This document shows, one piece after another, positions 1 to 64,000 of a stretch of DNA of 64,000 nucleotides. Source of the stretch: Verrucomicrobiota bacterium. Lineage in GTDB: Bacteria > Verrucomicrobiota > Verrucomicrobiia > Opitutales > Opitutaceae. The notes under the pieces are model-generated. The model did no database searches. It was not told the origin of the DNA and saw only the letters and a list, made by a program, of their open reading frames with translations. Both the position numbers and the translations under genes were made by a program. The stretch covers positions 1-64,000 of the forward strand of contig JACRKC010000042.1 in the NCBI GenBank assembly GCA_016235555.1. Direction: 5' to 3'. Each line of letters starts with the position of its first letter. Within the stretch, counting starts at the first letter, position 1.

Positions 1-496
1 ACCGCGCATCGCCGGGAATTCCGGTTCCCGTCACCGGGCCTTTGTCACCTGTCGCCTGCCCGGCGCTGCCGGGCTCCGGCGCATTCACCCACAGCAACGT
101 CAGCAAAATCGCCACCGCGCCCATCGTGATCGCCAGCGTGCCCGGCTGCGACGTGCCGGCGCCCGCGCGATAAAACGACCCGAGCAGAAACATCAGCGCG
201 CCGAACGCCATCGCGAGCCCGACCAGCGTGCCGAGCGTCCACTTCCGCCAGCCCGCCACGCGCGGACTGCCTGGCGCCGCGCAGGCGGCGAGCGCGGCGA
301 GAATTTTCGGCCACCGGTCGTAGATCACGAAGCCCACGAGCGCCGGCACGAGCCAGCCGAACTGGTAATCCTCCTTGATCCGCCACCAGTGCGACTGGTC
401 CCACGCCACGAACGCCAGAAAACCCAGACTCAGCCCCAACGCGGCCAGAAACGGCCCCGGCACCTCCGCGCGCAGCTTTTGCCAAAAGGAAAACAC
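1..496 (-). CDS. Exosortase/archaeosortase-type integral membrane protein (N-terminal part, cut by window edge)
   Basis: The minus strand is open from a GTG at 496 to the left edge, about 165 codons. The translation has several hydrophobic spans (LSLGFLAFVAW, LVPALVGFVIY, LAMAFGALMFLLG, LAITMGAVAILLTLLWV) separated by short charged loops. The stretch WWRIKEDYQFGWLVPALVGF resembles the N-terminus of verrucomicrobial exosortases, which process PEP-CTERM-type sorting signals at the inner membrane. The catalytic Cys/Arg region lies beyond the edge, so activity cannot be judged. The frame stays open upstream of 496 to a stop near 580 and no clear ribosome binding site is visible, so the start is uncertain. 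Confidence 0.6.
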   Translation of the reverse strand, partial: MFSFWQKLRAEVPGPFLAALGLSLGFLAFVAWDQSHWWRIKEDYQFGWLVPALVGFVIYDRWPKILAALAACAAPGSPRVAGWRKWTLGTLVGLAMAFGALMFLLGSFYRAGAGTSQPGTLAITMGAVAILLTLLWVNAPEPGSAGQATGDKGPVTGTGIPGDAR

Positions 497-564
497 GCGC
501 CCAGCGAACGCACCACACCGGGAAATGCGAGGCTGTTCGCGGCGGTGCGCCCGCGCGGGGTGTA

Positions 565-690
565 ACTCAAACTGATGTCAGTTCTCGAATGCCTCGGTTG
601 TAGCGGCGGTCTATGACCGCCGAACGAATACCCTTGGCGCAACGACGGCGGTCATAGACCGCCGCTACAAACACTGACATCAGTTTGAGT
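565..690. repeat. Nested perfect inverted repeat (REP/BIME-like)
   Basis: Outer 17-nt arms at 565-581 and 674-690 are exact reverse complements. Nested inside are 25-nt arms at 598-622 and 646-670, also exact, around a 23-nt centre. The inner arm core is tagcggcggtctatgaccgc. The element sits in the spacer before the exosortase gene and could fold into a long cruciform or RNA hairpin. It resembles dispersed intergenic repeats of this phylum, but no second copy of this family is in the window. Confidence 0.8.
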
Positions 691-807
691 CACACCCGCC
701 CGCGCGCCCGGTCGTGACCTTGGTGGCGGTCGTGAACCTGGCGCGGAACAGCGGCCGGGAGCAGAGCCGTATGCCTGTGACCCGCCCTTTCGCGCGATGA
801 GCGACCG

Positions 808-830
808 AGGGCCGGTCGCAGACCGGCCCT
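808..830. repeat. Short palindromic hairpin, second REP-like family
   Basis: Ten-nt arms agggccggtc (808-817) and gaccggccct (821-830) flank a 3-nt loop. It lies in the spacer between the exosortase gene and the 3' end of the esterase gene. There is no following T-run, so a repeat unit is more likely than a terminator. Confidence 0.55.
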
Positions 831-914
831 ACCTCGCGGAGCCCGTGCGTCTGCCTGGACAAAAGTGCATGACCGCCTCTAAACGCCGGCGGGACGAGTC
901 AGCCGCCCGGAATC

Positions 915-2231
915 TCACCGCTGCGAGGCAAAATGCTTCAGCACGGCGGCGCGCATCGCGGCGCTGGCGGCCGGGGTGTTGGTGTGGCCGGCGGCCACGT
1001 CGTGGTGGATTTCCTTCGGCGCTTTCAGGGCGTTGTAGGCGGCGTAGACGCTCGTCGGCGGACAGGTCGTGTCGATGAAGCCCACCGTGAAGAAGCCGGG
1101 GGCCTTGGCGCGTGCGGCGAAATTCACGCAGTCGAAGTAGCGCACCGCGGCCACCACCTCGGCCGGCGGCGGGGCTTCCTTCGTCGGGATGAATTTCGGC
1201 CAGCCTGCGATGCGGCCCGCGAGCGCGCCCGTGTGATCGCAGCCCGCCGGCACGCCCGCCGCGAAGAAGGTGACGCGCGGATCGAGCCCCGCCGCCGCGA
1301 GGGCCTGAAATCCGCCCTGGCTCGAGCCGGAGGCGACCACCGTCCGGCCGTCCCACTCCGGCTGCGCCGTCAGGAAATCGATCGCGCGCACGAGGCGGAG
1401 CATCATCCCGAGGAAATAGATCGTCTCGCGGGACTCGCGGCCACGGGCGCGGTAGTCCTTCAACTCGCCGGCGGCGAGCGCCTCGTAGAAGGCCTTGTCG
1501 CGGCCGTTGGGCAGGCCATGCGCATTCAGGTCCATCGCCAACGCGCCCGCAGCCGCCCAGCCCGCGGCGCCGCTGAGGCTCGAGCTGTTCACCCCCGCGC
1601 CATGCACGGTGAGAATCGCAGGCAGGCTGCGCGGCCTGGCTCCGACCGGCCGGGCGAGATAGGCGGAGACGGGAGCGCCCACGCTGTCGGCCTGCACGTC
1701 GAACGCCTCCACGTTTTCGCGCGGCGACTTCACGGAGGTGAGCCGGGCGTTGACCGGCACGGCGGCCAGTTCCTTTTTCTTCACCGCCCAAAAGGCATCG
1801 AAGTCGTCCGGCGCGGGCGCGCTCGGTCTGATCTCGAGCGGGGAAATGCCTGCGCCGCCCAGCGCCACGAGCTTCGCGTCGCCGACCTGCGCCGTCACCC
1901 GGCACTGCAAAAATCCGGGCTCGTCGAGCGTGCCGTTGACGCGGGCTTGGCCGCCTTCGAGCGCGGCGCGACCGCTGCGGGTCGGAGCGACGCCGTCTTT
2001 TGTCAGCGTCCACTCGACCTCGCCCGAGCCGACCAGCTGCTCGTCGTGCCTGAGTTCGATGAGAAACGTGACGGTCTCGCCGCGCTTGTAGAGCGCATCG
2101 AGCCGCTCGGCGGACGCGCTGAGGACGTCGCGTGGTTTGGCTGTCTCCTTTTTCTTCTCCGCGGCGAAGGCGGGAGTCAGAGCCGCGCAGAGCGTGCCGA
2201 TCAACAAAAGCGCCAAGAGTAGCTTTTTCAT
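915..2231 (-). CDS. CE7-family acetyl xylan esterase / cephalosporin-C deacetylase (AXE1), exported
   Basis: A 438-residue protein starting at MKKLLLALLLIG, which is a clear signal peptide to about AFA-23. An N-terminal domain of about 130 residues precedes the alpha/beta-hydrolase fold. The nucleophile motif GSSQG puts Ser at about 304. The family acid lies in DTTCPP (Asp about 387) and the base in AAGHTN (His about 416), matching the CE7/AXE1 order. Family members remove acetyl groups from xylan oligomers or small acetylated substrates; the natural substrate here is unknown. The start at 2231 was chosen over an in-frame extension to 2435 because the signal peptide begins there. It stands alone on the minus strand. 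Confidence 0.85.
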   Translation of the reverse strand: MKKLLLALLLIGTLCAALTPAFAAEKKKETAKPRDVLSASAERLDALYKRGETVTFLIELRHDEQLVGSGEVEWTLTKDGVAPTRSGRAALEGGQARVNGTLDEPGFLQCRVTAQVGDAKLVALGGAGISPLEIRPSAPAPDDFDAFWAVKKKELAAVPVNARLTSVKSPRENVEAFDVQADSVGAPVSAYLARPVGARPRSLPAILTVHGAGVNSSSLSGAAGWAAAGALAMDLNAHGLPNGRDKAFYEALAAGELKDYRARGRESRETIYFLGMMLRLVRAIDFLTAQPEWDGRTVVASGSSQGGFQALAAAGLDPRVTFFAAGVPAGCDHTGALAGRIAGWPKFIPTKEAPPPAEVVAAVRYFDCVNFAARAKAPGFFTVGFIDTTCPPTSVYAAYNALKAPKEIHHDVAAGHTNTPAASAAMRAAVLKHFASQR

Positions 2232-2460
2232 GTGCGGTGAAAACAACGCGCCGGTCGGCCGGGGGCGATCCGATAGTTGGAACGCGCAGCAAGAGCCCTT
2301 GGCCAGCCGGAGCGCGCAGCCGGCCTGGAGGCGTTGCGCGAAAGACGCCGCGGGCACGCCACACCTCCCACCAGGCGTCGAAGGCAAAGCGCCGGGAGAG
2401 AACTGCGGCGCCCTCGCCGCGGGGATGCGCCCCACGGCTTTCCGGTTTGGTTTCGCAACG

Positions 2461-2514
2461 GTAGGTCAGCTCGCTGGCGAGCGCGGTTTGGCGCGCGCCA
2501 GCGCGCTGGCCTAC
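2461..2514. repeat. Imperfect inverted repeat in the esterase-DUF1552 spacer
   Basis: Nineteen-nt arms at 2461-2479 and 2496-2514 pair with two mismatches (gtaggtcagctcgctggcg against its partner). It lies in the divergent 495-nt spacer (2232-2726), in which nothing else stands out apart from the promoters that must be there. It is a third short-palindrome type among these backbone spacers. Confidence 0.5.
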
Positions 2515-2726
2515 GCGGGAACGATTGGTGCATTCACCCCGGAAAGCCGCAGGGATGCACCAAGCGCACCGGGCTTTTTCCTCGCACCGAAGCAAATCCG
2601 CGCTTGAGTCACCCTGCGATCCTCCACTGCCCCGGAGGGTCTGCCACTTGAGGCGGTAACGGCAGCCCGTTTCCTGCGTCTTGCGGCGGAATCGAAAGCG
2701 CGTCCCCACCCAAAAATATCTTGAGC

Positions 2727-4013
2727 ATGAACACCCTCAACCGCCGTCGTTTCATCCTCAAATCACTTGCTGGCACCCTGGCGATTCCCTCGCTCCCGTC
2801 GCTGCTCGCCAGTGCCGTCGGCGGGGGATCCGCGGTGCAGGTCGCCAAGGGCGCCGGGTCCGGGGCGCGGCGGTTCGTCGCGGTTGGCAATCTGCTGGGT
2901 TATCAGGTGAAGCAGTTCTTCCCCGCGACGACCGGCCCGGCCTACGAACAGACCACGCTGCTCAAACCGCTGCGGGACGTGCGGCAGCACCTGACCGTTT
3001 ACCGCGGACTCGATCACGGCGTGAAAGGCGGCCACTTCGCCGTGCACTCGTTCCTCTCGGGCGTCCTCAATTCCGAAGCGCAGAACCGGCCGAACAGCAA
3101 CGTCACCATCGACCAGTTCATGGCCGACGCGATCGGCCACCAGACGCGCTTCCCGTCCCTGACGGTCGGTTCCGAGGGCGGCATCCACGGCGGCTGCCAG
3201 ATCGCGTGGACAAAGGCGGGCGTGCGCGTGCCACCGATCACCGGACCCGCGGAGTTGTTTGACCGGCTCTTCGTCGAAGACTCGCAGGAACGCCGCGACC
3301 GTCGCGCCCAGGAGAACCGCCTGCAGGCCTCGATTCTCGACACGGTGCTGGGCGAGGCGAACAGCCTCTCCAAGCGCGTCAACCGCGAGGACAAGGACAA
3401 GCTCGACGAGTATTTCACCTCGATCCGCGACGTCGAGAAACGCCTCGAACTCCGCCAGCGCTGGGCCAGCCAGCCCAAGCCGAAGCCGCCCTTCGATCGT
3501 CCCGTGAACAAGAACCGGGTCGACGATCTGCCGATGCTCTACGAATTGATCGCGCTCGCGCTGCAGACCGATTCGACGCGCATCGCCACGCTTGAGATCG
3601 GCGGCGATTTCCTCCCGCAGAATCTCGGCATCGACAAGGCCTACCACAGCCTCTCGCACCACGGCAACGACGAGGCCGCGATCAAGCACCTCATCACCCT
3701 CGAGACCTACCAGATCGAGCACTTCGCGAAATTCCTTGCGCGCCTCTCGAAGATGGAGGACGGCGACCGCACCTTGCTCGACTCGACCTCGGTGCTCTTC
3801 GGCAGCGGCATCGCCGACGCGAACACGCACAAGAACAACGATCTCCCGATCGTCCTCGCCGGCGGCGGCTACCGGCATGGCGAGTTCAAGAAGCTCGCGG
3901 CCACCGGCCCGAACAAGGTGCCGCTCTGCAACCTCTACGTCGACCTCGCCCAGCGCATGGGCGTCAACACGGAGTCGTTCGGCAACAGCACCGGGCGGTT
4001 CGGACTGGCGTGA
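2727..4013 (+). CDS. DUF1552 family protein with Tat signal
   Basis: A 428-residue protein. The N-terminus MNTLNRRRFILKSLAGT has a twin-arginine motif and hydrophobic stretch, so it is likely exported folded. The body matches the DUF1552 family of Planctomycetota and Verrucomicrobiota: the FVAVGNLLGYQVKQFFP segment, a charged central region, and a C-terminal part with LDSTSVLFGSGIADANTH. It lies 5' of a DUF1592-type cytochrome protein, the usual partner, so the two probably act together outside the cytoplasm; the biochemical role is unknown. A TTG at 2721 is an alternative start; ATG 2727 was preferred because it places RRR at residues 6-8. Confidence 0.85.
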   Translation: MNTLNRRRFILKSLAGTLAIPSLPSLLASAVGGGSAVQVAKGAGSGARRFVAVGNLLGYQVKQFFPATTGPAYEQTTLLKPLRDVRQHLTVYRGLDHGVKGGHFAVHSFLSGVLNSEAQNRPNSNVTIDQFMADAIGHQTRFPSLTVGSEGGIHGGCQIAWTKAGVRVPPITGPAELFDRLFVEDSQERRDRRAQENRLQASILDTVLGEANSLSKRVNREDKDKLDEYFTSIRDVEKRLELRQRWASQPKPKPPFDRPVNKNRVDDLPMLYELIALALQTDSTRIATLEIGGDFLPQNLGIDKAYHSLSHHGNDEAAIKHLITLETYQIEHFAKFLARLSKMEDGDRTLLDSTSVLFGSGIADANTHKNNDLPIVLAGGGYRHGEFKKLAATGPNKVPLCNLYVDLAQRMGVNTESFGNSTGRFGLA

Positions 4014-4030
4014 GGCAGAGTGAGAGGAGC

Positions 4031-4148
4031 AACCACGGATCGACGCGGATGGACACAGATTCAGACCAGGTCGATGCCCTGAAATCCCTCATCACCGCTC
4101 GCTGAGAGGTCTGCTTTCATCTGTGTTTATCTGTGTTCATCCGTGGTT
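4031..4148. repeat. Dispersed 'accacggat' repeat, copy 1 (imperfect inverted arms)
   Basis: The left arm (4031-4060, aaccacggatcgacgcggat...) and right arm (4118-4148, ...tgttcatccgtggtt) are imperfect reverse complements. The same arms occur at 9085-9172. The right arm runs into the first codons of the DUF1592 gene, if that gene starts at GTG 4123. Confidence 0.65.
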
Positions 4149-6633
4149 AAGAGGCTTGGGCCGGATCGCTGCTGGATTCGCTCTCGCCGCATCGTTCACC
4201 CACGCCGCGGACTCGCCCGCGCAAAAGCAGTTTTCCCGGTTCGCGGCCAGATACTGCCTGAAGTGCCACGACAAGGAGACGGAAAAGGGCGATCGCGAAT
4301 TCGAGACCTTCAAGCTGCCGCTCACCAAGGAGGCCGACCTGATCGTCGCCAAGGACATCATCGATCAGCTCACGCTGCGCGAGATGCCGCCCCAGAAGGC
4401 GGAGCTGTTCCCGGCCGACGACGAGCGTCTCGCGCTCATCCGGCTCCTGCGCGAGAGCGTCTCATCCGCGCGCGGCAAACTCGCCAGCACCTCGGCGCGC
4501 ACGGTGATGCGCCGGTTGTCGAACCGCGAATACGAGAATACGCTCGCGACCCTTTTCGGCCGGCGGGTCGACACGCTCGGTCTGACCGTCGATTTTCCGA
4601 AGGAGAAGGCGAGCGAGCACATCGACACGGTCGGCCAATCGCTCGTCACGTCGGGCTTTCTGCTGGACCAGTATTTTCAGTCCGCCAACCGCCTCGTCGA
4701 GTTGCGCCTCGGGCGACCGGAAGCCCCGCCGCAGACGTGGACCTTCAACAGCAACTTCGTTCAATACGAGGAACTGCAGGGGCCGCACAAGGCCGCCTTC
4801 AACTTCCGGTATCTCAACCTCTACGAGCAGCCGAACACCGACACGCGGCAAGGCGGCTACGGGCACATCGAAGATTTTCTGAAGGGCGTGCCGGTCTCCG
4901 GACTCTACGACCTCGAGGTCGAGGCGCAGGCGATGCACCGCGACACGCATTACGATGCCACGATCTTCGGCATCGATTTCTCGGAACCGTTCCTCCTCGG
5001 CATCGTGCCCGGCGACGCGACAAAGAACCACATCCACTACCCGCAGTTGATCGAGCCGCTGCTCGCGCAGGCGGTGGTGCCTGACGAAAAACCGACGTGG
5101 CTCAAATTCCGCGTCTGGCTCGAAGCCGGGCAGACGCCGCGTTTCATTTTCCCCAACGGTCCCTACGAGTCGCGCGCCTCCGTCATCACCATCAACAAAC
5201 GCTACGCCGCCGATTTTCAGGGCAAATACGCCAACGCCGGCGTCAGCCGCACGCACCTTCTGCGGGAGGGCAAACTGCCGCACATCCGGATCAGCGAGGT
5301 CAAGATCGAGGGGCCCGTCGCGGAGCCCGGCGGCAGCGCGGAGGAGATCGCGGTGTTCGGCGCGGGCGGCTTCCAGCCGAAGAAGGCGCTCGATCAACTT
5401 TACGCGTTCGGCGCGCGCGCGTATCGGCGCCCGCTGACGCGAGCCGACCGCGCCACCATCCGGAAGACCTACGAGACGCGGATCGCGGAAAAAGCGCCGC
5501 CCCGCCAGGCCGCGCTCGACACGCTGAAGATGATGCTCTGCTCGCCGTCGTTCCTCTACCTCAGCGAAATCACAGCCGAAAAGGAGACCAGGCTCGGCGC
5601 CTACGATCTCGCGTCGCGCCTCTCCTACGCCCTCTGGAGCGCGCCGCCCGATCAGGAACTGCTCGCCGCCGCGGCCTCCGGAAAACTCACCCAGCCCGAC
5701 GAACTCCGGAAGCAAAGCCGGCGGCTCCTCGCCGATGAACGCGTCGGCGGGTTCGTGAACGGGTTTCTCGACGGCTGGCTGAACCTGCGCGACCTCGGCA
5801 GCCAGTCGCCGGCGCGTGAAGCGGCCCGCGTGTATTACGCCGAGAACCTGCCCGAGGCGATGAAGACGGAGGCGCGCCTTTTCTTCCGTCACTTGTTGCA
5901 GGAGAACGGCTCGGTGCGCCAGTTCCTCGACGCCGACTACACGTTTGCGGACAAGCGGCTCGCCAAACTCTACAACCTGCCCGAGCAGAAAACGCTGCGC
6001 CTCGCCGACGGTTTTCAACGCGTCAGCCTCGCGGGCAACCGTCAGCGCGGCGGCCTGCTCGGCATGGCCGGCGTGCTCACGGTCAGCGCCAACGGGGTGG
6101 AAACCTCGCCCGTCACGCGCGGCGTCTGGGTTTCGGAAAACATCCTCGGCATCAAGCCGCCGCCGCCGCCGGACGTGGTGCCCGCGATCGAGCCGGACGT
6201 GACCGGCGCCACGACCATTCGTGACCGCCTCGCGAAACACCGCACGGACCCCGCCTGCAACGAATGCCATCGCAAGATCGATCCGCTTGGTTTCTCGCTC
6301 GAGAACTTCGATCCCATCGGCCGCTGGCGCGCCGACTACGCCAGGCCCAAGGGCAACGCCCCTGCACCGAAGGTCGATGCCAGCGGCGAATTCGGCTCCG
6401 GCGAAAAGTATGCCGATTTCCGCGAATTCAAGAACATCCTCGCCGGCGGCCGGGCGGACGTGTTTGCGCGCCACCTCACCAAGCAATTCCTCACCTTTGC
6501 CACGGGCCGCCACCTGGAGCCGATCGACGATTTCGTGATCGACGACATCCTGCAGGCCGCGCAGCAGGACGGCTACGGCCTGCGCACGCTCGTCGTCGAG
6601 TCGCTCGCCAGCGACATCTTCCGGTCGCGGTAA
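4123..6633 (+). CDS. Planctomycete-type cytochrome c / DUF1592-DUF1588-DUF1585 protein
   Basis: An 836-residue exported protein. Near the N-terminus is one c-type haem motif (YCLKCHDKETEKGD), followed by the DUF1587/DUF1592/DUF1588/DUF1585 order typical of the very large haem-containing proteins that pair with DUF1552. A second CxxCH (DPACNECHRKIDPLGFSLENFD) near the C-terminus is the DUF1588 hallmark. It is probably a periplasmic or surface redox protein; the substrate is unknown. The start is uncertain: GTG 4123 gives a signal-like N-terminus whose first eight codons come from the dispersed repeat, while TTG 4156 would give a shorter signal peptide ending near THAADS. Confidence 0.85.
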   Translation: MFICVHPWLRGLGRIAAGFALAASFTHAADSPAQKQFSRFAARYCLKCHDKETEKGDREFETFKLPLTKEADLIVAKDIIDQLTLREMPPQKAELFPADDERLALIRLLRESVSSARGKLASTSARTVMRRLSNREYENTLATLFGRRVDTLGLTVDFPKEKASEHIDTVGQSLVTSGFLLDQYFQSANRLVELRLGRPEAPPQTWTFNSNFVQYEELQGPHKAAFNFRYLNLYEQPNTDTRQGGYGHIEDFLKGVPVSGLYDLEVEAQAMHRDTHYDATIFGIDFSEPFLLGIVPGDATKNHIHYPQLIEPLLAQAVVPDEKPTWLKFRVWLEAGQTPRFIFPNGPYESRASVITINKRYAADFQGKYANAGVSRTHLLREGKLPHIRISEVKIEGPVAEPGGSAEEIAVFGAGGFQPKKALDQLYAFGARAYRRPLTRADRATIRKTYETRIAEKAPPRQAALDTLKMMLCSPSFLYLSEITAEKETRLGAYDLASRLSYALWSAPPDQELLAAAASGKLTQPDELRKQSRRLLADERVGGFVNGFLDGWLNLRDLGSQSPAREAARVYYAENLPEAMKTEARLFFRHLLQENGSVRQFLDADYTFADKRLAKLYNLPEQKTLRLADGFQRVSLAGNRQRGGLLGMAGVLTVSANGVETSPVTRGVWVSENILGIKPPPPPDVVPAIEPDVTGATTIRDRLAKHRTDPACNECHRKIDPLGFSLENFDPIGRWRADYARPKGNAPAPKVDASGEFGSGEKYADFREFKNILAGGRADVFARHLTKQFLTFATGRHLEPIDDFVIDDILQAAQQDGYGLRTLVVESLASDIFRSR

Positions 6634-6634
6634 A

Positions 6635-6732
6635 GAGTCGTGGACGAGGCGTCCCGCCTCGTTGCCTTGGACGCCGATGGTGGCGGCTGATCTTCGGAAA
6701 GACCACGAGGCGGGACGCCTCGTCCACGACTC
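6635..6732. repeat. Perfect 28-nt inverted repeat
   Basis: Arms 6635-6662 and 6705-6732 are exact reverse complements around a 42-nt centre (arm begins gagtcgtggacgaggcgtcc). It starts immediately after the stop codon of the DUF1592 gene. It could serve as a bidirectional hairpin for mRNA ends, but there is no T-tract. It is a different family from the repeats at 565 and 9085. Confidence 0.75.
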
Positions 6733-6782
6733 CGCGAACTGCCCGCCTTTGACTTTGCCCGCACGGCTTCGATGCTCGGCCC

Positions 6783-7382
6783 GTGCCCTTCGACCCCGAG
6801 ACAGCCTGTCGCGCCGCACTGGGTGCGCTTTTCGTGGCGGTGGCGTGCATCGGCATCCCGCATCGCGTGCGCGCCGACCGGGCCGGTGGCCCGGTGTCGC
6901 GTCGCGGCGATCCACTCTGGTTCTGGGTGGCGATGGTGTTCGTCTGGCCGCCGTTGGGGCTCGCGAGCGTCGCGTTCCTGATCGAGCCGCGTTGGATTGA
7001 TTTCGCGCGCATCGACGCGCCGGGGTGGCTGCGGCTGCTCGGTGTGCCGCTCGGCGCGACAGGCTCCGCGCTGTTTGCCTGGATGTTCCGGCACCTCGGG
7101 CTGAACGTGACCTCGACCTCCGTGCCGCGCGCCGCGGCGACGCTCGTCACCTCCGGCCCCTACCGTTGGGTGCGGCATCCGATGTATTCGGCCGCGCTGC
7201 TGCTCGTGATCGCGACGGCGCTGCTGACCGCGAATCTCGTCGTGCTGGCCGGCGGCTTGGCGATGTTCGCGCTGCTCGCGGCGCGCAGTCGCATCGAGGA
7301 ACGCCGGCTCGTGGAAAAATTCGGCGACGCCTATCGCGACTATCAGGCGCGCACGGGGCGTTTCATTCCCCGGTTGGGATGA
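6783..7382 (+). CDS. Isoprenylcysteine carboxyl methyltransferase family membrane protein
   Basis: A 199-residue protein with four or five hydrophobic segments. The C-terminal signature GPYRWVRHPMYSAALLL is followed by IEERRLVEKFGDAYRDYQ, the conserved SAM-binding and catalytic half of the ICMT/PEMT-like family. Bacterial members are inner-membrane methyltransferases of mostly unknown substrate. The start is GTG 6783; no ATG is available before the first conserved membrane span. It converges with the ThrH gene, with six bases between stop codons. Confidence 0.8.
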   Translation: MPFDPETACRAALGALFVAVACIGIPHRVRADRAGGPVSRRGDPLWFWVAMVFVWPPLGLASVAFLIEPRWIDFARIDAPGWLRLLGVPLGATGSALFAWMFRHLGLNVTSTSVPRAAATLVTSGPYRWVRHPMYSAALLLVIATALLTANLVVLAGGLAMFALLAARSRIEERRLVEKFGDAYRDYQARTGRFIPRLG

Positions 7383-7388
7383 GTGGGA

Positions 7389-7991
7389 TCACATCTTCGC
7401 CACCATCGCCTGCGTCAGCGCCGCATAGTCGTTGAAGGCCGGGAACTGCGGGAACTGTTTCACGATGGTTTCCGGCGCGTGAAACAGGAAGCCGTGGTTC
7501 GCCTGCGCGAGCATCGAGGTGTCGTTGAACGAATCGCCGGCGGCCAGCACCTGGTAGTTGAGCGCCTGCATCGCGGCCACGGCGGCGCGCTTCTGGTCGG
7601 CCATGCGCAGCTGGTAGCCGGTGATGCGATCGCTCTCGACGATGAGCCGGTGGCACCACAGCGGGGGCCGGCCGAGCTGGCGGATGAGCGGCGCGGCGAA
7701 TTGCTCGAACGTGTCCGAGAGAATCAGCACCTGCACCCGTTCGCGCAGCGCGTCGAGAAACTCCACGGCGCCCGGCAGCGGCCGGAGCGTGCCGATCACC
7801 TCCTGGATTTTCGACAGCGTGATGCCCTCGCGGTCGAGGATCGCGAGGCGGTAGCGCATGAGCTTGTCGTAGTCCGGCTCGTCCCGCGTGGTGCGGCGCA
7901 ACTCGGGCAGGCCGGTGCGCTCGGCGACCGCGATCCAGATTTCCGGCGTGAGGACGCCTTCCATGTCGAGGGTGACGATGCTTTGTTTCAC
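7389..7991 (-). CDS. thrH: Phosphoserine phosphatase / homoserine phosphotransferase ThrH
   Basis: A 200-residue HAD-superfamily protein close to ThrH over its full length. Motif I is LDMEGVLTPEIW, ThrH-like in having DxE rather than DxD. Motif II is ILSDTF, and motif III/IV lies in AAGDSFNDTSML, followed by FHAPE. ThrH dephosphorylates phosphoserine in serine synthesis and can transfer phosphate to homoserine. The start is GTG 7991 (VKQSIVTLDMEG), matching the usual ThrH N-terminus; the frame stays open far upstream but that part is antisense to psd. Confidence 0.9.
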   Translation of the reverse strand: MKQSIVTLDMEGVLTPEIWIAVAERTGLPELRRTTRDEPDYDKLMRYRLAILDREGITLSKIQEVIGTLRPLPGAVEFLDALRERVQVLILSDTFEQFAAPLIRQLGRPPLWCHRLIVESDRITGYQLRMADQKRAAVAAMQALNYQVLAAGDSFNDTSMLAQANHGFLFHAPETIVKQFPQFPAFNDYAALTQAMVAKM

Positions 7992-8099
7992 AGGGGCGCC
8001 AATGAACGGGACGCGTGCGACGCATGGCAAGCCGGCGGTGCGGCGCGGCCGAAAAAAGCGCGTTGCGGAGCCGTCGCCGGCCGGCACCCTCCTTGCCGC

Positions 8100-9059
8100 A
8101 TGTCCGGCGAACCCATCAGGTATTTCGATCGTTACTCGCGTTCGATGAAGACCGAGCAGGTCTTCGAGGAACCATGGCTGCGCTTCGCGTATGAAAATCC
8201 GCTCGGCCGCGCCGGCGTCTGGGCTCTGACGCGGCGCGCCGCCTTCAGCCGCTGGTATGGCTGGCGGATGACCCAGGGCGCGCGCCGCGAATACGAGGAC
8301 GGCCTGGTGCCCTCGGTGCTGCGGATGCTGCGCGGCGGCGACAGCTCGCTCCGCATCCTGCCCTTCATCGAGCGCTACGGCCTCGACGTCGATGAGTTCG
8401 CCAAGTCGCCCTTCGACTACAAGACGTTCAACGAGTTTTTCTACCGTCAGCTGAAACCCGGCGCCCGGCCCATCGCGGCCGGCGAGCGCGTGGCGGTCTT
8501 CCCCGCCGACGGACGTCATCTCGCTTTTCCCGACGTGGATGCCGCCACCGGTTTCTACGTGAAAGGCGCGAAGTTCTCGGTCGCCTCGCTCCTGGCCGAC
8601 GATGCCCTCGCCAGGAAATTTACGGGCGGTGCGATGCTGATCTCGCGGCTGTGTCCGGTGGACTACCACCGGTTCCACTTTCCCGTGGGCGGCAGGGCCG
8701 GCGAACCGCGACGCATCAACGGCTGGCTCTACTCGGTCAGCCCGATCGCCCTCCGGCAGAACATCCGCTTCCTCGTGGAAAACAAGCGGGAGATCACCCT
8801 CGTCGAATCGCCCGTGTTCGGCCCGGTCGCGATGCTTGAGGTCGGCGCGACCAACGTCGGCAGCATCATCCAGGGCTTCGTGCCCGGCCGCGAAGTCGCC
8901 AAGGGCGACGAGAAAGGGTTGTTCGCCTTCGGCGGCTCGTGTGTGATCACGCTCTTCCAACGCGGACGGATCGCCTTCGAGTCCGACCTGGTCGAATCGA
9001 GCGCCGGTCAAATCGAAGTCTATGCCCGGATGGGTGATCGCCTCGGCGTGGCGCCGTGA
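8100..9059 (+). CDS. psd: Phosphatidylserine decarboxylase proenzyme
   Basis: A 319-residue protein. The segment FNEFFYRQLKPGARPI and the block CPVDYHRFHFPVGG (catalytic His) are diagnostic of Psd. The C-terminal FAFGGSCV supplies the Gly-Ser self-cleavage site that generates the pyruvoyl prosthetic group. The enzyme converts phosphatidylserine to phosphatidylethanolamine at the inner membrane. The start ATG 8100 gives MSGEPIRYFDRYS; the open frame upstream is antisense to thrH. The gene runs divergently from thrH across about 108 bases. Confidence 0.9.
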   Translation: MSGEPIRYFDRYSRSMKTEQVFEEPWLRFAYENPLGRAGVWALTRRAAFSRWYGWRMTQGARREYEDGLVPSVLRMLRGGDSSLRILPFIERYGLDVDEFAKSPFDYKTFNEFFYRQLKPGARPIAAGERVAVFPADGRHLAFPDVDAATGFYVKGAKFSVASLLADDALARKFTGGAMLISRLCPVDYHRFHFPVGGRAGEPRRINGWLYSVSPIALRQNIRFLVENKREITLVESPVFGPVAMLEVGATNVGSIIQGFVPGREVAKGDEKGLFAFGGSCVITLFQRGRIAFESDLVESSAGQIEVYARMGDRLGVAP

Positions 9060-9084
9060 ATCTTTTTCTGCCGATCAAACCACT

Positions 9085-9172
9085 GAACCACGGATTACAC
9101 GAATGAACACGGATGGAATCCACTTCGCGCGCCTTGGATTGCATCCGTGTTTATCCGTGAAATCCGTGGTTC
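9085..9172. repeat. Dispersed 'accacggat' repeat, copy 2 (28/31 inverted arms)
   Basis: Arms 9085-9115 (gaaccacggattacacgaat...) and 9142-9172 (...aaatccgtggttc) pair at 28 of 31 positions. It is the same family as the repeat at 4031-4148. It lies between psd and the amidase gene and contributes the likely GTG start codon of the amidase. Confidence 0.75.
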
Positions 9173-10728
9173 AAAAGATTTTGCTCCTCGTTGTTGTGGT
9201 CGGCGTTCACGCCGCCGAACCGGCATTTCCTTTCGCCGAGGCGACCATTGAAGAACTGCAGACGCAGATGGCCGCGGGCAAACTCACCGCGCGCGACCTC
9301 ACGCAGGCTTACCTCGATCGCATCGCGCAGATCGACAAGGCCGGGCCCAAACTCAACGCCGTCATCGAGCTCAATCCCGACGCGCTCACCCACGCCGCCA
9401 TGCTCGACGCCGATCGCAAGGCCGGCCGCGTGCACGGCCCGCTCCACGGCATCCCGATCCTCCTCAAGGACAATCTCGACACCGCCGATCGCATGCAGAC
9501 CACCGCGGGCTCGCTCGCCCTCGTCGGCCAGAAACCACCGCGCGATGCGTTCATGGTCGCCCGGCTGCGCGACGCCGGCGCGGTGATTCTCGGCAAGACC
9601 AACATGACCGAGTGGGCCAACTACCGTGGCAACAATTCCAGCAGCGGCTGGAGCGCCCGCGGTGGCCAGACACGCAATCCCTACGTGCTCGACCGCAGCC
9701 CGTCCGGTTCGAGCTCAGGCTCGGCTGTGGCGGTCGCGGCCAATCTCTGCGTCGCCGCCATCGGCACCGAAACCATCGGCTCCATCGTTTCGCCCTCCTC
9801 CGCCTGCGGCATCGTCGGCGTGAAGCCCACGGTCGGTCTCGTCAGCCGCGCAGGCATCATTCCCATCGCCGCCTCCAACGACACCGCCGGTCCCATGACC
9901 CGCACCGTGCGCGACGCCGCGCTCGTGCTGGCCGCCATCGCCGGCTCCGACGTGCGCGACGCCGCCACGCAGACCATGCCTGACGGCCTTGCCGCCGCTC
10001 TCGCGGCACCCCTCCCGCCCCACGCGCTGCGCGGAGCCCGCATCGGAGTGGTGCGCGGTCCCTTCGGCTACCATGCACGGCTCGAAACCGTGGTTCACCA
10101 GCTCGTCACGGCCCTGCGCTCGGCCGGCGCCGAAGTGATCGATCCCGTGTCGATCGCCGCGCTCGGCAAACTCGGTTCGTCGCCGAGCACCGTCTTGTCC
10201 TACGAGTTCAAGGATGGGCTTGACCGCTACCTCGGCGATCCGGGCCGCGTCACCCCGATCAAGTCGCTCGCCGGCGCCATCGCGTTCAACGAAGCGCACC
10301 GCACGGAGGAGCTGACCCGTTTCGGCCAGGAACTCTTCGTCAACGCGCAGGCCCGCGGACCGCTCACCGACGAAGCCTACCGCGAAGCGCGCGCGACCGG
10401 CCACCGCCTTACGCGCACGGAGGGAATCGATGCCGTGATGGCCGCGCACCAACTCGACGCGCTCGTGATGCTCACGCGCGGCGCCGCCACGCCGCTCGAT
10501 CCGCTGCACGGTGAGAGCAGCAGCGGCGGGAGCGCAACGCTCGCGGCGGTCGCGGGCTATCCGAGCGTGACCGTCCCGGCGGCGCAGGTCTTCGGCCTGC
10601 CGATCGGGTTGTCGTTCGTCGGCCGCGCCTGGAGCGAGGCCAGACTGCTCGCCCTCGCGGCCGATTTCGAGGCACGGACCAAAGCCCGGCGCGAGCCCGG
10701 ATTTCTGCCGACGCTCACGCTGCCGTAG
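9166..10728 (+). CDS. Amidase-signature family hydrolase, exported
   Basis: A protein of about 520 residues. GIPILLKDNLDT carries the catalytic Lys (about 101), SPSGSSSGSA the cis-Ser, and TETIGSIVSPSS the nucleophile Ser (about 206), the complete Ser-cisSer-Lys triad of the amidase-signature family. The short N-terminus VQKILLLVVVVGVHAAEP looks like a signal peptide, so the enzyme is probably periplasmic; the substrate cannot be told. Start GTG 9166 was chosen because the upstream in-frame codons (ATG 9103 or earlier) only translate the dispersed repeat and then overlap psd. Confidence 0.85.
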   Translation: MVQKILLLVVVVGVHAAEPAFPFAEATIEELQTQMAAGKLTARDLTQAYLDRIAQIDKAGPKLNAVIELNPDALTHAAMLDADRKAGRVHGPLHGIPILLKDNLDTADRMQTTAGSLALVGQKPPRDAFMVARLRDAGAVILGKTNMTEWANYRGNNSSSGWSARGGQTRNPYVLDRSPSGSSSGSAVAVAANLCVAAIGTETIGSIVSPSSACGIVGVKPTVGLVSRAGIIPIAASNDTAGPMTRTVRDAALVLAAIAGSDVRDAATQTMPDGLAAALAAPLPPHALRGARIGVVRGPFGYHARLETVVHQLVTALRSAGAEVIDPVSIAALGKLGSSPSTVLSYEFKDGLDRYLGDPGRVTPIKSLAGAIAFNEAHRTEELTRFGQELFVNAQARGPLTDEAYREARATGHRLTRTEGIDAVMAAHQLDALVMLTRGAATPLDPLHGESSSGGSATLAAVAGYPSVTVPAAQVFGLPIGLSFVGRAWSEARLLALAADFEARTKARREPGFLPTLTLP

Positions 10729-10794
10729 CCGCCGCGATTCGCCGCTTGCCTCGGCGATTCCGAACCCGGCAAGCTCCCGGCCGAATCCCTCCTC

Positions 10795-10833
10795 GCTCGG
10801 GTGATGAAATGGCAGACATGCGGGTCTTAGAAG
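10795..10833 (+). tRNA. tRNA-Leu(UAG) 5' half, split by island insertion (attL side)
   Basis: The sequence begins with acceptor strand GCTCGGG (10795-10801), continues through a tRNA-Leu D arm and ends in the anticodon loop CTTAGAAG (10826-10833; anticodon TAG). The following bases (tctatgcc) no longer pair with the anticodon stem, so the gene is interrupted here. The missing 3' half is at 21468-21517, with a matching CCCGAGC acceptor strand. The shared octamer CTTAGAAG is the likely recombination core. Confidence 0.85.
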
Positions 10834-10945
10834 TCTATGCCATTGCCAAACTACCTCATTCGCATTACGCAGCGGTAGAGCTGGTTAGAAAGACGTGGTG
10901 GATCGGAAATGGACGATCCCTATACCGCACTCCTATACTGGCACC

Positions 10946-11872
10946 ATGAACACGAAATCGACCGGAATTTCCTACCTCCGTCGCGACACCGACAGCGACG
11001 TTTACTACGCGGTGAAGAAAGTTCGGGGACGGCTCGTTTGGCGTTCTCTCGGCACCACCAAGTTGTGGGAGGCCAAGGCCATCTTGCCGGACAAGATCAA
11101 AGAAATCGAAGACGAGCGGCAGGTCATAACCGAAGCGAAGGTAAGTCCATCAATGACCTTTCGCGAGGCGATGGAGGTTTACCGTGCCGAAGTGGAAGTG
11201 ATGGCGATTCGATCGAGTTCGAAAGTGGTCCGCATGCGTCGCGAGGCGACCCTCAAGCGTTGCTGGCCCGACATTTTTGACCGTCCGCTACGGAGTTTCA
11301 CCGACGCTGAACTGAAACGATTCATCCACGAGTTCAGAGGCGGGAAGTCGGTTTACAAAAAGCACAATGGAAAGCTCACTCTCAAGGGTGACAGCCCAAC
11401 GACGATCAATGGGCTCATTCGCTTTTTGCACGCCGTGTTCGAGGTTGGAGTCCGTAACAAAATCATCCGGGAGAATCCTGCGGCTCATCTCAAACGGGCG
11501 AAGCCACGAGAGAAGCTGATGAACCTCCCAAACAAGCAGGAGTGGGCCAAGATGCTGGAGCACACGCGTGACACGCCGGGATGGGGGAGAAAAGCGGCCG
11601 ACCTCATTGAGGGACTGGCGTACAGCGGCATGCGAGTGGGTGAGAGCCGCCGTAGCATTTGGAGCCACGTCGATTTTGGCCGCGGGGTGTTCTATGTGCT
11701 GCCCGACAAGGGCGAAGTTCCCCGAGCTGTGCCCATGAACGCTGCCCTTCGCGAGTTGTTGCAGCGGATGTATGACTATCGGTGTCAGCATCACGGTAAA
11801 CCGCAGCCCACGGACAAGATTTTCGAGTGCGGTTCGGCGGCGGTTATGTTGCCGATAGGTATCCCGCCATAA
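10946..11872 (+). pseudogene. Tyrosine recombinase (integrase), C-terminally truncated
   Basis: A protein of about 308 residues from ATG 10946 (MNTKSTGISYLRR). It has an N-terminal arm-binding region, a SAM-like core-binding domain (ETLKRCWPDIF through FIHEFRG) and the first catalytic Arg in EGLAYSGMRVGESR. The reading frame ends about 60 residues after this Arg, without the HxxR box or nucleophile Tyr. The ending (SAAVMLPIGIPP) does not look like family sequence. Given its place just inside attL, it is the island's integrase, broken by a deletion. Confidence 0.75.
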
Positions 11873-11947
11873 ACGGACTTGCAGGGTCGCTTTGCGTAGA
11901 TCCGCAAGGTTTCCTTTTAAGGCGGCACGGAGCTGAGTAATCGTCAT
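11840..11947 (-). pseudogene. Fragment of a small gene (N-terminus only), fused into the integrase 3' end
   Basis: An ATG at 11947 overlaps the TGA of the next upstream gene (ATGA), with GAGGAAGAAA as a good ribosome binding site. The start reads MTITQLRAALKGNLADLRKATL, like a small basic helical protein, and continues for about 35 codons before entering sequence antisense to the integrase. The end given is the approximate deletion joint, not a stop codon. This is an interpretation: it may instead be a chance open frame. Confidence 0.35.
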
Positions 11948-12324
11948 GGTTTTTTCTTCCTCGGGTTCTTCGCGGGCATCGCGTTCTTGAAAACCATCGT
12001 CGTTACTTCCGGAATCTTGTGCAGGACCCAGCCATCCGTAGGGCCGTAGTCGCCCTTGTACTTTGCGACCCTCCATTTCTGACGTTCGTCTTGCAGGTCA
12101 AAGACGATGTCATACCCAGCCAAGACCTTTGCAGTGTCCGTATAATAGACGGTTACGTAGAGCACGTCGTTGGGCACGATGGTGAAGCCCGTTATGTTCG
12201 CAGTCTTCGCACCATCAGGGGCACGACTACCAATCTCCTCCCAGAGCTTTGCGAGCCGCACCCCTGACATATCGACGCCGGTTCGCTTCGTCAGTTGCGA
12301 GAGCGTTGGAGCCTTGAAGTTCAC
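11944..12324 (-). CDS. Hypothetical protein (island)
   Basis: A 126-residue soluble protein from GTG 12324 (MNFKAPTLSQLTKRTGVDM). A basic tail (AKNPRKKKP) ends the protein. I do not recognise a family. It is the third gene in a minus-strand run with 12342-12740 and 12768-13175, spaced by 17-27 bases, so these are probably co-transcribed. Its stop overlaps the start of the fragment at 11947. Confidence 0.6.
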   Translation of the reverse strand: MNFKAPTLSQLTKRTGVDMSGVRLAKLWEEIGSRAPDGAKTANITGFTIVPNDVLYVTVYYTDTAKVLAGYDIVFDLQDERQKWRVAKYKGDYGPTDGWVLHKIPEVTTMVFKNAMPAKNPRKKKP

Positions 12325-12341
12325 GTAGGTAGGGACGCGGC

Positions 12342-12740
12342 TTACGGCGTTTTGGCCGGTGGGGCGACCTTCGCTGGGCTAGTTGTCCCCACCGTGGCTG
12401 CTTGAGGGACTTTCCTCCCTCGCTTCTTGCGGCCAACAACGACTTCGACCGCTGTTCCGTTCGACTCCCACAGCACGGAGTATTGCTTCAAAAGCCGTGC
12501 GAGTTCCTCGACCGCATCCGGGATACCACCCATCCATCCGGTTTGCGTCTGCGGCGTCTGAATGCATGTGAGGATGATCGTCTCCTCAGTGACATTGCCG
12601 TAATAGCCGAGAGCCTTGGATACGGTCCATGCCTTGATGTACTTCTTCAAAATGACAGGGACTGCATTTTCATCCTGCGGGAAGAATTTGTGATGGGCGG
12701 TGTTGCGTGCAGCGATGTAGATGCGGTGGACTGTGTACAT
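12342..12740 (-). CDS. Hypothetical protein (island)
   Basis: A 132-residue protein beginning MYTVHRIYIAARNTAHHKFF. The middle part (TEETIILTCIQTPQTQTGWM) has alternating strand-like character, followed by a helix (AVEELARLLKQY) and a basic, Ala/Pro-rich tail. The tail (GRKKRGRKVPQ) could contact nucleic acid. No family is recognised. It is the middle gene of the small minus-strand operon. Confidence 0.6.
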   Translation of the reverse strand: MYTVHRIYIAARNTAHHKFFPQDENAVPVILKKYIKAWTVSKALGYYGNVTEETIILTCIQTPQTQTGWMGGIPDAVEELARLLKQYSVLWESNGTAVEVVVGRKKRGRKVPQAATVGTTSPAKVAPPAKTP

Positions 12741-12767
12741 AGGAAGAGCGGTAGTGCGGGATGCGTT

Positions 12768-13175
12768 TTAGAATTCACACGGAGCTAGTTTGGGTTTCAC
12801 GGGAGCGAGCACAGTAAACCCGTGAACTTTATGTTCCCCCTCATAGGGGCAGTTGTTCGTGGCTGTTTCACGCAGCGTGAATCCGGTCTTATCGTAAGTG
12901 ACACGGAACTCCCAAAGGTGCCGGCGTTGCATTACGATGACTATGCAGTCTAGCTTCTTGCCGACCCATTGCAGTGACCGCAGATCAATCCGCGTCGCAT
13001 TGGTGAAATTGCCGTCCGGTAGAAGAGTACGGACCGCATCGCAGTCAACCAGGTTGCCGACCTGTTGCCAAAAATCATCATGGGTGAGCTTTTCCTTTTT
13101 CAGAAACCGCGTGTACCGGTCACCGAGTTCGATGAGAACATAAGGCAGGTGTGGCGGCTTGAGCGTCAGCGACAT
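12768..13175 (-). CDS. Hypothetical protein (island)
   Basis: A 135-residue protein from ATG 13175 (MSLTLKPPHLPYVLIELG). An in-frame extension to 13277 adds a Cys/Arg-rich segment that looks unlike a real N-terminus. It contains LPDGNFTNATRIDLRSLQW and a C-terminal strand-rich portion. No family is recognised. It is probably the first gene of the operon running to 11944. Confidence 0.55.
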   Translation of the reverse strand: MSLTLKPPHLPYVLIELGDRYTRFLKKEKLTHDDFWQQVGNLVDCDAVRTLLPDGNFTNATRIDLRSLQWVGKKLDCIVIVMQRRHLWEFRVTYDKTGFTLRETATNNCPYEGEHKVHGFTVLAPVKPKLAPCEF

Positions 13176-13308
13176 GAATGAAAAGGTGCCCCGCCTGCAT
13201 TTTGCAGGCGTAACTCTCGTTACATCGACACCGATGGGAGGAACGCTAAGCCCAAAAGCTCCGCATATCTTGGCCAAAACGCGGATGCAGCAGCGTTACT
13301 TCTGCGAT

Positions 13309-14001
13309 TCAACCAGCGGCAATCGGAATCCGTACCGTGACAATGTGACCGGGTCCGCGTGGGTCCGACTTCACTTCCGTAATCGAATAATTACCAGACC
13401 CAACATAGCGGATCAGTTGCCGCACGAGGGTCGTGCGGTTGCCCTGCACGTACGTGGGCGTGTTCTTAGCAATTCCGAAGGTCTTTTTTATGCGACCGAT
13501 GAGGTATTGTTCTGTGGTTCGCTTCGAAGCCTTGTAGACTTTGAGAGCTTCAACACGTGCATCGTCGTGTGCGACACTTGTGATGATGCGGTTCCCGAAC
13601 AGCCCCTCATGCGTAACCCGCAATCCACGCTGACGGAATTCGTCCCAAAGGTGGGCATTGTTCTTAGGTCCTTGCGTCATCCCACATCGTGAACCGAGTG
13701 GTTGGGTTTGAAGATATCGCACGACATCTTCGATCGTCTTGCGTGTGACCATCGCCGCAGGGATGGTGATTGCAGGCGGCGGAACGGGGACGGGAATGTC
13801 GACTTCCGGCGTGACCATCCAACCCTTTTCCGCCTGCCGGCAAATCGCTTTACCTTGGCACAGTTTCTCCAGCCGTCCCCGTATGCCGGCATAGTTGCCT
13901 TGAACGTAGTAGGACGTGCCTGCTTTGAGTCCGCCGTTGTTCAATATCACATTTTCCAGCAAAAATTGGTCGCTCGTTCGCTGAGATTTCCGCGGATTCA
14001 T
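13309..14001 (-). CDS. Hypothetical protein with an internal duplication (island)
   Basis: A 230-residue protein from ATG 14001 (MNPRKSQRTSDQFLL). Two related segments are visible: an N-terminal one with LKAGTSYYVQGNYAGIRGRL and a C-terminal one with IAKNTPTYVQGNRTTLVRQL. They share the pattern leucine-rich helix, TxxYVQGN, then a basic helix, and are linked by a Pro-rich stretch (PVPVPPPAITIP). The repeated unit may be a small DNA- or RNA-binding module, which is inference. No known family is recognised. Confidence 0.6.
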   Translation of the reverse strand: MNPRKSQRTSDQFLLENVILNNGGLKAGTSYYVQGNYAGIRGRLEKLCQGKAICRQAEKGWMVTPEVDIPVPVPPPAITIPAAMVTRKTIEDVVRYLQTQPLGSRCGMTQGPKNNAHLWDEFRQRGLRVTHEGLFGNRIITSVAHDDARVEALKVYKASKRTTEQYLIGRIKKTFGIAKNTPTYVQGNRTTLVRQLIRYVGSGNYSITEVKSDPRGPGHIVTVRIPIAAG

Positions 14002-14168
14002 GAGGTAAAGAACATCGGCACAAGCGTGAGACAACTGAACGGGCGTTCAACGACGCTGATGCGGCAGACCGCATCACCTACGCTTCACGCCGCCAGCCGG
14101 CAGACGTTGGCCGTTTCATTTCTGGATTCCGAGCCATCCATCCATTGCAGGCCCACGACTGCCAAGGC

Positions 14169-14330
14169 CGATGCTCGCTTCGCTCGTGAGTGTTAGCGTC
14201 TGCCCGTGCCGTGTTTTCCAAGTGTAACAACGCGTCAAGGTCGAACGCTTCGCGTCTCCACCTATCGCCAACGCGTTCGCTTCCCCCTCCGTTGGTGCCG
14301 CAGCGGCACACTGCCTCGGCACTCACAAGG
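14169..14330. repeat. Diverged ~160-bp island repeat, copy A
   Basis: This spacer shares, in order, cgatgctc, gttag, ctgcccgt, caaggt, acgcttcgcgtctccacct, cttccccct and cctcggc with 14925-15090. It has no convincing coding frame. Copy A lies between the divergent hypothetical gene at 14001 and the DUF6573 gene at 14428. Confidence 0.6.
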
Positions 14331-14427
14331 CTATGACTCCGTTGTTGGAAAAACGGCAAATCCGGTGCAGCTCCACCGATACCCCCGCAATTCGCGGGGA
14401 TGTGGGGCTCACTGGGTTCGCCTTACA

Positions 14428-14796
14428 ATGAATCCAAACGATGAAATCTTCGGAGCACCGATCTACAGTTATTCCCGCAGCCAGGCCATCGAGGATGGTA
14501 TGTTGGTCGACATCTCCCAACTGGAGATTGTGAAGCAACATTGGAAGCTGCCGTGTGCATGCTCGTCTTCCGTGTGGGGCATCATCGATGATGCCACTGT
14601 TCGCGGGTTCGACCGCATCGGAATCCTCCATGACCTATTCACGCTGGCAAAAGCCAAGATTCCGCCATCTGAGAAGACGAACCGCCTGTATTTCAAGGCC
14701 GTCGTTGCCTATCGCACCTATGACTTCGTGTTACACTGCGGCCCAGGGGATGACGCACTGCCGGTGCTAACGCTGATGCTACCGTCAGACGATTGA
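14428..14796 (+). CDS. DUF6573 family protein
   Basis: A 122-residue protein from ATG 14428. The opening MNPNDEIFGAPIYSYSRSQA followed by IEDGMLVDIS is characteristic of DUF6573, a small family common on plasmids, phages and integrated elements, function unknown. The rest (FDRIGILHDLF, YFKAVVAYRTYDFVLHCGPG) is consistent with that fold. It is followed at once by a strong terminator, so it is a single-gene unit. A GC-rich hairpin (cccccgcaattcgcggggat) lies about 40 bases upstream of the start. Confidence 0.75.
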   Translation: MNPNDEIFGAPIYSYSRSQAIEDGMLVDISQLEIVKQHWKLPCACSSSVWGIIDDATVRGFDRIGILHDLFTLAKAKIPPSEKTNRLYFKAVVAYRTYDFVLHCGPGDDALPVLTLMLPSDD

Positions 14797-14799
14797 ACG

Positions 14800-14821
14800 A
14801 AGGGGCTTCGGCCCCTTTTTT
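14800..14821 (+). terminator. Rho-independent terminator with UUCG tetraloop
   Basis: Seven-base arms aaggggc and gcccctt close a TTCG loop (14800-14817), followed by a T-run to 14821. It sits four bases after the stop codon of the DUF6573 gene. Confidence 0.9.
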
Positions 14822-14924
14822 CGTCCGATTGAATTTTGTGGCTTCGCGAGGAATGGAGGCCCCGCCCACCCGCACACCTCGCACGCTTTGGGCTCCTCGC
14901 TCCGGTGTGCACCCTTGTTACAAA

Positions 14925-15090
14925 CGATGCTCACTACGTTCGGATGTTAGTGCTACTGCCCGTCCGCTGGACTCCCAATTTTACCGCCGGGTACAAGGTA
15001 GTACGCTTCGCGTCTCCACCTGCGGTCCGATTGCCTCCACTTCCCCCTCGTCGGAGCACGCTCTTTCCTCGGCGTTACGCAGGACCTTGA
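14925..15090. repeat. Diverged ~160-bp island repeat, copy B
   Basis: This copy matches copy A at 14169-14330 in the same orientation, with the longest identity over acgcttcgcgtctccacct. It lies in the 360-nt gap between the DUF6573 terminator and the methyltransferase operon, where no gene is otherwise seen. It could be a transcribed structured RNA, a promoter region or decayed coding DNA. Confidence 0.55.
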
Positions 15091-15183
15091 CCTACGGCGG
15101 TGGGAAGGGCTTCGCCCAAGCGGGCAGAGCCGATAAGCGTCTCAATCCGAGATGCACGGTGAAACTCGCCTGGGTGAAGAATC

Positions 15184-15309
15184 ATGCGAGTCTACGAAGC
15201 ACGGCTTGAATTTGTCCCAACGCTCTGGGAAGTCGGCACCGAGCGTCTCAGCACCCCAGATGCGGTCTACGGCTACCCGGAAGATGGAGGTCATCGCTAT
15301 CACCGATAA
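15184..15309 (+). pseudogene. Possible 41-codon remnant of a RadC/JAB-type gene N-terminus
   Basis: ATG 15184 opens a short frame beginning MRVYEARLEFVPTLW and containing ERLSTPDAVYGY. It resembles the start of JAB-domain (RadC-like) proteins common on bacterial elements, then ends in unrelated codons (EDGGHRYHR). It overlaps the beginning of the methyltransferase frame, suggesting that a deletion fused a lost gene's N-terminus to the methyltransferase leader. A leader peptide is the alternative. Confidence 0.25.
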
Positions 15310-18232
15310 GGTGGAACGAAAGACCACGCCGAAAAGCACGACGCCGGGTAAGAAGAAAACGACCGGAGCGGGGCAATTCACCATCGGTAATGCCGAGGAA
15401 ACCGAACGCCCCAAGCAGGTCGAGCTGCAGTTCAACGTCGGGGAACTCGAAAAGGCCCTCTACGCACGCGTCGTCAAGAAGTGCGGCAACCGTAACTACT
15501 GGGACGAATGGGCAAAGGACATCGCCGACATCGCCCAAACGCACATTGCTCGAATTACAACGATTGTCAGTAATCCGGAGAACGTGAAGGAGGCGGGAGC
15601 GTTCCAATCGTTCGCGAATGAGCTACGCGATGATTTGAACGATTCGATTACCAACGAGGAGGTGATCGAAATGCTAGCACAACATCTCATCACCAAGCCG
15701 GTCTTCGACGCCCTCTTCAAGGACTACAGCTTCGCGAGCAACAATCCCGTCTCGCTTGCGATGCAGAAGGTGCTCGACGTGCTCCAAGAGCACCATCTTG
15801 AGAAAGAAGCGGATACCTTGGAAAAATTCTACGCCAGCGTACGGATGCGGGCAGACGGTATCGAAAACGCCGCAGGAAAGCAGAAGATCGTCGTCGAGCT
15901 CTACGATAAGTTTTTCCGCAATGCTTTCCCGCGAATGACGGAGCGGCTCGGCATCGTTTACACTCCTGTTGAGGTCGTGGACTTCATCATCCGCAGCATA
16001 AATGACCTTCTGAAACAGGAGTTTAACGTTACCTTGGGCACGAAGGGCGTTCACATCATCGATCCGTTCACCGGAACCGGAACATTTGTGACCCGCCTCC
16101 TTCAGAGCGGGCTCATCCCGCTCGATCAACTGCCGCACAAGTATAAACACGAGATTCACGCCAACGAAATCGTGCTTTTGGCGTATTACATCGCAGCAAT
16201 TAACATTGAGGCCGTGTACCACAGCCTAGCAGGCAAGGAATACACTCCGTTCGAGGGAATTTGTCTTACCGACACGTTCCAGATGTACGAGAAGGACGAC
16301 TTGGTGAGCGACTTGATGGAGAATAACTCGGAACGTCGCAGGCGTCAGACGAAATTGGACATACGCGTCATCATGGGCAATCCCCCATACTCCAAAGGTC
16401 AAGACGATGCCAACGATAACAACCAAAACGTTTCTTATCCCAATTTGGACAAGCGAATCAGGGATACCTACGGTGCGAAATCCGAAGCCACGAACGTTAA
16501 TGGACTCTACAATTCTTACATTCGTTCGATTCGCTGGGCATCCGACCGAATCGGTAAATCGGGAATCATTGGTTTCGTAACGAACGGTGGTTTTCTGGAG
16601 GGCAATGCGGCAGCCGGCTTACGCAAGTGTCTCGCGGATGAGTTTTCATCCATTTTTATTTTCCACCTTCGAGGCAATCAACGTACGTCAGGAGAACTTT
16701 CGAGGAAAGAAGGAGGTAAAATCTTTGGTTCAGGCAGCCGTGCACCTATTGCCATTTCCCTGCTTGTGAAGCGACCAGGAGCGTCCACCAACGGTCAGAT
16801 TTCATTTCACGATATTGGCGACTACCTCACTACCGAACAAAAACTAAGAATCATAGCGGAGTTCGGCAGCATCAATGGCATCACAAAGATAGCCGGATGG
16901 AAAACGATTACGCCGGACCAGCATGGCGACTGGTTGAAGCAGCGTGATAGTTCCTTTTCCGAATATCTCGTGATGGGTGATAAGAGTGGCATGCAAAGCA
17001 GCAAGATTTTCGATAACTACTCGAATGGGTTAAAGACCCAACGCGATGACTGGTGTTACAATTCGTCGAAGACAGTCCTGTCCGCGAATATGCAGCGGAT
17101 GATTTCCCTCTACAACAACGAGGTGAAGCGATTCCATGCAGCGTACGGAAAATTAGAAAAGAAGGACCGCGAAGACGTTGTGGATAAATTCGTCATCACT
17201 GATCCTGCACAAATCAGTTGGACGCGTGCCCTCAAGAATGACCTCGTCAAAGGTAAGTATTTTGCCTTCGACCCAAACGGCCTTACGAAATCGCTCTATC
17301 GACCATTTCATAAGCAATGGCTCTACTTTGACCGTCATTTCAATGAGATGGTTTATAAGATGCCACGCATCTTTCCGGATGCTGCGGCTCAGAACATCGT
17401 AATCGGATTTTCGAGCTCCGATACCCGGAGCAAACTATCCGTCTTTATTTCTGACTGTGTTCCCAGCCTCCATGCTGTGGACATGGTAGGGTCTCAGTTC
17501 TTTCCGCTCTATCTCTACGAGACCGAGGTGGAGGAACCCGATACCGATGAACTGTTCACCAAGGAGGACACTGGGAAGGTCGTTCAGGCACGCCGCGACG
17601 CGATCACTGATGCGAGTTTGACTTACTTCCGAGGGAAGTTCGAAGGCGATGCGAAAGGTAGAGTGATAACAAAGGAGGACATATTTTATTACGTCTATGG
17701 CATCCTGCAGTGTCCTGATTACCGCAGTCGTTTTGCCGACAATCTAAGTAAGGAGCTTCCGCGTATTCCGTGCGTCAAAACGGCCGAAGGTTTCTGGGGA
17801 TTTTCAAGAACAGGCCGCGACTTGGCTGCCCTCCATCTCAACTACGAGAAAGCTGAACCACACGCGGTCACGCTGGACTTCGGTAAAAACCGTCTTTCGG
17901 CCGTGTCGGATGCCGACTACTACGTCACCAAGATGAAGTTCGCTTCAAAGGCGGATAAATCGGTGGTAGTTTACAACCCTCACATCACGATTCGAAACAT
18001 CCCTATTGAGGCGTACGAGTACGTGGTGAATGGCAAGCCGGCCCTGGAGTGGGTTATGGAATGGCAGGGCGTGACGACGGACAAAGACAGCGGGATCGTG
18101 AATGACGCCAATCTCTGGGCAACAGAGACGATGGGCAGTGCCCGCTACCCGCTCGATCTCTTCTGCCGTGTTATCACGGTCAGCCTAGAGACGCAAAAGC
18201 TCGTGAAGAGCTTACCGCCACTGGATATCTAA
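15284..18232 (+). CDS. N6-adenine DNA methyltransferase, type ISP/PglX-like, without nuclease or helicase domains
   Basis: A protein of about 982 residues. A helical N-terminal 'coupler'-like region (about 60-240) precedes the methyltransferase core: motif I IDPFTGTGTF (about 259-268) and catalytic motif IV GNPPY (N about 366). A long C-terminal target-recognition region follows (about 450-900). The arrangement matches the C-terminal two-thirds of type ISP restriction enzymes, but the Mrr nuclease and RecA-like helicase are absent, so on its own it should only methylate. Genes 18241 and 19297 follow within a few bases. The start is uncertain: the frame is open back to ATG 15152, but that leader overlaps the remnant at 15184. 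Confidence 0.85.
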   Translation: MEVIAITDKVERKTTPKSTTPGKKKTTGAGQFTIGNAEETERPKQVELQFNVGELEKALYARVVKKCGNRNYWDEWAKDIADIAQTHIARITTIVSNPENVKEAGAFQSFANELRDDLNDSITNEEVIEMLAQHLITKPVFDALFKDYSFASNNPVSLAMQKVLDVLQEHHLEKEADTLEKFYASVRMRADGIENAAGKQKIVVELYDKFFRNAFPRMTERLGIVYTPVEVVDFIIRSINDLLKQEFNVTLGTKGVHIIDPFTGTGTFVTRLLQSGLIPLDQLPHKYKHEIHANEIVLLAYYIAAINIEAVYHSLAGKEYTPFEGICLTDTFQMYEKDDLVSDLMENNSERRRRQTKLDIRVIMGNPPYSKGQDDANDNNQNVSYPNLDKRIRDTYGAKSEATNVNGLYNSYIRSIRWASDRIGKSGIIGFVTNGGFLEGNAAAGLRKCLADEFSSIFIFHLRGNQRTSGELSRKEGGKIFGSGSRAPIAISLLVKRPGASTNGQISFHDIGDYLTTEQKLRIIAEFGSINGITKIAGWKTITPDQHGDWLKQRDSSFSEYLVMGDKSGMQSSKIFDNYSNGLKTQRDDWCYNSSKTVLSANMQRMISLYNNEVKRFHAAYGKLEKKDREDVVDKFVITDPAQISWTRALKNDLVKGKYFAFDPNGLTKSLYRPFHKQWLYFDRHFNEMVYKMPRIFPDAAAQNIVIGFSSSDTRSKLSVFISDCVPSLHAVDMVGSQFFPLYLYETEVEEPDTDELFTKEDTGKVVQARRDAITDASLTYFRGKFEGDAKGRVITKEDIFYYVYGILQCPDYRSRFADNLSKELPRIPCVKTAEGFWGFSRTGRDLAALHLNYEKAEPHAVTLDFGKNRLSAVSDADYYVTKMKFASKADKSVVVYNPHITIRNIPIEAYEYVVNGKPALEWVMEWQGVTTDKDSGIVNDANLWATETMGSARYPLDLFCRVITVSLETQKLVKSLPPLDI

Positions 18233-18240
18233 CATTGAAG

Positions 18241-19293
18241 ATGCCCAAACCGACTATGAGCGACCCATCCAGCACACTCGCGAGCAACCTAGAGGGAAAG
18301 ACGATTAAGGGAACCGTTCGTGAGTGGGTCGTTGAAAAGAAGCTGAAGGGCGGCGGTTTTTCATCTGGCTATCGAGTTCGTGACGGTGACGGACGTATTG
18401 CCTTCATGAAGGCAATCAACCTTGCCTATGCTGCCGACTCGACTGGCTTCAGCGGTTCCAAAGCAGATTTGATGTCATCCCTGATTGATGAATTCAAATA
18501 CGAGCGAGACCTTTTGAAATGGTGTGGGGAGGAGCGACTAGATCGCATTGTTGTATCGCTAGACAGCGGTGAGTATCAGGAAAAGGCGTTCTCATATTTC
18601 GTTCCTTTCCTCGTGTTTGAGTTCACGGAGGAAGGAGACGTGCGGAAACACACGAAGATGCATGCCCCAGGGCTTGCGTGGCGATTGCGGATATTCCACG
18701 GAATCTGTGTTGGAATCCGGCAACTCCATAGCCTCGATGTGGTGCATCAGGATTTGAAGCCTGAGAATGTCCTCATATTTAATGGGGATGTCTCGAAGAT
18801 CGCGGACTTGGGTAGAAGCACCTCGAAAAGCCCAACTGCAAAGTTTAATGCACCGGGACATTGCGGCGATTGGCATTACGCTCCCATCGAATTGCAATAC
18901 GGGCACCACTCCACGGACTGGGCCGTGCGGAGAAAGGGGGCAGACCTCTACATGCTTGCAGGACTGTTGGCTTTTTTGGTCGCAGACGATCATTTGCTGG
19001 CACGAATCCTTACGCGGCTGCCCGACTCCTACCATCCGCTACGCTGGAAGGGCTCATTTGCCGATGCTCTGCCAGCAATCCGCACGGCAACTTATGACGC
19101 AATCGAGGAACTCACTGCGAAATTGGACCCTAAAATCAAGAAGCCGATTGCCGACCTGATGCTTTGGCTCGCAGAACCAGAGCCCGAAAAGCGGGGACAC
19201 CCGGACACAGTCGCCCAAGCAGCGGGAGATCGCTATTCGCTAGAAAGAATCATTTCAGTGGCGGATCGTATTGCGTGGGCGGCGAGAGTGTAA
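18241..19293 (+). CDS. Serine/threonine protein kinase of the methyltransferase-kinase-TPR operon
   Basis: A 350-residue single-domain kinase with no membrane span. Gly-loop GGGFSSGY (37-44), VAIK-type Lys in AFMKAI (about 57), catalytic loop VVHQDLKPENV (His169, Asp171, Lys173) and metal-binding ADLG (188-191) are all present; APE is replaced by APIE. It should therefore be catalytically active. The start is ATG 18241, eight bases after the methyltransferase stop; TTG 18235 is an alternative. The gene ends three bases before the TPR gene. Linkage to a DNA methyltransferase recalls BREX/Pgl systems, where a kinase (PglW) is required, but this protein is far smaller than PglW. Confidence 0.85.
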   Translation: MPKPTMSDPSSTLASNLEGKTIKGTVREWVVEKKLKGGGFSSGYRVRDGDGRIAFMKAINLAYAADSTGFSGSKADLMSSLIDEFKYERDLLKWCGEERLDRIVVSLDSGEYQEKAFSYFVPFLVFEFTEEGDVRKHTKMHAPGLAWRLRIFHGICVGIRQLHSLDVVHQDLKPENVLIFNGDVSKIADLGRSTSKSPTAKFNAPGHCGDWHYAPIELQYGHHSTDWAVRRKGADLYMLAGLLAFLVADDHLLARILTRLPDSYHPLRWKGSFADALPAIRTATYDAIEELTAKLDPKIKKPIADLMLWLAEPEPEKRGHPDTVAQAAGDRYSLERIISVADRIAWAARV

Positions 19294-19296
19294 CGT

Positions 19297-20913
19297 ATGA
19301 ACAACGCCCAGAACGACCCGAAGAGAATTGTTCTGCCGCGTTGGCTGCCGTTCGAGAAGGCTTCGCAAGAGCGGGAACTCACAACGTTTGCATCGAAGAA
19401 TCCTCAACTCGACCGTACGGAAAGCATTCGAGCGTTTCGGGAGCACCTCGGGGAGTTCGCAGCGGCTCCGCAGCCTTTCATCGGGGCGGAGTTAATGGGT
19501 ATCGCGGTTGTTTTAGGGGAGAAGGATGCCGCAAAGCAACTTGCTGAATACGTCCTAACGCAGCCAGTTCTTCGCAGTCAGGTGGTGGATTCTGCGAATC
19601 GCATTTTGGGTCGAAACCTCACCAGTGTCATTGCCGACCCTAACGAAAGTTTGCGGGGCACCAAGTCACGCGTTCGTGCATTCGTGCGGGATGGACTATC
19701 GTGGATGGACCAAGCACGCCTTTACACGATTAAAGGGCAGTATGCCCAAGCGGAGAAATCCGTTCGTGCTGCTCTGCACCTATGCCCGACAGACCGGTTT
19801 GTGATTCGGTCGGCGATTCGATTTTATGTGCATTTCAGAAAGTGGGATCTTGCTCTGAATTGTGCTCAGCGAGGTTACGAGCGAACCGGGGACCCACTGA
19901 TTTTCGGACCACTCCTAGGGATTTCGATGCACATGGGCAAAACCCTTGCTCGCACGAAGGTGAACGTTGAGGCGGCACTTCGCGACCGAGATATTTTGTT
20001 ACACTCGGAAACCCTGGAGGCGTACGGGACGCTTGAAGTTCTGAATGGGGCTGCTCAGCGATCAAAACGGTTTTTCAAACAAGCGTGGGTTGACCCAACC
20101 GTCTCGGTTGTTGGCCACAGTCAGTGGATTCTTCGTGAGCATCTACCAACTCTCGTTGGAGAGCAGGCTCCCGACTTCTCGAAGAGCAAAGAGGCCTTGG
20201 GTTGGCTCCGGTTTGCGATGCTCGATTTTGATGCGGTAAATCCCATCGTCCAAGATTGGGCCTTGGAAGAACCCTTTTCACGAAGCCCGTTCATCCTTGG
20301 GAGCAACGCCGCCTGCTTGACCGACTCCTATGCGGATGCAGAGGTGTTGGCGAACCAAGGACTCCTAGCGAACCCCAAGGACCCGATTCTACTGAACAAT
20401 CTCGCCTTTGCCCAACTGCGGCAGGGCAATTTGGAGGCCGCTAAAGTTTCGTTCGAGCCTGTTAAATCGCGGTTGGGTGATGCGAAGGAAATCGCCCCAA
20501 TGGCGACGAACGGTCTGCTACAGATGATGCTCGGTGACGTTACGGCTGGCGTTGAGTCTTACCTAACTGCGATTCGTCGGGCTCATGACCTTGGCGACCG
20601 CAGACTCGTTCTCCGGGCCACGTTAAACCTGATGATCTCGACTCTCGATGTTACGAAAAAGGTCGAGCTACCGTTGTTGAAGAGTGCTCAGGCTGCACTT
20701 CGGGGGCAGACCGATGCTGGCTGTTTGGGTGCAGCTTTGGCGATTACGCGTAGGCTAGAGCGTTCTGACCTCTCCGGAACGGACGAGTTGAGCACCGGAG
20801 CCAGAGAGTTTTGTGATGCGGTAAAGAAGGAGGTGGCGAGCTTCCAAAAGACCATTGTCGCCAACTTGCTGGAAATGTCGAAACGACGAAACCAGCCGCA
20901 GGCTCAGTCCTAA
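19297..20913 (+). CDS. TPR-repeat protein of the methyltransferase-kinase-TPR operon
   Basis: A 538-residue, helix-rich soluble protein. TPR-like units are visible at about 130-200 (DQARLYTIKGQYAQAEKSVR, then FVIRSAIRFYVHFRKWDLAL) and 355-425 (PILLNNLAFAQLRQGNLEAA, then MMLGDVTAGVESYLTAI). A weaker helical region follows to the C-terminus. No enzymatic motif is seen, so a scaffold or sensor that binds the kinase or methyltransferase is plausible. It starts three bases after the kinase stop and is the last gene before the island's tRNA. Confidence 0.8.
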   Translation: MNNAQNDPKRIVLPRWLPFEKASQERELTTFASKNPQLDRTESIRAFREHLGEFAAAPQPFIGAELMGIAVVLGEKDAAKQLAEYVLTQPVLRSQVVDSANRILGRNLTSVIADPNESLRGTKSRVRAFVRDGLSWMDQARLYTIKGQYAQAEKSVRAALHLCPTDRFVIRSAIRFYVHFRKWDLALNCAQRGYERTGDPLIFGPLLGISMHMGKTLARTKVNVEAALRDRDILLHSETLEAYGTLEVLNGAAQRSKRFFKQAWVDPTVSVVGHSQWILREHLPTLVGEQAPDFSKSKEALGWLRFAMLDFDAVNPIVQDWALEEPFSRSPFILGSNAACLTDSYADAEVLANQGLLANPKDPILLNNLAFAQLRQGNLEAAKVSFEPVKSRLGDAKEIAPMATNGLLQMMLGDVTAGVESYLTAIRRAHDLGDRRLVLRATLNLMISTLDVTKKVELPLLKSAQAALRGQTDAGCLGAALAITRRLERSDLSGTDELSTGAREFCDAVKKEVASFQKTIVANLLEMSKRRNQPQAQS

Positions 20914-20918
20914 GATGG

Positions 20919-21001
20919 TGCTCGGGACAGGATTCGAACCTGCACGGTTTTCACCAGCGGCTTCTAAGACCGCCGCGTATAGCCAGTTCCGCCACCCGAG
21001 C
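20919..21001 (-). tRNA. Island-borne complete tRNA-Leu(UAG)
   Basis: On the minus strand the acceptor strand GCTCGGG (from 21001) pairs with CCCGAGC near 20920. A D arm (TGGCTATACGC), anticodon stem-loop with TCTTAGAAG (anticodon TAG), long class II variable arm and T arm (CAGGTTCGAATCCTG) are all present. The isotype and anticodon are those of the gene split at 10795/21468. CCA is not encoded. Confidence 0.95.
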
Positions 21002-21061
21002 GGTGAAGGAAGGATCACGCTGATTTCCGGGAAAAATTTGGCAAGACCCGAACACGGCAGC

Positions 21062-21090
21062 AAAAAAGGGACCCCTCACGAGAGGGTCCC
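21062..21090 (-). terminator. Rho-independent terminator of the excisionase-like gene
   Basis: On the minus strand, arms gggaccc and gggtccc close a 9-nt loop and are followed by six T residues. The hairpin overlaps the stop codon of the gene at 21076-21264. Confidence 0.8.
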
Positions 21091-21264
21091 AGCGGCGAGA
21101 ACGCGGAGGTCTTTCCACGGAACTCGGATGTGCCGAAGAAACGGCACACGACGAAGTTTCTTACGGACGATGAGTCTCCGAATCGTGACGGGCGTGACTT
21201 TCAGAAACCTTGCGGCCTCCTCAAGTGTTGCTACGGTGTCGCCTTGAGATGATGTAGTTTCCAT
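21076..21264 (-). CDS. Excisionase-like helix-turn-helix protein
   Basis: A 62-residue protein from ATG 21264 (METTSSQGDTVATLEEAARF). LEEAARFLKVTPVTIRRLIV is a MerR/excisionase-type HTH followed by a basic wing (RKKLRRVPFLRHIRVPW), typical of recombination directionality factors and small repressors. It sits near the right end of the island, opposite the integrase. An in-frame upstream start at 21315 is possible. Confidence 0.8.
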   Translation of the reverse strand: METTSSQGDTVATLEEAARFLKVTPVTIRRLIVRKKLRRVPFLRHIRVPWKDLRVLAAGTLS

Positions 21265-21467
21265 GGCGGCCGGGGGCCGAAAGACCACCGACGTGCCACG
21301 TAGCCCACTCATCACCAGGTCAAGATTGCTCCTAACCGGCTCCTATACCAACGGCACTTTTTCGATTCAGATTAAGTCCTTTTGAGTCCGTTTGAGCGAA
21401 TCGCCCTGATCGCTCTTGTCCTCTCAAAACGGATGAGTTCACTTGGGCGTAGGCTTGGCAAATCGGA

Positions 21468-21517
21468 CTTAGAAGCCCGTGCCGCAAGGCGTGCGGGTTC
21501 GAGTCCCGCCCCGAGCA
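21468..21517 (+). tRNA. tRNA-Leu(UAG) 3' half (attR side of the island)
   Basis: From the octamer CTTAGAAG the sequence continues with the 3' anticodon stem GCCCG, variable arm TGCCGCAAGGCGTG, T arm GCGGGTTCGAGTCCCGC and acceptor strand CCCGAGC plus A. Joined to 10795-10833 it gives a standard tRNA-Leu. The bases just 5' (acttgggcgtaggcttggcaaatcgga) vaguely resemble a tRNA-Leu 5' half, but the anticodon stem does not pair, so a functional tRNA is unlikely. Confidence 0.85.
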
Positions 21518-21623
21518 ATCTACCTCGTAAAAACGCTAAACGAGGAGCCGAAAATCGAAGGCCTCGCCAACATGCGTTGACAATATAATATGACAGATAC
21601 ATCCGAAAAACGTCGATTCGGCC

Positions 21624-22675
21624 ATGAGATCGACAAAGCCGCACGTAAAACGATGGAACTGGGGCGGGCCGCAAACCAACTGGGTTGTCGACGGACTCCG
21701 CGACGAAAACGGCAAACGGAAGCGATGCTTCTTTCCTTCGCGAGACGCGGCGCACGAGTGGCTGGCGGGGCGTCACCTTGAACTTCAAAACCAAGGGCGT
21801 GCGGCTATGGGTTTGACCGATGCGCCGCGCGTGGACGCCGTGCGTGCCTCGCCCTACTGGCTCCGTTTTCGGCCACGCTGACGGAAGCCGCCCAGCTATT
21901 TGCAGAGCGGGCGCAGATGCTGTCCCGGACCGTGACCTTTTCGACGCTGCGGGATGAGCTACTCGCAGCAAAGCGCGCCGACCGGAAATCGAAACAATAC
22001 CTCACGGACCTTTCGCATCGGCTCGCCACGTTCAGCCGGGACTTTGGCGAAAGGCAGGTCGCTGGAATCGAGACACGCGAGATCGACGACTGGCTGCGCG
22101 GGCTCAAGCAGTCCCCCATCAGCCGCCTGAATTTCAGAAAGGTGCGCTGCACGACTTTCGCATTTGCCGTATCTCGCGGATACGCTCGCGAGAATCCAGT
22201 GCTCAAAACTGCACGGGTGAAGATTGACCACGCCACGCCGGGAATCCTGCGGCCGGCTGAAATCGCCGAGCTACTCGCCGCGGCAGACCCGAAGATTGTG
22301 CCGGCGCTGGCCCTCGCGGCGTTCGCGGGACTGCGCGACGCCGAGGTTGGCCGAATGACATGGGATCGCCTCGATCTTGTTGGCGGCTACGCAAAGGTGG
22401 ATGCCGCCATCGCCAAGACATCGAGCCGGCGGTTGATCCCGGTCTCAACCAACCTGCGGGCGTGGCTTGCTCCGTTTGCCCAGTCGGAAGGAAAGGTGCG
22501 CGGCGCCAAGCGCACGCTCGATCCGCTCTATCGCGATGCGCGAGCCAAAGCCGCGGCGATATTGGAGAAAGCCCGGCAACCAGCACGCGGCCTGCTTGAT
22601 TGGCCGCACAACGCGCTCCGGCATTCGTTCGTTTCCTATCGAATGGCGCTCGTGGCAAACTCCGCGCAGGTATGA
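21624..22675 (+). pseudogene. Tyrosine recombinase (second integrase), frameshifted and 3'-truncated
   Basis: The N-terminal part reads from ATG 21624 (MRSTKPHVKRWNWGGPQTNW, an arm-binding-like region). At about 21845 the frame shifts: loss of one base near cgtgcctcgcc would restore reading into LTEAAQLFAERAQML and the downstream frame. That frame holds the core-binding domain and a catalytic part with FAGLRDAEVGRMTW (Arg) and NALRHSFVSY (HxxR region replaced by RHSF). The frame then stops after ALVANSAQV, without the second His box and Tyr, exactly where helicase sequence begins. It is non-functional as read. Confidence 0.75.
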
Positions 22676-24463
22676 CCGTTTGTTTCCAAATCAGGATACC
22701 CTGCCCGTTGGCGGGTTTGGAAATCTGATCGCATTGCCATTGGCAAAGGTTCCGCGGCAAAGCGGAAACACCCTCTTCATGGACGCCCGCATGGTGACCT
22801 TCGAGGACCAGTGGTCATATCTCGCAGGGCTTCCCCGGCTGAGCCGGGAAAGCCTGGACCGATTGCTCGCAAGAATTTCCCCCGTCGGATCGCCGGTATC
22901 GGTTCTCCAGGCTGGCGCTGAAGCGGAACACCGACACGACTTCGCGCTGCAAAGCGACGCGGCGGTGTTGGACCTGTCGCATCCACGAATCCGCGGTGGC
23001 ATGATCTCGGGCGAAGTGACGGTCCGGCTCGATGCGCAAATTCATGTGCCCCGATCACTGCCGACACCACTGCTGGCGGCCTTACGGAAGCTCGCGACGT
23101 TTCCCAATCCGGTCTTTCACGAGAAGCTCAGGCTGCGGTTCGCCACGTTTGACACCCCGCGATTTCTCTTCACCGGTGAATGGCACGCCGACCGCCTCGC
23201 TCTGCCACGCGGCGTGCTGGATCAATGCCTCGCACTGCTGGAGTCTGCCGGTGCCACCGTGGTCACGCAGGATGCGCGGGATGCCGGGACCCGCGTGGCG
23301 TGGAAATTCCAGGGTGAGTTGCGGGATGGGCAGGAGAAGGCGGTGCGCAGGATCCTTGCGGAAGACAACGGAGTGCTCTGCGCCCCGCCGGGGGGGGGAA
23401 GACGGTCATGGGCTGTGCGTTGATCGCACGCGCCCGCGCCTCTGCGCTCGTGTTGGTTCACCGCTCGGTGCTCGCGGAGCAGTGGCGGGAGACCGCCATG
23501 CGATTTCTCGGATTGAAGCGAAAGGAGGTCGGTCTCTGGCGCGGGTCTTCGCCTCGGCTCACCGGACGATTCGACATTGCCATGCTGCCGTCGCTGATTC
23601 GCGTGGAAAATCTGGCGGCGGCGCTGGGAGGCTATGGAGTGGTCCTCGTCGACGAATGCCACCATGTCCCCGCTACTTCATTCGAGATGGTGCTAAAGGC
23701 GTGCCCCAGCCGGCGGATTTACGGACTCACCGCGACCCCGAAGCGCAAGGATCGGTTGGAGAAATTGCTCTTCGCCCAATGCGGACCAATCCGGCACACG
23801 CTGGTCGATGCTCCGACCGATGAAGCGCGGACGGTCAAAGTTCGCCACACCACCGTGACACTGCCGCCCGATGCCAGGCCACGACCGCCAATCCATATCG
23901 TGTGGGAAGCGTTGGTGCAGGATGAAAACCGGATCAAGTTGATCGTCGCCGATCTGCTGACGTGCGTGGCGTCGGGACGTTCCCCGCTCGTGCTGGCGGA
24001 CCGCAAGGTCTACTTGGAACGGTTGCAGGCGGCGTTCACCGCGGAGGCCACCGGCGTGACGTGTCATAGGCTGGACGGCCAGATGGGAAAGAAAGCCCGG
24101 AACGAAGTGCTGCGGCAGATCGATGAGCACTACAATGAGCGGAAACCGTTCGTGCTGTTTGCCACGGCGTCGCTGATCGGCGAGGGATTCGATCTTCCGC
24201 GTTTGGATACTTTGGTGCTGGCGATGCCGCTTTCGTTCAAGGGGCGGCTCGTGCAATACGCTGGCCGGCTCCACCGGCAGCATGAGACCAAAGACGCTGC
24301 GATGATCTTCGACTATCTCGACCACAACCATGCGATCACCAGCGCGATGTTTCGACGACGACTCGCCGGCTACAGGGAACTTGGGTATGTGGTCGAGATG
24401 CCGCAGAGCGAAGCTGCACCATGGTTCGGAGACAAACCAACTGAGTCCGGGCGCACGGAATAG
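22668..24463 (+). pseudogene. TOTE conflict-system primase/helicase, C-terminal part, frameshifted in Walker A
   Basis: The sequence begins inside the family at RYDRLFPNQDTLPVGGFGN, so the N-terminal primase catalytic part is missing. After a linker domain comes GVLCAPPG, then a run of nine G residues (23390-23398) that changes frame. Adding one base restores G-K-T of Walker A and continues into GCALIARARASALVLVHRS, the DEAD-like box VLVDECHH (about 23650), LTATPKRKD and the C-terminal helicase motif FATASLIGEGFD...VQYAGRLHR. Family members are predicted NTP-dependent conflict (anti-phage) proteins. The 5' truncation and frameshift make this a likely pseudogene, unless the G-run is a sequencing error or phase-variable. 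Confidence 0.75.
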
Positions 24464-24479
24464 ATCCATTACAACGGCC

Positions 24480-24896
24480 ATGCCCATACCAAAGCGAGAC
24501 TACGAACGGGAAGAACGCATCGCGATGGAGATCGTCGTCGATTGTTACAACGAGAGCGAAGCGCGGCAGGGCTGGTGGTGCTATCTCGACGGCAAGCTCG
24601 CGTGTCCGTTTGAGGCGGAGTGCATCCGCACGCGGCGGGGTTCGCCGTTGAAAATCGGCGAACGTGTGACCGTCACCGCCATGCTCGATGACGATGAGGC
24701 GGGGGATTCGCTCGGCGAGATGCAAGTGGAAATCGAATGGCGGGGCCGGACGCTCGGGGTGCCCCTAGCGCAGCTCAGCGGCGTGGGAGTCACCAAGGAG
24801 ACGGCAGAAGCCATCGCGGACTGGCACTACTGGTTGGCGCAAGGGCGCAGTTCTGATTCCGCCGATTCAAAGCCGCCGGAAGGAACTGCATTTTGA
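24480..24896 (+). CDS. CcbP-like calcium-binding family protein
   Basis: A 138-residue protein from ATG 24480 (MPIPKRDYEREERIAMEIVV). The order EIVVDCY...GWWCYLDGKL, then MQVEIEWRGRTLGVPLAQL, then AIADWHYWLAQG matches the small acidic Calci_bind_CcbP family, whose cyanobacterial namesake binds calcium. Family members often accompany helicase or defence genes on bacterial elements. It follows the helicase remnant by 16 bases and may have been its operon partner. Confidence 0.75.
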   Translation: MPIPKRDYEREERIAMEIVVDCYNESEARQGWWCYLDGKLACPFEAECIRTRRGSPLKIGERVTVTAMLDDDEAGDSLGEMQVEIEWRGRTLGVPLAQLSGVGVTKETAEAIADWHYWLAQGRSSDSADSKPPEGTAF

Positions 24897-24979
24897 TCGA
24901 AATTGGAGTGCACTCGCAACTCCCTACCTCCCCGCATCTTCCCGATTCGCCTCATCGCGGTTCGCATCCACGGCGGTCG

Positions 24980-25128
24980 CTGGCTGCACTGGACGGATGG
25001 CGAGATGAACCGATGTAACGCAACGGAGTTTTCGTGGGCGGAAAGCTCTGGGCTCAGTCAAATCTTCACGCCTGATTGTCGGCTGCACCATCCTGAAGGG
25101 GTGAATTTGCGTTTCATGCGTTTCATTC
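24980..25128. repeat. ~150-bp direct repeat, copy 1
   Basis: Shares ctggctgcactg, gagatgaaccgatgtaacg and, about 80 bases on, ttgcgtttcatgcgtttca with 29037-29184, same orientation and spacing. It is non-coding as far as can be seen. The two copies bracket the serine-hydrolase/DUF6159/GntR block. The rest of the 435-nt gap (24897-25331) holds no convincing gene. Confidence 0.65.
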
Positions 25129-25213
25129 AAGACCTTTATCAATAAACGACGGAGTCTGGGGGCTTGTAACCGGCCCACCGCCTGTGGGTAACAATAACTC
25201 CATGCAATTCGGA

Positions 25214-25326
25214 GTGCGCGGCCGGCAAAGATGTGAGCCGGTGCACCGAGCAACAGTCGGTGGGGGCTAGCGCGAAGGTGACTGAAGTAACGAAGCTCGT
25301 GTCTCCAATTCAGAGTCTCGCCCAGT
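25214..25326 (+). ncRNA. Possible 5' fragment of a group II intron
   Basis: The stretch starts with GTGCG (25214-25218), followed by hairpin-capable gccggc...gccggt and caccgagcaacagtcggtg, then gaaggtgactgaagtaacga, a style seen at the 5' end (domain I) of some bacterial group II introns. No reverse transcriptase or domain V/VI is found before the serine hydrolase gene ends at 25332, so it would be a dead fragment. Recognition is by eye only. Confidence 0.25.
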
Positions 25327-25331
25327 CTCGT

Positions 25332-27215
25332 CTACGATTGTTGGGCGCGAAACCCCAAGCTCGCGACCTTTTCATCCGATTGCATCAGGATTCGCCATTC
25401 CGTCGACCCGTGCTCGAACTTCACCTCATAAATGTCCACTCCGCCCGGCCCCACGCCCTTGAACGTCACTGATTGCAGAGCGCCAAGCTTGGTCAGGTTC
25501 GATATTAGTTGCGGTAGCTGCTGACGCGTGGCGTTGGCCAGGCCGGAACTCATCTTCTCATATTTCGGCTGTCCCAGCAGGAGGTCGTCGATGTTACGAC
25601 GCAACGCGGCTTCGGTCCTGGGATCCGGCGTTTGATCGTTGAGGCGCTTGACGGCGGCCGCGCTGGCATCCGCGATCTCCTTCCGCTCGGCTTCGATTTG
25701 CCTGATTCCGGCGTCACTGAGCCGGTTCATGGTTCGGGCTCGGCCGTTCTGGCGCATGACCAACTGGCCGGGAACGCCACTGGGATCGGGCTGCGTGAAC
25801 TCAAGTTCAATTTTCCCCGATCCCACTTTCGCGAAGAACTTCGTTTCAGACTCCGGAAAGATGGGCACGGCCGACTGGTTTCCCGGCTTGGCCACCAGTT
25901 GGCTTCCGTCGAGGGTGACAACCATGTTCGTCCCCGGCGCCATCTGGTAGGCGCCGGCATAGCGCGCGAGTGTTTTCACATCCGCCGTTTTGCCAACGGC
26001 GTTCTCCTCCGGCCCAAAATCCGGCCATTGGTAATCGTGGGCGATGGTGCGGAGAATCTCCTTCGCCAATTCTCCGCCACGGTCGCCGTTCGTCATGATC
26101 GCCGCGCCATCGCCGGTCTCGTAGGCCACGAGGATACATTGAAACCCAACGTTGGAGCCGCCGTGTGTAAAGTAACGATGACCCGCGCTGCCGCCGGTTT
26201 GGACCCCGAGTCCCCACTGATTCATTCCCGGCGTCAGCATCTCCCGCGTCATCCCCGCCGACAGCACGGCCTTGGAGCTTCCAGCCAGCGCCTGTTGCAC
26301 CCCCATCGCAAAGCGGAGGAGATCGGAAGGCGTTGTCCAAAGGCCGGCCGCGGCCATTTCCGGATAGACGTGCGGCCCGCCCCGCACCGCGGCTCCATCC
26401 GCATGATAAGCCGCGGCCGCCTCGGCCATTTGATTTTTCGGCAGTGGTTGTTCGAACATGCTTCGATTCATGCCGAAGGGCTGCAACACGAAGTCGTGCA
26501 TCAGGTGCGAGAACGGCTTGCCCGTCACATCCTCCAGCAACACCTGCATGACCGTGTAGCCTCCGCCGGAATATCGCCATTCCGTTCCCGGGAGCTTGTC
26601 GACCCGGACTGCCGCCGTGTTGGCAGGTTTTTCCCCATTCAGCACCTGCACGTTGCTGGGGAGCATCGCGTCGGAGACGTATCCCGGAAACCCGTGCCCA
26701 GTCAGCCCGGCCGTGTGGTTGAGCAGATTCCGCAATGTCACCGCGCTCTTCTCGGTCAGTGCATTCGCCGGAACTTTCCATGTCTTGAGGTGCTGATTTA
26801 CGTCTGCATCGAGCGCGAGCTTCCCTGCTTCCGCGACATGCAACGCGCCCACGGCGGCTACCGCTTTGCTGATCGATGCGGCCTGGAACAGGGTCTCAGG
26901 CGTGACGGGCGGGCCGTCCATCCGAGCGACGCCAAACCCGCGCGCCCATTCGATCTTGCCATCGTGTAGCACCGCAACACTGACGCCGGGCACACGGAGC
27001 GCAGCCATACGGTCAATCAGTTTGGTGGTGGAAGGCGTCTCCCCTTGCACGAGCATGGCGGGTAGAATGGCGTTTTCGATGTGCTGGATGCGTTGTTCGA
27101 TGGTAACGCTCGGCTGAGCGCCCAGCAGGCTAGGCCCCAGCGCAACGACAAAGGCTCCGACGACGGCGGAGCTGCGGCGAACAGCCGCGGCCATGGATAT
27201 AGAAGAGCTGTTCAT
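25332..27215 (-). CDS. Class C beta-lactamase-fold serine hydrolase, exported
   Basis: A 627-residue protein with an N-terminal signal (AAVRRSSAVVGAFVVALG to about GAQP). The active-site SxxK is AASISKAVAA, the second motif is YSGGG (for YxN) and the third HGGSN (for KTG), as in PF00144 esterase/peptidase relatives. A C-terminal extension of about 220 residues includes a DUF3471-like barrel and a helical tail. Actual beta-lactam hydrolysis cannot be assumed. Start ATG 27215; ATG 27194 is an alternative. It is the last gene of a GntR-controlled operon. Confidence 0.85.
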   Translation of the reverse strand: MNSSSISMAAAVRRSSAVVGAFVVALGPSLLGAQPSVTIEQRIQHIENAILPAMLVQGETPSTTKLIDRMAALRVPGVSVAVLHDGKIEWARGFGVARMDGPPVTPETLFQAASISKAVAAVGALHVAEAGKLALDADVNQHLKTWKVPANALTEKSAVTLRNLLNHTAGLTGHGFPGYVSDAMLPSNVQVLNGEKPANTAAVRVDKLPGTEWRYSGGGYTVMQVLLEDVTGKPFSHLMHDFVLQPFGMNRSMFEQPLPKNQMAEAAAAYHADGAAVRGGPHVYPEMAAAGLWTTPSDLLRFAMGVQQALAGSSKAVLSAGMTREMLTPGMNQWGLGVQTGGSAGHRYFTHGGSNVGFQCILVAYETGDGAAIMTNGDRGGELAKEILRTIAHDYQWPDFGPEENAVGKTADVKTLARYAGAYQMAPGTNMVVTLDGSQLVAKPGNQSAVPIFPESETKFFAKVGSGKIELEFTQPDPSGVPGQLVMRQNGRARTMNRLSDAGIRQIEAERKEIADASAAAVKRLNDQTPDPRTEAALRRNIDDLLLGQPKYEKMSSGLANATRQQLPQLISNLTKLGALQSVTFKGVGPGGVDIYEVKFEHGSTEWRILMQSDEKVASLGFRAQQS

Positions 27216-27283
27216 AGGATTTAGGCTCGGAAGCGGGCGACGAGGGCAGCTTCGTCGATGTGTAGGTTCAGACGGCAAAAACG

Positions 27284-28159
27284 TTAGGGCTTTTTCACTT
27301 TCCAACCGGTATTCAGCAGTTCGGGGGTATACGACTGAGGGACGACACCCTCGGAAGCATACACGTAGAGCGCGCAGCGGAAAACGTCGGTCGCAACGGC
27401 CACGAGGCCACCGACGACAGCAAGGCCGAGCAGCATTCCCGCGGCGAAAAGCGCCCGCGGAAACCCGCCCAGGTGGAGAACCGGCGAAAGCGCAACGACG
27501 GCCAGGGCGGTGACGAGCAGGGCGCCCAGTAGCATGAGGCCGCCGAGTTGGAGACCGACAAATCCCACCAACGTCTCGCCCCATGTGCGCCGCAGCATCA
27601 CCGCGGAATCACGCAGCACCGCGAGCGGGTTGTTGTCCCTCCGACGGACGATGACCGGAACGGCAAAAACGGCAGCTACGCTCCATGCGGTCCCGACCAA
27701 GCCCGTCACGAGCTTCCCCAGCCATCCGAATCGCCCCTCGATTGACTTGATGATCAATCCAACCGTGCCGGCGAGAAGGCTCCAGCAAAGGATCGCGCCA
27801 ATCCGGCCGAACGCGAATTGCCAGCCTCGCCGGAGCGAAACCTCCTCGCCCGCGAAAGCCCGCAGGGTTTCGTGGTAGAAGGCGACGTTGCAGAACGTGG
27901 CGAGAAACATAGCCCCCAAATAAACCACACCGCCCCAGGCATAGAATGCGGGCGCGAGATTCTGGCTTGCCGCCGACATGTCCGGATTTAGCCGTCCCAG
28001 GCGAATCAACAGGAATGGCGCGAAGAAAAATACCGCCAGCGCGAACAGGCAGAAACCCGCCACCGCCGGAAAAACGATCAGGCGCGGCCGCTCGCGCAGG
28101 ACGCGCAAGGACGATTGCAGGAGCTGCCAGCTCGTGTGGACGCGAGAGGTCAGGGCCAT
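27284..28159 (-). CDS. DUF6159 family polytopic membrane protein
   Basis: A 291-residue protein from ATG 28159 (MALTSRVHTSWQLLQSSLRV). About six hydrophobic spans are visible (LIVFPAVAGFCLFALAVFFF, GGVVYLGAMFLATFCNVAF, LVGFVGLQLGGLMLLGALLV and others). The layout, with a conserved cytosolic helix before the first span, matches DUF6159, an uncharacterised membrane family often linked to GntR-type regulators. It starts two bases after the regulator gene's stop codon. Confidence 0.75.
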   Translation of the reverse strand: MALTSRVHTSWQLLQSSLRVLRERPRLIVFPAVAGFCLFALAVFFFAPFLLIRLGRLNPDMSAASQNLAPAFYAWGGVVYLGAMFLATFCNVAFYHETLRAFAGEEVSLRRGWQFAFGRIGAILCWSLLAGTVGLIIKSIEGRFGWLGKLVTGLVGTAWSVAAVFAVPVIVRRRDNNPLAVLRDSAVMLRRTWGETLVGFVGLQLGGLMLLGALLVTALAVVALSPVLHLGGFPRALFAAGMLLGLAVVGGLVAVATDVFRCALYVYASEGVVPQSYTPELLNTGWKVKKP

Positions 28160-28161
28160 CG

Positions 28162-28548
28162 TCAAGCTCGGCGTTGGAGTTGCTGAACCAATTCGGCGAA
28201 GGAGATGCCGTGGCCCTGCGCTTCTGCGGTGAAACGCGCACAGAGATCCTGCAACTTGGCCTGCTTTTGCTTCGAAGAAAGGGTCGTGGCCTTGGGGGCG
28301 GGCGCAACGTAGCAACCGCTTCCTTGCTCCGCCGTAATTACTCCCAGGTGCTGGAGCTCACGATAGGCTTTCGCTACGGTGTTCGGGTTGACCCCGAGTT
28401 TTTCGTGGAGTGCCCGGATCGTCGGAAGCTGGTCCCCCTCGGCCAGCCGGCCAGCCGCCACGGCGGCCTGCACGTGGTGGATGATTTGTCGGTAGACCGG
28501 AATTCCCGAGTGAAACTCAAGGGTCCAAGTGTCGCCAAGTAAAGCCAT
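28162..28548 (-). CDS. GntR-family transcriptional regulator (YtrA type)
   Basis: A 128-residue protein. Winged-helix DNA-binding domain with IPVYRQIIHHVQAAVAAGRL, DQLPTIRALHEKLGVNPNTV and AYRELQHLGVITAEQGSG, followed by only about 45 residues, the short YtrA-subfamily layout. Such proteins usually repress their own operon, often an envelope-stress transporter operon. It is first gene of GntR-DUF6159-serine hydrolase. A palindrome directly abutting its start codon is the obvious operator. Confidence 0.9.
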   Translation of the reverse strand: MALLGDTWTLEFHSGIPVYRQIIHHVQAAVAAGRLAEGDQLPTIRALHEKLGVNPNTVAKAYRELQHLGVITAEQGSGCYVAPAPKATTLSSKQKQAKLQDLCARFTAEAQGHGISFAELVQQLQRRA

Positions 28549-28572
28549 AGTGTCCTATTTGACTAGGACACT
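28549..28572. promoter_or_regulatory. GntR operator (perfect 9-bp inverted repeat)
   Basis: Arms agtgtccta (28549-28557) and taggacact (28564-28572) are exact reverse complements with a 6-nt spacer. They lie immediately upstream of the regulator's start codon, as expected for YtrA-type autoregulation, and would overlap the ribosome binding site or transcription start. Confidence 0.8.
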
Positions 28573-28967
28573 TAACTTTTCGGTCAAGCCCTGAATCAGG
28601 CGGCCCACAGATCGGATTGCGGAGCAAGCCCCGGCCGGCGCACCCCTCTCCCGAAGTCACCGCCGCGCCAACCTATTTCAAGCACTACGTGCCGGTGGGG
28701 CACTCATCGCCTTCATGTCCGGTCCTGCCTTATGGTCCCTTCGGATTCGGCAAACGCAGTCCGCCAATTTGGCGAATCGCCGCATTGTTTCCTGTTTGCG
28801 CGAGATTGGGCGGAGATTTTTCAGATGATGTGTGAAGAATCTGGTGCTTTGGTCAGCGGAAGTAGACTCGCCTTATCCTGCTGAGAATCATCGCGCCAAC
28901 TAGGCGGTTCTGCACGTCACTCGAAACCTCACTGCGCCGCTGGACTTCGCGCAAATCGGACGCACCC

Positions 28968-29039
28968 GCTACTCAGCCACTACTTCGCCACTACTCTTTC
29001 GCTACTCCGACACTACCCGACCACTACTTCGCCACCACT
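28968..29039. repeat. Tandem degenerate 'cactacttcgc' repeat, copy 1
   Basis: About seven imperfect units of gccactacttc / gctactc are strung together. A second array of the same unit occurs at 53029-53094 in the spacer beside the relaxase gene. In the gap 28573-29186 I see no gene; besides this array it contains copy 2 of the 150-bp repeat. Confidence 0.7.
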
Positions 29040-29184
29040 GGCTGCACTGAACGGACGGTGAGATGAACCGATGTAACGGAACGACGATCTACGAGAGGGG
29101 TGACGACTGATCGGTCAAATCGGCATCGCAGAGAGGCGCTGGAACGGACTGCTGGGAGCCGAAATTGCGTTTCATGCGTTTCAA
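29037..29184. repeat. ~150-bp direct repeat, copy 2
   Basis: Partner of 24980-25128: ctggctgcactg, gagatgaaccgatgtaacg and ttgcgtttcatgcgtttca are conserved at similar spacing, while the middle has diverged. It follows directly on the tandem cactact array and ends beside the stop codon of the methyltransferase gene. Confidence 0.65.
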
Positions 29185-29186
29185 TC

Positions 29187-29801
29187 TCAGCTCCCGAGAC
29201 CGGCTTTAGGGGCGGAGTCAACTGCCCCTCCATTCTCACCAACCTTCAATTTCAGCCCAAAATGCCACGGAGGCAGCATCAGCACTTCTCCCTGCGTCAG
29301 ATCCGCTTCGCGCGCCCACCCGAATACATGCTCAGGTCGCGGCCGGATATCGAGTGGCGGACCGCGTGGTGTCAGGATGTCGCTGCGCCAGTGTATGACG
29401 GCGACGAAACCACCCGGTCTGATCGCCTGAGCCGCGGCGCGGAGCAAAGCAACCGGTGCCTCCATATGGAGAATGTTGAACAGTAGCACGGAATCGAAAG
29501 TGCCGGCGACCGGGCCAAAGTCGCTCGCCAGCACATCCCGCAACTCCGTTCGTGCATTGCGCAAGCCGGCTGCCGCTACCCGCTGAGCAGTAAACGCGAC
29601 CATCTCTGGGTCGATGTCGAAGGCATGCACTGTGCCGCCAACGCGCCGTGCCAACGGAACGGTGAAAGTCCCGTATCCGCAGCCGAGCTCGGCAACATGA
29701 CCTGTTGAGGGGCCGAATTCGAATGCAGCGAGAATCGCAGGAACGTCGAAGAGTGTCTCCCAATAGGCCCGTGATGGCATGCCGCTGTCGCGCACTTTCA
29801 T
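29187..29801 (-). CDS. Class I SAM-dependent methyltransferase (paralogue of 58352-58915)
   Basis: A 204-residue protein from ATG 29801 (MKVRDSGMPSRAYWETLFDV). The SAM-binding motif HVAELGCGYGTFTVPLARRV is followed by the acidic residue in AFDIDPEM and by SVLLFNILHMEAP. The C-terminal half carries HWRSDILTPRGPPLDIRPRP and ends near LPPWHFG. The same special features occur in the gene at 58352. The substrate is unknown. The last 20 residues differ between the two paralogues. Confidence 0.8.
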   Translation of the reverse strand: MKVRDSGMPSRAYWETLFDVPAILAAFEFGPSTGHVAELGCGYGTFTVPLARRVGGTVHAFDIDPEMVAFTAQRVAAAGLRNARTELRDVLASDFGPVAGTFDSVLLFNILHMEAPVALLRAAAQAIRPGGFVAVIHWRSDILTPRGPPLDIRPRPEHVFGWAREADLTQGEVLMLPPWHFGLKLKVGENGGAVDSAPKAGLGS

Positions 29802-29987
29802 GATTCGTCGTAAACGCGCAGCCTCAACCCGGTGAACACGCACGGATAGGAACCTGATACTTGAGTCATCGTGTTCCGGCGATTACAGGCTTTTTGCGGA
29901 GGGGCGAAGTGGGATGCGTGGTTAGTCACGGCGGCAAGATGGCCCGCAATTCGCGAGCGAAGTTCAGATGCGAAATTTGAAGCGGCA

Positions 29988-30395
29988 TCAGGGATGCGCT
30001 CCTTCATGGGCAGTCACGTTGATTCTCGTGACGCCGGCCGGCAGCGGATCGAGCACGACCGAGTAGCTCGCCGAGTCGGGCCGGCGGTGACGGCGTGGAA
30101 TCTGCCTCGGCTCGAAGCGCTCCACTGTGGTTCGAAGCACTCGCCCGCTGGAATCGAAGAGAGTCACATCAAGATGCGTCTGGGTGGTATCGGTAGCCTC
30201 CAGTCGCTTTAGCACATAGCCCCTTACGACCAGCGGACCTTGCTTGCGCTCGAGCCAGATTTTCTCGACTACGACCACCGGGGAGTCCCCCCTTTCAAGG
30301 ACGATATGCGAGACATCCGCCGGCGCCCGGAATGGCGTGGCACACCCCAGCAGCAGGAGGCTGGATGCTACAGCGAAGATTGAGATGGTTTTCAT
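29988..30395 (-). CDS. Small lipoprotein, paralogue 1 of 3 in the metal-resistance region
   Basis: A 135-residue protein with signal peptide and lipobox LLLGC (Cys about 18), so it is likely membrane-anchored. The mature part has QTHLDVTLFDSSGRVL, FEPRQIPRRHRR and LDPLPAGVTRINVTAHEGAHP, pattern-matched by the proteins at 30594 and 35400. The repeated strand pattern suggests an Ig-like beta-sandwich (inference). Its start overlaps the stop of the small frame at 30392-30568. Confidence 0.75.
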   Translation of the reverse strand: MKTISIFAVASSLLLLGCATPFRAPADVSHIVLERGDSPVVVVEKIWLERKQGPLVVRGYVLKRLEATDTTQTHLDVTLFDSSGRVLRTTVERFEPRQIPRRHRRPDSASYSVVLDPLPAGVTRINVTAHEGAHP

Positions 30396-30568
30396 GGAGT
30401 CAGATCAGGATTAGGCCTCGGATTTCCGCGCGTCACTATGGCGTTGCGCCGGTCGGTATACTGCTGGCAGGTCACCTGCGGCTGACAACGTGGCATGCAG
30501 ATGATGCCAAGTGCGAAAGTCGTCAGGGCGCACTGCACGTCCGCGCCGGCACGCGTCAACAGAGTCAT
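30392..30568 (-). CDS. Small Cys-containing ORF translationally coupled to the lipoprotein
   Basis: A 58-residue frame from ATG 30568 (MTLLTRAGADVQCALTTFAL). It has four Cys residues in GIICMPRCQPQVTC and before. Its TGA overlaps the ATG of the lipoprotein gene at 30395 (ATGA), which favours real translation. No signal peptide or family is recognised. Without the overlap it would be dismissed as noise. Confidence 0.35.
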   Translation of the reverse strand: MTLLTRAGADVQCALTTFALGIICMPRCQPQVTCQQYTDRRNAIVTRGNPRPNPDLTP

Positions 30569-30593
30569 AGGCGCTAATCCTCGGTTGGCTTCG

Positions 30594-31004
30594 TCATGAG
30601 GCCGGGTGTTCACTGTCGTGGGCTCGAACTTCAATACGAGCGATATCGGGAGGAAGCGGATCAAGCGGCAACCGATAGCTTGCTCGCCCTGGAAATCTGT
30701 GCCCACGGCCTATTTGCCGAGGAGAGAATTCGATTGGGATTGATCGAATGACGGCACCGTCGGCCGCATAGAGAATTACATCGAGGTGCGTCCTTGAGGT
30801 ATCGGCGTAGTCCGAGAGCCTACCGACTTTCCCCGTCAATAGAATTTCTCCGTCAACGCGAAGAATCTCGAAACTACGGACGGCAACTTTACCGGAATTC
30901 ACCCGTTCTCGTTGAATGTGAGCCAAGTCGGGTGGAGTGCGCATAAAGTTTACGCATCCGGTCAGTAGTAGAACCACCGGCAGAACTATAATCGAAAGTT
31001 TCAT
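30594..31004 (-). CDS. Small lipoprotein, paralogue 2 of 3
   Basis: A 136-residue protein from ATG 31004 (MKLSIIVLPVVLLLTGCVNF) with lipobox LLTGC. The conserved core is TSRTHLDVILYAADGAVI, FSPRQIGRGHRFPG and LDPLPPDIARIEVRAHDSEHP, aligning without large gaps to the proteins at 29988 and 35400. It is probably anchored in the membrane facing the periplasm. The start was chosen for the signal peptide; the frame is open to 31130. Confidence 0.75.
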   Translation of the reverse strand: MKLSIIVLPVVLLLTGCVNFMRTPPDLAHIQRERVNSGKVAVRSFEILRVDGEILLTGKVGRLSDYADTSRTHLDVILYAADGAVIRSIPIEFSPRQIGRGHRFPGRASYRLPLDPLPPDIARIEVRAHDSEHPAS

Positions 31005-31184
31005 TTGAGTTGGTTGGTAGCGACGCGGGTCCATCAGAAGGACACCGGTTACAGACGAAAAATAGAGAATTTTGGAACGGAAGCATTGTCCCGGGATACG
31101 GGCGGAAAACGTTTGGTCGATATCGGCCAAAACGGGTGGTGCCCAGAGTCGGGCGGATGAAGCAGCGGCCCGCGAAGGGGCCGA

Positions 31185-31586
31185 CTATGCTACCAAACAG
31201 GAAGGCGCACCCGGATTGGCGACCGTTCGCCGATCAAAATGCCAAGACGGCACGGGGGGATACGTCCGGTCGATTAACCCCTTGGCCGCTACGGCGACCA
31301 TTTCGCTAAGCGATAACACCGACCGGCCTCGCCAAAGCACCCAGCAAAAAGTCGTCACTTCTGCTGCGACCGAGAGATCGATGGCATCGGAGCCTCGATA
31401 CGCAGCAGATTCCACAATCTTGCAGCCATCGGAACTACACCCCCCTGCCGACTCGGTGCAGCAGGCCGGACTGCCGACGTCGTGGCGTCCGAGAACTCCA
31501 GCGGCCTCAAGGTTGCAGTGTTGAGATGCACCCAACCACAGAGTCAGGACGAAAATCGCAACAATGAGATTTCGTAAATGGGCCAC
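31185..31586 (-). CDS. Cys-rich exported protein with QHCxLEAAG motif, paralogue 1
   Basis: A 133-residue protein from GTG 31586 (MAHLRNLIVAIFVLTLWLGA). A single N-terminal hydrophobic helix runs directly into QHCNLEAAGVLG, then SPACCTESAGGCSSDGCKIVES and a hydrophobic middle. The same order occurs at 41175-41585. The His/Cys content and placement in a metal-efflux region suggest a periplasmic metal-binding role (inference). The family is not recognised. Confidence 0.7.
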   Translation of the reverse strand: MAHLRNLIVAIFVLTLWLGASQHCNLEAAGVLGRHDVGSPACCTESAGGCSSDGCKIVESAAYRGSDAIDLSVAAEVTTFCWVLWRGRSVLSLSEMVAVAAKGLIDRTYPPVPSWHFDRRTVANPGAPSCLVA

Positions 31587-31682
31587 AAAATTAGGGAACG
31601 CGTTGATGAAAAGATGTCAATTCACCCTCGGCGGCGCGTCTTTCCAAGGGTGGACGAGGGGTGCTGATTGGGCGCATGGAAA

Positions 31683-33746
31683 CTAGGGGGAAGCTGGCTT
31701 GGGCGCCGTCAGCAGGCGCAGGGCGTTCGCGATCACCAGCAGGGTCGCGCCGGTGTCCGCGAGAATCGCGAACCACAGGCTGGCATGGCCCAGCAGCGTC
31801 AGGACGAGGAACACCACCTTCAGGGCGAGCGCGAAGGTGATGTTGAAATAGATGATGCCGAGCGTGCGGCGCCCCAGGCGGATGCTGTCAGCGATCTTGC
31901 CGAGATCATCCTGCATGAGGGCGATGTCGGCCGTCTCGATGGCGGCATCCGTGCCCGCTGCACCCATCGCGATACCAATGCTGGCAGTGGCCATCGCAGG
32001 GGCGTCGTTCACCCCGTCGCCGACCATGCCGACCACACCGTGCTTTTCCCGGAGGGCCTTCACGGCCTCGACTTTTTGGTCCGGGAGCAGATCGCCGCGC
32101 GCAACATCGATGCCGACCTGTCGGGCGATGTAGTCCGCCGTGCGCTGATTGTCGCCGCTGAGCATGACGACTTCGGCCACACCGACGGCATGCAGGTCAG
32201 CCACGGCGGTCTTCGCGTTCGGCCGTAGCGTATCGCCAACCGTGATGATGCCGAGCACCTCCCCCTTGCAACCGTCGTGCGGACGATGGCCCACGACGAC
32301 CACCGACAAGCCGCGTTCTTCGACTGCAGCCAAGTGGCGTTCCACGTCCTCGGAGCAAACGCCCAATTCGTGCGTGAACCGGTGGTTGCCGACGAAATAG
32401 TCATGTCCGCCCACCCGGCCCTCGGCTCCGCGTCCGCTCTGCGCCTGATAGTTTTCCGCCCGTGTGAAGGCGACCTGCCGTTCATGGGCATGAGCCACGA
32501 CGGCCTTGGCGAGCGGGTGCGCCGAGTGGTCGTCGATGGCTGCGGCAATGCGCAGGACATCGCTCTCCGTGGCGAAACCGACCGGTTCGACCCCCTGCAC
32601 CTTGGGCTTGCCCTCCGTGATCGTGCCGGTCTTGTCCACGGCCAGGGCTTTCACGCGCCCGATGGTTTCGAGGTGGGCACCGCCTTTGACCAGCACGCCG
32701 CGCCGTGCCAACGCCGTGAGCCCCGCGACGATGCTGACCGGGGTAGAAATCACCAGGGCACAGGGACACGCGATGATCAGGAGAACGCAGGCGCGGTAGA
32801 GCCACACGCTCCACTCGCCACCCATCGCCAGCGGTGGGATCAGGAAAATGAGCAACGCCATCACCGTGACGGCCGGCGTGTAGTAGCGCGCAAAGACATC
32901 CACGAAACGCTGAGTCGGGGCCTTCTGCTCTTGGGCTTCGGTGACCAGACGAATGATGCGCGCCAGGGTGGTATCGCCGGCCGCCTTGGTGACATTGACC
33001 TCCAGCGAGCCCGCGCCGTTGATCGTGCCGGCGAACACCGGGTCGCCGGCACGTTTGTCCACAGGAACCGATTCGCCGGTGATCGGCGCCTGGTTGACAG
33101 CGGACTCCCCGGTCACGACCACGCCATCCAGCGGCACGCTCATGCCTGAGGCCACAGCGATGATCTTGCCCACACCCACCTGATCCACCGGCACCTCGAC
33201 CAGACGGCCGTCGCGCATCATCCGGGCGGTTTGCGGGGCGAGTTCGAGCAAGGCCCGGGTGGCGCGCTGGGCACGCCGGTCCGCCCAGCCTTCGAGCCAC
33301 TCGGCCACACCAAACAAGAACACCACGGCTGAGGCCTCGACCCATTCGCCGATGATCGAGGCACCGACGGCGGCGATCACCACAAGCAGATTGATGTCCG
33401 GGCGGAATCTGCGGACCGCAGCCCAAGCCTTCGGCATGAGAAACCAGCCCCCGGCGCCCATTGCCGCGATGGAGCCCCCTTCGACCACCAGCCCCGGGGC
33501 TTTCAACCAGCCGGCAAGCAAGCCGGCAGACACAAGCACACCTGAAATAACAAGGCTGATTGATTCCGCACGACTGTTCCCGTGTGTGTGCCCTTCGTGT
33601 TCGGTATGGTTGTGGCCCGCGTGGTCATCACGACCCAACTCGTGTTTTGTGCTTTGAGGTTCGCTGTGAGGAACTCCGGTTGCCCCGTGTTTTCCACGTG
33701 AGTCGGGAGCGTCCGCATTTTTTTTAGACTCATCGGCTGTATTCAT
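31683..33746 (-). CDS. Zn/Cd/Co-type P1B ATPase with His-rich N-terminus
   Basis: A 687-residue heavy-metal exporting ATPase of the ZntA/CadA type. The N-terminal 60 residues carry DDHAGHNHTEHEGHTHG instead of the usual CxxC metal-binding domain. The membrane metal site is ACPCAL (about 326-331), the phosphorylation site AVDKTGT (Asp371), and the hinge motif GDGVNDAPAM. The conserved HP motif is in DDHSAHPLAK. It exports divalent cations from the cytoplasm at ATP cost. It lies 10 bases downstream of the small membrane protein gene and ends the minus-strand metal operon. Confidence 0.9.
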   Translation of the reverse strand: MNTADESKKNADAPDSRGKHGATGVPHSEPQSTKHELGRDDHAGHNHTEHEGHTHGNSRAESISLVISGVLVSAGLLAGWLKAPGLVVEGGSIAAMGAGGWFLMPKAWAAVRRFRPDINLLVVIAAVGASIIGEWVEASAVVFLFGVAEWLEGWADRRAQRATRALLELAPQTARMMRDGRLVEVPVDQVGVGKIIAVASGMSVPLDGVVVTGESAVNQAPITGESVPVDKRAGDPVFAGTINGAGSLEVNVTKAAGDTTLARIIRLVTEAQEQKAPTQRFVDVFARYYTPAVTVMALLIFLIPPLAMGGEWSVWLYRACVLLIIACPCALVISTPVSIVAGLTALARRGVLVKGGAHLETIGRVKALAVDKTGTITEGKPKVQGVEPVGFATESDVLRIAAAIDDHSAHPLAKAVVAHAHERQVAFTRAENYQAQSGRGAEGRVGGHDYFVGNHRFTHELGVCSEDVERHLAAVEERGLSVVVVGHRPHDGCKGEVLGIITVGDTLRPNAKTAVADLHAVGVAEVVMLSGDNQRTADYIARQVGIDVARGDLLPDQKVEAVKALREKHGVVGMVGDGVNDAPAMATASIGIAMGAAGTDAAIETADIALMQDDLGKIADSIRLGRRTLGIIYFNITFALALKVVFLVLTLLGHASLWFAILADTGATLLVIANALRLLTAPKPASP

Positions 33747-33756
33747 GACGATTGAA

Positions 33757-34011
33757 TCAGTATTCGGTCCGCTTGCCAGTGACGGAGCGGCGCGTCCGCC
33801 ACAAGAATCGAATCGCCTCGAAACCGGCTCCCAACCCGAGGCCGGCGAGACCCGTTCCCACCATAAAAATCATATTCGGCTTGATGAGTATTTCGATGCC
33901 AAGACCGACCGCCCATCCGACGACAATCCCGATGAAGATTCCGGTCAGCGCAAATTCCGGCCCTTTGGGACGGCGCGCGCGCACTTGTCGGGACGGGTTG
34001 TTTGCGCTCAT
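33757..34011 (-). CDS. Small membrane protein with two predicted spans
   Basis: An 84-residue protein from ATG 34011 (MSANNPSRQVRARRPKGPEF). Two hydrophobic helices (LTGIFIGIVVGWAVGLGIEI and MIFMVGTGLAGLGLGAGF) are separated by a short loop, with a basic N-terminus and C-terminus. The helices are Gly-rich, reminiscent of AtpZ-like small proteins, but that is not a firm assignment. It lies between a putative lipoprotein gene and the P-type ATPase gene. Confidence 0.6.
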   Translation of the reverse strand: MSANNPSRQVRARRPKGPEFALTGIFIGIVVGWAVGLGIEILIKPNMIFMVGTGLAGLGLGAGFEAIRFLWRTRRSVTGKRTEY

Positions 34012-34036
34012 GACTTGGTATGCGCGTGCCAACGCA

Positions 34037-34477
34037 TCAGCGAGGGGCTCCGCGATATTCACTCCCATGCCTGAATCCGCCGTAGCGGCCAAAATCACCG
34101 CGGGAGCGATGGGAGGAGATCTGATAGCCGCGCCGTGCAGGCCTGACTACGCGTTCGCGCGAAACCAGCAGGTAGTTTACTGCGCCCTCACCCAGCCCGG
34201 CCTCGCGCAAGCCGATGACTTGTGCAGTGGTCAAACGGTAGGTGTCGGCGCGACTTCGCAGATGGGCGAGAATCAGAATGTCCGGCACACCCCGTCGGCC
34301 GCGTTCTTCAAGGTCAGCCAAACTGAGCTGGCGTCCCCGCCCCAGTTTACCGACCACGGTGGTGTCCGCGCCATATTTGGATACCGCCATCGCTGTGTTG
34401 CGGCGGGGCGAAGTCATGCAGCCGGTCGATAGCAGGTCGGCAGCAAGAAGGGTTGGGAGCGTGAGAGAGATTCTCAT
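34037..34477 (-). CDS. Putative lipoprotein, Arg/Gly-rich C-terminus
   Basis: A 146-residue protein beginning MRISLTLPTLLAADLLSTGC, with lipobox LSTGC. A helical middle (LSLADLEERGRRGVPDILIL, TTAQVIGLREAGLGEGAVNY) resembles regions of envelope proteins that sense or bind partners through repeats. The C-terminus is rich in Arg, Gly and Ser. No family assignment is possible. It is part of the minus-strand metal operon. Confidence 0.6.
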   Translation of the reverse strand: MRISLTLPTLLAADLLSTGCMTSPRRNTAMAVSKYGADTTVVGKLGRGRQLSLADLEERGRRGVPDILILAHLRSRADTYRLTTAQVIGLREAGLGEGAVNYLLVSRERVVRPARRGYQISSHRSRGDFGRYGGFRHGSEYRGAPR

Positions 34478-34561
34478 GAACTTCGTTTTCTTGAATTCGC
34501 CGCTCCTCGCCCGGATTCCAGGAAGCGACTCATTTTCGGCCGAATATCGTCGGTAATGCGA

Positions 34562-34891
34562 TCACACGCCGTCCGCCCCGGCTTCTCCAGTGCTGATCCG
34601 CCGAGCGGCGGCGAGCGGCAGAACATAGACCATTCCGTCGCCGCGCTTTCCGGTGTGGGCGACCGATGCGATGGTGGATTCCACGTTGTCCGCGAGGAGA
34701 TCATCGGCCATGACCTCCACGCGAACCCGCGGCGCGGCACCCACAATATCCTCGTCGCCGACATGGCTCCGGCCACGGCCGAATCCGCGCACGTCGGAAA
34801 ACGAGGCACCAGAGAGACCGGGCAACTCGTGCAACGCCTCGCGAACGGCTTCTTCCTTGGCGGGGCGGATGAAGGCGACGATGACTTTCAT
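34562..34891 (-). CDS. PII-like (GlnB/K-fold) signalling protein of the metal-efflux operon
   Basis: A 109-residue protein from ATG 34891 (MKVIVAFIRPAKEEAVREAL). The opening, the VRGFGRGRSHVGDEDIVGA T-loop-like segment, DDLLADNVESTIA and TGKRGDGMVYVLPLA follow the PII fold closely. The canonical uridylylated Tyr of the T-loop is absent. PII-like proteins next to CzcCBA clusters are common in several phyla and probably sense a small ligand or metal. The frame is open upstream to 34984, but those residues are unlike PII. Confidence 0.8.
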   Translation of the reverse strand: MKVIVAFIRPAKEEAVREALHELPGLSGASFSDVRGFGRGRSHVGDEDIVGAAPRVRVEVMADDLLADNVESTIASVAHTGKRGDGMVYVLPLAAARRISTGEAGADGV

Positions 34892-34895
34892 GGGA

Positions 34896-35366
34896 TTACT
34901 TTTTCTTTTCGTGATCGTGCCCCTTGCCGGCGTCGTCGCATACGCAGGCATACTCGGCGCGCTTGCACTCGCCGCAGACTTCATCGTGAAAGAGCACGCG
35001 ATAATTCTTCGGTTTTGCGCTGGCGTTGTCGCGAACCTGCACGACGACGGTGTAATCGTCGCCTTCGGGCAACGCGGCCTTTGACACTAACGCGCCGTTC
35101 TTCTCCGTGAAGGCCAGGTTCACCTTGCCGCTCTTGGCTTCGGCGGTCGCGGTGACGACCTGCCCGGAAAGGGCAATCGGTTTGAGCGCCTTGTCGTAAA
35201 ACGAAACAGTGACAGTGCGGTCTTTCTCGACGAAGAATTCAACGTGCGGAGAATCAGTGGTAAGAATCCGGCCACCTTTCGGGCCGGGGATGGGCTTGGC
35301 CAAGAGCGCAGTGGCGGAGGCCACGAGCGCGAATAACATAAACGCGATTTTCTGGGTTGTTTTCAT
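34896..35366 (-). CDS. Exported protein with Cys/His C-terminus (metal operon)
   Basis: A 156-residue protein with signal peptide (MKTTQKIAFMLFALVASATA to about LAKP). The mature part is beta-rich (GGRILTTDSPHVEFFVEKDR, VTVSFYDKALKPIALSG) and ends in DEVCGECKRAEYACVCDDAG followed by GHDHEKKK. The Cys and His residues suggest metal handling in the periplasm (inference). The start of the PII-like gene follows after four bases. Confidence 0.7.
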   Translation of the reverse strand: MKTTQKIAFMLFALVASATALLAKPIPGPKGGRILTTDSPHVEFFVEKDRTVTVSFYDKALKPIALSGQVVTATAEAKSGKVNLAFTEKNGALVSKAALPEGDDYTVVVQVRDNASAKPKNYRVLFHDEVCGECKRAEYACVCDDAGKGHDHEKKK

Positions 35367-35399
35367 GGGACGAAAATTAGGTGAGGAGGAAACGATAGG

Positions 35400-35822
35400 T
35401 TAGGATTGATGATCGGGTGCGTCATGAGCGCGCACCTCGATGCTGGCAGTGCCGACGGGAAGCGCGTCTATCTGCACCGTGTAAGCGGCCTGTCGGCTGG
35501 GAGCGTGCCGGCCGCGAGTGAGCCTTCCCGGATGGAATATCGCCGGTTTGCGCTGCAATATCCCGGCGGACGCATCCAGGAAGACGAGATCGAGATGCGT
35601 TCCCTCCGTCGTTTCCGAGCCATATACCTTGGTGACGAAGCCCACAAGTTCGAGACGTCCTTCACGAGTTCGCACGAGCGGAGGGCGCACCGCCACACTG
35701 GCGGACGAGACCGGAGTGATGACAATGCCCTGCGCTTCGGGTGGCAACTCGACGGGCTGAGAAGTCGCGCAGCCGGTAACGCCAGCAACGCAGAGAACCA
35801 CACAGAGACCAGCGAGGTTCAT
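35400..35822 (-). CDS. Small lipoprotein, paralogue 3 of 3
   Basis: A 140-residue protein with lipobox GVTGC (MNLAGLCVVLCVAGVTGCAT). The conserved core is EGTHLDLVFLDASAGIL, FHPGRLTRGRH and IDALPVGTASIEVRAHDAPDH, clearly related to the proteins at 29988 and 30594. Its ATG overlaps the TGA of the RND pump gene (ATGA), tying it to the efflux operon. Confidence 0.8.
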   Translation of the reverse strand: MNLAGLCVVLCVAGVTGCATSQPVELPPEAQGIVITPVSSASVAVRPPLVRTREGRLELVGFVTKVYGSETTEGTHLDLVFLDASAGILQRKPAIFHPGRLTRGRHAPSRQAAYTVQIDALPVGTASIEVRAHDAPDHQS

Positions 35823-38800
35823 GCGTGTCCTTCGTTGGTGATCGCAGGGGCGGCGGAACGGGCGGCCGGGTTATCGCGCTCGAACCAGCAATAGAGGGTC
35901 GGCAGGAGCACGAGCGTCAGGAACGTCGCCGTGATGATGCCGCCGATGACGACGGTCGCGATGGGGCGCTGGACTTCCGCGCCCGAGCCGCTGGCCAGTG
36001 CCATCGGCACGAAGCCGAGGGCGGCGACGAGCGCGGTCATGAGCACAGGCCGCAGCCGGGTCAGCGCGCCTTCGATGACAGCATCGCGGACGTTCCTGCC
36101 TTCCTCGCGGAGCTGGTTGATGAAGGAGATCATCATGACGCCGTTGAGCACCGCCACGCCGGAAAGGGCGATGAAGCCAACCGCCGCGGAGATCGAGAAC
36201 GGCAGGTCGCGCACCCAGAGGGCAAAAACACCGCCGGTCACGGCGAGCGGGATACCGGTGTAAACGATCAATGCCTGACGCACGCTGCCAAAGGCCATGA
36301 AGATGAGCAGGAAGATGAGGGCGAGCGCCGCCGGCACCACGATGAGCAGACGCGTGCGGGCCTCCTGTAGGTTCTTGAAGGCACCGCCGTATTCGACGAA
36401 GTAACCCTCAGGCAGCTTCACGCCGTCTCCGATCTTCTGTTGTGCCTCCAGCACAAAGCTCTGCACGTCGCGACCGCGCAGGTTGACTTGGATGGCCATG
36501 CGGCGTTGGAACGCCTCACGGCTGATGGTATTCACGCTTTCGGTCATACTCACGTCAGCGACCTGGCCGAGCGTAACCATGCCCGCATCGGTCGTGCGGA
36601 CGGGGAGATTCGCGACGTTGGCGAAATCCTGCCGCGCCGATTCCGGCAGGCGGGTGATGATCGGGTAGCGGCGGTTGCCGTCCACGATCACGCCGGCTTT
36701 CACGCCGGCAAACGCGGTCTCGATGACCTTGTTCACCTCGTCGGCATGGACGTTGTAACGGGTCATCGCCTGCCGGTTGAGCACCACCTGGAGCACCGGG
36801 GCCTTGCCGGCTGCGTCGAACTCCACATCGGCGGCACCCGGAATCTTTTCCACAATCTCGCGGACCTCGCCCGCGACCTTTTCGAGGGTGTCGTAGTCAT
36901 CGCCGAAGACCTTGATGGCGATGTCCGCGCGGCTGCCCGAAAGCAGTTCGTTGAAGCGCAGTTCGATCGGCTGGGAGAAGAGGTAGCTCTGGCCGGGGAA
37001 ATGCACGGCCAGCTCCTTCGACATCAGGTTGGTCAGTTCGTCCTTTGTGATGGTGCGGCCGTCGATCTTCCGCCACTCGGAGGGCGGCTTGAGCATGATG
37101 TAGCTGTCGCCTACGTTCACGCCCATCGGGTCGGTCGCCACTTCGGAGGTGCCGACGCGCGCGAAGGTGTGCGTCACCTCCGGGAACTTTTCCAGCATGA
37201 GCTTTTCCGCCGCGGTCTGCATCTGCATGGAGGGTGCGAGCCCGATGCTGGTCGTGCGGATCATCTGGGCCGCGAGCGAGCCCTCATCGAGTTGCGGGAT
37301 GAACTCGGCGCCGAGGTGTGTGAACACCCACATGGATACCGCGAAGATGCCGATGGCGATGGCCGACATGAGCCAGCGCATCCGTAGGCTGAAGTGCAGC
37401 ACCGGCGTATAGAGTCGCTTGGCGAAGCGAATGAGGAAGTTGTCCTCCTCGCTCACCTTCGCGGTCATGAAGAACGAGCACAGCACGGGCACCACGGTCA
37501 GGGCCAGGATCAGCGCGCCGATGAGGGCGAAGACCACGGTGAAGGCCATCGGGGTGAACATCTTTCCTTCGATGCCCGTGAGGGTGAACATCGGCAGGTA
37601 AACGATGGTGATGATCGCCACACCGAAGACCGTGGGCGTGCCGACCTGTTTGCAGGCGGTCAGAATGGTGTGCAATCGCTCCTCCCGGGTCAGGAGGCGG
37701 CCGAGCTGGTGCTGGCGATGCGCCAGCATGCGGACGACGTTCTCCGCCATGACCACGGCTCCGTCCACGATCAGACCGAAGTCTACCGCGCCGAGGCTCA
37801 TGAGGTTGCCGGATACCCCGTAGCGGACCATGCCGGTCATCGCGAAGAGCATCGAGAGCGGGATTGCCGTCGCGACGATCAGGGCCGCGCGCCAGTTGCC
37901 GAGCAGGCCGATAAGGATCGCGATCACGAGGATGGCGCCCTCCAGCAGATTCTTTTCCACCGTGCGAATGGTGGAATTCACGAGGTCGGTGCGGTTATAC
38001 ACCGTCTCCACCTCCATGCCGGTAGGCAGCTTCGCTTGGAGTTCCTGAATGCGCTCATGCACGCGGCCGGAAACCAGCCGGCTGTTTTCGCCGATCAGCA
38101 TGAGGGCGGAACCGAGGACGGCCTCGGCACCATCGTGTGTCGCCGAACCGGTGCGAACCCCGGAGCCGATGCCGACATCGGCCACATCCTTGATGCGCAG
38201 CGCGCCCGCGCGGGCACCGGAGAACCGGATCGGCAGATTGCCGATTTCTTCGGTCGTCTGGACGCGGCCAATCGCACGCACGGTGACGGCCTCGCCGCCT
38301 TTCTCCACCACGGAGCCGCCGGCATTGGCCACGTTCTCCGCGACGATGTCGGCCACTTCCCCCACCGTGAGGCCCACGCTGGTGAGCTTCGCCGGGTTCG
38401 GCATGATCACGATCTGCTTGTCGTAGCCGCCGGAGGTGTTGACCTCCGTGACGCCGGGCACGGTGCGCAGCGCGGGCTTCACGATGTAGTCCTGGGCCAG
38501 CTTGAGTTCGCGCAAGCGGTCCACCGGGTCAGCCGGGGCTGCCTTGAAGCCCTCCTTGTAGCGAACCGTGTAGTGGTAGATTTCGCCGAGGCCGGTGGTG
38601 ATCGGCGCGAGCTTCGGCGTGACGCCGGGCGGCAGTTCGTCGAGCACCGCCTGAAGGCGCTCACCCGTGAGCTGACGGGCGCGATAGATGTCGGTGCCCT
38701 CCTGAAAGATCAGCGTGACCTGGGAGAGGCCGAACTTGGAGATGGAGCGGACTTCGAGGAGTTTCTCGATGCCGCCCATTTCCACCTCGATGGGATAGGT

Positions 38801-38995
38801 GACGAGCTTTTCGATCTCCTCGGGTGCGAGCGAGGGCACCGAGGTGTTGATTTGCACCTGGACGTTGGTGATGTCGGGCACGGCATCGATGGGCAGCCGC
38901 AAGGCCGACCAGGTGCCGACGAATAGGAGCGCCACCGCGCCAAGCAGCACGAACACGCGCTGGCGCAGGGCAAACTCGAGGATCTTGTCGATCAT
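35819..38995 (-). CDS. czcA: Heavy-metal efflux RND pump, CzcA/CusA family
   Basis: A 1,058-residue inner-membrane proton/metal antiporter. It begins MIDKILEFALRQRVFVLLGA and shows family hallmarks: RLPIDAVPDITNVQVQ, the transmembrane SLGAVDFGLIVDGAVVMAEN (acidic relay residues) and a C-terminal LSGVAVLNGVMMISF. Full length for the family, with twelve predicted spans and two periplasmic loops. It forms the tripartite exporter with the adaptor at 39035 and the TolC-type protein at 39742. The DFGLIVDGAV version is typical of Czc/HME1 divalent-metal pumps; the exact metal is not certain. Confidence 0.95.
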   Translation of the reverse strand: MIDKILEFALRQRVFVLLGAVALLFVGTWSALRLPIDAVPDITNVQVQINTSVPSLAPEEIEKLVTYPIEVEMGGIEKLLEVRSISKFGLSQVTLIFQEGTDIYRARQLTGERLQAVLDELPPGVTPKLAPITTGLGEIYHYTVRYKEGFKAAPADPVDRLRELKLAQDYIVKPALRTVPGVTEVNTSGGYDKQIVIMPNPAKLTSVGLTVGEVADIVAENVANAGGSVVEKGGEAVTVRAIGRVQTTEEIGNLPIRFSGARAGALRIKDVADVGIGSGVRTGSATHDGAEAVLGSALMLIGENSRLVSGRVHERIQELQAKLPTGMEVETVYNRTDLVNSTIRTVEKNLLEGAILVIAILIGLLGNWRAALIVATAIPLSMLFAMTGMVRYGVSGNLMSLGAVDFGLIVDGAVVMAENVVRMLAHRQHQLGRLLTREERLHTILTACKQVGTPTVFGVAIITIVYLPMFTLTGIEGKMFTPMAFTVVFALIGALILALTVVPVLCSFFMTAKVSEEDNFLIRFAKRLYTPVLHFSLRMRWLMSAIAIGIFAVSMWVFTHLGAEFIPQLDEGSLAAQMIRTTSIGLAPSMQMQTAAEKLMLEKFPEVTHTFARVGTSEVATDPMGVNVGDSYIMLKPPSEWRKIDGRTITKDELTNLMSKELAVHFPGQSYLFSQPIELRFNELLSGSRADIAIKVFGDDYDTLEKVAGEVREIVEKIPGAADVEFDAAGKAPVLQVVLNRQAMTRYNVHADEVNKVIETAFAGVKAGVIVDGNRRYPIITRLPESARQDFANVANLPVRTTDAGMVTLGQVADVSMTESVNTISREAFQRRMAIQVNLRGRDVQSFVLEAQQKIGDGVKLPEGYFVEYGGAFKNLQEARTRLLIVVPAALALIFLLIFMAFGSVRQALIVYTGIPLAVTGGVFALWVRDLPFSISAAVGFIALSGVAVLNGVMMISFINQLREEGRNVRDAVIEGALTRLRPVLMTALVAALGFVPMALASGSGAEVQRPIATVVIGGIITATFLTLVLLPTLYCWFERDNPAARSAAPAITNEGHA

Positions 38996-39034
38996 GGAAA
39001 AGGAAGGATGGGTTGAAAAACGGAGTGGAGGGGA

Positions 39035-39745
39035 TCAGTGGCTGTGGCCGCCGCCCTTGGTGAGACGCAACTCGGCCAGCCAGAGCTGATCGACGGGCGT
39101 CACGACCACGACATCACCGGCGTAAAGGCCGTCGGTGATCTCGATGAAGTCGGCCGAACGCGCACCCACCTTGACCGGTGTGCGCAGGTAGGCGCCGCTG
39201 TTGATGACGTAAACGAAGGTGCCCGTGGCGCCGTCGAGCACCGCGGACCGGGGCACGGTGAGGACGGAAACCGGCTGAACTGCTAAAGCGAGCGTCACAA
39301 AATCGCCGACCTGATGGACGGCCGGGGAATCCAGCTCGAAAATCAGATCGACGAGCCGCGTGGCGGAAGCGGCAGTGCGATCAATGCGCACGAGCTTCGC
39401 ACCGGTGAAGCTGGATTTTTCCAGCGGCCCGGCCCGATCCACGGGCAGACGAGTGCTTGCGAGTGCCCGAGGCTTAGTCGCAAAAACCTGCGCAGTGACA
39501 TTTAGTTCCGCGGCAAGCGCGCGATCCTCCGCTTCCGCCGTGACGAGGCCAAGTGCCTTGATCACCTCTGAGGAGAGTTGCAGACCACGGCCTTCCTTGA
39601 ACGCGACGCCGCCGTCTCCGCTCCTCTCACCCTCAGAATGTTCGGAATGGTCATGTCCGGCTTCTGAAGACGATTTTTTACCGCAACCGGCGAGCAGCAG
39701 AGCCGAGGCGGCCAAACTGGCTAGAAACCAAGGACGCGGATTCAT
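39035..39745 (-). CDS. czcB: Short periplasmic adaptor (CzcB-like), lipoprotein
   Basis: A 236-residue protein with lipobox LLAGC. A His-rich segment (GHDHSEHSEGE) follows. Then come beta-barrel and membrane-proximal domains: GLQLSSEVIKALGLVTAEAE, LTVPRSAVLDGATGTFVYVI and ITDGLYAGDVVVVTPVDQLW. Compared with usual adaptors of about 400 residues, the coiled-coil hairpin and lipoyl domain are missing. It is translationally linked with the TolC-type gene by ATGA overlap, and the pump gene follows after 39 bases. Confidence 0.85.
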   Translation of the reverse strand: MNPRPWFLASLAASALLLAGCGKKSSSEAGHDHSEHSEGERSGDGGVAFKEGRGLQLSSEVIKALGLVTAEAEDRALAAELNVTAQVFATKPRALASTRLPVDRAGPLEKSSFTGAKLVRIDRTAASATRLVDLIFELDSPAVHQVGDFVTLALAVQPVSVLTVPRSAVLDGATGTFVYVINSGAYLRTPVKVGARSADFIEITDGLYAGDVVVVTPVDQLWLAELRLTKGGGHSH

Positions 39746-41052
39746 GGCTTGATTTCGACGGGGTTGAGTTCGACGCCAGTGAGCTGTTGGACCTTGAGCC
39801 CGGCGGCCAGTATCTCGCTCTGGGTGTCAAGCAGGGCCTCGACTGCGTCTAGGTAGCTGTTCTGGAGCTCGACGTAGGTCGCGATGGGCACAGCGCCCGT
39901 GCGATAGTGGCGGTCGGCCAGATCGGCGGCTTCGCGGAATCTAAGCACCGCATCCGGCGACCAGCGCCGCGACTCGGCCAACTTGGTCGCAAACACCTGG
40001 GCTGACGTGATGACCTCGCGGTCGAGTTCGCGCAATGCGACCAGGACGGCAGCCTCCGTCTGGCGGCGGCGGGCATTGGCCACATCCACGGCCGCGCCGG
40101 TTCGGCCGGTGACCGGCAGGGGCATGCTCAGGCCCAGCCCGACGACGGTTTCGCGGTCGCCGACGTTGTCGCGAGAGATATAGGGGCCGACGCGGATGCC
40201 AGGATAACGCTCGTTGCGGGCGAGGCTGACGGCAAACCCCTGTTGCTCCAACTCGACCAAGCGCATCCGGTAGTCGAAATTCTTCTCCCGGGCTGCCGCC
40301 AGCAGATCGGACGTAGCGGGCAAGGAGGTGAAGCCAAGGGCCGGCGCGGCCACCCGCAGCGGCGCATCCACTGCCGCGCCGCGCAGTTGGTTGAGTTCGA
40401 TCAGCGCGGCCTGCACCGCAAGTTCGGCTTCCGTCGCCCGCCGCTGGAGAGCGAGTTCGCTGGCTTCGATCACCCGCGTTTCCAGGAGCGGCGTGACGCC
40501 GGCCGGATCGCGGGCGAGGAAGGTTTCCTTGAGGGCCGAAAAGCGGTCGGAGACCTCGCGGATCGCCGCGGCCTTCGCATTGGCGGCATACAGACCGAAG
40601 GCAAGGGTGCGGGCACGGGCCGTCAGCGCATTCTCAAAGCGGGCCACTCCAAGTTCGGCCAGTTCGACCTGCCGGTTGGCAATGGCCTTGCGCAGCGAGA
40701 GCCGGCCGGGCCATTCAAAGGTTTGCGTGACGGAGACCGACCAGACGGCCCCGTCGCCGATCTTTGCGCCAGAGGAGTCCTTCAGCCGCTTTTGACCGAT
40801 GTCGAACGACAACTCTGGGTCGCTCAGGCGGGAGGAGATGCGCGCTCCTGCTTTGGCGGCGGCGATTTCCTCCTGATAGAACTGGCGCTCAGGATTCTTG
40901 GCGGTGATTTCGCTGACGAGCGTGGACAGTGAAACGGCGGAAGCGGCTTCGTCGGACGCGCTCTGGGCGCGTCCGACACCCGCGAGGGCGAAAAACATCA
41001 ACCCGAGAGCCGGGCGGATAAGGTGGGAGGGCGTGGAAACAGTGGGCTTCAT
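39742..41052 (-). CDS. czcC: TolC-type outer-membrane channel (CzcC-like)
   Basis: A 436-residue protein from ATG 41052 (MKPTVSTPSHLIRPALGLMF) with a signal peptide ending near RAQS. Long amphipathic helices carry the two-fold OEP repeat: NPERQFYQEEIAAAKAGARI, SVTQTFEWPGRLSLRKAIAN and the C-terminal AVPIATYVELQNSYLDAVEA. It forms the outer-membrane exit of the efflux complex. It is the first efflux gene of the operon after the Cys-rich protein at 41175. Confidence 0.9.
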   Translation of the reverse strand: MKPTVSTPSHLIRPALGLMFFALAGVGRAQSASDEAASAVSLSTLVSEITAKNPERQFYQEEIAAAKAGARISSRLSDPELSFDIGQKRLKDSSGAKIGDGAVWSVSVTQTFEWPGRLSLRKAIANRQVELAELGVARFENALTARARTLAFGLYAANAKAAAIREVSDRFSALKETFLARDPAGVTPLLETRVIEASELALQRRATEAELAVQAALIELNQLRGAAVDAPLRVAAPALGFTSLPATSDLLAAAREKNFDYRMRLVELEQQGFAVSLARNERYPGIRVGPYISRDNVGDRETVVGLGLSMPLPVTGRTGAAVDVANARRRQTEAAVLVALRELDREVITSAQVFATKLAESRRWSPDAVLRFREAADLADRHYRTGAVPIATYVELQNSYLDAVEALLDTQSEILAAGLKVQQLTGVELNPVEIKP

Positions 41053-41174
41053 GAAAAAATGAATGGGTGGAATACGACGGGGAACGAAAAACATCCCGGA
41101 AAGTGCGGACGCGCGCAGGCGTCCCGCTGCGGGATGGGATGGAGACAGGGCTGATCAGTCCGCGCAGGGACTAA

Positions 41175-41585
41175 TCAACCGACGAGCGAAGGCGCGCGCG
41201 ACAACGGCGCGGCGCGGCGGACGAACTGCCAGACCGGCACCCAATGCTCAGGAGACACGGACTCGGAAATCGCGAGATTCGGCTCAATGGCCAAAACCGG
41301 CGGAAACAGCTGCAAGCAAAGTAAACAGGCGCAGGCGACAGAAGTAGGAGACGGCACCTTGATCGACTCATTGCTGAACTTTACCAAGCCGCTTTCGACC
41401 ACATTGCAGCCGTCATGGGTGCAATGATCGAAATTGCTCCCCGCACATCCCTCATGAGTTACGTGTGGACCATCTGCACCAATCAATCCTGCAGCTTCCA
41501 ATCCACAGTGCTGAGTTGCTGGCAGCCAAAGGGCCAACAAAACAAGAGCAACGACGTGGCGAAAGGAGGACACGACTATAGCCAT
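41175..41585 (-). CDS. Cys-rich exported protein with QHCxLEAAG motif, paralogue 2
   Basis: A 136-residue protein from ATG 41585 (MAIVVSSFRHVVALVLLALW). After the N-terminal hydrophobic helix comes LPATQHCGLEAAGLIG, then GCAGSNFDHCTHDGCNVVES and a Cys-rich hydrophobic part (VACACLLCLQLF). It is related to 31185-31586 over its full length. It heads the czcCBA operon and is a good candidate for a periplasmic metal chaperone or sensor (inference). A GTG at 41612 is an alternative start. Confidence 0.75.
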   Translation of the reverse strand: MAIVVSSFRHVVALVLLALWLPATQHCGLEAAGLIGADGPHVTHEGCAGSNFDHCTHDGCNVVESGLVKFSNESIKVPSPTSVACACLLCLQLFPPVLAIEPNLAISESVSPEHWVPVWQFVRRAAPLSRAPSLVG

Positions 41586-41725
41586 CGACACGAAAAATCT
41601 TTTGTCAACCACCGCTTCGGACCGGGAATCTTTATAGCCTAACCCCGATTCACACTAGCTCGTGGGGGGTGGGCTACGGCGTCCTGCAATCGCTCAGAAA
41701 GAAGAACTCGTTCGACCGTCTAGGT

Positions 41726-44098
41726 TTAGACCGCGCGATATGTGCGTGTTCGAGTGTTTCCGTTGCAGGCAACTCTGCCGGCCGACACCAGTTCGGCTAA
41801 TCGTCGGTAAGTGGACGCAAGTGAAAGTTGTATCTCTGCTCCGATTCGTCGAGGGGCAGTTGGCCCCGCACGGCGCAGCAAATCGATGATACGCTCGGTG
41901 TCGCTGACGCCCGCAGCGTTCGTTCCGTCGGATCGGAACGTTTTGAGCGGTTCCCCCGCTACCAGCTCCGGTGTCGGTTGGGCGAATGCCCGGCGGATGC
42001 GCTCGAAAGCCGCGAGTTGCTCCGCCCGACTCAGGTCTGCCAGCGCTCCGACGCGCTTTAGGCCAAAGTGCCGGAGCGCATCCTTGTCTTTCAGCGCGCC
42101 GAGGAAGTTCTGGATCTCAGGACAAAGCTGGATCATCTTCAGGGTGCGGGTGACGGCTCCCGGGGTGACCCCGAATCGTTTGGCCAGTGCGACGCGGTTC
42201 GCCGTCTGACCGCTCTCCAAGAGCCGTTGCCAATATTGCGCGCGAACGACTAGGTGCTGCGTTTCGCCGGGCTCCTTCGCCTGCTTCAGCTGTGCGGCCA
42301 CAAGGCTGCGACCCGAAATCCGCACCGGATGATGAAACGGCGCAACCAGCGTAACCACTCCACGCAACGCCTGGGAGAAGTCCACCTTCGCCTCGAATTG
42401 GACTCCGCGTGCGGTGATCGGACGGAAGGCGCTTATCCCCTTCCGGCCCGCTTGGTCGGCTTTTTCGATACCTTCAACCAGCCGCGGCAGGTGCAGCTTC
42501 ATCCGCACCGCCAGAACGCGGTTGGACTCCCGACCGTCGATGGCCGCGCCAAATTGCGTTCGAGCCGGTTCGCGGATTTCGACGCGGTCGACGAAAAGGC
42601 GCACCAGTTCCACCTGCTCGGCGGGCGGCAATTTAGGCAGAATGGCCGTCAACCGATTGAGTGAGTCAAGCACCCGCTGCTCACTGACAGCGGCGGTGTC
42701 GCAGGCGACTAATTCCTGACGTTTTTTCTCCCGCTCGATCACCAATTGATCTTGGTCGGCCCGGAGCGTTTCGGCGCGCTTGAGTATTTCAGGACCGAGC
42801 GCACCCGCACCGCCCTTTGCCACCACGTCCACGCAGCGGGCCAATTGTTCGTTCACCTGATCGAGCCGCTCTTGCAGCGCTGACAGCTCAGTGCGCAACG
42901 TTTGGCGATCGCCTTTGGCGCGCGTGCGGGTGGCCTCGATCACACCGCTGACCAGTGCCGGGTGTTTGCTGACTTCCCCGAGGAAGGCGATGACGGCGCC
43001 TTCCAACGCCTGCGCCGACAACCGCCCAACCGGGCACGCGCCGAGCTTCCGGTCGCGCAGGACCGAGCCGCAATTGTAGTAGCGATACCGCTTCCGGGCA
43101 TTGTTGCTGTCGCCGCAGGTCTGCGGAATCATGGCGCGACCGCAATGACCGCAACGGCAGATTCCCTTGAGGAGGTATTGGTGGATGTTCTGGTCCTCAC
43201 GCACCTCGACCCGCGGGCGGGTTTGCCGAACTGCCGCGTTGGCACGTTCCCAAAGATCATCAGGGATCAGCGCTTCATGCTGGCCGCGATATTCCTCCCC
43301 CTGAAACCGCACGACACCGCGGTAGATAGGATTGGTAATTAGCAGCCGTAGGCCATCCGACCGGAATCGCTGTTGGCCGATTACCTCACGAGTGCCGTCG
43401 CGACGCCGTAGAAAACGCTGCTTCGTGCGGAGGCCCTCCGCGTTAAGGAGGTTGGCAAGGTCGGTCAGCGACACGAGTTCGGCGGCGCGCTCGTAGATTC
43501 GTTTCACGATCGCCGCTTCCGTGGGATGAGGGCTCAATTTCTGACTGTTTTTGTCGTAGGCATATCCGTAGGGGACGCTGCCGCCGTTCCAGATTCCGCG
43601 TTTGGCCTGTTCGCCCATCTTCGCCCGGACCTTTTCGGCGATGTTCAGCCGGTCGTATTCGGAGACACTGACGAGCAGATTGTTCTTCAGGCGCCCAAGT
43701 GCGGTCTTCTCCGAAATGTCCTCCATCGCACTCGCCAGTTCGCACTTGTGCTGGCTCAGAAACGCGCGGAACGGCGCCCATTCGTCCGTCGACCGCAGCA
43801 CTCGCTCCAACTTGAAAATCACCACCACCCGGATCTGACCGGCTGCGACCGCCTGCTTCAGCGCCTCCATGCCCGGGCGCTTCATGGTGGCACCGGAATA
43901 CGCGGGATCGGTGAATGTCTGGATGTGCTCCCAGCCTTTGCCCGGCGCTTGCGTCCGAATGTAATCGAGGCAAATCGCCTCCTGGCTTTCGCACGACTCC
44001 ATGCGCCGGCCAAGTTGCTTGGTGGTCGAGACCCGCGTGTAGATTGCTGCGGGCACCCAAAGGCCGGAGACCACTCCCGTCTTCATGGTCGTCATCAA
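41726..44098 (-). CDS. Large serine recombinase with unusual ParB/KorB-like and winged-helix C-terminal extension
   Basis: A 790-residue protein. The resolvase domain begins at AIYTRVSTTKQLGRRMESCE (catalytic Ser in RVST) and contains FKLERVLRSTDEW. The recombinase domain follows (YGYAYDKNSQKLSPH to NPIYRGVVRFQGEEY), then a zinc ribbon (ICRCGHCGRAMIPQ, ACPVGRL) and a coiled coil. Past residue about 560, where this family normally stops, it continues into FGVTPGAVTRTLKMIQLCPE (ParB-like HTH) and a final winged helix (TERIIDLLRRAGPTAPRRIG). The recombinase presumably integrates and excises the element; the extension may give it self-regulation (inference). ATG 44086 is an alternative start. Confidence 0.9.
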   Translation of the reverse strand: MMTTMKTGVVSGLWVPAAIYTRVSTTKQLGRRMESCESQEAICLDYIRTQAPGKGWEHIQTFTDPAYSGATMKRPGMEALKQAVAAGQIRVVVIFKLERVLRSTDEWAPFRAFLSQHKCELASAMEDISEKTALGRLKNNLLVSVSEYDRLNIAEKVRAKMGEQAKRGIWNGGSVPYGYAYDKNSQKLSPHPTEAAIVKRIYERAAELVSLTDLANLLNAEGLRTKQRFLRRRDGTREVIGQQRFRSDGLRLLITNPIYRGVVRFQGEEYRGQHEALIPDDLWERANAAVRQTRPRVEVREDQNIHQYLLKGICRCGHCGRAMIPQTCGDSNNARKRYRYYNCGSVLRDRKLGACPVGRLSAQALEGAVIAFLGEVSKHPALVSGVIEATRTRAKGDRQTLRTELSALQERLDQVNEQLARCVDVVAKGGAGALGPEILKRAETLRADQDQLVIEREKKRQELVACDTAAVSEQRVLDSLNRLTAILPKLPPAEQVELVRLFVDRVEIREPARTQFGAAIDGRESNRVLAVRMKLHLPRLVEGIEKADQAGRKGISAFRPITARGVQFEAKVDFSQALRGVVTLVAPFHHPVRISGRSLVAAQLKQAKEPGETQHLVVRAQYWQRLLESGQTANRVALAKRFGVTPGAVTRTLKMIQLCPEIQNFLGALKDKDALRHFGLKRVGALADLSRAEQLAAFERIRRAFAQPTPELVAGEPLKTFRSDGTNAAGVSDTERIIDLLRRAGPTAPRRIGAEIQLSLASTYRRLAELVSAGRVACNGNTRTRTYRAV

Positions 44099-44487
44099 TT
44101 GAGGACGATCTTCCTCACCTCGGCACGGGTCAGGGCATAGGACGTCATGCGGGAGCGCCCCGAGGCGGCAACCCGCCCGCTCATCAACAAGGGCTGCAAG
44201 GCGCGGTAGACTCTCATTTTCGACAGTCCAAGCGTCTCCCGAATCAGGGCGGCATTCGCTGCACCAACCAAGGATAAGTATCCGACAATCCGCTCTTCGT
44301 CAGATGATTCAGCGGGGCGATCCCGTGGATTGGATGAGTCCGGCCGTGGACCCGGAGTTTCCGCGAGGCGGCTGGACCAATCGCTGACCACGGCCTTGGA
44401 TAGCAAATCGCAGATGCGATTCATCCGCTGCTCCTCCGAAAGATACGGGGCCACCAAGCGGGATGAAGTTTCAGGGTCCGGGTTCAT
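44095..44487 (-). CDS. Winged-helix DNA-binding protein
   Basis: A 130-residue protein. The C-terminal 60 residues (DEERIVGYLSLVGAANAALI, then TLGLSKMRVYRALQPLLMSG and GRSRMTSYALTRAEV) form a winged helix of the same type as the C-terminus of the neighbouring recombinase. The N-terminal half is polar and Pro-rich. Its stop overlaps the recombinase start and its start overlaps the stop of the methylase/helicase gene. It probably regulates the integration module. Confidence 0.75.
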   Translation of the reverse strand: MNPDPETSSRLVAPYLSEEQRMNRICDLLSKAVVSDWSSRLAETPGPRPDSSNPRDRPAESSDEERIVGYLSLVGAANAALIRETLGLSKMRVYRALQPLLMSGRVAASGRSRMTSYALTRAEVRKIVLN

Positions 44488-47400
44488 ACCGCGATTCTCA
44501 GTCTGGCCGGAGGACTGGGAGTGAGTCGCACGGTTGGTGCCAGAGTATGGGTTAGGACAACGGACTCGGCTGGTCTCGTTTTCGACGGACGGACGCGCGT
44601 GCCTTTCTTTGATTTCGACGGTGCGACTTCCGCAGGTGCCGGCGCCTCTCTCGGTGATTCGTCTGCATCGGTCGCGACCGCGTCCGGAACCACCGGTGTC
44701 ACCGATTCAACATCGCCGGTCGATTCCGTCGCCTGCTGCGCCGCCGCCTGATTCTTGGCGATGTCGAGCAGGTCCACCAATTCGCCCTGCCGTTTCAGGA
44801 GTTCGCGGTAGCGCTCTTCGTGCTCGAAAACTTTTCCGGTCAATGCGGTCAATTCCACGAGATGGCTCCGGCAGCGCGTGAGTTCGTCCCGGCACCGCGT
44901 TGCCTGTTCTTCGATGGAGCGTGCGGCGTGCTCCAGGGAGCTGATCGAGCCGACCGGCGACGGCGAAATATTCGCCTGGTATTCTCCGGCGCCACGGAGG
45001 ATCACTTTGTCGGGCCAGGTCGAGCGGTATTCGATTTTGAAGCCGGCCAGTTCACCGAGGACCACGGTGCCCGCCCGACCGGCGAGATGATCGTCACGAT
45101 GGTCGGCCGCCAGATACACCAGCGCGGCCCCGGCCTCCGCCCGCTCCGTATAGGTCTTCGTCCCGACCACCATTCGGAATTTCTCACCGTGCGTGTCGAC
45201 CCGCACGGCCAAATCCTGATCCATCGCCGCAAGCTGGCGCTCCAGCCGGGCGATGTCCTCTCCTGCCATGCGCAACCGGCTACGGGTGCCGTATTGTGAC
45301 TCGCTGTGCTCGGAGCGGAGCCGTGCCAGCCGCATTACCTCCGCATCCACCTTGGCCTTCTCCATGACCAGCGGATTGCCGGATGCGATGGCTTTGACCT
45401 CCGCATAGGTGAGCGCCGGTGAGTCGAGATCCTCGATGCGGCGGGCCACCGTCTGGCCGGTCATCACTTGGGAGATGAACTTCGCCTTCGTTTCCAGCGT
45501 TTGCCACATGTAGGCGTCGAAACTGCCTTCGGTGACGTAGCGATTCACTCGGACTACTGCGTTCTGGTTGCCCTGCCGCAGAATCCGGCCCTCCCGTTGC
45601 TCGATGTCGGCCGGCCGCCACGGCGCGTCGAGATGGTGCAGGGCCACCAACTTCGTCTGGGCGTTGGTCCCGGCCCCCATCTTTTGCGACGAGCCCATGA
45701 GCACGCGCACCTTGCCCGACCGAACATCCTTGAAGAGCGCGAGCTTCGCGGCATCGGCATCGAAATCCTGGATGAAGGCGATTTCGTCGGGCGGCACCCC
45801 GCGGGCCACCAGCTTGGCTTTCACGTCCTGATAAACCGAAAAGCCCCGGCCCTCGACCTTGGGTGTGGACAGGTCGCAAAACACCATCTGCGTCAGCCGG
45901 TCCTTTCGGGTCTCCTGCCAGATCGAGAAGATTTCACGGACGGCTTGATTCACTTTACCTTCCGGGGCGTCCGCCGCGCCGCTGCGGACCAGTCGCAGAT
46001 CGAGCGCGGCTTTGCGGCCCTCGCCGGTGATTTTGAGCATGTTGTCGACGGACGGATCGACCTTCTCACGTTTCAGCTTCTCCGCCCGCTGGGCCAGTGA
46101 CGCAACGAACGCCTTCAATTCCGGCGTGGTCGGTGCCCGCACAATGCGAGCCTTGCCGCCCTCCAACGCGGGGATCGGGAGCTTCAACATGTCCGCCGTC
46201 TGAACGTCAGCCATCGACCGGAACATTTGCATCAGTTCCGGCACGTTCACGAACCGCGCGAAACGGGTGTGCAGCCGGTAGCCCGCACCGTCCGGGGCCA
46301 ATTCCATCGCAGTGACGGTTTCGCCAAACGTGCCCGCCCACGCGTCGAAGTGCTGGAGATTCTGGCTGCGCAGCACGTCCATCTGGAGATAGCGCTGCAT
46401 CGTGAACATCTCCGCCATCGTGTTGGTGACCGGCGTGCCGGTCGCGAAAACCACGCCGGCACCGCCGTTCTGTTTTTGGACGTGCTGCACCTTCAGAAAC
46501 ATGTCGAAGGCCCGCTCCGATGCAGTCTGCGGCAGGCCGGCGACCCGCGTCATTTTCGAAATGTAGAACAGGTTTTTGAAGGCCTGAGCTTCATCCACGA
46601 AGAGCCGGTCCACGCCGAGTTCCTCGAACGTGAGGGTGTCGTCTTTGCGATGCTCGGCACCAAGCGCCTTGATCCGGGCTTCGAGTTTCTTCTTCGCCCG
46701 CTCCAATTCCTTCACGATGCGCGTGCCGGACGACGACGCCCCGATCCGACTTTTGTGCTCGTGGATACACTCCGTCAGTTCGGTGAGTTGCCCGTCGAGG
46801 AAGTCCTTGCGGGCTTCGGCCGACAGCGGCAGTCGCTCGAAACCGGAATGCGTGACGATGATCGCGTCCCAGTTATTGGTCGCGATGCGGCTCATCAATT
46901 CCCGGCGGCGCAGGCTCGCGAAGTCGTCGCGGCCGGCCGCGAGAATGTTCGCTCCGGGATAGAGCGTCAGCAGTTCGGAGCTGAACTGGCCGAGCATGTG
47001 GTTTGGCACGACGAACATCGGCTTCCGCGCCAACCCGAGCCGCTTCAGCTCCATGGCCGCCGCTGCCATCGTGTAGGTTTTCCCGGCACCGACGACGTGA
47101 GCGAGTAGCGCATTTGGCGTCTGGAGAATCCGCCACACGGCGGCCTTTTGATGCGGACGGAGGACGATGGTGGGACTCGCTCCCGGTAGCGTGAGGTGGT
47201 CGCCGTTGAAGGTGCGCAGCCGCAGGTGATTGAACTCCCGATTGTAAAACTCCACGAGTCGTGCGCGGCGGGCGTCGTCTTCCCAGATCCATTCGGCGAA
47301 GCGGTCCTTGATTTTCTGCTGCTTGTCGCGGGCGGCCTCGGTCGCCGTCACGTTGACGGTGGCTTTCCCCTCGTCGTCGTAGTCGAAAATTGTGGGGGTT

Positions 47401-49802
47401 CGCAGATTGAGGGCGTCTTCAATCAATGAGTGACCGGCCGCACGGGCGGTGCCCCATTCGCTGCGGTCAGCGACACCCGTCTTGATGGCGGAGTTGACCT
47501 CTACGGTCCACAGGCCGACCTGCGCCGCGTGATGCACCCGCACGTCTTCGGGGCGATGGCCGTGCAGGAGTTCAACGGCAAAAGCTGCGACATCCCGCGC
47601 GGGAATCCACGCTGAGCCCAGCCGGACGTCGATTTCCGAGGCGGTGAGATCGGTCGGTTGCACGCCGGCCAGTGCCTCGACGTTGTGCCGATAGCGCGGA
47701 TCGGTTTTGGCCGCGTGCTCCGCCATCGCGAGTTTCCGCCGGACGTTGCCCGACAGGTAATCGTCATCCGTTTCCCACCGTTGGCTCTCTGGGTTGAGAA
47801 ACAATGTGCCTTCCAACTCCGGCAAAAACTCGGCCTCGGATTTGCCTAGCAGTTGACCGATGTGGGCCAGATCGACGCGGCCCTTTTCGCTGAGGGTGAT
47901 GACGAGTGCTTCCTTGGCGCCGCCGGCGGCCAGCACCGGCTGGCGACGCTGAATGGTCCGTTCCCGAAAAATGGCGGTCTTGGTCGCAGTGTTGGTGTCG
48001 TCGTCGTAATTCTCCAGCGAGAGGAGCAACGGCAGGTCTGGGTCACCGGCGAACGCGCGGACATTGGCCGAGTGCGACACGGGACCGAACTGCCCGACGA
48101 AGTAGTCATAGTCCTGATTGAGGCGGAAGCGCGCCGCCTCAACCTCTTCGTCGGGTCGGTTCTCGACCTGCGTGCGCAGGCAGTCGCGCGCCGCGTCGCG
48201 CACGTAGATCAATCGTCGGATGCGACGTGCCAACGCCGCCGGCAGATCGGTCAACAGGCGGAGTTCGTCACCGTCGCGCACGGCGATGCCGCCGCCGCCC
48301 TCGTTCGTCAGCACATAGGCGTTGGGTTTGACGCCTGCCGGTGCGGGAATGGTCTGTCGTAGCACCGCCGCCTGGGCTTCCGTCAGCGGTTTGAAAACAC
48401 CCGCAGGCAGAATGGCGACGGCCCCGGCAATTGCTTCGCCGAGATCGCGCCCGTCTGCGCTGAGTCTGACTTCCTCCCGGCCATACATGCCGTGCTCCAC
48501 GCGCTCCAACTTGCCGAGCATCATCTCGGGGTGCGCATGGAAGTATTCGTTTAGAAAGATCGGATTCGACTCGGTGCCGAGTGGCCGGCTCTCCCGCCAC
48601 GGGACGCCGCCCGGTTTCTCACCCGCGGCGCGTTTGCGGAGAAACACGATGTCGGTCGTGACTTCGGTATTGGCGTTCTTATTGAACGCGGTGTTCGGCA
48701 GCCGGATCGCACCGACAAAATCGCAGGACTTGGCGACTGCCTCGCGCAGGTGCGGATACTGTTTGTCGAGGGTCCCGCGCGACGTGATGAAGGCGACCAA
48801 TCCGCCAGGGCGCACGCGTTCGGCTGCGGCGACGAAGAAGTAATCGTGGATATGGAACTTGCGGGGATTGAGCTTCGGATCGAAGGGCGCGTAGTCGCCG
48901 AACGGGACATTCGACACGGCGAGGTCGAAGCCGTTGGTCGGCAGCGTCACATTCTCGAAGGCCTGTGAACGGATGTCCGCGTCCGGATAGAGTGCCTTCG
49001 CGAGCCGGGCGGTGAGCGGGTCGATCTCGACGCCGGTCAGGCGGGACCGCGCGGCCATCGTCTCCGGCATCAGACCAAAGAAATGCCCGAGCCCGCACGC
49101 GGGCTCGAGGATTCGACCGTGTTTGAATCCAAGCCGATCCAACGCCGCATACATTCCGCGGATCACGGTTGGCGACGTATAGTGGGCGTTGAGCACCGTG
49201 GCTCGCGCCGAACTCATCTCGTCCGGCTCCAACAAGGCGGCCAGTTCCTCCTGCTCCGCTCGCCACTGCGGCGCGTCGTCCGGGGTAGCAAACACCTGCG
49301 GCAATCCGCCCCAGCCGACATACTTGGCGATGACGGATTTTTCCTCTGGCGTTGGCGGCCGGGATTCGGCCTGCACCCTGCGGAGCGTGCGGATGGCCGC
49401 GACGTTCTGCCGATATTTCTGTTTCAGCCCGCCTTCGCCGATGCGGTCGGCATCGGTGATGCGGTAGTTGGCCGCATTGAGCGGACCTAACTCGGCTGCT
49501 CCGGCGGCAACAGGAGATACTTCTCCCGCACCAGTTCCCACGCCTGATCGTGCGCTTGCTGGGGACTCAGGCCTTGGCGTTTGAACTGGCGCATCAGCGT
49601 TTCCATCTCGTCCAGCGTCCGCTCCTGGGCCTCCAGCAGTGCCGGGACCAGCCGGCTCCGCGCCTCCAAGTCCTGCACCATCCGCGGACAATGCTCCCGC
49701 CAATGGGTCTCCGCCATCCGGCCGTAGTTCAGGAGTTCGCTCATGGTTGGAGTGCGCGAAGAGGTCGAGTTGTCCGGGATCGTTGGAACGTTTTTGCGCC
49801 AT
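44484..49802 (-). CDS. Giant DNA methylase / SNF2-type helicase (DarB-like)
   Basis: A 1,772-residue protein. After a low-complexity N-terminus containing GQLDLFAH comes the methylase: motif I GRILEPACGLGHFFGLMPET and motif IV SNVPFGDY (NVPF in place of NPPF/Y). The C-terminal half is a SNF2-family helicase: Walker A LLAHVVGAGKTYTM, DEAH-like LFVDEAQAFKNLF, and QREGRILRQGNQN. Such fusions are spread on phages (P1 DarB) and conjugative elements, where they are thought to protect incoming DNA from restriction. The true start is uncertain because the 85-codon gene at 49487 lies inside the first 105 codons. Confidence 0.85.
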   Translation of the reverse strand: MAQKRSNDPGQLDLFAHSNHERTPELRPDGGDPLAGALSADGAGLGGAEPAGPGTAGGPGADAGRDGNADAPVQTPRPESPASARSGVGTGAGEVSPVAAGAAELGPLNAANYRITDADRIGEGGLKQKYRQNVAAIRTLRRVQAESRPPTPEEKSVIAKYVGWGGLPQVFATPDDAPQWRAEQEELAALLEPDEMSSARATVLNAHYTSPTVIRGMYAALDRLGFKHGRILEPACGLGHFFGLMPETMAARSRLTGVEIDPLTARLAKALYPDADIRSQAFENVTLPTNGFDLAVSNVPFGDYAPFDPKLNPRKFHIHDYFFVAAAERVRPGGLVAFITSRGTLDKQYPHLREAVAKSCDFVGAIRLPNTAFNKNANTEVTTDIVFLRKRAAGEKPGGVPWRESRPLGTESNPIFLNEYFHAHPEMMLGKLERVEHGMYGREEVRLSADGRDLGEAIAGAVAILPAGVFKPLTEAQAAVLRQTIPAPAGVKPNAYVLTNEGGGGIAVRDGDELRLLTDLPAALARRIRRLIYVRDAARDCLRTQVENRPDEEVEAARFRLNQDYDYFVGQFGPVSHSANVRAFAGDPDLPLLLSLENYDDDTNTATKTAIFRERTIQRRQPVLAAGGAKEALVITLSEKGRVDLAHIGQLLGKSEAEFLPELEGTLFLNPESQRWETDDDYLSGNVRRKLAMAEHAAKTDPRYRHNVEALAGVQPTDLTASEIDVRLGSAWIPARDVAAFAVELLHGHRPEDVRVHHAAQVGLWTVEVNSAIKTGVADRSEWGTARAAGHSLIEDALNLRTPTIFDYDDEGKATVNVTATEAARDKQQKIKDRFAEWIWEDDARRARLVEFYNREFNHLRLRTFNGDHLTLPGASPTIVLRPHQKAAVWRILQTPNALLAHVVGAGKTYTMAAAAMELKRLGLARKPMFVVPNHMLGQFSSELLTLYPGANILAAGRDDFASLRRRELMSRIATNNWDAIIVTHSGFERLPLSAEARKDFLDGQLTELTECIHEHKSRIGASSSGTRIVKELERAKKKLEARIKALGAEHRKDDTLTFEELGVDRLFVDEAQAFKNLFYISKMTRVAGLPQTASERAFDMFLKVQHVQKQNGGAGVVFATGTPVTNTMAEMFTMQRYLQMDVLRSQNLQHFDAWAGTFGETVTAMELAPDGAGYRLHTRFARFVNVPELMQMFRSMADVQTADMLKLPIPALEGGKARIVRAPTTPELKAFVASLAQRAEKLKREKVDPSVDNMLKITGEGRKAALDLRLVRSGAADAPEGKVNQAVREIFSIWQETRKDRLTQMVFCDLSTPKVEGRGFSVYQDVKAKLVARGVPPDEIAFIQDFDADAAKLALFKDVRSGKVRVLMGSSQKMGAGTNAQTKLVALHHLDAPWRPADIEQREGRILRQGNQNAVVRVNRYVTEGSFDAYMWQTLETKAKFISQVMTGQTVARRIEDLDSPALTYAEVKAIASGNPLVMEKAKVDAEVMRLARLRSEHSESQYGTRSRLRMAGEDIARLERQLAAMDQDLAVRVDTHGEKFRMVVGTKTYTERAEAGAALVYLAADHRDDHLAGRAGTVVLGELAGFKIEYRSTWPDKVILRGAGEYQANISPSPVGSISSLEHAARSIEEQATRCRDELTRCRSHLVELTALTGKVFEHEERYRELLKRQGELVDLLDIAKNQAAAQQATESTGDVESVTPVVPDAVATDADESPREAPAPAEVAPSKSKKGTRVRPSKTRPAESVVLTHTLAPTVRLTPSPPARLRIAV
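49487..49744 (-). CDS. Small conserved-looking helical protein nested in another frame
   Basis: An 85-residue protein from ATG 49744 (MSELLNYGRMAETHWREHCP). Its highly charged helices (RMVQDLEARSRLVPALLEAQ, RTLDEMETLMRQF) and the ending GLSPQQAHDQAWELVREKYL LLP look like real protein, similar in style to small unknowns of plasmid transfer regions. It lies wholly within the low-complexity N-terminal part of the methylase/helicase frame. Either both are read, or the methylase/helicase begins later. Confidence 0.6.
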   Translation of the reverse strand: MSELLNYGRMAETHWREHCPRMVQDLEARSRLVPALLEAQERTLDEMETLMRQFKRQGLSPQQAHDQAWELVREKYLLLPPEQPS

Positions 49803-49805
49803 GCC

Positions 49806-50159
49806 TCATGTCGTTTCAATCGTGATGCGCCGGACCTGGGGGCCGGGCCGAGCGCCGGTCGACCGAGGAAAGTTTACCCTCAGTTCGCACAGCCGGCAGA
49901 GATCCAGCGCCGCGCGGACCTCGGCCAAGTCGCGGCCTTCGACGACGATTTCGTCGCGGTCCGCCTTGATCGTCAGCAGCTCGGGTTCGCCCAACGTGTG
50001 CTCCCACCGTTTGAGCTGATCCATCGGATAGGAGACCCAGCCGCCGATCAGCGCGAAGCGCACCACGCGAGCCGGTTCGCCGTTGGGCGATATTTCGCCC
50101 CAGTTCGGGGGCGCCGGACGCGTGAGCGGCTTGGTTCCGGGAAAGACTTCGATGCTCAT
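49806..50159 (-). CDS. Hypothetical protein of the mobilizable element
   Basis: A 117-residue protein from ATG 50159 (MSIEVFPGTKPLTRPAPPNW). It has a strand-rich middle (RVVRFALIGGWVSYPMDQLK, LLTIKADRDEIVVEGRD) and a helix with two Cys residues (AALDLCRLCELRVNFP). No family is recognised. Its start overlaps the relaxase stop by four bases, so it belongs to the relaxase transcript. Confidence 0.6.
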   Translation of the reverse strand: MSIEVFPGTKPLTRPAPPNWGEISPNGEPARVVRFALIGGWVSYPMDQLKRWEHTLGEPELLTIKADRDEIVVEGRDLAEVRAALDLCRLCELRVNFPRSTGARPGPQVRRITIETT

Positions 50160-52807
50160 GCGGCTTTCGGGGTGACTGACGGTGTGAAACGCGGCGCCCA
50201 GCGCGCTCGCCACGAGCGCCGAGGCGACGGGTTTTCGGTCGGGGCCATGCCAACCATCTCCATCGCGAGCTTGCGGTCGGCGGTGCGCATCATGGCGTCC
50301 CGGGCCGCGGCGCGGTCGGAGGTGTAAATCATCTGGCTCTCGCGGAAACGGGAGTTTGAGACATACGCCTGCTTCAAGTTGCCGGCCGCAATGCCGGCAT
50401 CGGCCATGAGCAGGAGGCCTCGATCCACGGTCTTTCCCTGCGAGGCATGGGAAGTGGTGGCATACCCGTGGGTAAAACCGCGGAACCAAGCTGGCAGCAC
50501 ACGCCCGTCTTTCAGCGGGATCTCTCCATTCGGGGCGATGCCCGCGACCTCAACCAAGTCACCATTGCGCAAATCCGCCGGTTTCACGTTCGCGCGAATC
50601 AAAAGCCGGTCGCCAATCGCGAGAGAGATTTCGTCGGTCGATCCGACCTCAAAACCGCTGGCGTGCCGCGGGTCGATCCGCAGCTCACGCCCGTCGGTCC
50701 AGCGTAGCACGAGCTGACGTTCCTCGCGCCGCACCACGGCCACCGCGTCGAATTTTCGGAATTGGCCCCAGGTGTGATGGAACGTGAGCACATCGCCCGG
50801 TCGGTAGTTCTCCACCCTTCGACGCTCCTCTTGCGTCCACTTGAAGGACTCTACCGTTCTGACGGCGTGCTCGTGGCCGGTAAGGACACCCGCGGCGCGC
50901 AATTGGGCACGGACCGCCGACGTGAAGTCGTGAATCTCTTCCCATACTGGCGAAATCGCCAGACACGACTTTCCCGATTGCACCGTCCGCACGTAGTCCG
51001 CGGCAGCCTCCTGCCACAAGACACCGCTCTCGGGCAGTTCACGCACGGCCCCAAGTCGGGAAAATTCGTTGAAGGCGCCATAGGCATCGCCCCGCGCCAG
51101 CCGGGCGACCGCCTTGCGGTATGCCGGGTCCTTCTGGCGGCGAATCTCGGTGAGATGGAAGACCGGCACGCGGGCGAATTCCTGAAGGCAACGGATCGCG
51201 TCGCCCGCCTCGATCGAGGTGTGTTGCTTGATGTCTCCGACAAGGAGCAACCGGTTGTCATTGCGAGCGGCCAGCCGGCAGAGGTCGCGCATCTGCCGCA
51301 CCGACACGAGCCCGGCCTCGTCCACGATCAGAACACGCCCCTTCGTTGCCTGTTGCAGCGTCTCGTTGGCGAGCAATTGCTGCAGCGTATCGGCCTCCGG
51401 AGTGAGTTCCCGGCGCAGGACGTCTGCTGCGCCGGAAGAGGGGGCGCACCCAAACACCCGGCCGCCTGCCTGCTCAACGCCCGCGACTACGGATTTGAGG
51501 CAAGTGGTTTTGCCAGTGCCAGCGTCGCCCTGAAGGATCACCACGCCGGAAGTGGAGCCGAGGACGCCTCGCACCGCGGCAGCTTGATCGGCACCAAGGT
51601 CCATCCGGCCGGGCGCAGAGCCGAACCGCTTGCGGGCCTTGAGTTGCCCGTTCGCCCAGCCGGTGAATTCCCGTTCGGCGTCCAGGGCGTCGCGCGAGGC
51701 AATTTCTTCGTCGACCCGCACCAGATCGCCCGACCGCTCGCGACTGACCATCGCGCGTTTCAGCGCATCGAGGCTCACGCAACCGCGACCGGCCACGAGC
51801 GCTTCCCGCAGCAGCATTCGGTCATCGACGACCGACTTGCGCTCAAAGACGTGGGCTTCGGCGGAGCGCAAGGCTTCGACCGGCGTGGTCGGCGCGGAAC
51901 CGATTGAGACCCCGGCGGCACGCGCCACGACGGCCCGCAACGCGTCCAGGTGCTCGCCGGCCTCGACGAGCCATCCCGCACGCAACGAAGCCGCGGTGGC
52001 TTTGGTTTTTTCGGCGCGGCTCCGGACGGCGATAGCCTGTAGTCCATCCTGGGATTGGTTTCCGGTCGCAGCCGCCTCTCGGAGAATGGCTCGCCGACGT
52101 TTGCTAAACATCTCGCGCAGGGCGGGCGGGACGCCCTTGACCGCGAAACCGATGCGCTGGCCGGATTCCAACTCATACCCCGCGGCCGTCATCAGCGTCG
52201 CGAGTTTGTTGTAGCAGACTTCCCGCAGGTAGCCCTGATGCCGGTAGAATCCCGACGGCTGGACGCCTTTCCACCGGCCTTCGCTCGCGTCGTAAGTGAG
52301 GTTCATGACGCAAACGTGGGTATGCAACTGAGGGTCGAGCGCGCGGTTGGCGTCATGGGTGACTACCGCCGCGACCATTTCTCCCGTGCGCCGGTCGAAG
52401 TTTTGGCGGTCGCGCCGCACCCGCGTCGCCGTCAGGGCCTCGGCCTCCTTGAGCGTCTCGGCCACGGCTTCCCGCCACCACTGTCCGATCCGTTCGTCAC
52501 CACCGACGAGATGCAGCACGGACACATCCTTGGGTGGCGAAATCTGGCCAAAGTAGCAGACCCGCCGGTTTTCACCCTTATTCCGCACCATGAGCTTCGC
52601 TTCGGTGACAGGATGCAGGCCGGCACAAAGATTGGTGAAGTGGGCCAGCTCACACACACCTTCCAATCCAAGGCGTTTGGCACCCTGACCCTGCCAAGTC
52701 ATCTCCACCTTTCCTTGCTGAGTGAGATAATCACCCACGGCCATGTGCTCTCGAAAATACTCCACGGCACCGTTCGCAAGCACACAGGGTTTATCGAATC
52801 TCACCAT
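50156..52807 (-). CDS. MobF-family relaxase with helicase domain (TrwC/TraI type)
   Basis: An 883-residue protein from ATG 52807 (MVRFDKPCVLANGAVEYFRE). The N-terminal relaxase domain has candidate nucleophile tyrosines at 17 and 27 and the metal-binding histidines in ALDPQLHTHVCVMN. The C-terminal SF1 helicase has Walker A LQGDAGTGKTTCL (about 430), VLIVDEAGLVSVRQM and LLLVGDIKQH. MobF relaxases nick at oriT, pilot the strand and unwind the DNA. The gene diverges from the plus-strand transfer genes across a 350-nt spacer. Confidence 0.9.
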   Translation of the reverse strand: MVRFDKPCVLANGAVEYFREHMAVGDYLTQQGKVEMTWQGQGAKRLGLEGVCELAHFTNLCAGLHPVTEAKLMVRNKGENRRVCYFGQISPPKDVSVLHLVGGDERIGQWWREAVAETLKEAEALTATRVRRDRQNFDRRTGEMVAAVVTHDANRALDPQLHTHVCVMNLTYDASEGRWKGVQPSGFYRHQGYLREVCYNKLATLMTAAGYELESGQRIGFAVKGVPPALREMFSKRRRAILREAAATGNQSQDGLQAIAVRSRAEKTKATAASLRAGWLVEAGEHLDALRAVVARAAGVSIGSAPTTPVEALRSAEAHVFERKSVVDDRMLLREALVAGRGCVSLDALKRAMVSRERSGDLVRVDEEIASRDALDAEREFTGWANGQLKARKRFGSAPGRMDLGADQAAAVRGVLGSTSGVVILQGDAGTGKTTCLKSVVAGVEQAGGRVFGCAPSSGAADVLRRELTPEADTLQQLLANETLQQATKGRVLIVDEAGLVSVRQMRDLCRLAARNDNRLLLVGDIKQHTSIEAGDAIRCLQEFARVPVFHLTEIRRQKDPAYRKAVARLARGDAYGAFNEFSRLGAVRELPESGVLWQEAAADYVRTVQSGKSCLAISPVWEEIHDFTSAVRAQLRAAGVLTGHEHAVRTVESFKWTQEERRRVENYRPGDVLTFHHTWGQFRKFDAVAVVRREERQLVLRWTDGRELRIDPRHASGFEVGSTDEISLAIGDRLLIRANVKPADLRNGDLVEVAGIAPNGEIPLKDGRVLPAWFRGFTHGYATTSHASQGKTVDRGLLLMADAGIAAGNLKQAYVSNSRFRESQMIYTSDRAAARDAMMRTADRKLAMEMVGMAPTENPSPRRSWRARWAPRFTPSVTPKAA

Positions 52808-53157
52808 GATTCGGACTATGGCTAAAAACCATACGCTGGCGAGTCTAAACACCATAACGAGCCATCAAGAAAGCCCATAATCGAGCCATTGAGTGACCCG
52901 GCCGCCACCCTTCAGTCATAGCACTCCGACATCTCACTCAAGACACAGAAGAGCGGCACCAGCCGCATGTTCTACCCATAAATCCGAGGACACGCCACCC
53001 CTAGCGTCCGCTAGGATTTTCTCGATCCGCCACCACTACATCGCCACTTCACCACTACTTCACCACTACTCGACCGCTACTTCGCCACTACTTTCTAGCG
53101 ACCATACGAAATCTTTTTTCGATTTACTTAAAGCCATACGAAGGTAACGTCCTGGCT
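52808..53157. other. Probable origin of transfer (oriT) in the relaxase spacer
   Basis: This non-coding spacer separates the MobF relaxase from the divergent accessory gene, the usual oriT position. Visible structure: CCATACG three times (52829-52835, 53102-53108, 53134-53140), inverted repeat ctagcg/cgctag at 53001-53014, a tandem cactact array at 53029-53094 and an AT-rich patch at 53109-53132. No nic site could be assigned. The spacer must also contain two divergent promoters. Confidence 0.55.
53029..53094. repeat. Tandem degenerate 'cactacttc(g/a)cc' repeat, copy 2
   Basis: About seven imperfect units of ccactacttcacc / gctacttcgcc in direct orientation. The same unit forms the array at 28968-29039. 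Here it lies inside the probable oriT, where such iterated sites often bind a relaxosome accessory protein. Confidence 0.7.
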
Positions 53158-53535
53158 ATGGCAGATACCAACGAACTTCACGCCCGCCTCATGGAGGACG
53201 CCCGGAATTACGACCCGGCAGCGCACCACCGAGGGCTGCTCGGGCCTTACCGCGATGTGCTGCTCGTCTGGAGGGCGAAGTTCATGAGTTATGAACAAAT
53301 CGCGGCGACGCTCTCCGTTCACGGCATCAAAGTTTCGCCGGCCGGCGTCGGCGTTTACTGCCGCAGCCAATTCACCAAGGCCGAGATCGAACGCATCCGC
53401 CGCGAGCACCGGGCCACGGCCCGCGCGACCGCCCCGGCACCTGCTTCCAACTCGCTTCCACCGGCGGTCACTCCGCCTTCAGGCGACCTCGGCGCCGGCC
53501 GTCGCGGACCGAAGATCGCCCGCGACAACTACTGA
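53158..53535 (+). CDS. Putative DNA-binding relaxosome accessory protein
   Basis: A 125-residue protein (MADTNELHARLMEDARNYDP). A helix-turn-helix-like segment is FMSYEQIAATLSVHGIKVSP, followed by VGVYCRSQFTKAEIERIRRE and a basic, Ala/Pro-rich disordered tail (GRRGPKIARDNY). It is the first plus-strand gene beside the presumed oriT, where TrwA/TraK-type proteins are encoded. The assignment is from position and the HTH, not from recognisable homology. Confidence 0.65.
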   Translation: MADTNELHARLMEDARNYDPAAHHRGLLGPYRDVLLVWRAKFMSYEQIAATLSVHGIKVSPAGVGVYCRSQFTKAEIERIRREHRATARATAPAPASNSLPPAVTPPSGDLGAGRRGPKIARDNY

Positions 53536-53551
53536 ACCGTCCTCACAAACC

Positions 53552-54253
53552 ATGCCCACTAAACGCATCATTCTCTTTCCCCAGGACAAGGGCGGTATCG
53601 GCAAAAGCTTTGTCGCCACCTTGCTCCACGACTACCTGACCGACGCCGGCGTGCGCGTGAAGGCGTTCGACCTCGACCACGCGAATTCGACGTTCAACCG
53701 ACTGGTGCCCGAGGCCGAGTTCATCGACACAGATGTCGACGCCGACAAACTCGGTGTGCTCGACCGAATCGTCCATGTCCTTCCCGAGACGGATGTCGTC
53801 CTCGTCGACAACCGCGCCACCGGCGGCAGCAAAGTAATCGCTTACCTCGACGAGACGCGACTGCCCGAGTTGCAGGAGGAGTTTGGCTGCGTGCTCGTGT
53901 TCGCCGTGATCGCGACCGACGACAAGGACGCGAACTCACAGATCGCGGAACTCCTCGACTCGCACGGCAGCCGGGTCCGCTGGCTGGTGGCCCGCAATCT
54001 CCGCGACGGCGGCAACCTCGATCTCTTCGGCCAGAGCAATGCGCGCAAGCGTCTCCTCGACCTCGGCGCCGTCGAAATTGATGTGCCCTGCCTCGCGGAG
54101 GTGACGAAGAATCGGCTGCAACAGGCCAACCTGACCGTGGGCCGCGGCCGGCGATCCGACGCCTTGCACCTGCTGGATCGCTCCCGCTGCGAGCGGTATC
54201 ACGACCGCATGACGGGAGAGTTCCAAAAAGCCCGGGAGCTGCTGCAATCGTGA
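53552..54253 (+). CDS. ParA/StbB-like P-loop ATPase
   Basis: A 233-residue protein from ATG 53552 (MPTKRIILFPQDKGGIGKSF). It has the deviant Walker A KGGIGKS and Walker B-like VVLVDNRA at about residue 85; DNR in place of the usual D is notable. It belongs to the MinD/ParA superfamily, close to the StbB/TraL-type proteins of conjugation regions, which help place the element or its transfer complex. It overlaps the next gene by four bases. Confidence 0.8.
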   Translation: MPTKRIILFPQDKGGIGKSFVATLLHDYLTDAGVRVKAFDLDHANSTFNRLVPEAEFIDTDVDADKLGVLDRIVHVLPETDVVLVDNRATGGSKVIAYLDETRLPELQEEFGCVLVFAVIATDDKDANSQIAELLDSHGSRVRWLVARNLRDGGNLDLFGQSNARKRLLDLGAVEIDVPCLAEVTKNRLQQANLTVGRGRRSDALHLLDRSRCERYHDRMTGEFQKARELLQS

Positions 54254-54735
54254 GCGCGCCCGCGAAACCGGAGGACCTGCTCGATCCCGAGCATTTTCCC
54301 GACGACCTGAAATGGGTTCCGGCCCACTACAAGCTGCATCCGACCGACCCGGTTTACCTGCTGCTTGCGTGGCATTGGCGCCGCGTGAAGCAATCGGAGG
54401 ATACGTTGAAGGCCACCATCGTCGAAATGAAAAAGGCCCTCGATGACCGCATCGCCCATGTCACCAATGCCGCCGACACCGTGGCCGGCGTCAGCGACGC
54501 GCTCGCCGAGGTTCAGGTGTCACTGGATGAGAAACCGGCCGAGCTGGAGGCCCAACTCGACGCGAAGCTCTCCAAGCCTGTGGCAGACGCGGTGACGCGG
54601 CTCCAGGCGTTGGAGAAATCCCTCGCCCCGCTCGCCCGCAATTTCCAGACCGCGTTACGCCGTCAGATCCTCGCCACCTTTCTGGCCGGGATCACCGTTG
54701 GCGTCCTGGCGTCCGTTATCCTCTTCCTTGCGTGA
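54250..54735 (+). CDS. Coiled-coil protein with C-terminal membrane anchor (transfer region)
   Basis: A 161-residue protein from GTG 54250 (MSAPAKPEDLLDPEHFPDDL). A long helical, probably coiled-coil section runs about 40-135 (TLKATIVEMKKALDDRIAHV, QVSLDEKPAELEAQLDAKL). A single C-terminal hydrophobic helix follows (ILATFLAGITVGVLASVILF). The topology suggests a protein anchored in the inner membrane that reaches into the cytoplasm, perhaps tethering the coupling protein. No family is recognised. Confidence 0.7.
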   Translation: MSAPAKPEDLLDPEHFPDDLKWVPAHYKLHPTDPVYLLLAWHWRRVKQSEDTLKATIVEMKKALDDRIAHVTNAADTVAGVSDALAEVQVSLDEKPAELEAQLDAKLSKPVADAVTRLQALEKSLAPLARNFQTALRRQILATFLAGITVGVLASVILFLA

Positions 54736-56231
54736 TGGGACGCACCGCCGGACTAGTCGTCTTGTGTTTCGGTTTCGCCGTCATGGCCCGGCACGCGGCA
54801 GCGCCGCCGGTGGGCTATTGGCTTCCGGTCATCACCCTGGGAATCGGAGGATGGCTGACCTACGTCGCGCTCACGACGCACTTCGAGGGGAAGCTGGCGG
54901 TGGTGCTCCGCCTCTGGGGTCTTGAATGGACTCGTGATGAAGCGTGTTGCCATTTCTTCATCACCGGTGCGACCGGCACCGGGAAAACTGCGCGCGCGGT
55001 GGTGCCGATTGTGCACGGTCTCCGTTCAACCTTGCCTGACACCGGCATCCTCGCGGTGGACTCCAAGGGGGCTTTGTGGAAACCGCTGTCGGCGATGGCA
55101 ACGGCCTTGGGCCAGAAGGACACCCTGCGCTTGATCCGCGTGCGCCCCACCCACATTCCGCCGGACCAGTGGGTGCCGCCGTTGCGGCTCAATCTTCTGG
55201 GGGACGCCTCCGTTCCTTGGAGCACCTACGCCAAGATCATCGTCGATACCGCCACGGCGTCCGGCCAGCGTGGTGGTCAGGCATTTTTCAAGGAGACGGC
55301 GCGGGACGCGATCGCGCACGCGATGCACGCATTGGAGGCGGCCGAGTTGCCGGTGACGCTGGCCAATGTTCATGACGCGATCTGCGTGTCATCGGAGACG
55401 GCGTTGTTGCTCGCGAGACTGGCCGAGCATCCGGGGCCGGCGGCGGAAAAGGAGCGGCAGTATTTCAGCGATTTCCATGCGCAGCCGCCGGAGCAGAAGA
55501 GCGGCACGGTCTATACGGTCGCGAACTACCTTCGACCCTACACACCGCCGGACATCCGGGAGGTTGTATGCTCGCTCGAGCCCAATTTCAGCTTGGCTGA
55601 GGTCGACGCTGGCCGACTCATCTGCCTCTCCGTTCCGCAGACCTACCAGGTCGAGCGCCGATATTTGAACCTGCTCTTCAAACAGCTCTTTTTCCTGCAC
55701 GCCTTCCGGCGGTTCGATCTTGAGCCCGACGAGATGCGCCGGCGCAACCTGATCGCCCTGGTGCTCGATGAGGGACAAAAAACGACGCTCGTGTCCGAGG
55801 ACGGGTTCTCGGATCACGCCACGGTCGACGAACTCCGTGAGGCCGGCGTCAGTCTGATTTCGGCGACCCAGACGCCGTTATCGCTCTACGCCGCGTTCGA
55901 GACCGAGCGGAAAGCGGATGTGTTCATGGCGAATCTGCGGACCCAGATTCACTTCCGGGCCGCCGACGAGAAAGGCGCGAAGATTCTTTCCGAGAAGATG
56001 GGCGGACGCGAAATCCGCAAATACAGCGGCGGGGTCAGCAGCGGCCGGACGTCCCGGAACTGGCAGCCGGCGGATGAAGCGTGGTTCAAGCCGACGTCTT
56101 TCCTCTCGTTGGCGGACGGCAAGGCGGTGGTGAAACACCCGCGCCGCCTGGGAAAACCGCTGTTGCGGCGTTTGCCATTTACCTCCTTCACCCGGGCAAA
56201 CGAGGCCAGCCCTCGTCCCAGCGAAGGCTGA
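54732..56231 (+). CDS. Type IV coupling protein (VirD4/TraG family)
   Basis: A 499-residue protein. Two N-terminal hydrophobic helices (about 5-20 and 30-48) precede the ATPase domain. Walker A is FITGATGTGKTARAV (about 79-86), Walker B LIALVLDEGQK (about 340), and the motif SLISATQTPLSLY follows. Coupling proteins link the relaxosome to a type IV secretion channel and power DNA transfer. The presence of a coupling protein without channel genes is typical of mobilizable elements. Confidence 0.85.
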   Translation: MMGRTAGLVVLCFGFAVMARHAAAPPVGYWLPVITLGIGGWLTYVALTTHFEGKLAVVLRLWGLEWTRDEACCHFFITGATGTGKTARAVVPIVHGLRSTLPDTGILAVDSKGALWKPLSAMATALGQKDTLRLIRVRPTHIPPDQWVPPLRLNLLGDASVPWSTYAKIIVDTATASGQRGGQAFFKETARDAIAHAMHALEAAELPVTLANVHDAICVSSETALLLARLAEHPGPAAEKERQYFSDFHAQPPEQKSGTVYTVANYLRPYTPPDIREVVCSLEPNFSLAEVDAGRLICLSVPQTYQVERRYLNLLFKQLFFLHAFRRFDLEPDEMRRRNLIALVLDEGQKTTLVSEDGFSDHATVDELREAGVSLISATQTPLSLYAAFETERKADVFMANLRTQIHFRAADEKGAKILSEKMGGREIRKYSGGVSSGRTSRNWQPADEAWFKPTSFLSLADGKAVVKHPRRLGKPLLRRLPFTSFTRANEASPRPSEG

Positions 56232-56273
56232 CGTGTGCGCGTTGGGCGCTCCACGTCATGCGACGATGACCGC

Positions 56274-56606
56274 TTAGTTGCGGGAGGGATCGACCGGTCC
56301 GCGAGAACGGAGCTGCGACACGCGGGCCGCCTGCGGCCCGCGCCGATTCGGCCGGATCGGGGTCGGGCGAGAAGACTTTAACACGACGATGCGCCCCGCG
56401 GAACTGGGCCATCGAATCGCGTCGAGATAGTCATCTGCGATGCCCGTGGCATCCCGCCCCTGTAGATTGAATACAATGAGTGCCGCCACATCCGGGGCGC
56501 TACGCCCCATGATCCGGCGGAGCTGACGGGTGGCGCTGACAAAAATGCGGTAGTCCGCCGCATCGAAGAGAATTGTGACTCGAACGGGATGGGTGCGTGG
56601 GGGCAT
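56274..56606 (-). CDS. Hypothetical protein
   Basis: A 110-residue frame (MPPRTHPVRVTILFDAADYR). The first 80 residues read like a small alpha/beta domain (VTILFDAADYRIFVSATRQL, DVAALIVFNLQGRDATGIAD); the tail is Arg/Pro-rich and may be disordered. No family is recognised. It converges with the coupling protein gene and may be the last gene of the mobilizable element. Confidence 0.45.
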   Translation of the reverse strand: MPPRTHPVRVTILFDAADYRIFVSATRQLRRIMGRSAPDVAALIVFNLQGRDATGIADDYLDAIRWPSSAGRIVVLKSSRPTPIRPNRRGPQAARVSQLRSRGPVDPSRN

Positions 56607-56767
56607 GGAGCATCGGAGGAGGACGTTGACGCGGCGGGGTTGACCACGGTTGGCGGTTGGTTGGGAACGCGGTGCGGTTGAACGCCCGCGGCTGGACTGA
56701 AGCTTACCTATATTACCATGCCAAACTTACCTAGAATCGGCTGTCCCGCGCAAAATATCGGCAAAAA

Positions 56768-57634
56768 TCACCGCAGCCGCTGCGTTCGCACGTCGCTAGG
56801 CCGGCAATTGAGCACGCGCCGAAACCACCGCGCCATCAGAGTGTCGTCCGAGAATCCGCAGCGAAGGGCGATCTCGATCTCCTTTTTATCGGAGTGCTGC
56901 AGCAGCTCCTCCGCCTTCGCGACCCGTCGGCGCATCACGTATTCGTGCGGCGTCAGCCCGACGCTGGTTTTGAACAACCGACCGAAATGGCTCGGGCTGA
57001 ACCCGGCGATACGGCCGAGCAACGCCAGGTCGAGGTGATCGCCTATATGCGTTTCGATGAATCCGGTCACCCGTTGCAGGGATTCAGAGGGCAGGCCGAT
57101 ACGTTGACCGGGTGCGGTGCCGCCGTCGGTCAACCCGCGCAACAGGTGTGTCCCGAAGACGGTGCCGATGGACTCGACGTAGAGTGCGTTCGGGTCGCTC
57201 TGCCCGCGACAGAGTCGCCGAAAGGCGGTGCTGAGTTGCCCGATCAGCGCGTCCCGGCCGACCAGGTAGGCGAGAGCCTCCACCGTGACTTCGGGCTTTT
57301 CGCGCACCGCGATTTCCGAGGCAAAGCTGGGCTTGATGAACAGTGTCACCATTTCCGCCTGATCCGGGCAAATCAGCGCATGGGGCGTTCCCGCCGGAAT
57401 CAGCCAGGCGGTTGGCCCCTGAATCTTCCTCTCCCGCCAGTCGCCGTCCGGAGGCTTCCATTTTATGATGCCGACGGCTCCGTCCAAAACGGCGGAAATC
57501 TGCTCTTCCTCGCGGGTATGCTCCGCCCACTCGTTGCTCGGGTGGTGATCGTAGTAGACGCTGACCGCTCGGCCGTCGAAGAGTTGTCGGCGGTAGCCAT
57601 TGGTCGCAGGGAAGAGGGTAAGTGGATTAGGCAC
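56768..57634 (-). CDS. AraC-family transcriptional regulator
   Basis: A 288-residue protein. The N-terminal cupin-like sensor region (EEEQISAVLDGAVGIIKWKP to GPTAWLIPAGTPHALICPDQ) is followed by a linker and the C-terminal double HTH: DLALLGRIAGFSPSHFGRLF, GLTPHEYVMRRRVAKAEELL, then the second HTH and FSDDTLMARWFRRVL. The ligand is unknown. No obvious divergent target adjoins it. Confidence 0.85.
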   Translation of the reverse strand: MPNPLTLFPATNGYRRQLFDGRAVSVYYDHHPSNEWAEHTREEEQISAVLDGAVGIIKWKPPDGDWRERKIQGPTAWLIPAGTPHALICPDQAEMVTLFIKPSFASEIAVREKPEVTVEALAYLVGRDALIGQLSTAFRRLCRGQSDPNALYVESIGTVFGTHLLRGLTDGGTAPGQRIGLPSESLQRVTGFIETHIGDHLDLALLGRIAGFSPSHFGRLFKTSVGLTPHEYVMRRRVAKAEELLQHSDKKEIEIALRCGFSDDTLMARWFRRVLNCRPSDVRTQRLR

Positions 57635-57889
57635 GGAAGAGTCCGTGCCGGGTTAACAGGATGTCGATGCGCGATTTGGGCGACACCTGCGCGTTGCGAC
57701 GCAGACAGTCGGGCCAGTGTAGCGCCATTCCCGCCGGAGGTATCGGCTGGAGCCGCGTTTCTATCGGCTATTCGCGCTTTCCTATGAAAATGGTATCGCA
57801 CGGTCTGATGTCGTTCGCCCGGTCCTCGCCGTAAAATCGACGACTAATTCAAGCCCGATTTCGGCGGCTCATCCAACGCGGGAAAGCCT

Positions 57890-58351
57890 TTGCGACCGGA
57901 GCCGCTGTGTGGCTTTCACGGAAAATGGGAGGGCACCGTCCAAGGCGACCCCGGCACGGGCAAAGCCGAGCGCGAATACACCTTCACGCTCAACGACCGC
58001 TTCATCCATGTCGTCAACAAGTCGATCTATCCGCCGCAGGAGAAGAACAAGCAGGACGAGACGCACGAGGATGTCAGCTACATCAGCTACGACAAGGCGG
58101 CGAAGAAGTTCGTCCTGCGCCAATTTCACATCGAGGGCTTCGTCAATCACTACTTCATCGACAGCATATCAGAGGACGGCCGCACGCTCGTGTTCGTCAC
58201 CGCCGCCATCGAGAACATCGCTCCCGGCTGGCGGGGTCGCGAAACCTACCGCATCGTCAGCGACGACGAATTCATCGAGACCTTCACGCTCGCGGAGCCG
58301 GGCAAGGATTTCGTGACCTATTCGGAGACCCGTTTCCGGCGCAAGCCGTAG
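57890..58351 (+). CDS. Small DUF1579/lipocalin-like protein, possibly missing its N-terminus
   Basis: A protein of about 153 residues from TTG 57890. GFHGKWEGTVQGDPGTGKAE, a middle beta-rich part (YTFTLNDRFIHVVNKSIYPP) and FVTYSETRFRRKP fit a small beta-barrel of the kind that measures 'weight of contents' (DUF1579-like). The frame is open upstream to a stop at 57845, but without a signal peptide or ATG; relatives would normally have one. The start codon and preceding GGGAAAG are plausible but weak. It may be a degraded secreted protein. Confidence 0.5.
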   Translation: MRPEPLCGFHGKWEGTVQGDPGTGKAEREYTFTLNDRFIHVVNKSIYPPQEKNKQDETHEDVSYISYDKAAKKFVLRQFHIEGFVNHYFIDSISEDGRTLVFVTAAIENIAPGWRGRETYRIVSDDEFIETFTLAEPGKDFVTYSETRFRRKP

Positions 58352-58915
58352 TCACTTCGAGAGCGCGACGCCGAAGTGCCAGGGCGGCAGGTCCACCGTC
58401 GCGGCGGCGGTCAACCCGGCGGCCTTCGCCCAGATTTCGGCATCAGCGGGTGTCGGCCGCAGATGGAGCGGCGGGCCGCGCGGCGTCGCGGGATCGGCGC
58501 GCCAGTGAATGGCCAGCACCCGGCCACCCGGTCGCAGCAACGTCGCAGCCTGGCGCACGAGGTCTTCGGGCTGCGGGAAGTGGAGAATATTGAACAGCAG
58601 CACGGCATCGCAGGATTCCGGTTCGAGCCCGAAACCGGCGGCCAGCACATCGCGCTGCGCAGCATTGATGTTGCTCACGCCTGCGTCCGCCGCGCGCGCG
58701 ATGGTGCGCGCGATCATCGCGCGATCGATGTCGAAGGTAAACGCGGTTCCCCGGATGCGACGTGCCACAGGGAGAGTAAATGTGCCGTAGCCGCAGCCCA
58801 ATTCGGCGACGTGTTCAATCGTGCAGTCGATTTTCAGCCGATCCAAAATCAGCGGGAGGTCGAAGAGCGACTCCCAATAGGTTTCTTCGGGCATACCACT
58901 TTCCGGCACTTTCAT
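58352..58915 (-). CDS. Class I SAM-dependent methyltransferase (paralogue of 29187-29801)
   Basis: A 187-residue protein from ATG 58915 (MKVPESGMPEETYWESLFDL). It shares HVAELGCGYGTFTLPVARRI, FDIDRAMI, VLLFNILHFPQPEDL, HWRADPATPRGPPLHLRPTP and PPWHFG with the gene at 29187. The substrate is unknown. Its stop codon directly adjoins that of the convergent gene at 57890. It points away from the ECF-sigma metal operon that starts after 59019. Confidence 0.8.
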   Translation of the reverse strand: MKVPESGMPEETYWESLFDLPLILDRLKIDCTIEHVAELGCGYGTFTLPVARRIRGTAFTFDIDRAMIARTIARAADAGVSNINAAQRDVLAAGFGLEPESCDAVLLFNILHFPQPEDLVRQAATLLRPGGRVLAIHWRADPATPRGPPLHLRPTPADAEIWAKAAGLTAAATVDLPPWHFGVALSK

Positions 58916-59018
58916 CGGGGCACGATCATCGCTCGCGCGCGGAAAGCAAAGCGTTCCCGTGCCGGTGCGAGGCCTCTTCTCGCACCGGGGCTTGGGTTGG
59001 GCGGCCCAAATACTCCAA

Positions 59019-59045
59019 GGGATTCCTCCGGCCACGGCGTATAAC
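59019..59045 (+). promoter_or_regulatory. Candidate ECF promoter 1 (before the sigma operon)
   Basis: GGGA at 59019-59022 and CGTATAAC at 59038-59045, 15 bases apart, 36 bases upstream of the ATG at 59082. The same pair recurs at 60942-60969. The boxes look like the -35/-10 elements of an ECF sigma factor. Confidence 0.55.
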
Positions 59046-59081
59046 GATCAACACGCTCACACTAAAATCCAAGGAGCCATC

Positions 59082-59390
59082 ATGAAAACCCTCACAAAAC
59101 TATCGGTGGTCGCGGCGCTCGCCAGCGCCGCAATTTCCTACGCCGGCCCCGGTCCCCAATTCTGGAATCGCCCCGCGACAAAAACCCCTTCGCCAAAAGT
59201 CGAGACGGCGGCGGCGGTCTCCCAGACACCGACAAAAGCGGACAGCTCGGGCCTGACCTGCGCTCGGATGCTCGTGCCGCGCATCGGAGCATTCAAGCAG
59301 TCGCCCGTTTCCGTCGTCACCTGCACGCCCGAAATGATGAAGAGCGACTGGCGCTGCCAGCAGGCGTGCGCTTTTGCCGCCAAAGGTTAA
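59082..59390 (+). CDS. AGPGPQFW exported protein, paralogue 1
   Basis: A 102-residue protein with signal peptide MKTLTKLSVVAALASAAIS, followed directly by YAGPGPQFWNRPATKTPSP. The body is Thr/Pro/Ser-rich with Cys residues at CARM, CTPEMM and RCQQACAF. AAGGAG at 59071-59076 is an excellent ribosome binding site. The same post-cleavage motif occurs at 61004 and 61470. It is probably a periplasmic metal-binding or sensing protein in the sigma regulon (inference). Confidence 0.8.
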   Translation: MKTLTKLSVVAALASAAISYAGPGPQFWNRPATKTPSPKVETAAAVSQTPTKADSSGLTCARMLVPRIGAFKQSPVSVVTCTPEMMKSDWRCQQACAFAAKG

Positions 59391-59454
59391 TCGCCAAACC
59401 AACCGCTCTTCGCCCGGCCAACGAACGCGTCGGGCGAGAGCATTCCTCAATCCG

Positions 59455-59799
59455 ATGAAAGAAACTTACGATCCCAAGCTACGGGAAGTGCTCGCCGCGT
59501 GGCAGGTCTCGCCGCCACAGGCTCCTCGTTTCAAATCCGTCGTGTGGCAGCGGATCGCCGCCGCAGAGGCCCGCGACGCGCTCGGAGTGTGGGGGCGGCT
59601 GCGCGAATGGCTGATGGTCGAGCTCCCGCGTCCGGCCTACGCCTCGGCACTGCTCGCTGTCACCGTGGTCGCGAGCTTCACCGCGGCCAACCTGCACGCG
59701 AGTTACGCCCGCGAGCAATACCGCGTGGAATCCGCGCGCCAGTATCTGGCGTCGATCGATCCGCTCGCGATGGCCACCCACCCGGGCAAGGCGCGATGA
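59455..59799 (+). CDS. Putative membrane-anchored anti-sigma factor (CnrY-like)
   Basis: A 114-residue protein from ATG 59455 (MKETYDPKLREVLAAWQVSP). A cytoplasmic N-terminal helix region precedes a single membrane span (AYASALLAVTVVASFTAANL) and a short periplasmic tail. With the neighbours (CnrX-like sensor and ECF sigma factor) it fits the anti-sigma slot, though sequence similarity to CnrY is not visible. Its stop overlaps the start of the sensor gene (ATGA). Confidence 0.65.
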   Translation: MKETYDPKLREVLAAWQVSPPQAPRFKSVVWQRIAAAEARDALGVWGRLREWLMVELPRPAYASALLAVTVVASFTAANLHASYAREQYRVESARQYLASIDPLAMATHPGKAR

Positions 59800-60260
59800 A
59801 AAAATTGCTCATGGTGCTCGCCCTCGTCGTCGCCGTCGGCACGACGACGTATGTGGTCTGTTATCGGCGCGCAATGGTCGCCGTCGTCACGCCCGACGGC
59901 ACCGAAGCCGAGCTGGACTGGCTGAAAAGTGAATTCGCGCTCACACCCGCGCAATACGAGAAGGTGCTCGCGCTGCACCACGCGTATCGCCCGGTGTGCG
60001 CCGATCATTGCACGCGATTTATCGCCGCGCGCCGCCAGCTCGACGACGTGCTCAAGCACCAGGCGAGTTGGTCTCCGGCCGCGGCGGCGGCCATCGCCGA
60101 GCAGGCGCAGATTCAAGGCGAGTGCCACGCCTCTATGCTAAAATACGCCTACGACGTGGCGGCGTGCATGTCGCCCGAGCAGGGCCGGCGCTATCTGGAC
60201 ATGATCAAGATGCAAATCACGGAGGGCGATCCGGCCGGGATGTTCGCGGCGGCCCGCTGA
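59796..60260 (+). CDS. Periplasmic metal sensor, CnrX/CpxP-like
   Basis: A 154-residue protein with N-terminal membrane anchor (LLMVLALVVAVGTTTYVVCY). The periplasmic four-helix part includes WLKSEFALTPAQYEKVLALH, YRPVCADHCTRFIAARRQ, QGECHASMLKYAYDVAACMS and PEQGRRYLDMIKMQ. The His/Cys/Met residues are placed as in CnrX-type sensors. Metal binding would release the anti-sigma factor from the sigma factor. The sigma gene starts six bases later. Confidence 0.8.
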   Translation: MKKLLMVLALVVAVGTTTYVVCYRRAMVAVVTPDGTEAELDWLKSEFALTPAQYEKVLALHHAYRPVCADHCTRFIAARRQLDDVLKHQASWSPAAAAAIAEQAQIQGECHASMLKYAYDVAACMSPEQGRRYLDMIKMQITEGDPAGMFAAAR

Positions 60261-60266
60261 TCCTCC

Positions 60267-60833
60267 ATGTCCGACGATGACGGCGATCTCATGTCCCGCC
60301 TGTGCGCCGGTGACGACGAGGCTCTCGATGCGCTGATGGATCGCTGGCAGGCCGCACTGCGAGGCTTTCTCTACCGTTATCTCCACAACGAGGAGGACGC
60401 GGCCGACGTCGCCTTGGAGACATTCGTGCGCGTATATCGGAATCGCGAGAAATTCCGGCCGGGCGCGAAATTTTCGACGTGGATGTTTTCCATCGCGCTC
60501 AATCTCAGCCGGGACCACGCACGATACGGCCGGTCGCGTCCCGTGGTCGCGCTTGAAGATGACGCGCTCGCCGCGGCCAGCGACCGCTCGGCTGAAGCGT
60601 CGGACGTTGCACCCGATACGGATTTGCTCCGGGTCGAAATGGCCCGTGCCGTGCGCGCCGCGGTCGAGGCGTTGCCCGATCAACTGCGGTCCGCAGTTCT
60701 GCTCTGCGAATACGAAAATCTCACGCACGCCGAAGCTGCGGCGGCCACAGGCTGCTCGGCGAAAGCGGTGGAAACACGACTCTACCGAGCGCGGCAACTG
60801 CTGCGCGATGCGTTGCAACGGCACCTGCGCTGA
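60267..60833 (+). CDS. ECF-type RNA polymerase sigma factor
   Basis: A 188-residue protein (MSDDDGDLMSRLCAGDDEAL). Region 2: AALRGFLYRYLHNEEDAADV and ALETFVRVYRNREKF, then FSTWMFSIALNLSRDHAR. Region 4: ALPDQLRSAVLLCEYENLTH and ATGCSAKAVETRLYRARQLL. It lies in a CnrYXH-like operon and presumably directs transcription from the GGGA-N15/16-CGTATAAC boxes at 59019 and 60942. Confidence 0.9.
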   Translation: MSDDDGDLMSRLCAGDDEALDALMDRWQAALRGFLYRYLHNEEDAADVALETFVRVYRNREKFRPGAKFSTWMFSIALNLSRDHARYGRSRPVVALEDDALAAASDRSAEASDVAPDTDLLRVEMARAVRAAVEALPDQLRSAVLLCEYENLTHAEAAAATGCSAKAVETRLYRARQLLRDALQRHLR

Positions 60834-60941
60834 ACGCAGCGCTGCCGGCTCCGCGGCGCATTCCTCCCATATTGGAACCGGAGCGCAGCGCGCGCGACGG
60901 TCACGGCAAGAAATGCACGACTAAGAGCAAGAATTGCGCGA

Positions 60942-60969
60942 GGGAGACGAGCCTTTCCCCGCGTATAAC
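60942..60969 (+). promoter_or_regulatory. Candidate ECF promoter 2 (before the efflux operon)
   Basis: GGGA at 60942-60945 and CGTATAAC at 60962-60969, 16 bases apart, 34 bases upstream of the ATG at 61004. It matches promoter 1 at 59019 in sequence, spacing and distance to the start codon. Confidence 0.55.
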
Positions 60970-61003
60970 TTGATACCAACCGTCAGTCCAAAAACAGCCT
61001 CCC

Positions 61004-61423
61004 ATGAAAACATCAATCACCACTCCCTCACTCGCAGGCCCCAGTCTGGGCCTGCTTTTCGCAGCGTTCCTCGCCAGTAACGCCGTCGCCGGCCCGGGTC
61101 CCGAATACTGGAGGTCGCTCGGCCAGCCGAAGGCGGCAACCGTCGAGCCCGCGAAACCTGTCGCAGTGGAGATTCCGGTGTGCCCAGGCTCCGAAGTCGT
61201 CCCGGTCACAGCGATGAAGTCGCCCCAGTCCAACGGCCGGCCGCCTCTCGTCGCCGTGCAGACGGGCACCCAACGCGTGTGCCACCTCTGCACCACCACC
61301 AGCGTGGTCATCACGAACGACTGGCCGAGCCACCGCGGGCCGACCGTGCAGAAAACCGAAGTCGCAAAAGTCGGAGCAACTCACGTCTGCACCGAGGCAT
61401 GCCCCACCTCATCGAAAGCGTAG
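61004..61423 (+). CDS. AGPGPEYW exported protein, paralogue 2
   Basis: A 139-residue protein with signal peptide (GPSLGLLFAAFLASNAVA) followed by GPGPEYWRSLGQPK. A Cys pair is in RVCHLCTTTSVVITND and two more Cys lie near the C-terminus (THVCTEACPT). First gene of the efflux transcript after promoter 2. The CxxC and His/Cys content suggest metal binding (inference). Confidence 0.8.
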   Translation: MKTSITTPSLAGPSLGLLFAAFLASNAVAGPGPEYWRSLGQPKAATVEPAKPVAVEIPVCPGSEVVPVTAMKSPQSNGRPPLVAVQTGTQRVCHLCTTTSVVITNDWPSHRGPTVQKTEVAKVGATHVCTEACPTSSKA

Positions 61424-61469
61424 TCACGTCCCCCACATCGCCCAACTTCCAATCTCACCAAATATTGTC

Positions 61470-61889
61470 ATGAAAACCATTCGCCTCAGCAAAAACCTCA
61501 TCGGGCTCGGCTCCATGCTGGCCCTCGCAATCAGTCTGGGTTCCTCAGCTATTGCCGGCCCAGGCCCGCAATTCTGGAATCGTGCGTCGCCTGTCACCAC
61601 CACCAAGGAAGCCGAAGCCTTAAAGCCGACCGACACCGCCGTGATGGTCTGCGGCGCGTGCAAGACGGTCCTTGTGCGCGACGCGAAATACGTCGGCCCC
61701 GGCGGCAAGGGGCGCTACGAATGGTTCACTATTGGAGCGAAACACAAATGCGATCACTGCGGTGGCGAGATGTCCGTGGTCCGTGGCAAGACCACCGACA
61801 CGATGCAGCACAATTGTTCAATGTGCGGTGAAGGCGCGGCGTTCTGCTGCGCGGTGAAAGCAGACGCCGCTCCTGCCGCGAAGAAGTAA
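61470..61889 (+). CDS. AGPGPQFW exported protein, paralogue 3, zinc-ribbon-like
   Basis: A 139-residue protein with signal peptide (LIGLGSMLALAISLGSSAIA) and then GPGPQFWNRASPV. Three CxxC-type pairs follow: VMVCGACKTVLV, HKCDHCGGEMSV and NCSMCGEGAAFCC, enough for one or two zinc-ribbon-like metal sites. It follows paralogue 2 by 46 bases in the same transcript. Confidence 0.8.
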   Translation: MKTIRLSKNLIGLGSMLALAISLGSSAIAGPGPQFWNRASPVTTTKEAEALKPTDTAVMVCGACKTVLVRDAKYVGPGGKGRYEWFTIGAKHKCDHCGGEMSVVRGKTTDTMQHNCSMCGEGAAFCCAVKADAAPAAKK

Positions 61890-62055
61890 TCGTTTGCGCC
61901 GCGCCCGTCGAAGAGCGGATTCCGTCACAACTCCCTGGCCATCCGTTCAACGACCACGCTTGCGCGAACGCGGCCCACGCCTCCGGGAAAATTCCCGGGG
62001 GCGAACCGCTCTAATGAGATCACCTGAATATTTTGAAGTCTTGCACCAGCTCGTT

Positions 62056-63429
62056 ATGAAAAGTCTCCGCACCATCGGCAAACTCTCCGGCCTTGGCGCC
62101 GCCCTAGTTGCCGCGATCAGCGGCTGCGCGCTGGCCCCATCAGCCGCGGAAAAACAGGCGCGCACCGAAGTCGCCCGGATCGGGACGGCAATTCGTCCCG
62201 CCAGCCCAAAGCCGCCGCTGCCGGACCTACGCACCGATTCGCCGCTGACGGACTATGTGCACTTTGCCGTGCTCAATCATCCGCGCATCGAGGCCGCGTA
62301 TCACGACTGGCGCGCCACCGTCTCCGTGATCGCGCCCACTCGCGCGTTGCCCGATCCGCAGGTCACGTTCGAGGCCGACATCGCGGACACTCTGATGACG
62401 TTCATGCCGGGGTTGATGTTCGATTTCATGGCACCGGCCAAGCGCGCGGCGATGGGGCAGGAAGCCGTCGGGGCGAGTCGCGTGGCCTACCGGGTCTATG
62501 CCGGGGAAGTGCTCGCGGTCGCCGCCAGCGTGCGCAAGGCGTGGCTGGAGCTGGCCTACGTGGACGAAGCACTGCGATTGCGCGAAAGTTCACTGCACGC
62601 GTTCGACCTGGCCACCGCGGTCGCGGGCGCCGACTACACGACCGGGCGCGGCATGGGCACCTTGGAAATCCAAGTGCGGCTGGCAAACGATGCCGCCAAG
62701 GTGCGTTCGGAACTCACCGCACTCGGCTACCGTCGCGACGCCGCACGAATTCGTTTCAGGTCCACGCTGGGGCTCGCGCCCACGGCAGCCGATCCGGCCT
62801 GGCCCCAGGCGTCGCTCGCACCGACGACGCTCCCCAGCGAGGACGAACTCTGGCGCCGCGCGCAGGCGGCCAATCCCGAACTCGGCCGGATGCGCGCGAT
62901 GGTGGAGATGGCGCTGGCCGGCATCGGCGTGGCCCGGCAGGGTGCGACCCCGGATTTTTCGCTCGGGGCGATGGCCGATTTCAAAGCCAGCCCGCTGATG
63001 GTGCGGCCGACCGCGACCGTCACGCTGCCGATCTGGCGCGAGAAAATTGCCGCGAACATCGCCGCCGCCGAAGCACGCCGCGACGCCGCGGTCGCCCGCG
63101 TGAATGCGGAGCAACTGAACCTCGCGGCCGAACTCGCGCAGATGCTCTACATGGTGCGCGAGAGCGAGCGCATGATCGCCTACATCGAGCAGTCGGCGCT
63201 GCCGAACTACGAGCGCGCCATCGCCACCCTCGAAGCCGGCTATCAGTCGGGCATGAACGGACCGGGAATGATTCCCGAGATCCGCATCATGGCGCTCGCG
63301 ATGCGGGTGGAGCGCGCCGCTGCGCTGCGCGACCGCGAGAGCGCGGTCACCGACCTGATGCTCCTGACGGCCGATGTCGCGCCGCCCGGCGCTCCGTTGC
63401 TCGCCGAATCCTCACTCTCCGCCCGCTGA
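62056..63429 (+). CDS. TolC-type outer-membrane efflux lipoprotein (CusC-like)
   Basis: A 457-residue protein from ATG 62056 (MKSLRTIGKLSGLGAALVAA) with lipobox ISGC (Cys about 24). The OEP helices carry LTDYVHFAVLNHPRIEAAYH, a central LRESSLHAFDLATAVAGADY, and NYERAIATLEAGYQSG. Outer-membrane part of a tripartite metal efflux system. It is followed after 19 bases by the adaptor gene. Confidence 0.9.
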   Translation: MKSLRTIGKLSGLGAALVAAISGCALAPSAAEKQARTEVARIGTAIRPASPKPPLPDLRTDSPLTDYVHFAVLNHPRIEAAYHDWRATVSVIAPTRALPDPQVTFEADIADTLMTFMPGLMFDFMAPAKRAAMGQEAVGASRVAYRVYAGEVLAVAASVRKAWLELAYVDEALRLRESSLHAFDLATAVAGADYTTGRGMGTLEIQVRLANDAAKVRSELTALGYRRDAARIRFRSTLGLAPTAADPAWPQASLAPTTLPSEDELWRRAQAANPELGRMRAMVEMALAGIGVARQGATPDFSLGAMADFKASPLMVRPTATVTLPIWREKIAANIAAAEARRDAAVARVNAEQLNLAAELAQMLYMVRESERMIAYIEQSALPNYERAIATLEAGYQSGMNGPGMIPEIRIMALAMRVERAAALRDRESAVTDLMLLTADVAPPGAPLLAESSLSAR

Positions 63430-63448
63430 TTTCTTTTCCTGTCCAAAC

Positions 63449-64000
63449 ATGAACGCCTCCCTGCGCACCGTCGCATTCTTGACCCTCGGCCTGTTCGTCG
63501 CCGCCGCGCTGTTCGCGGCCGAGCAGCTCTACACCTGCGGGATGCACCCGCAGATCATCAAAAAGGAGCCGGGCAATTGCCCTGTCTGCGGCATGAAACT
63601 CACGCCGATCCGTGCCAACTCCTCCGGCCAGACGGCCGCAGGTGAGCGGAAGGCGAAATTCTACAAATCGACCATGATGGCTGGCGAAGTCAGCCCCAAG
63701 CCCGGCAAGGATTCGATGGGTATGGAGATGGTGCCCGTTTACGACGGCGGCGATTCTACGGCGACCAGCATCCAGATCGACGCTGCCACGATGCAGAAAA
63801 TGAATCTCCGCACGGCGCCGGTCGGCCACGGCCCGGTGCGCCGTGAAATCCGCGCAGTCGGCTCCGTCGCCTACAACGAGCAGGGTCTGCGCGACATCAC
63901 GACCAAGTATGAGGGCTGGCTGGAAAAGCTGCTCGTGAACGCCACGTGGGCCACCGTCAAGGCGGGCGACCCGCTGTTCGAGATTTACTCGCCGGACCTC
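63449..64000 (+). CDS. cusB: CusB-type periplasmic adaptor with heavy-metal-binding domain (cut by window edge)
   Basis: ATG 63449 opens a frame that runs off the right edge (184 codons seen). A signal peptide (LRTVAFLTLGLFVAAALFAA) precedes YTCGMHPQIIKKEPGNCPVC followed by GMKL, the heavy-metal-binding (YHYD-type) domain, and then a second partial copy lacking the Cys residues (YKSTMMAGEVSPKPGKDSM then GMEMVPVY). The adaptor part begins at IQIDAATMQKMNLRTAPV. It supplies metal to the RND pump, which presumably lies beyond the edge. The domain type favours Cu/Ag. Confidence 0.9.
   Translation, partial: MNASLRTVAFLTLGLFVAAALFAAEQLYTCGMHPQIIKKEPGNCPVCGMKLTPIRANSSGQTAAGERKAKFYKSTMMAGEVSPKPGKDSMGMEMVPVYDGGDSTATSIQIDAATMQKMNLRTAPVGHGPVRREIRAVGSVAYNEQGLRDITTKYEGWLEKLLVNATWATVKAGDPLFEIYSPDL

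Follow-up and report, generated by a model that had tools for sequence, protein, structure and literature searches.

The window analyzed here comprises 64,000 nucleotides of a 129,610-base contig from the draft genome (8.0 Mb) of a member of the Verrucomicrobiota. It contains an integrative element of 10.6 kb whose cargo includes three consecutive plus-strand genes encoding a DNA methyltransferase, a Ser/Thr protein kinase and a tetratricopeptide repeat (TPR) protein (Table 1). All three reading frames are intact. The original prediction had described the trio as compact, with gaps of 8 and 3 bases. Positions, strands and the 3-nt gap between the kinase and TPR genes stand. Of the three start candidates of the kinase gene, ATG 18256 is where the PADLOC profile sets in, so that the gap between the methyltransferase and kinase genes amounts to 8–23 nt, depending on the start, and is not surely 8.

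Table 1. Features of the integrative element and of the tRNA gene into which it is inserted.
Feature	Position	Strand	Remarks
Split host tRNA-Leu(TAG), 5′ half	10795–10833		Break at anticodon loop
Integrative element splitting chromosomal tRNA-Leu(TAG)	10826–21475		Shared core CTTAGAAG at 10826–10833 and 21468–21475
Tyrosine recombinase (integrase), left end of element	10895–11872	+	PF00589, 1.1e-7; XerC/XerD-like, below curated cut-offs
DUF6573 gene, element backbone	14428–14796	+	PF20213, 1.9e-10; same family near radC in L095
radC-type JAB gene, 5′ remnant	15184–15309	+	Likeness ends at about codon 31–34 (15276–15285); frame runs on to stop at 15309
Methyltransferase gene, C-terminal part of type ISP restriction-modification enzyme (coupler, methyltransferase, specificity)	15284–18232	+	982 codons, frame already open from 15137; no nuclease or helicase; DPFTGTGTF and NPPY motifs intact
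Ser/Thr protein kinase gene, PDC-M71A	18256–19293	+	PADLOC 4.3e-85; Pkinase; alternative starts TTG 18235, ATG 18241
TPR solenoid protein gene, PDC-M71B	19297–20913	+	PADLOC 2.6e-64; TPRs (Pfam); all-helical model
Intact tRNA-Leu(TAG), element-borne	20916–21001	−	Likely replacement for split host tRNA
Small helix-turn-helix gene, possibly excisionase	21076–21264	−	HTH_17, 2.2e-7
Split host tRNA-Leu(TAG), 3′ half	21468–21517		

The presumed location on a tRNA-borne island was borne out. ARAGORN called no tRNA in the left or the right stretch alone, and it called tRNA-Leu(tag) once the flanks were joined at the shared core (10826/21468). The combined anticodon-loop and T-arm pattern of tRNA-Leu(TAG) occurs twice in the genome, namely in the intact tRNA gene of the element and in the chromosomal 3′ half; no other intact copy of the searched anticodon-loop pattern is present genome-wide, variants of the pattern being such as would escape this search. 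Thus, the element seems to replace the tRNA that it breaks. The same logic of replacing a broken tRNA is found in tRNA-dependent lysogeny (PMC10865867). Such replacement was described in actinobacterial phages; the present case looks like an instance of it in an integrating island that lies outside that group.

By its Pfam domains (ISP_coupler PF22240, 9.1e-53; N6_Mtase PF02384, 2.8e-7; Type_ISP_C PF18135, 5.7e-108) the methyltransferase is a type ISP enzyme. The further suggestion that it might be PglX-like had to be dropped because none of the 14 PADLOC families it matches, with ISP/IIG models in the lead, is PglX or BrxX. It shares the coupler, methyltransferase and specificity domains with type ISP restriction-modification enzymes, of which LlaGI (5ffj) and LlaBIII (4xqk) are its closest solved relatives by sequence; in contrast to these enzymes it lacks the Mrr nuclease and the SF2 helicase in its chain and should not restrict. 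The protein spans positions 661–1640 of the 1646-position PADLOC profile and represents the C-terminal 60% of a type ISP enzyme. Its identity to two full-length relatives of 1,624 and 1,653 aa is about 65% (65.1% and 65.2%), which puts its divergence slightly above that between the intact relatives themselves (69.2% identity). Homology begins at residue 654–659 of the 1624-aa enzyme from a Pseudomonas mendocina plasmid; the common T/P-R-K-M-E-V starts at about 15275 in the window, and tblastn extends the match to 15269.

The region upstream of the methyltransferase gene offers an explanation for the missing N-terminal half. Residues 1–35 of the 41-residue radC remnant match, by tblastn, a 151-aa open reading frame of the family genome G360 with a RadC domain (PF04002, 1.6e-36) and an upstream DUF6573 gene, as in the window. 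In alignments with the RadC-like sequences of G360, G099 and G340 the likeness weakens beyond codon 31 and is lost at codon 34. The remnant has four matches besides itself in family genomes, three of them RadC-like, and none in plasmids; the fourth, in G338 (E 0.0015, residues 9–40), falls into a frame that looks unrelated and probably reflects chance. The points at which radC and type ISP homology break off lie within about 20 bases of each other, the pattern that one deletion or recombination leaves. The absence of nuclease and helicase, correctly noted in the original prediction, is best read as a deletion scar; the gene taken for that of a methyltransferase free of these domains encodes the tail of a type ISP restriction-modification enzyme and is joined to a radC-type 5′ end. 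The deletion event itself we infer from the sequence at this junction. Displacement of the N-terminal half to another site was rejected as no match to it was found elsewhere in the genome (E ≤ 0.001). A related backbone in G360 (L095) carries a DUF6573 gene and, about 1.1 kb from it, an intact radC, with no kinase–TPR pair in its 3.1 kb.

A search of the phylum for relatives of the enzyme listed 29 matches including the window itself. Thirteen of the other matches reach at least 43% identity over at least 925 of the 982 residues; 12 of these lie in open frames of 1613–1754 aa, one of which has an internal TGA, and the thirteenth (G193, 922 aa) extends up to the end of its contig. A natural methyltransferase-only lineage of type ISP proteins is therefore not supported for this branch. 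Another 13 matches are partial and were left unclassed (frames of 265–2858 aa), and a separate type ISP-like subfamily of about 39% identity is represented in G155 and on contig C106 of the genome studied here (frames of 1077 and 1147 aa). The protein of 1140 aa encoded on the latter contig (L048:1378–4800) is a different type ISP-like protein which shows 38% identity to the full-length enzyme from residue 738 on and whose N-terminal region is shorter than a nuclease plus helicase would need. In plasmid records 240 matches were found, 152 of which cover at least 80% of the query in one place; the best one, the only plasmid match whose gene length was read, is the single 1,624-aa type ISP gene of P. 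mendocina.

The truncated enzyme is predicted to be no longer capable of restriction and would at most methylate its target site as an orphan. Given that its frame and both catalytic motifs are intact and that its divergence is near ordinary, residual methylation is possible, and the gene may still be under selection. The stop codon of the radC remnant lies about 25 bases inside the methyltransferase frame; this arrangement might permit coupled re-initiation.

The kinase matches positions 1–342 of the 352-position PADLOC profile PDC-M71A with 284 bits, and the TPR protein positions 1–479 of the 515 positions of PDC-M71B. Hence, the expectation of a compact defense candidate stands for the kinase–TPR pair, and that of an undescribed triplet does not, since the pair is already catalogued in PADLOC. 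As judged from profile matches, the locus differs from PDC-M71 by the adjoining truncated type ISP gene. The assignment of the two products to a small Ser/Thr kinase (352 aa at most) and a TPR protein was confirmed. Invariant in all members of a five-member and a nine-member alignment (5/5 and 9/9) are a lysine, the aspartate of HxD, an asparagine and the aspartate of D-[LF]-G, which we take to be the catalytic K/D/N/D residues. The AlphaFold model of the kinase displays a kinase fold (mean pLDDT 88) matched by many kinases. The TPR protein is modeled as an all-helical solenoid (mean pLDDT 83) whose best 50 matches among PDB folds are general TPR solenoids with TM-scores by query length of 0.20–0.41, no specific structural relative being among them. 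No further Pfam domain was found in either protein; the kinase is therefore likely to be the effector and the TPR protein a regulator or sensor.

Other defense kinases are more distant. Stk2, PD-T4-6 and MAD6 have the protein kinase domain in common with the window protein, but their PADLOC matches (1.6e-6, 1.1e-12 and 5.4e-18, respectively) cover only part of the kinase and fall far behind PDC-M71A. Against the NCBIfam model of MAD6, the MADS kinase, the window protein scores 34.2 bits, below the curated cut-off of 460. A partial PADLOC match to mad2 (9.4e-26) was obtained for the methyltransferase.

The kinase gene precedes the TPR gene on the same strand in all of 17 non-redundant two-gene loci, which span four phyla (one inferred) and viral contigs. 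The spacing ranges from −68 to +9 nt, with an overlap in 13 loci; in the two most extensive cases the overlap varies with the choice of start codon. At E ≤ 1e-12 the TPR protein is found in four of 252 family genomes (that of the window, G018, G415 and G416), and it also matches a contig of G216, a genome of the same phylum. Plasmids of Deinococcus, Rhizobium and Arthrobacter carry the pair, as do nine distinct viral contigs and 13 of 5,426 E. coli genomes, of which three regions were examined in detail. A scan of genome contigs with a three-sequence TPR alignment detected one locus. A first scan of viral contigs with the kinase gave no match, and the phage records contained two weak matches to Listeria phage kinases (24.5% identity). 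Omitted from the count were TPR-only copies at contig ends (L009/L040/L041 on one contig; L052), a kinase fragment (L045), duplicate or overlapping loci (L001, L010, L011, L047, L051, L065–L069, L093, L099–L101, L105–L109) and weak kinase matches passing neither profile at 1e-20 (L060, L061, L102–L104); the E. coli loci L063 and L064 were counted together with L062.

Some copies have peculiar surroundings. The fragment L045 is a shortened kinase gene beside an IS6 element in Deinococcus wulumuqiensis, and an IS5 element separates the kinase and TPR genes in the E. coli strain of L064. In G415 the contig of the pair also harbors Eco57I-type methylase genes and a TrwC relaxase gene (L089:968–3252), a methylase of this type being located about 7 kb from the pair. 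The TPR gene of G416 is directly followed by two neighboring large genes, coding for 641 and 625 aa (L090:9474–13273), whose products have no Pfam match at E ≤ 0.05. The G018 pair lies between genes of chromosomal look, as judged by eye. The G415 and G018 cases count against the reading preferred below.

In only one of the 17 loci, that of the window, is a type ISP gene present (phmmer, E ≤ 1e-3). The upstream DNA available for this count was at least 3.3 kb for 14 of the 16 other loci, 1.1 kb for L053 and nil for L058; downstream, just 0.3 kb was available for G415 and 1.8 kb for L057. Within these limits the triplet did not recur, which counts against the central idea of the original prediction, a single system of three genes with the kinase as guard or switch of the modification enzyme. 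In favor of that idea, a methyltransferase is also combined with a kinase in BREX and Pgl, and the same-strand arrangement of intact genes with gaps of 8–23 and 3 nt is compatible with it. The resemblance to BREX and Pgl is confined to the side-by-side position of the two genes, whereas the methyltransferase is a type ISP enzyme without a match to any PglX model. In line with the original prediction, a genome-wide search for PglZ (PF08665, E ≤ 0.001) found nothing; 2 of 14 control genomes did match. Judged by size, the element contains no BrxC/PglY or large PglW: open reading frames other than the methyltransferase, kinase, TPR and integrase genes encode at most 262 aa, and the kinase has no more than 352 aa. 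The locus was therefore rejected as a known BREX or Pgl variant. Further points against a three-gene system are the methyltransferase 5′ end, which resembles a recombination scar inside radC, the long frames of its near-full relatives, and the existence of pair loci devoid of this methyltransferase. With the enzyme being a type ISP tail fused to a radC-type start, a kinase-guarded methyltransferase is unlikely as a conserved design. The three genes very probably do not form one conserved system, and we regard a kinase that guards or switches this modification enzyme as highly improbable.

Instead, we consider it probable that the kinase–TPR operon, the candidate defense system PDC-M71, is the functional unit carried as cargo by the tRNA-Leu element, and that the methyltransferase is a separate type ISP remnant. 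PDC stands for phage defense candidate (PMC11514479). Support for a role in defense comes from the location of prophage copies. Two of them (L056 and L059) are inserted between a relative of P2 gpA (phrog_91) and the portal gene (phrog_68), with the terminase gene beyond, and a third (L055) between psu and the integrase gene of a P4-like element, followed further on by a second integrase gene. The gpA–gpQ (portal) interval of P2 and the psu–int interval of P4 are hotspots of anti-phage systems (PMC9122126); the passages of that survey considered here name no kinase–TPR system. Thus, three of the nine viral-contig copies could be placed in known hotspots, the neighbor families of most viral-contig copies being only partly identified. 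Genes annotated near the pair in plasmids and E. coli include a relative of a Pycsar effector, a NACHT gene, a PDDEXK nuclease gene, and TIR and reverse-transcriptase genes. The portal gene in L059 (10710–11716) is split into two overlapping frames, reflecting a frameshift or sequencing error.

No published experiment on PDC-M71 or on a kinase–TPR pair was found in the PMC literature, preprints beyond PMC lying outside the scope of this search. Likewise, the titles and abstract openings of PMC papers on kinases, tetratricopeptide proteins, BREX and PADLOC that were surveyed gave no description of the pair; the survey included passages of DefensePredictor (PMC13092281). The defensive function of the pair is accordingly deduced from prophage position and PADLOC curation.

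The tight coupling of the two genes and their occurrence in plasmids, in viral contigs and in an integrative element might also suit a module that serves mobile elements as a stability or toxin-antitoxin device, with the kinase as toxin and the TPR protein as antitoxin and without specific sensing of phages. Most toxin-antitoxin pairs are, however, not made up of two large genes with a kinase gene in first position, and three copies of the pair reside in published anti-phage hotspot intervals. We hold such a module to be rather unlikely, with the qualification that it can also act in defense and to this extent overlaps with the reading preferred here.

Among published systems met in this study, KKP would be the nearest analogue of the kinase–TPR pair, with a different composition. 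Both are Ser/Thr kinase modules; KKP occurs in P2, P4 and other prophages and is reported to act against phages by kinase toxicity (PMC11341870), which sets a precedent for kinase-based prophage defense. By contrast, KKP consists of two kinases plus a PP2C phosphatase, whereas the window encodes one kinase and a TPR protein, and a Pfam scan of the island open reading frames revealed no phosphatase, second kinase, FHA or cold-shock domain. According to the same source, KKP regulates prophage production in addition to defense. By analogy, the kinase–TPR pair could be a regulatory module that controls lysogeny or excision of its carrier by phosphorylation, defense being secondary. The carriers of the pair are unrelated, however, comprising P2-like and P4-like elements, plasmids, the tRNA island and the G018 locus, in which no element gene was noticed by eye. 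This makes control of one carrier's own circuits unlikely, and we assign little probability to it.

Taking the defense reading as a basis, the kinase–TPR operon is probably a two-gene, phosphorylation-based abortive-infection cassette. The TPR protein would bind the kinase and either hold it inactive or present substrates to it. The kinase might then be freed when the solenoid meets a phage component or when the TPR protein is lost in the course of infection, and it would phosphorylate host proteins and stop growth before phage release. A mode of action of this kind has been reported for KKP kinases and for Stk2. The methyltransferase would take no part in this process, its gene being the putative 3′ part of a type ISP restriction-modification gene that deletion or recombination fused to the start of a radC-type gene. 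Going beyond the single locus, it is tempting to speculate, with due reserve, that the pair represents a widespread, mechanistically uncharacterized two-protein immune system: on sensing a phage product, the TPR solenoid would set free a kinase that arrests growth. The cassette would pass between P2 prophages, P4 satellites, plasmids and tRNA islands in four or more phyla, and in the present island the remaining type ISP methylase might have been put to use for marking element DNA.

What is new here is a member of the catalogued candidate PDC-M71 that adjoins a truncated type ISP gene within a tRNA-replacing element. A doubtful three-gene system is thereby replaced with a clean, testable two-gene candidate, and the occurrence of some copies in two published prophage and satellite defense hotspots makes it testable in E. 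coli. The locus also illustrates how loss of the N-terminal half can make the tail of a restriction enzyme resemble a designed methyltransferase-only partner; truncated tails of this kind are likely to be a trap in the mining of defense islands.

Two other regions of the genome bear on mobile DNA and tRNA genes. Just to the right of the element, at 22467–24463, two overlapping frames contain fragments of the primase domain of a TOTE conflict system (PF22548, 5.1e-22) and of an SF2 helicase (ResIII, 3e-13). They are preceded by an integrase fragment (21917–22675), and the region looks like a decayed element. On contig C48 of the same genome (63360–69653) sixteen tRNA matches, several of them low-scoring, are crowded on one strand within 6.3 kb; this dense array is perhaps of phage or plasmid origin.
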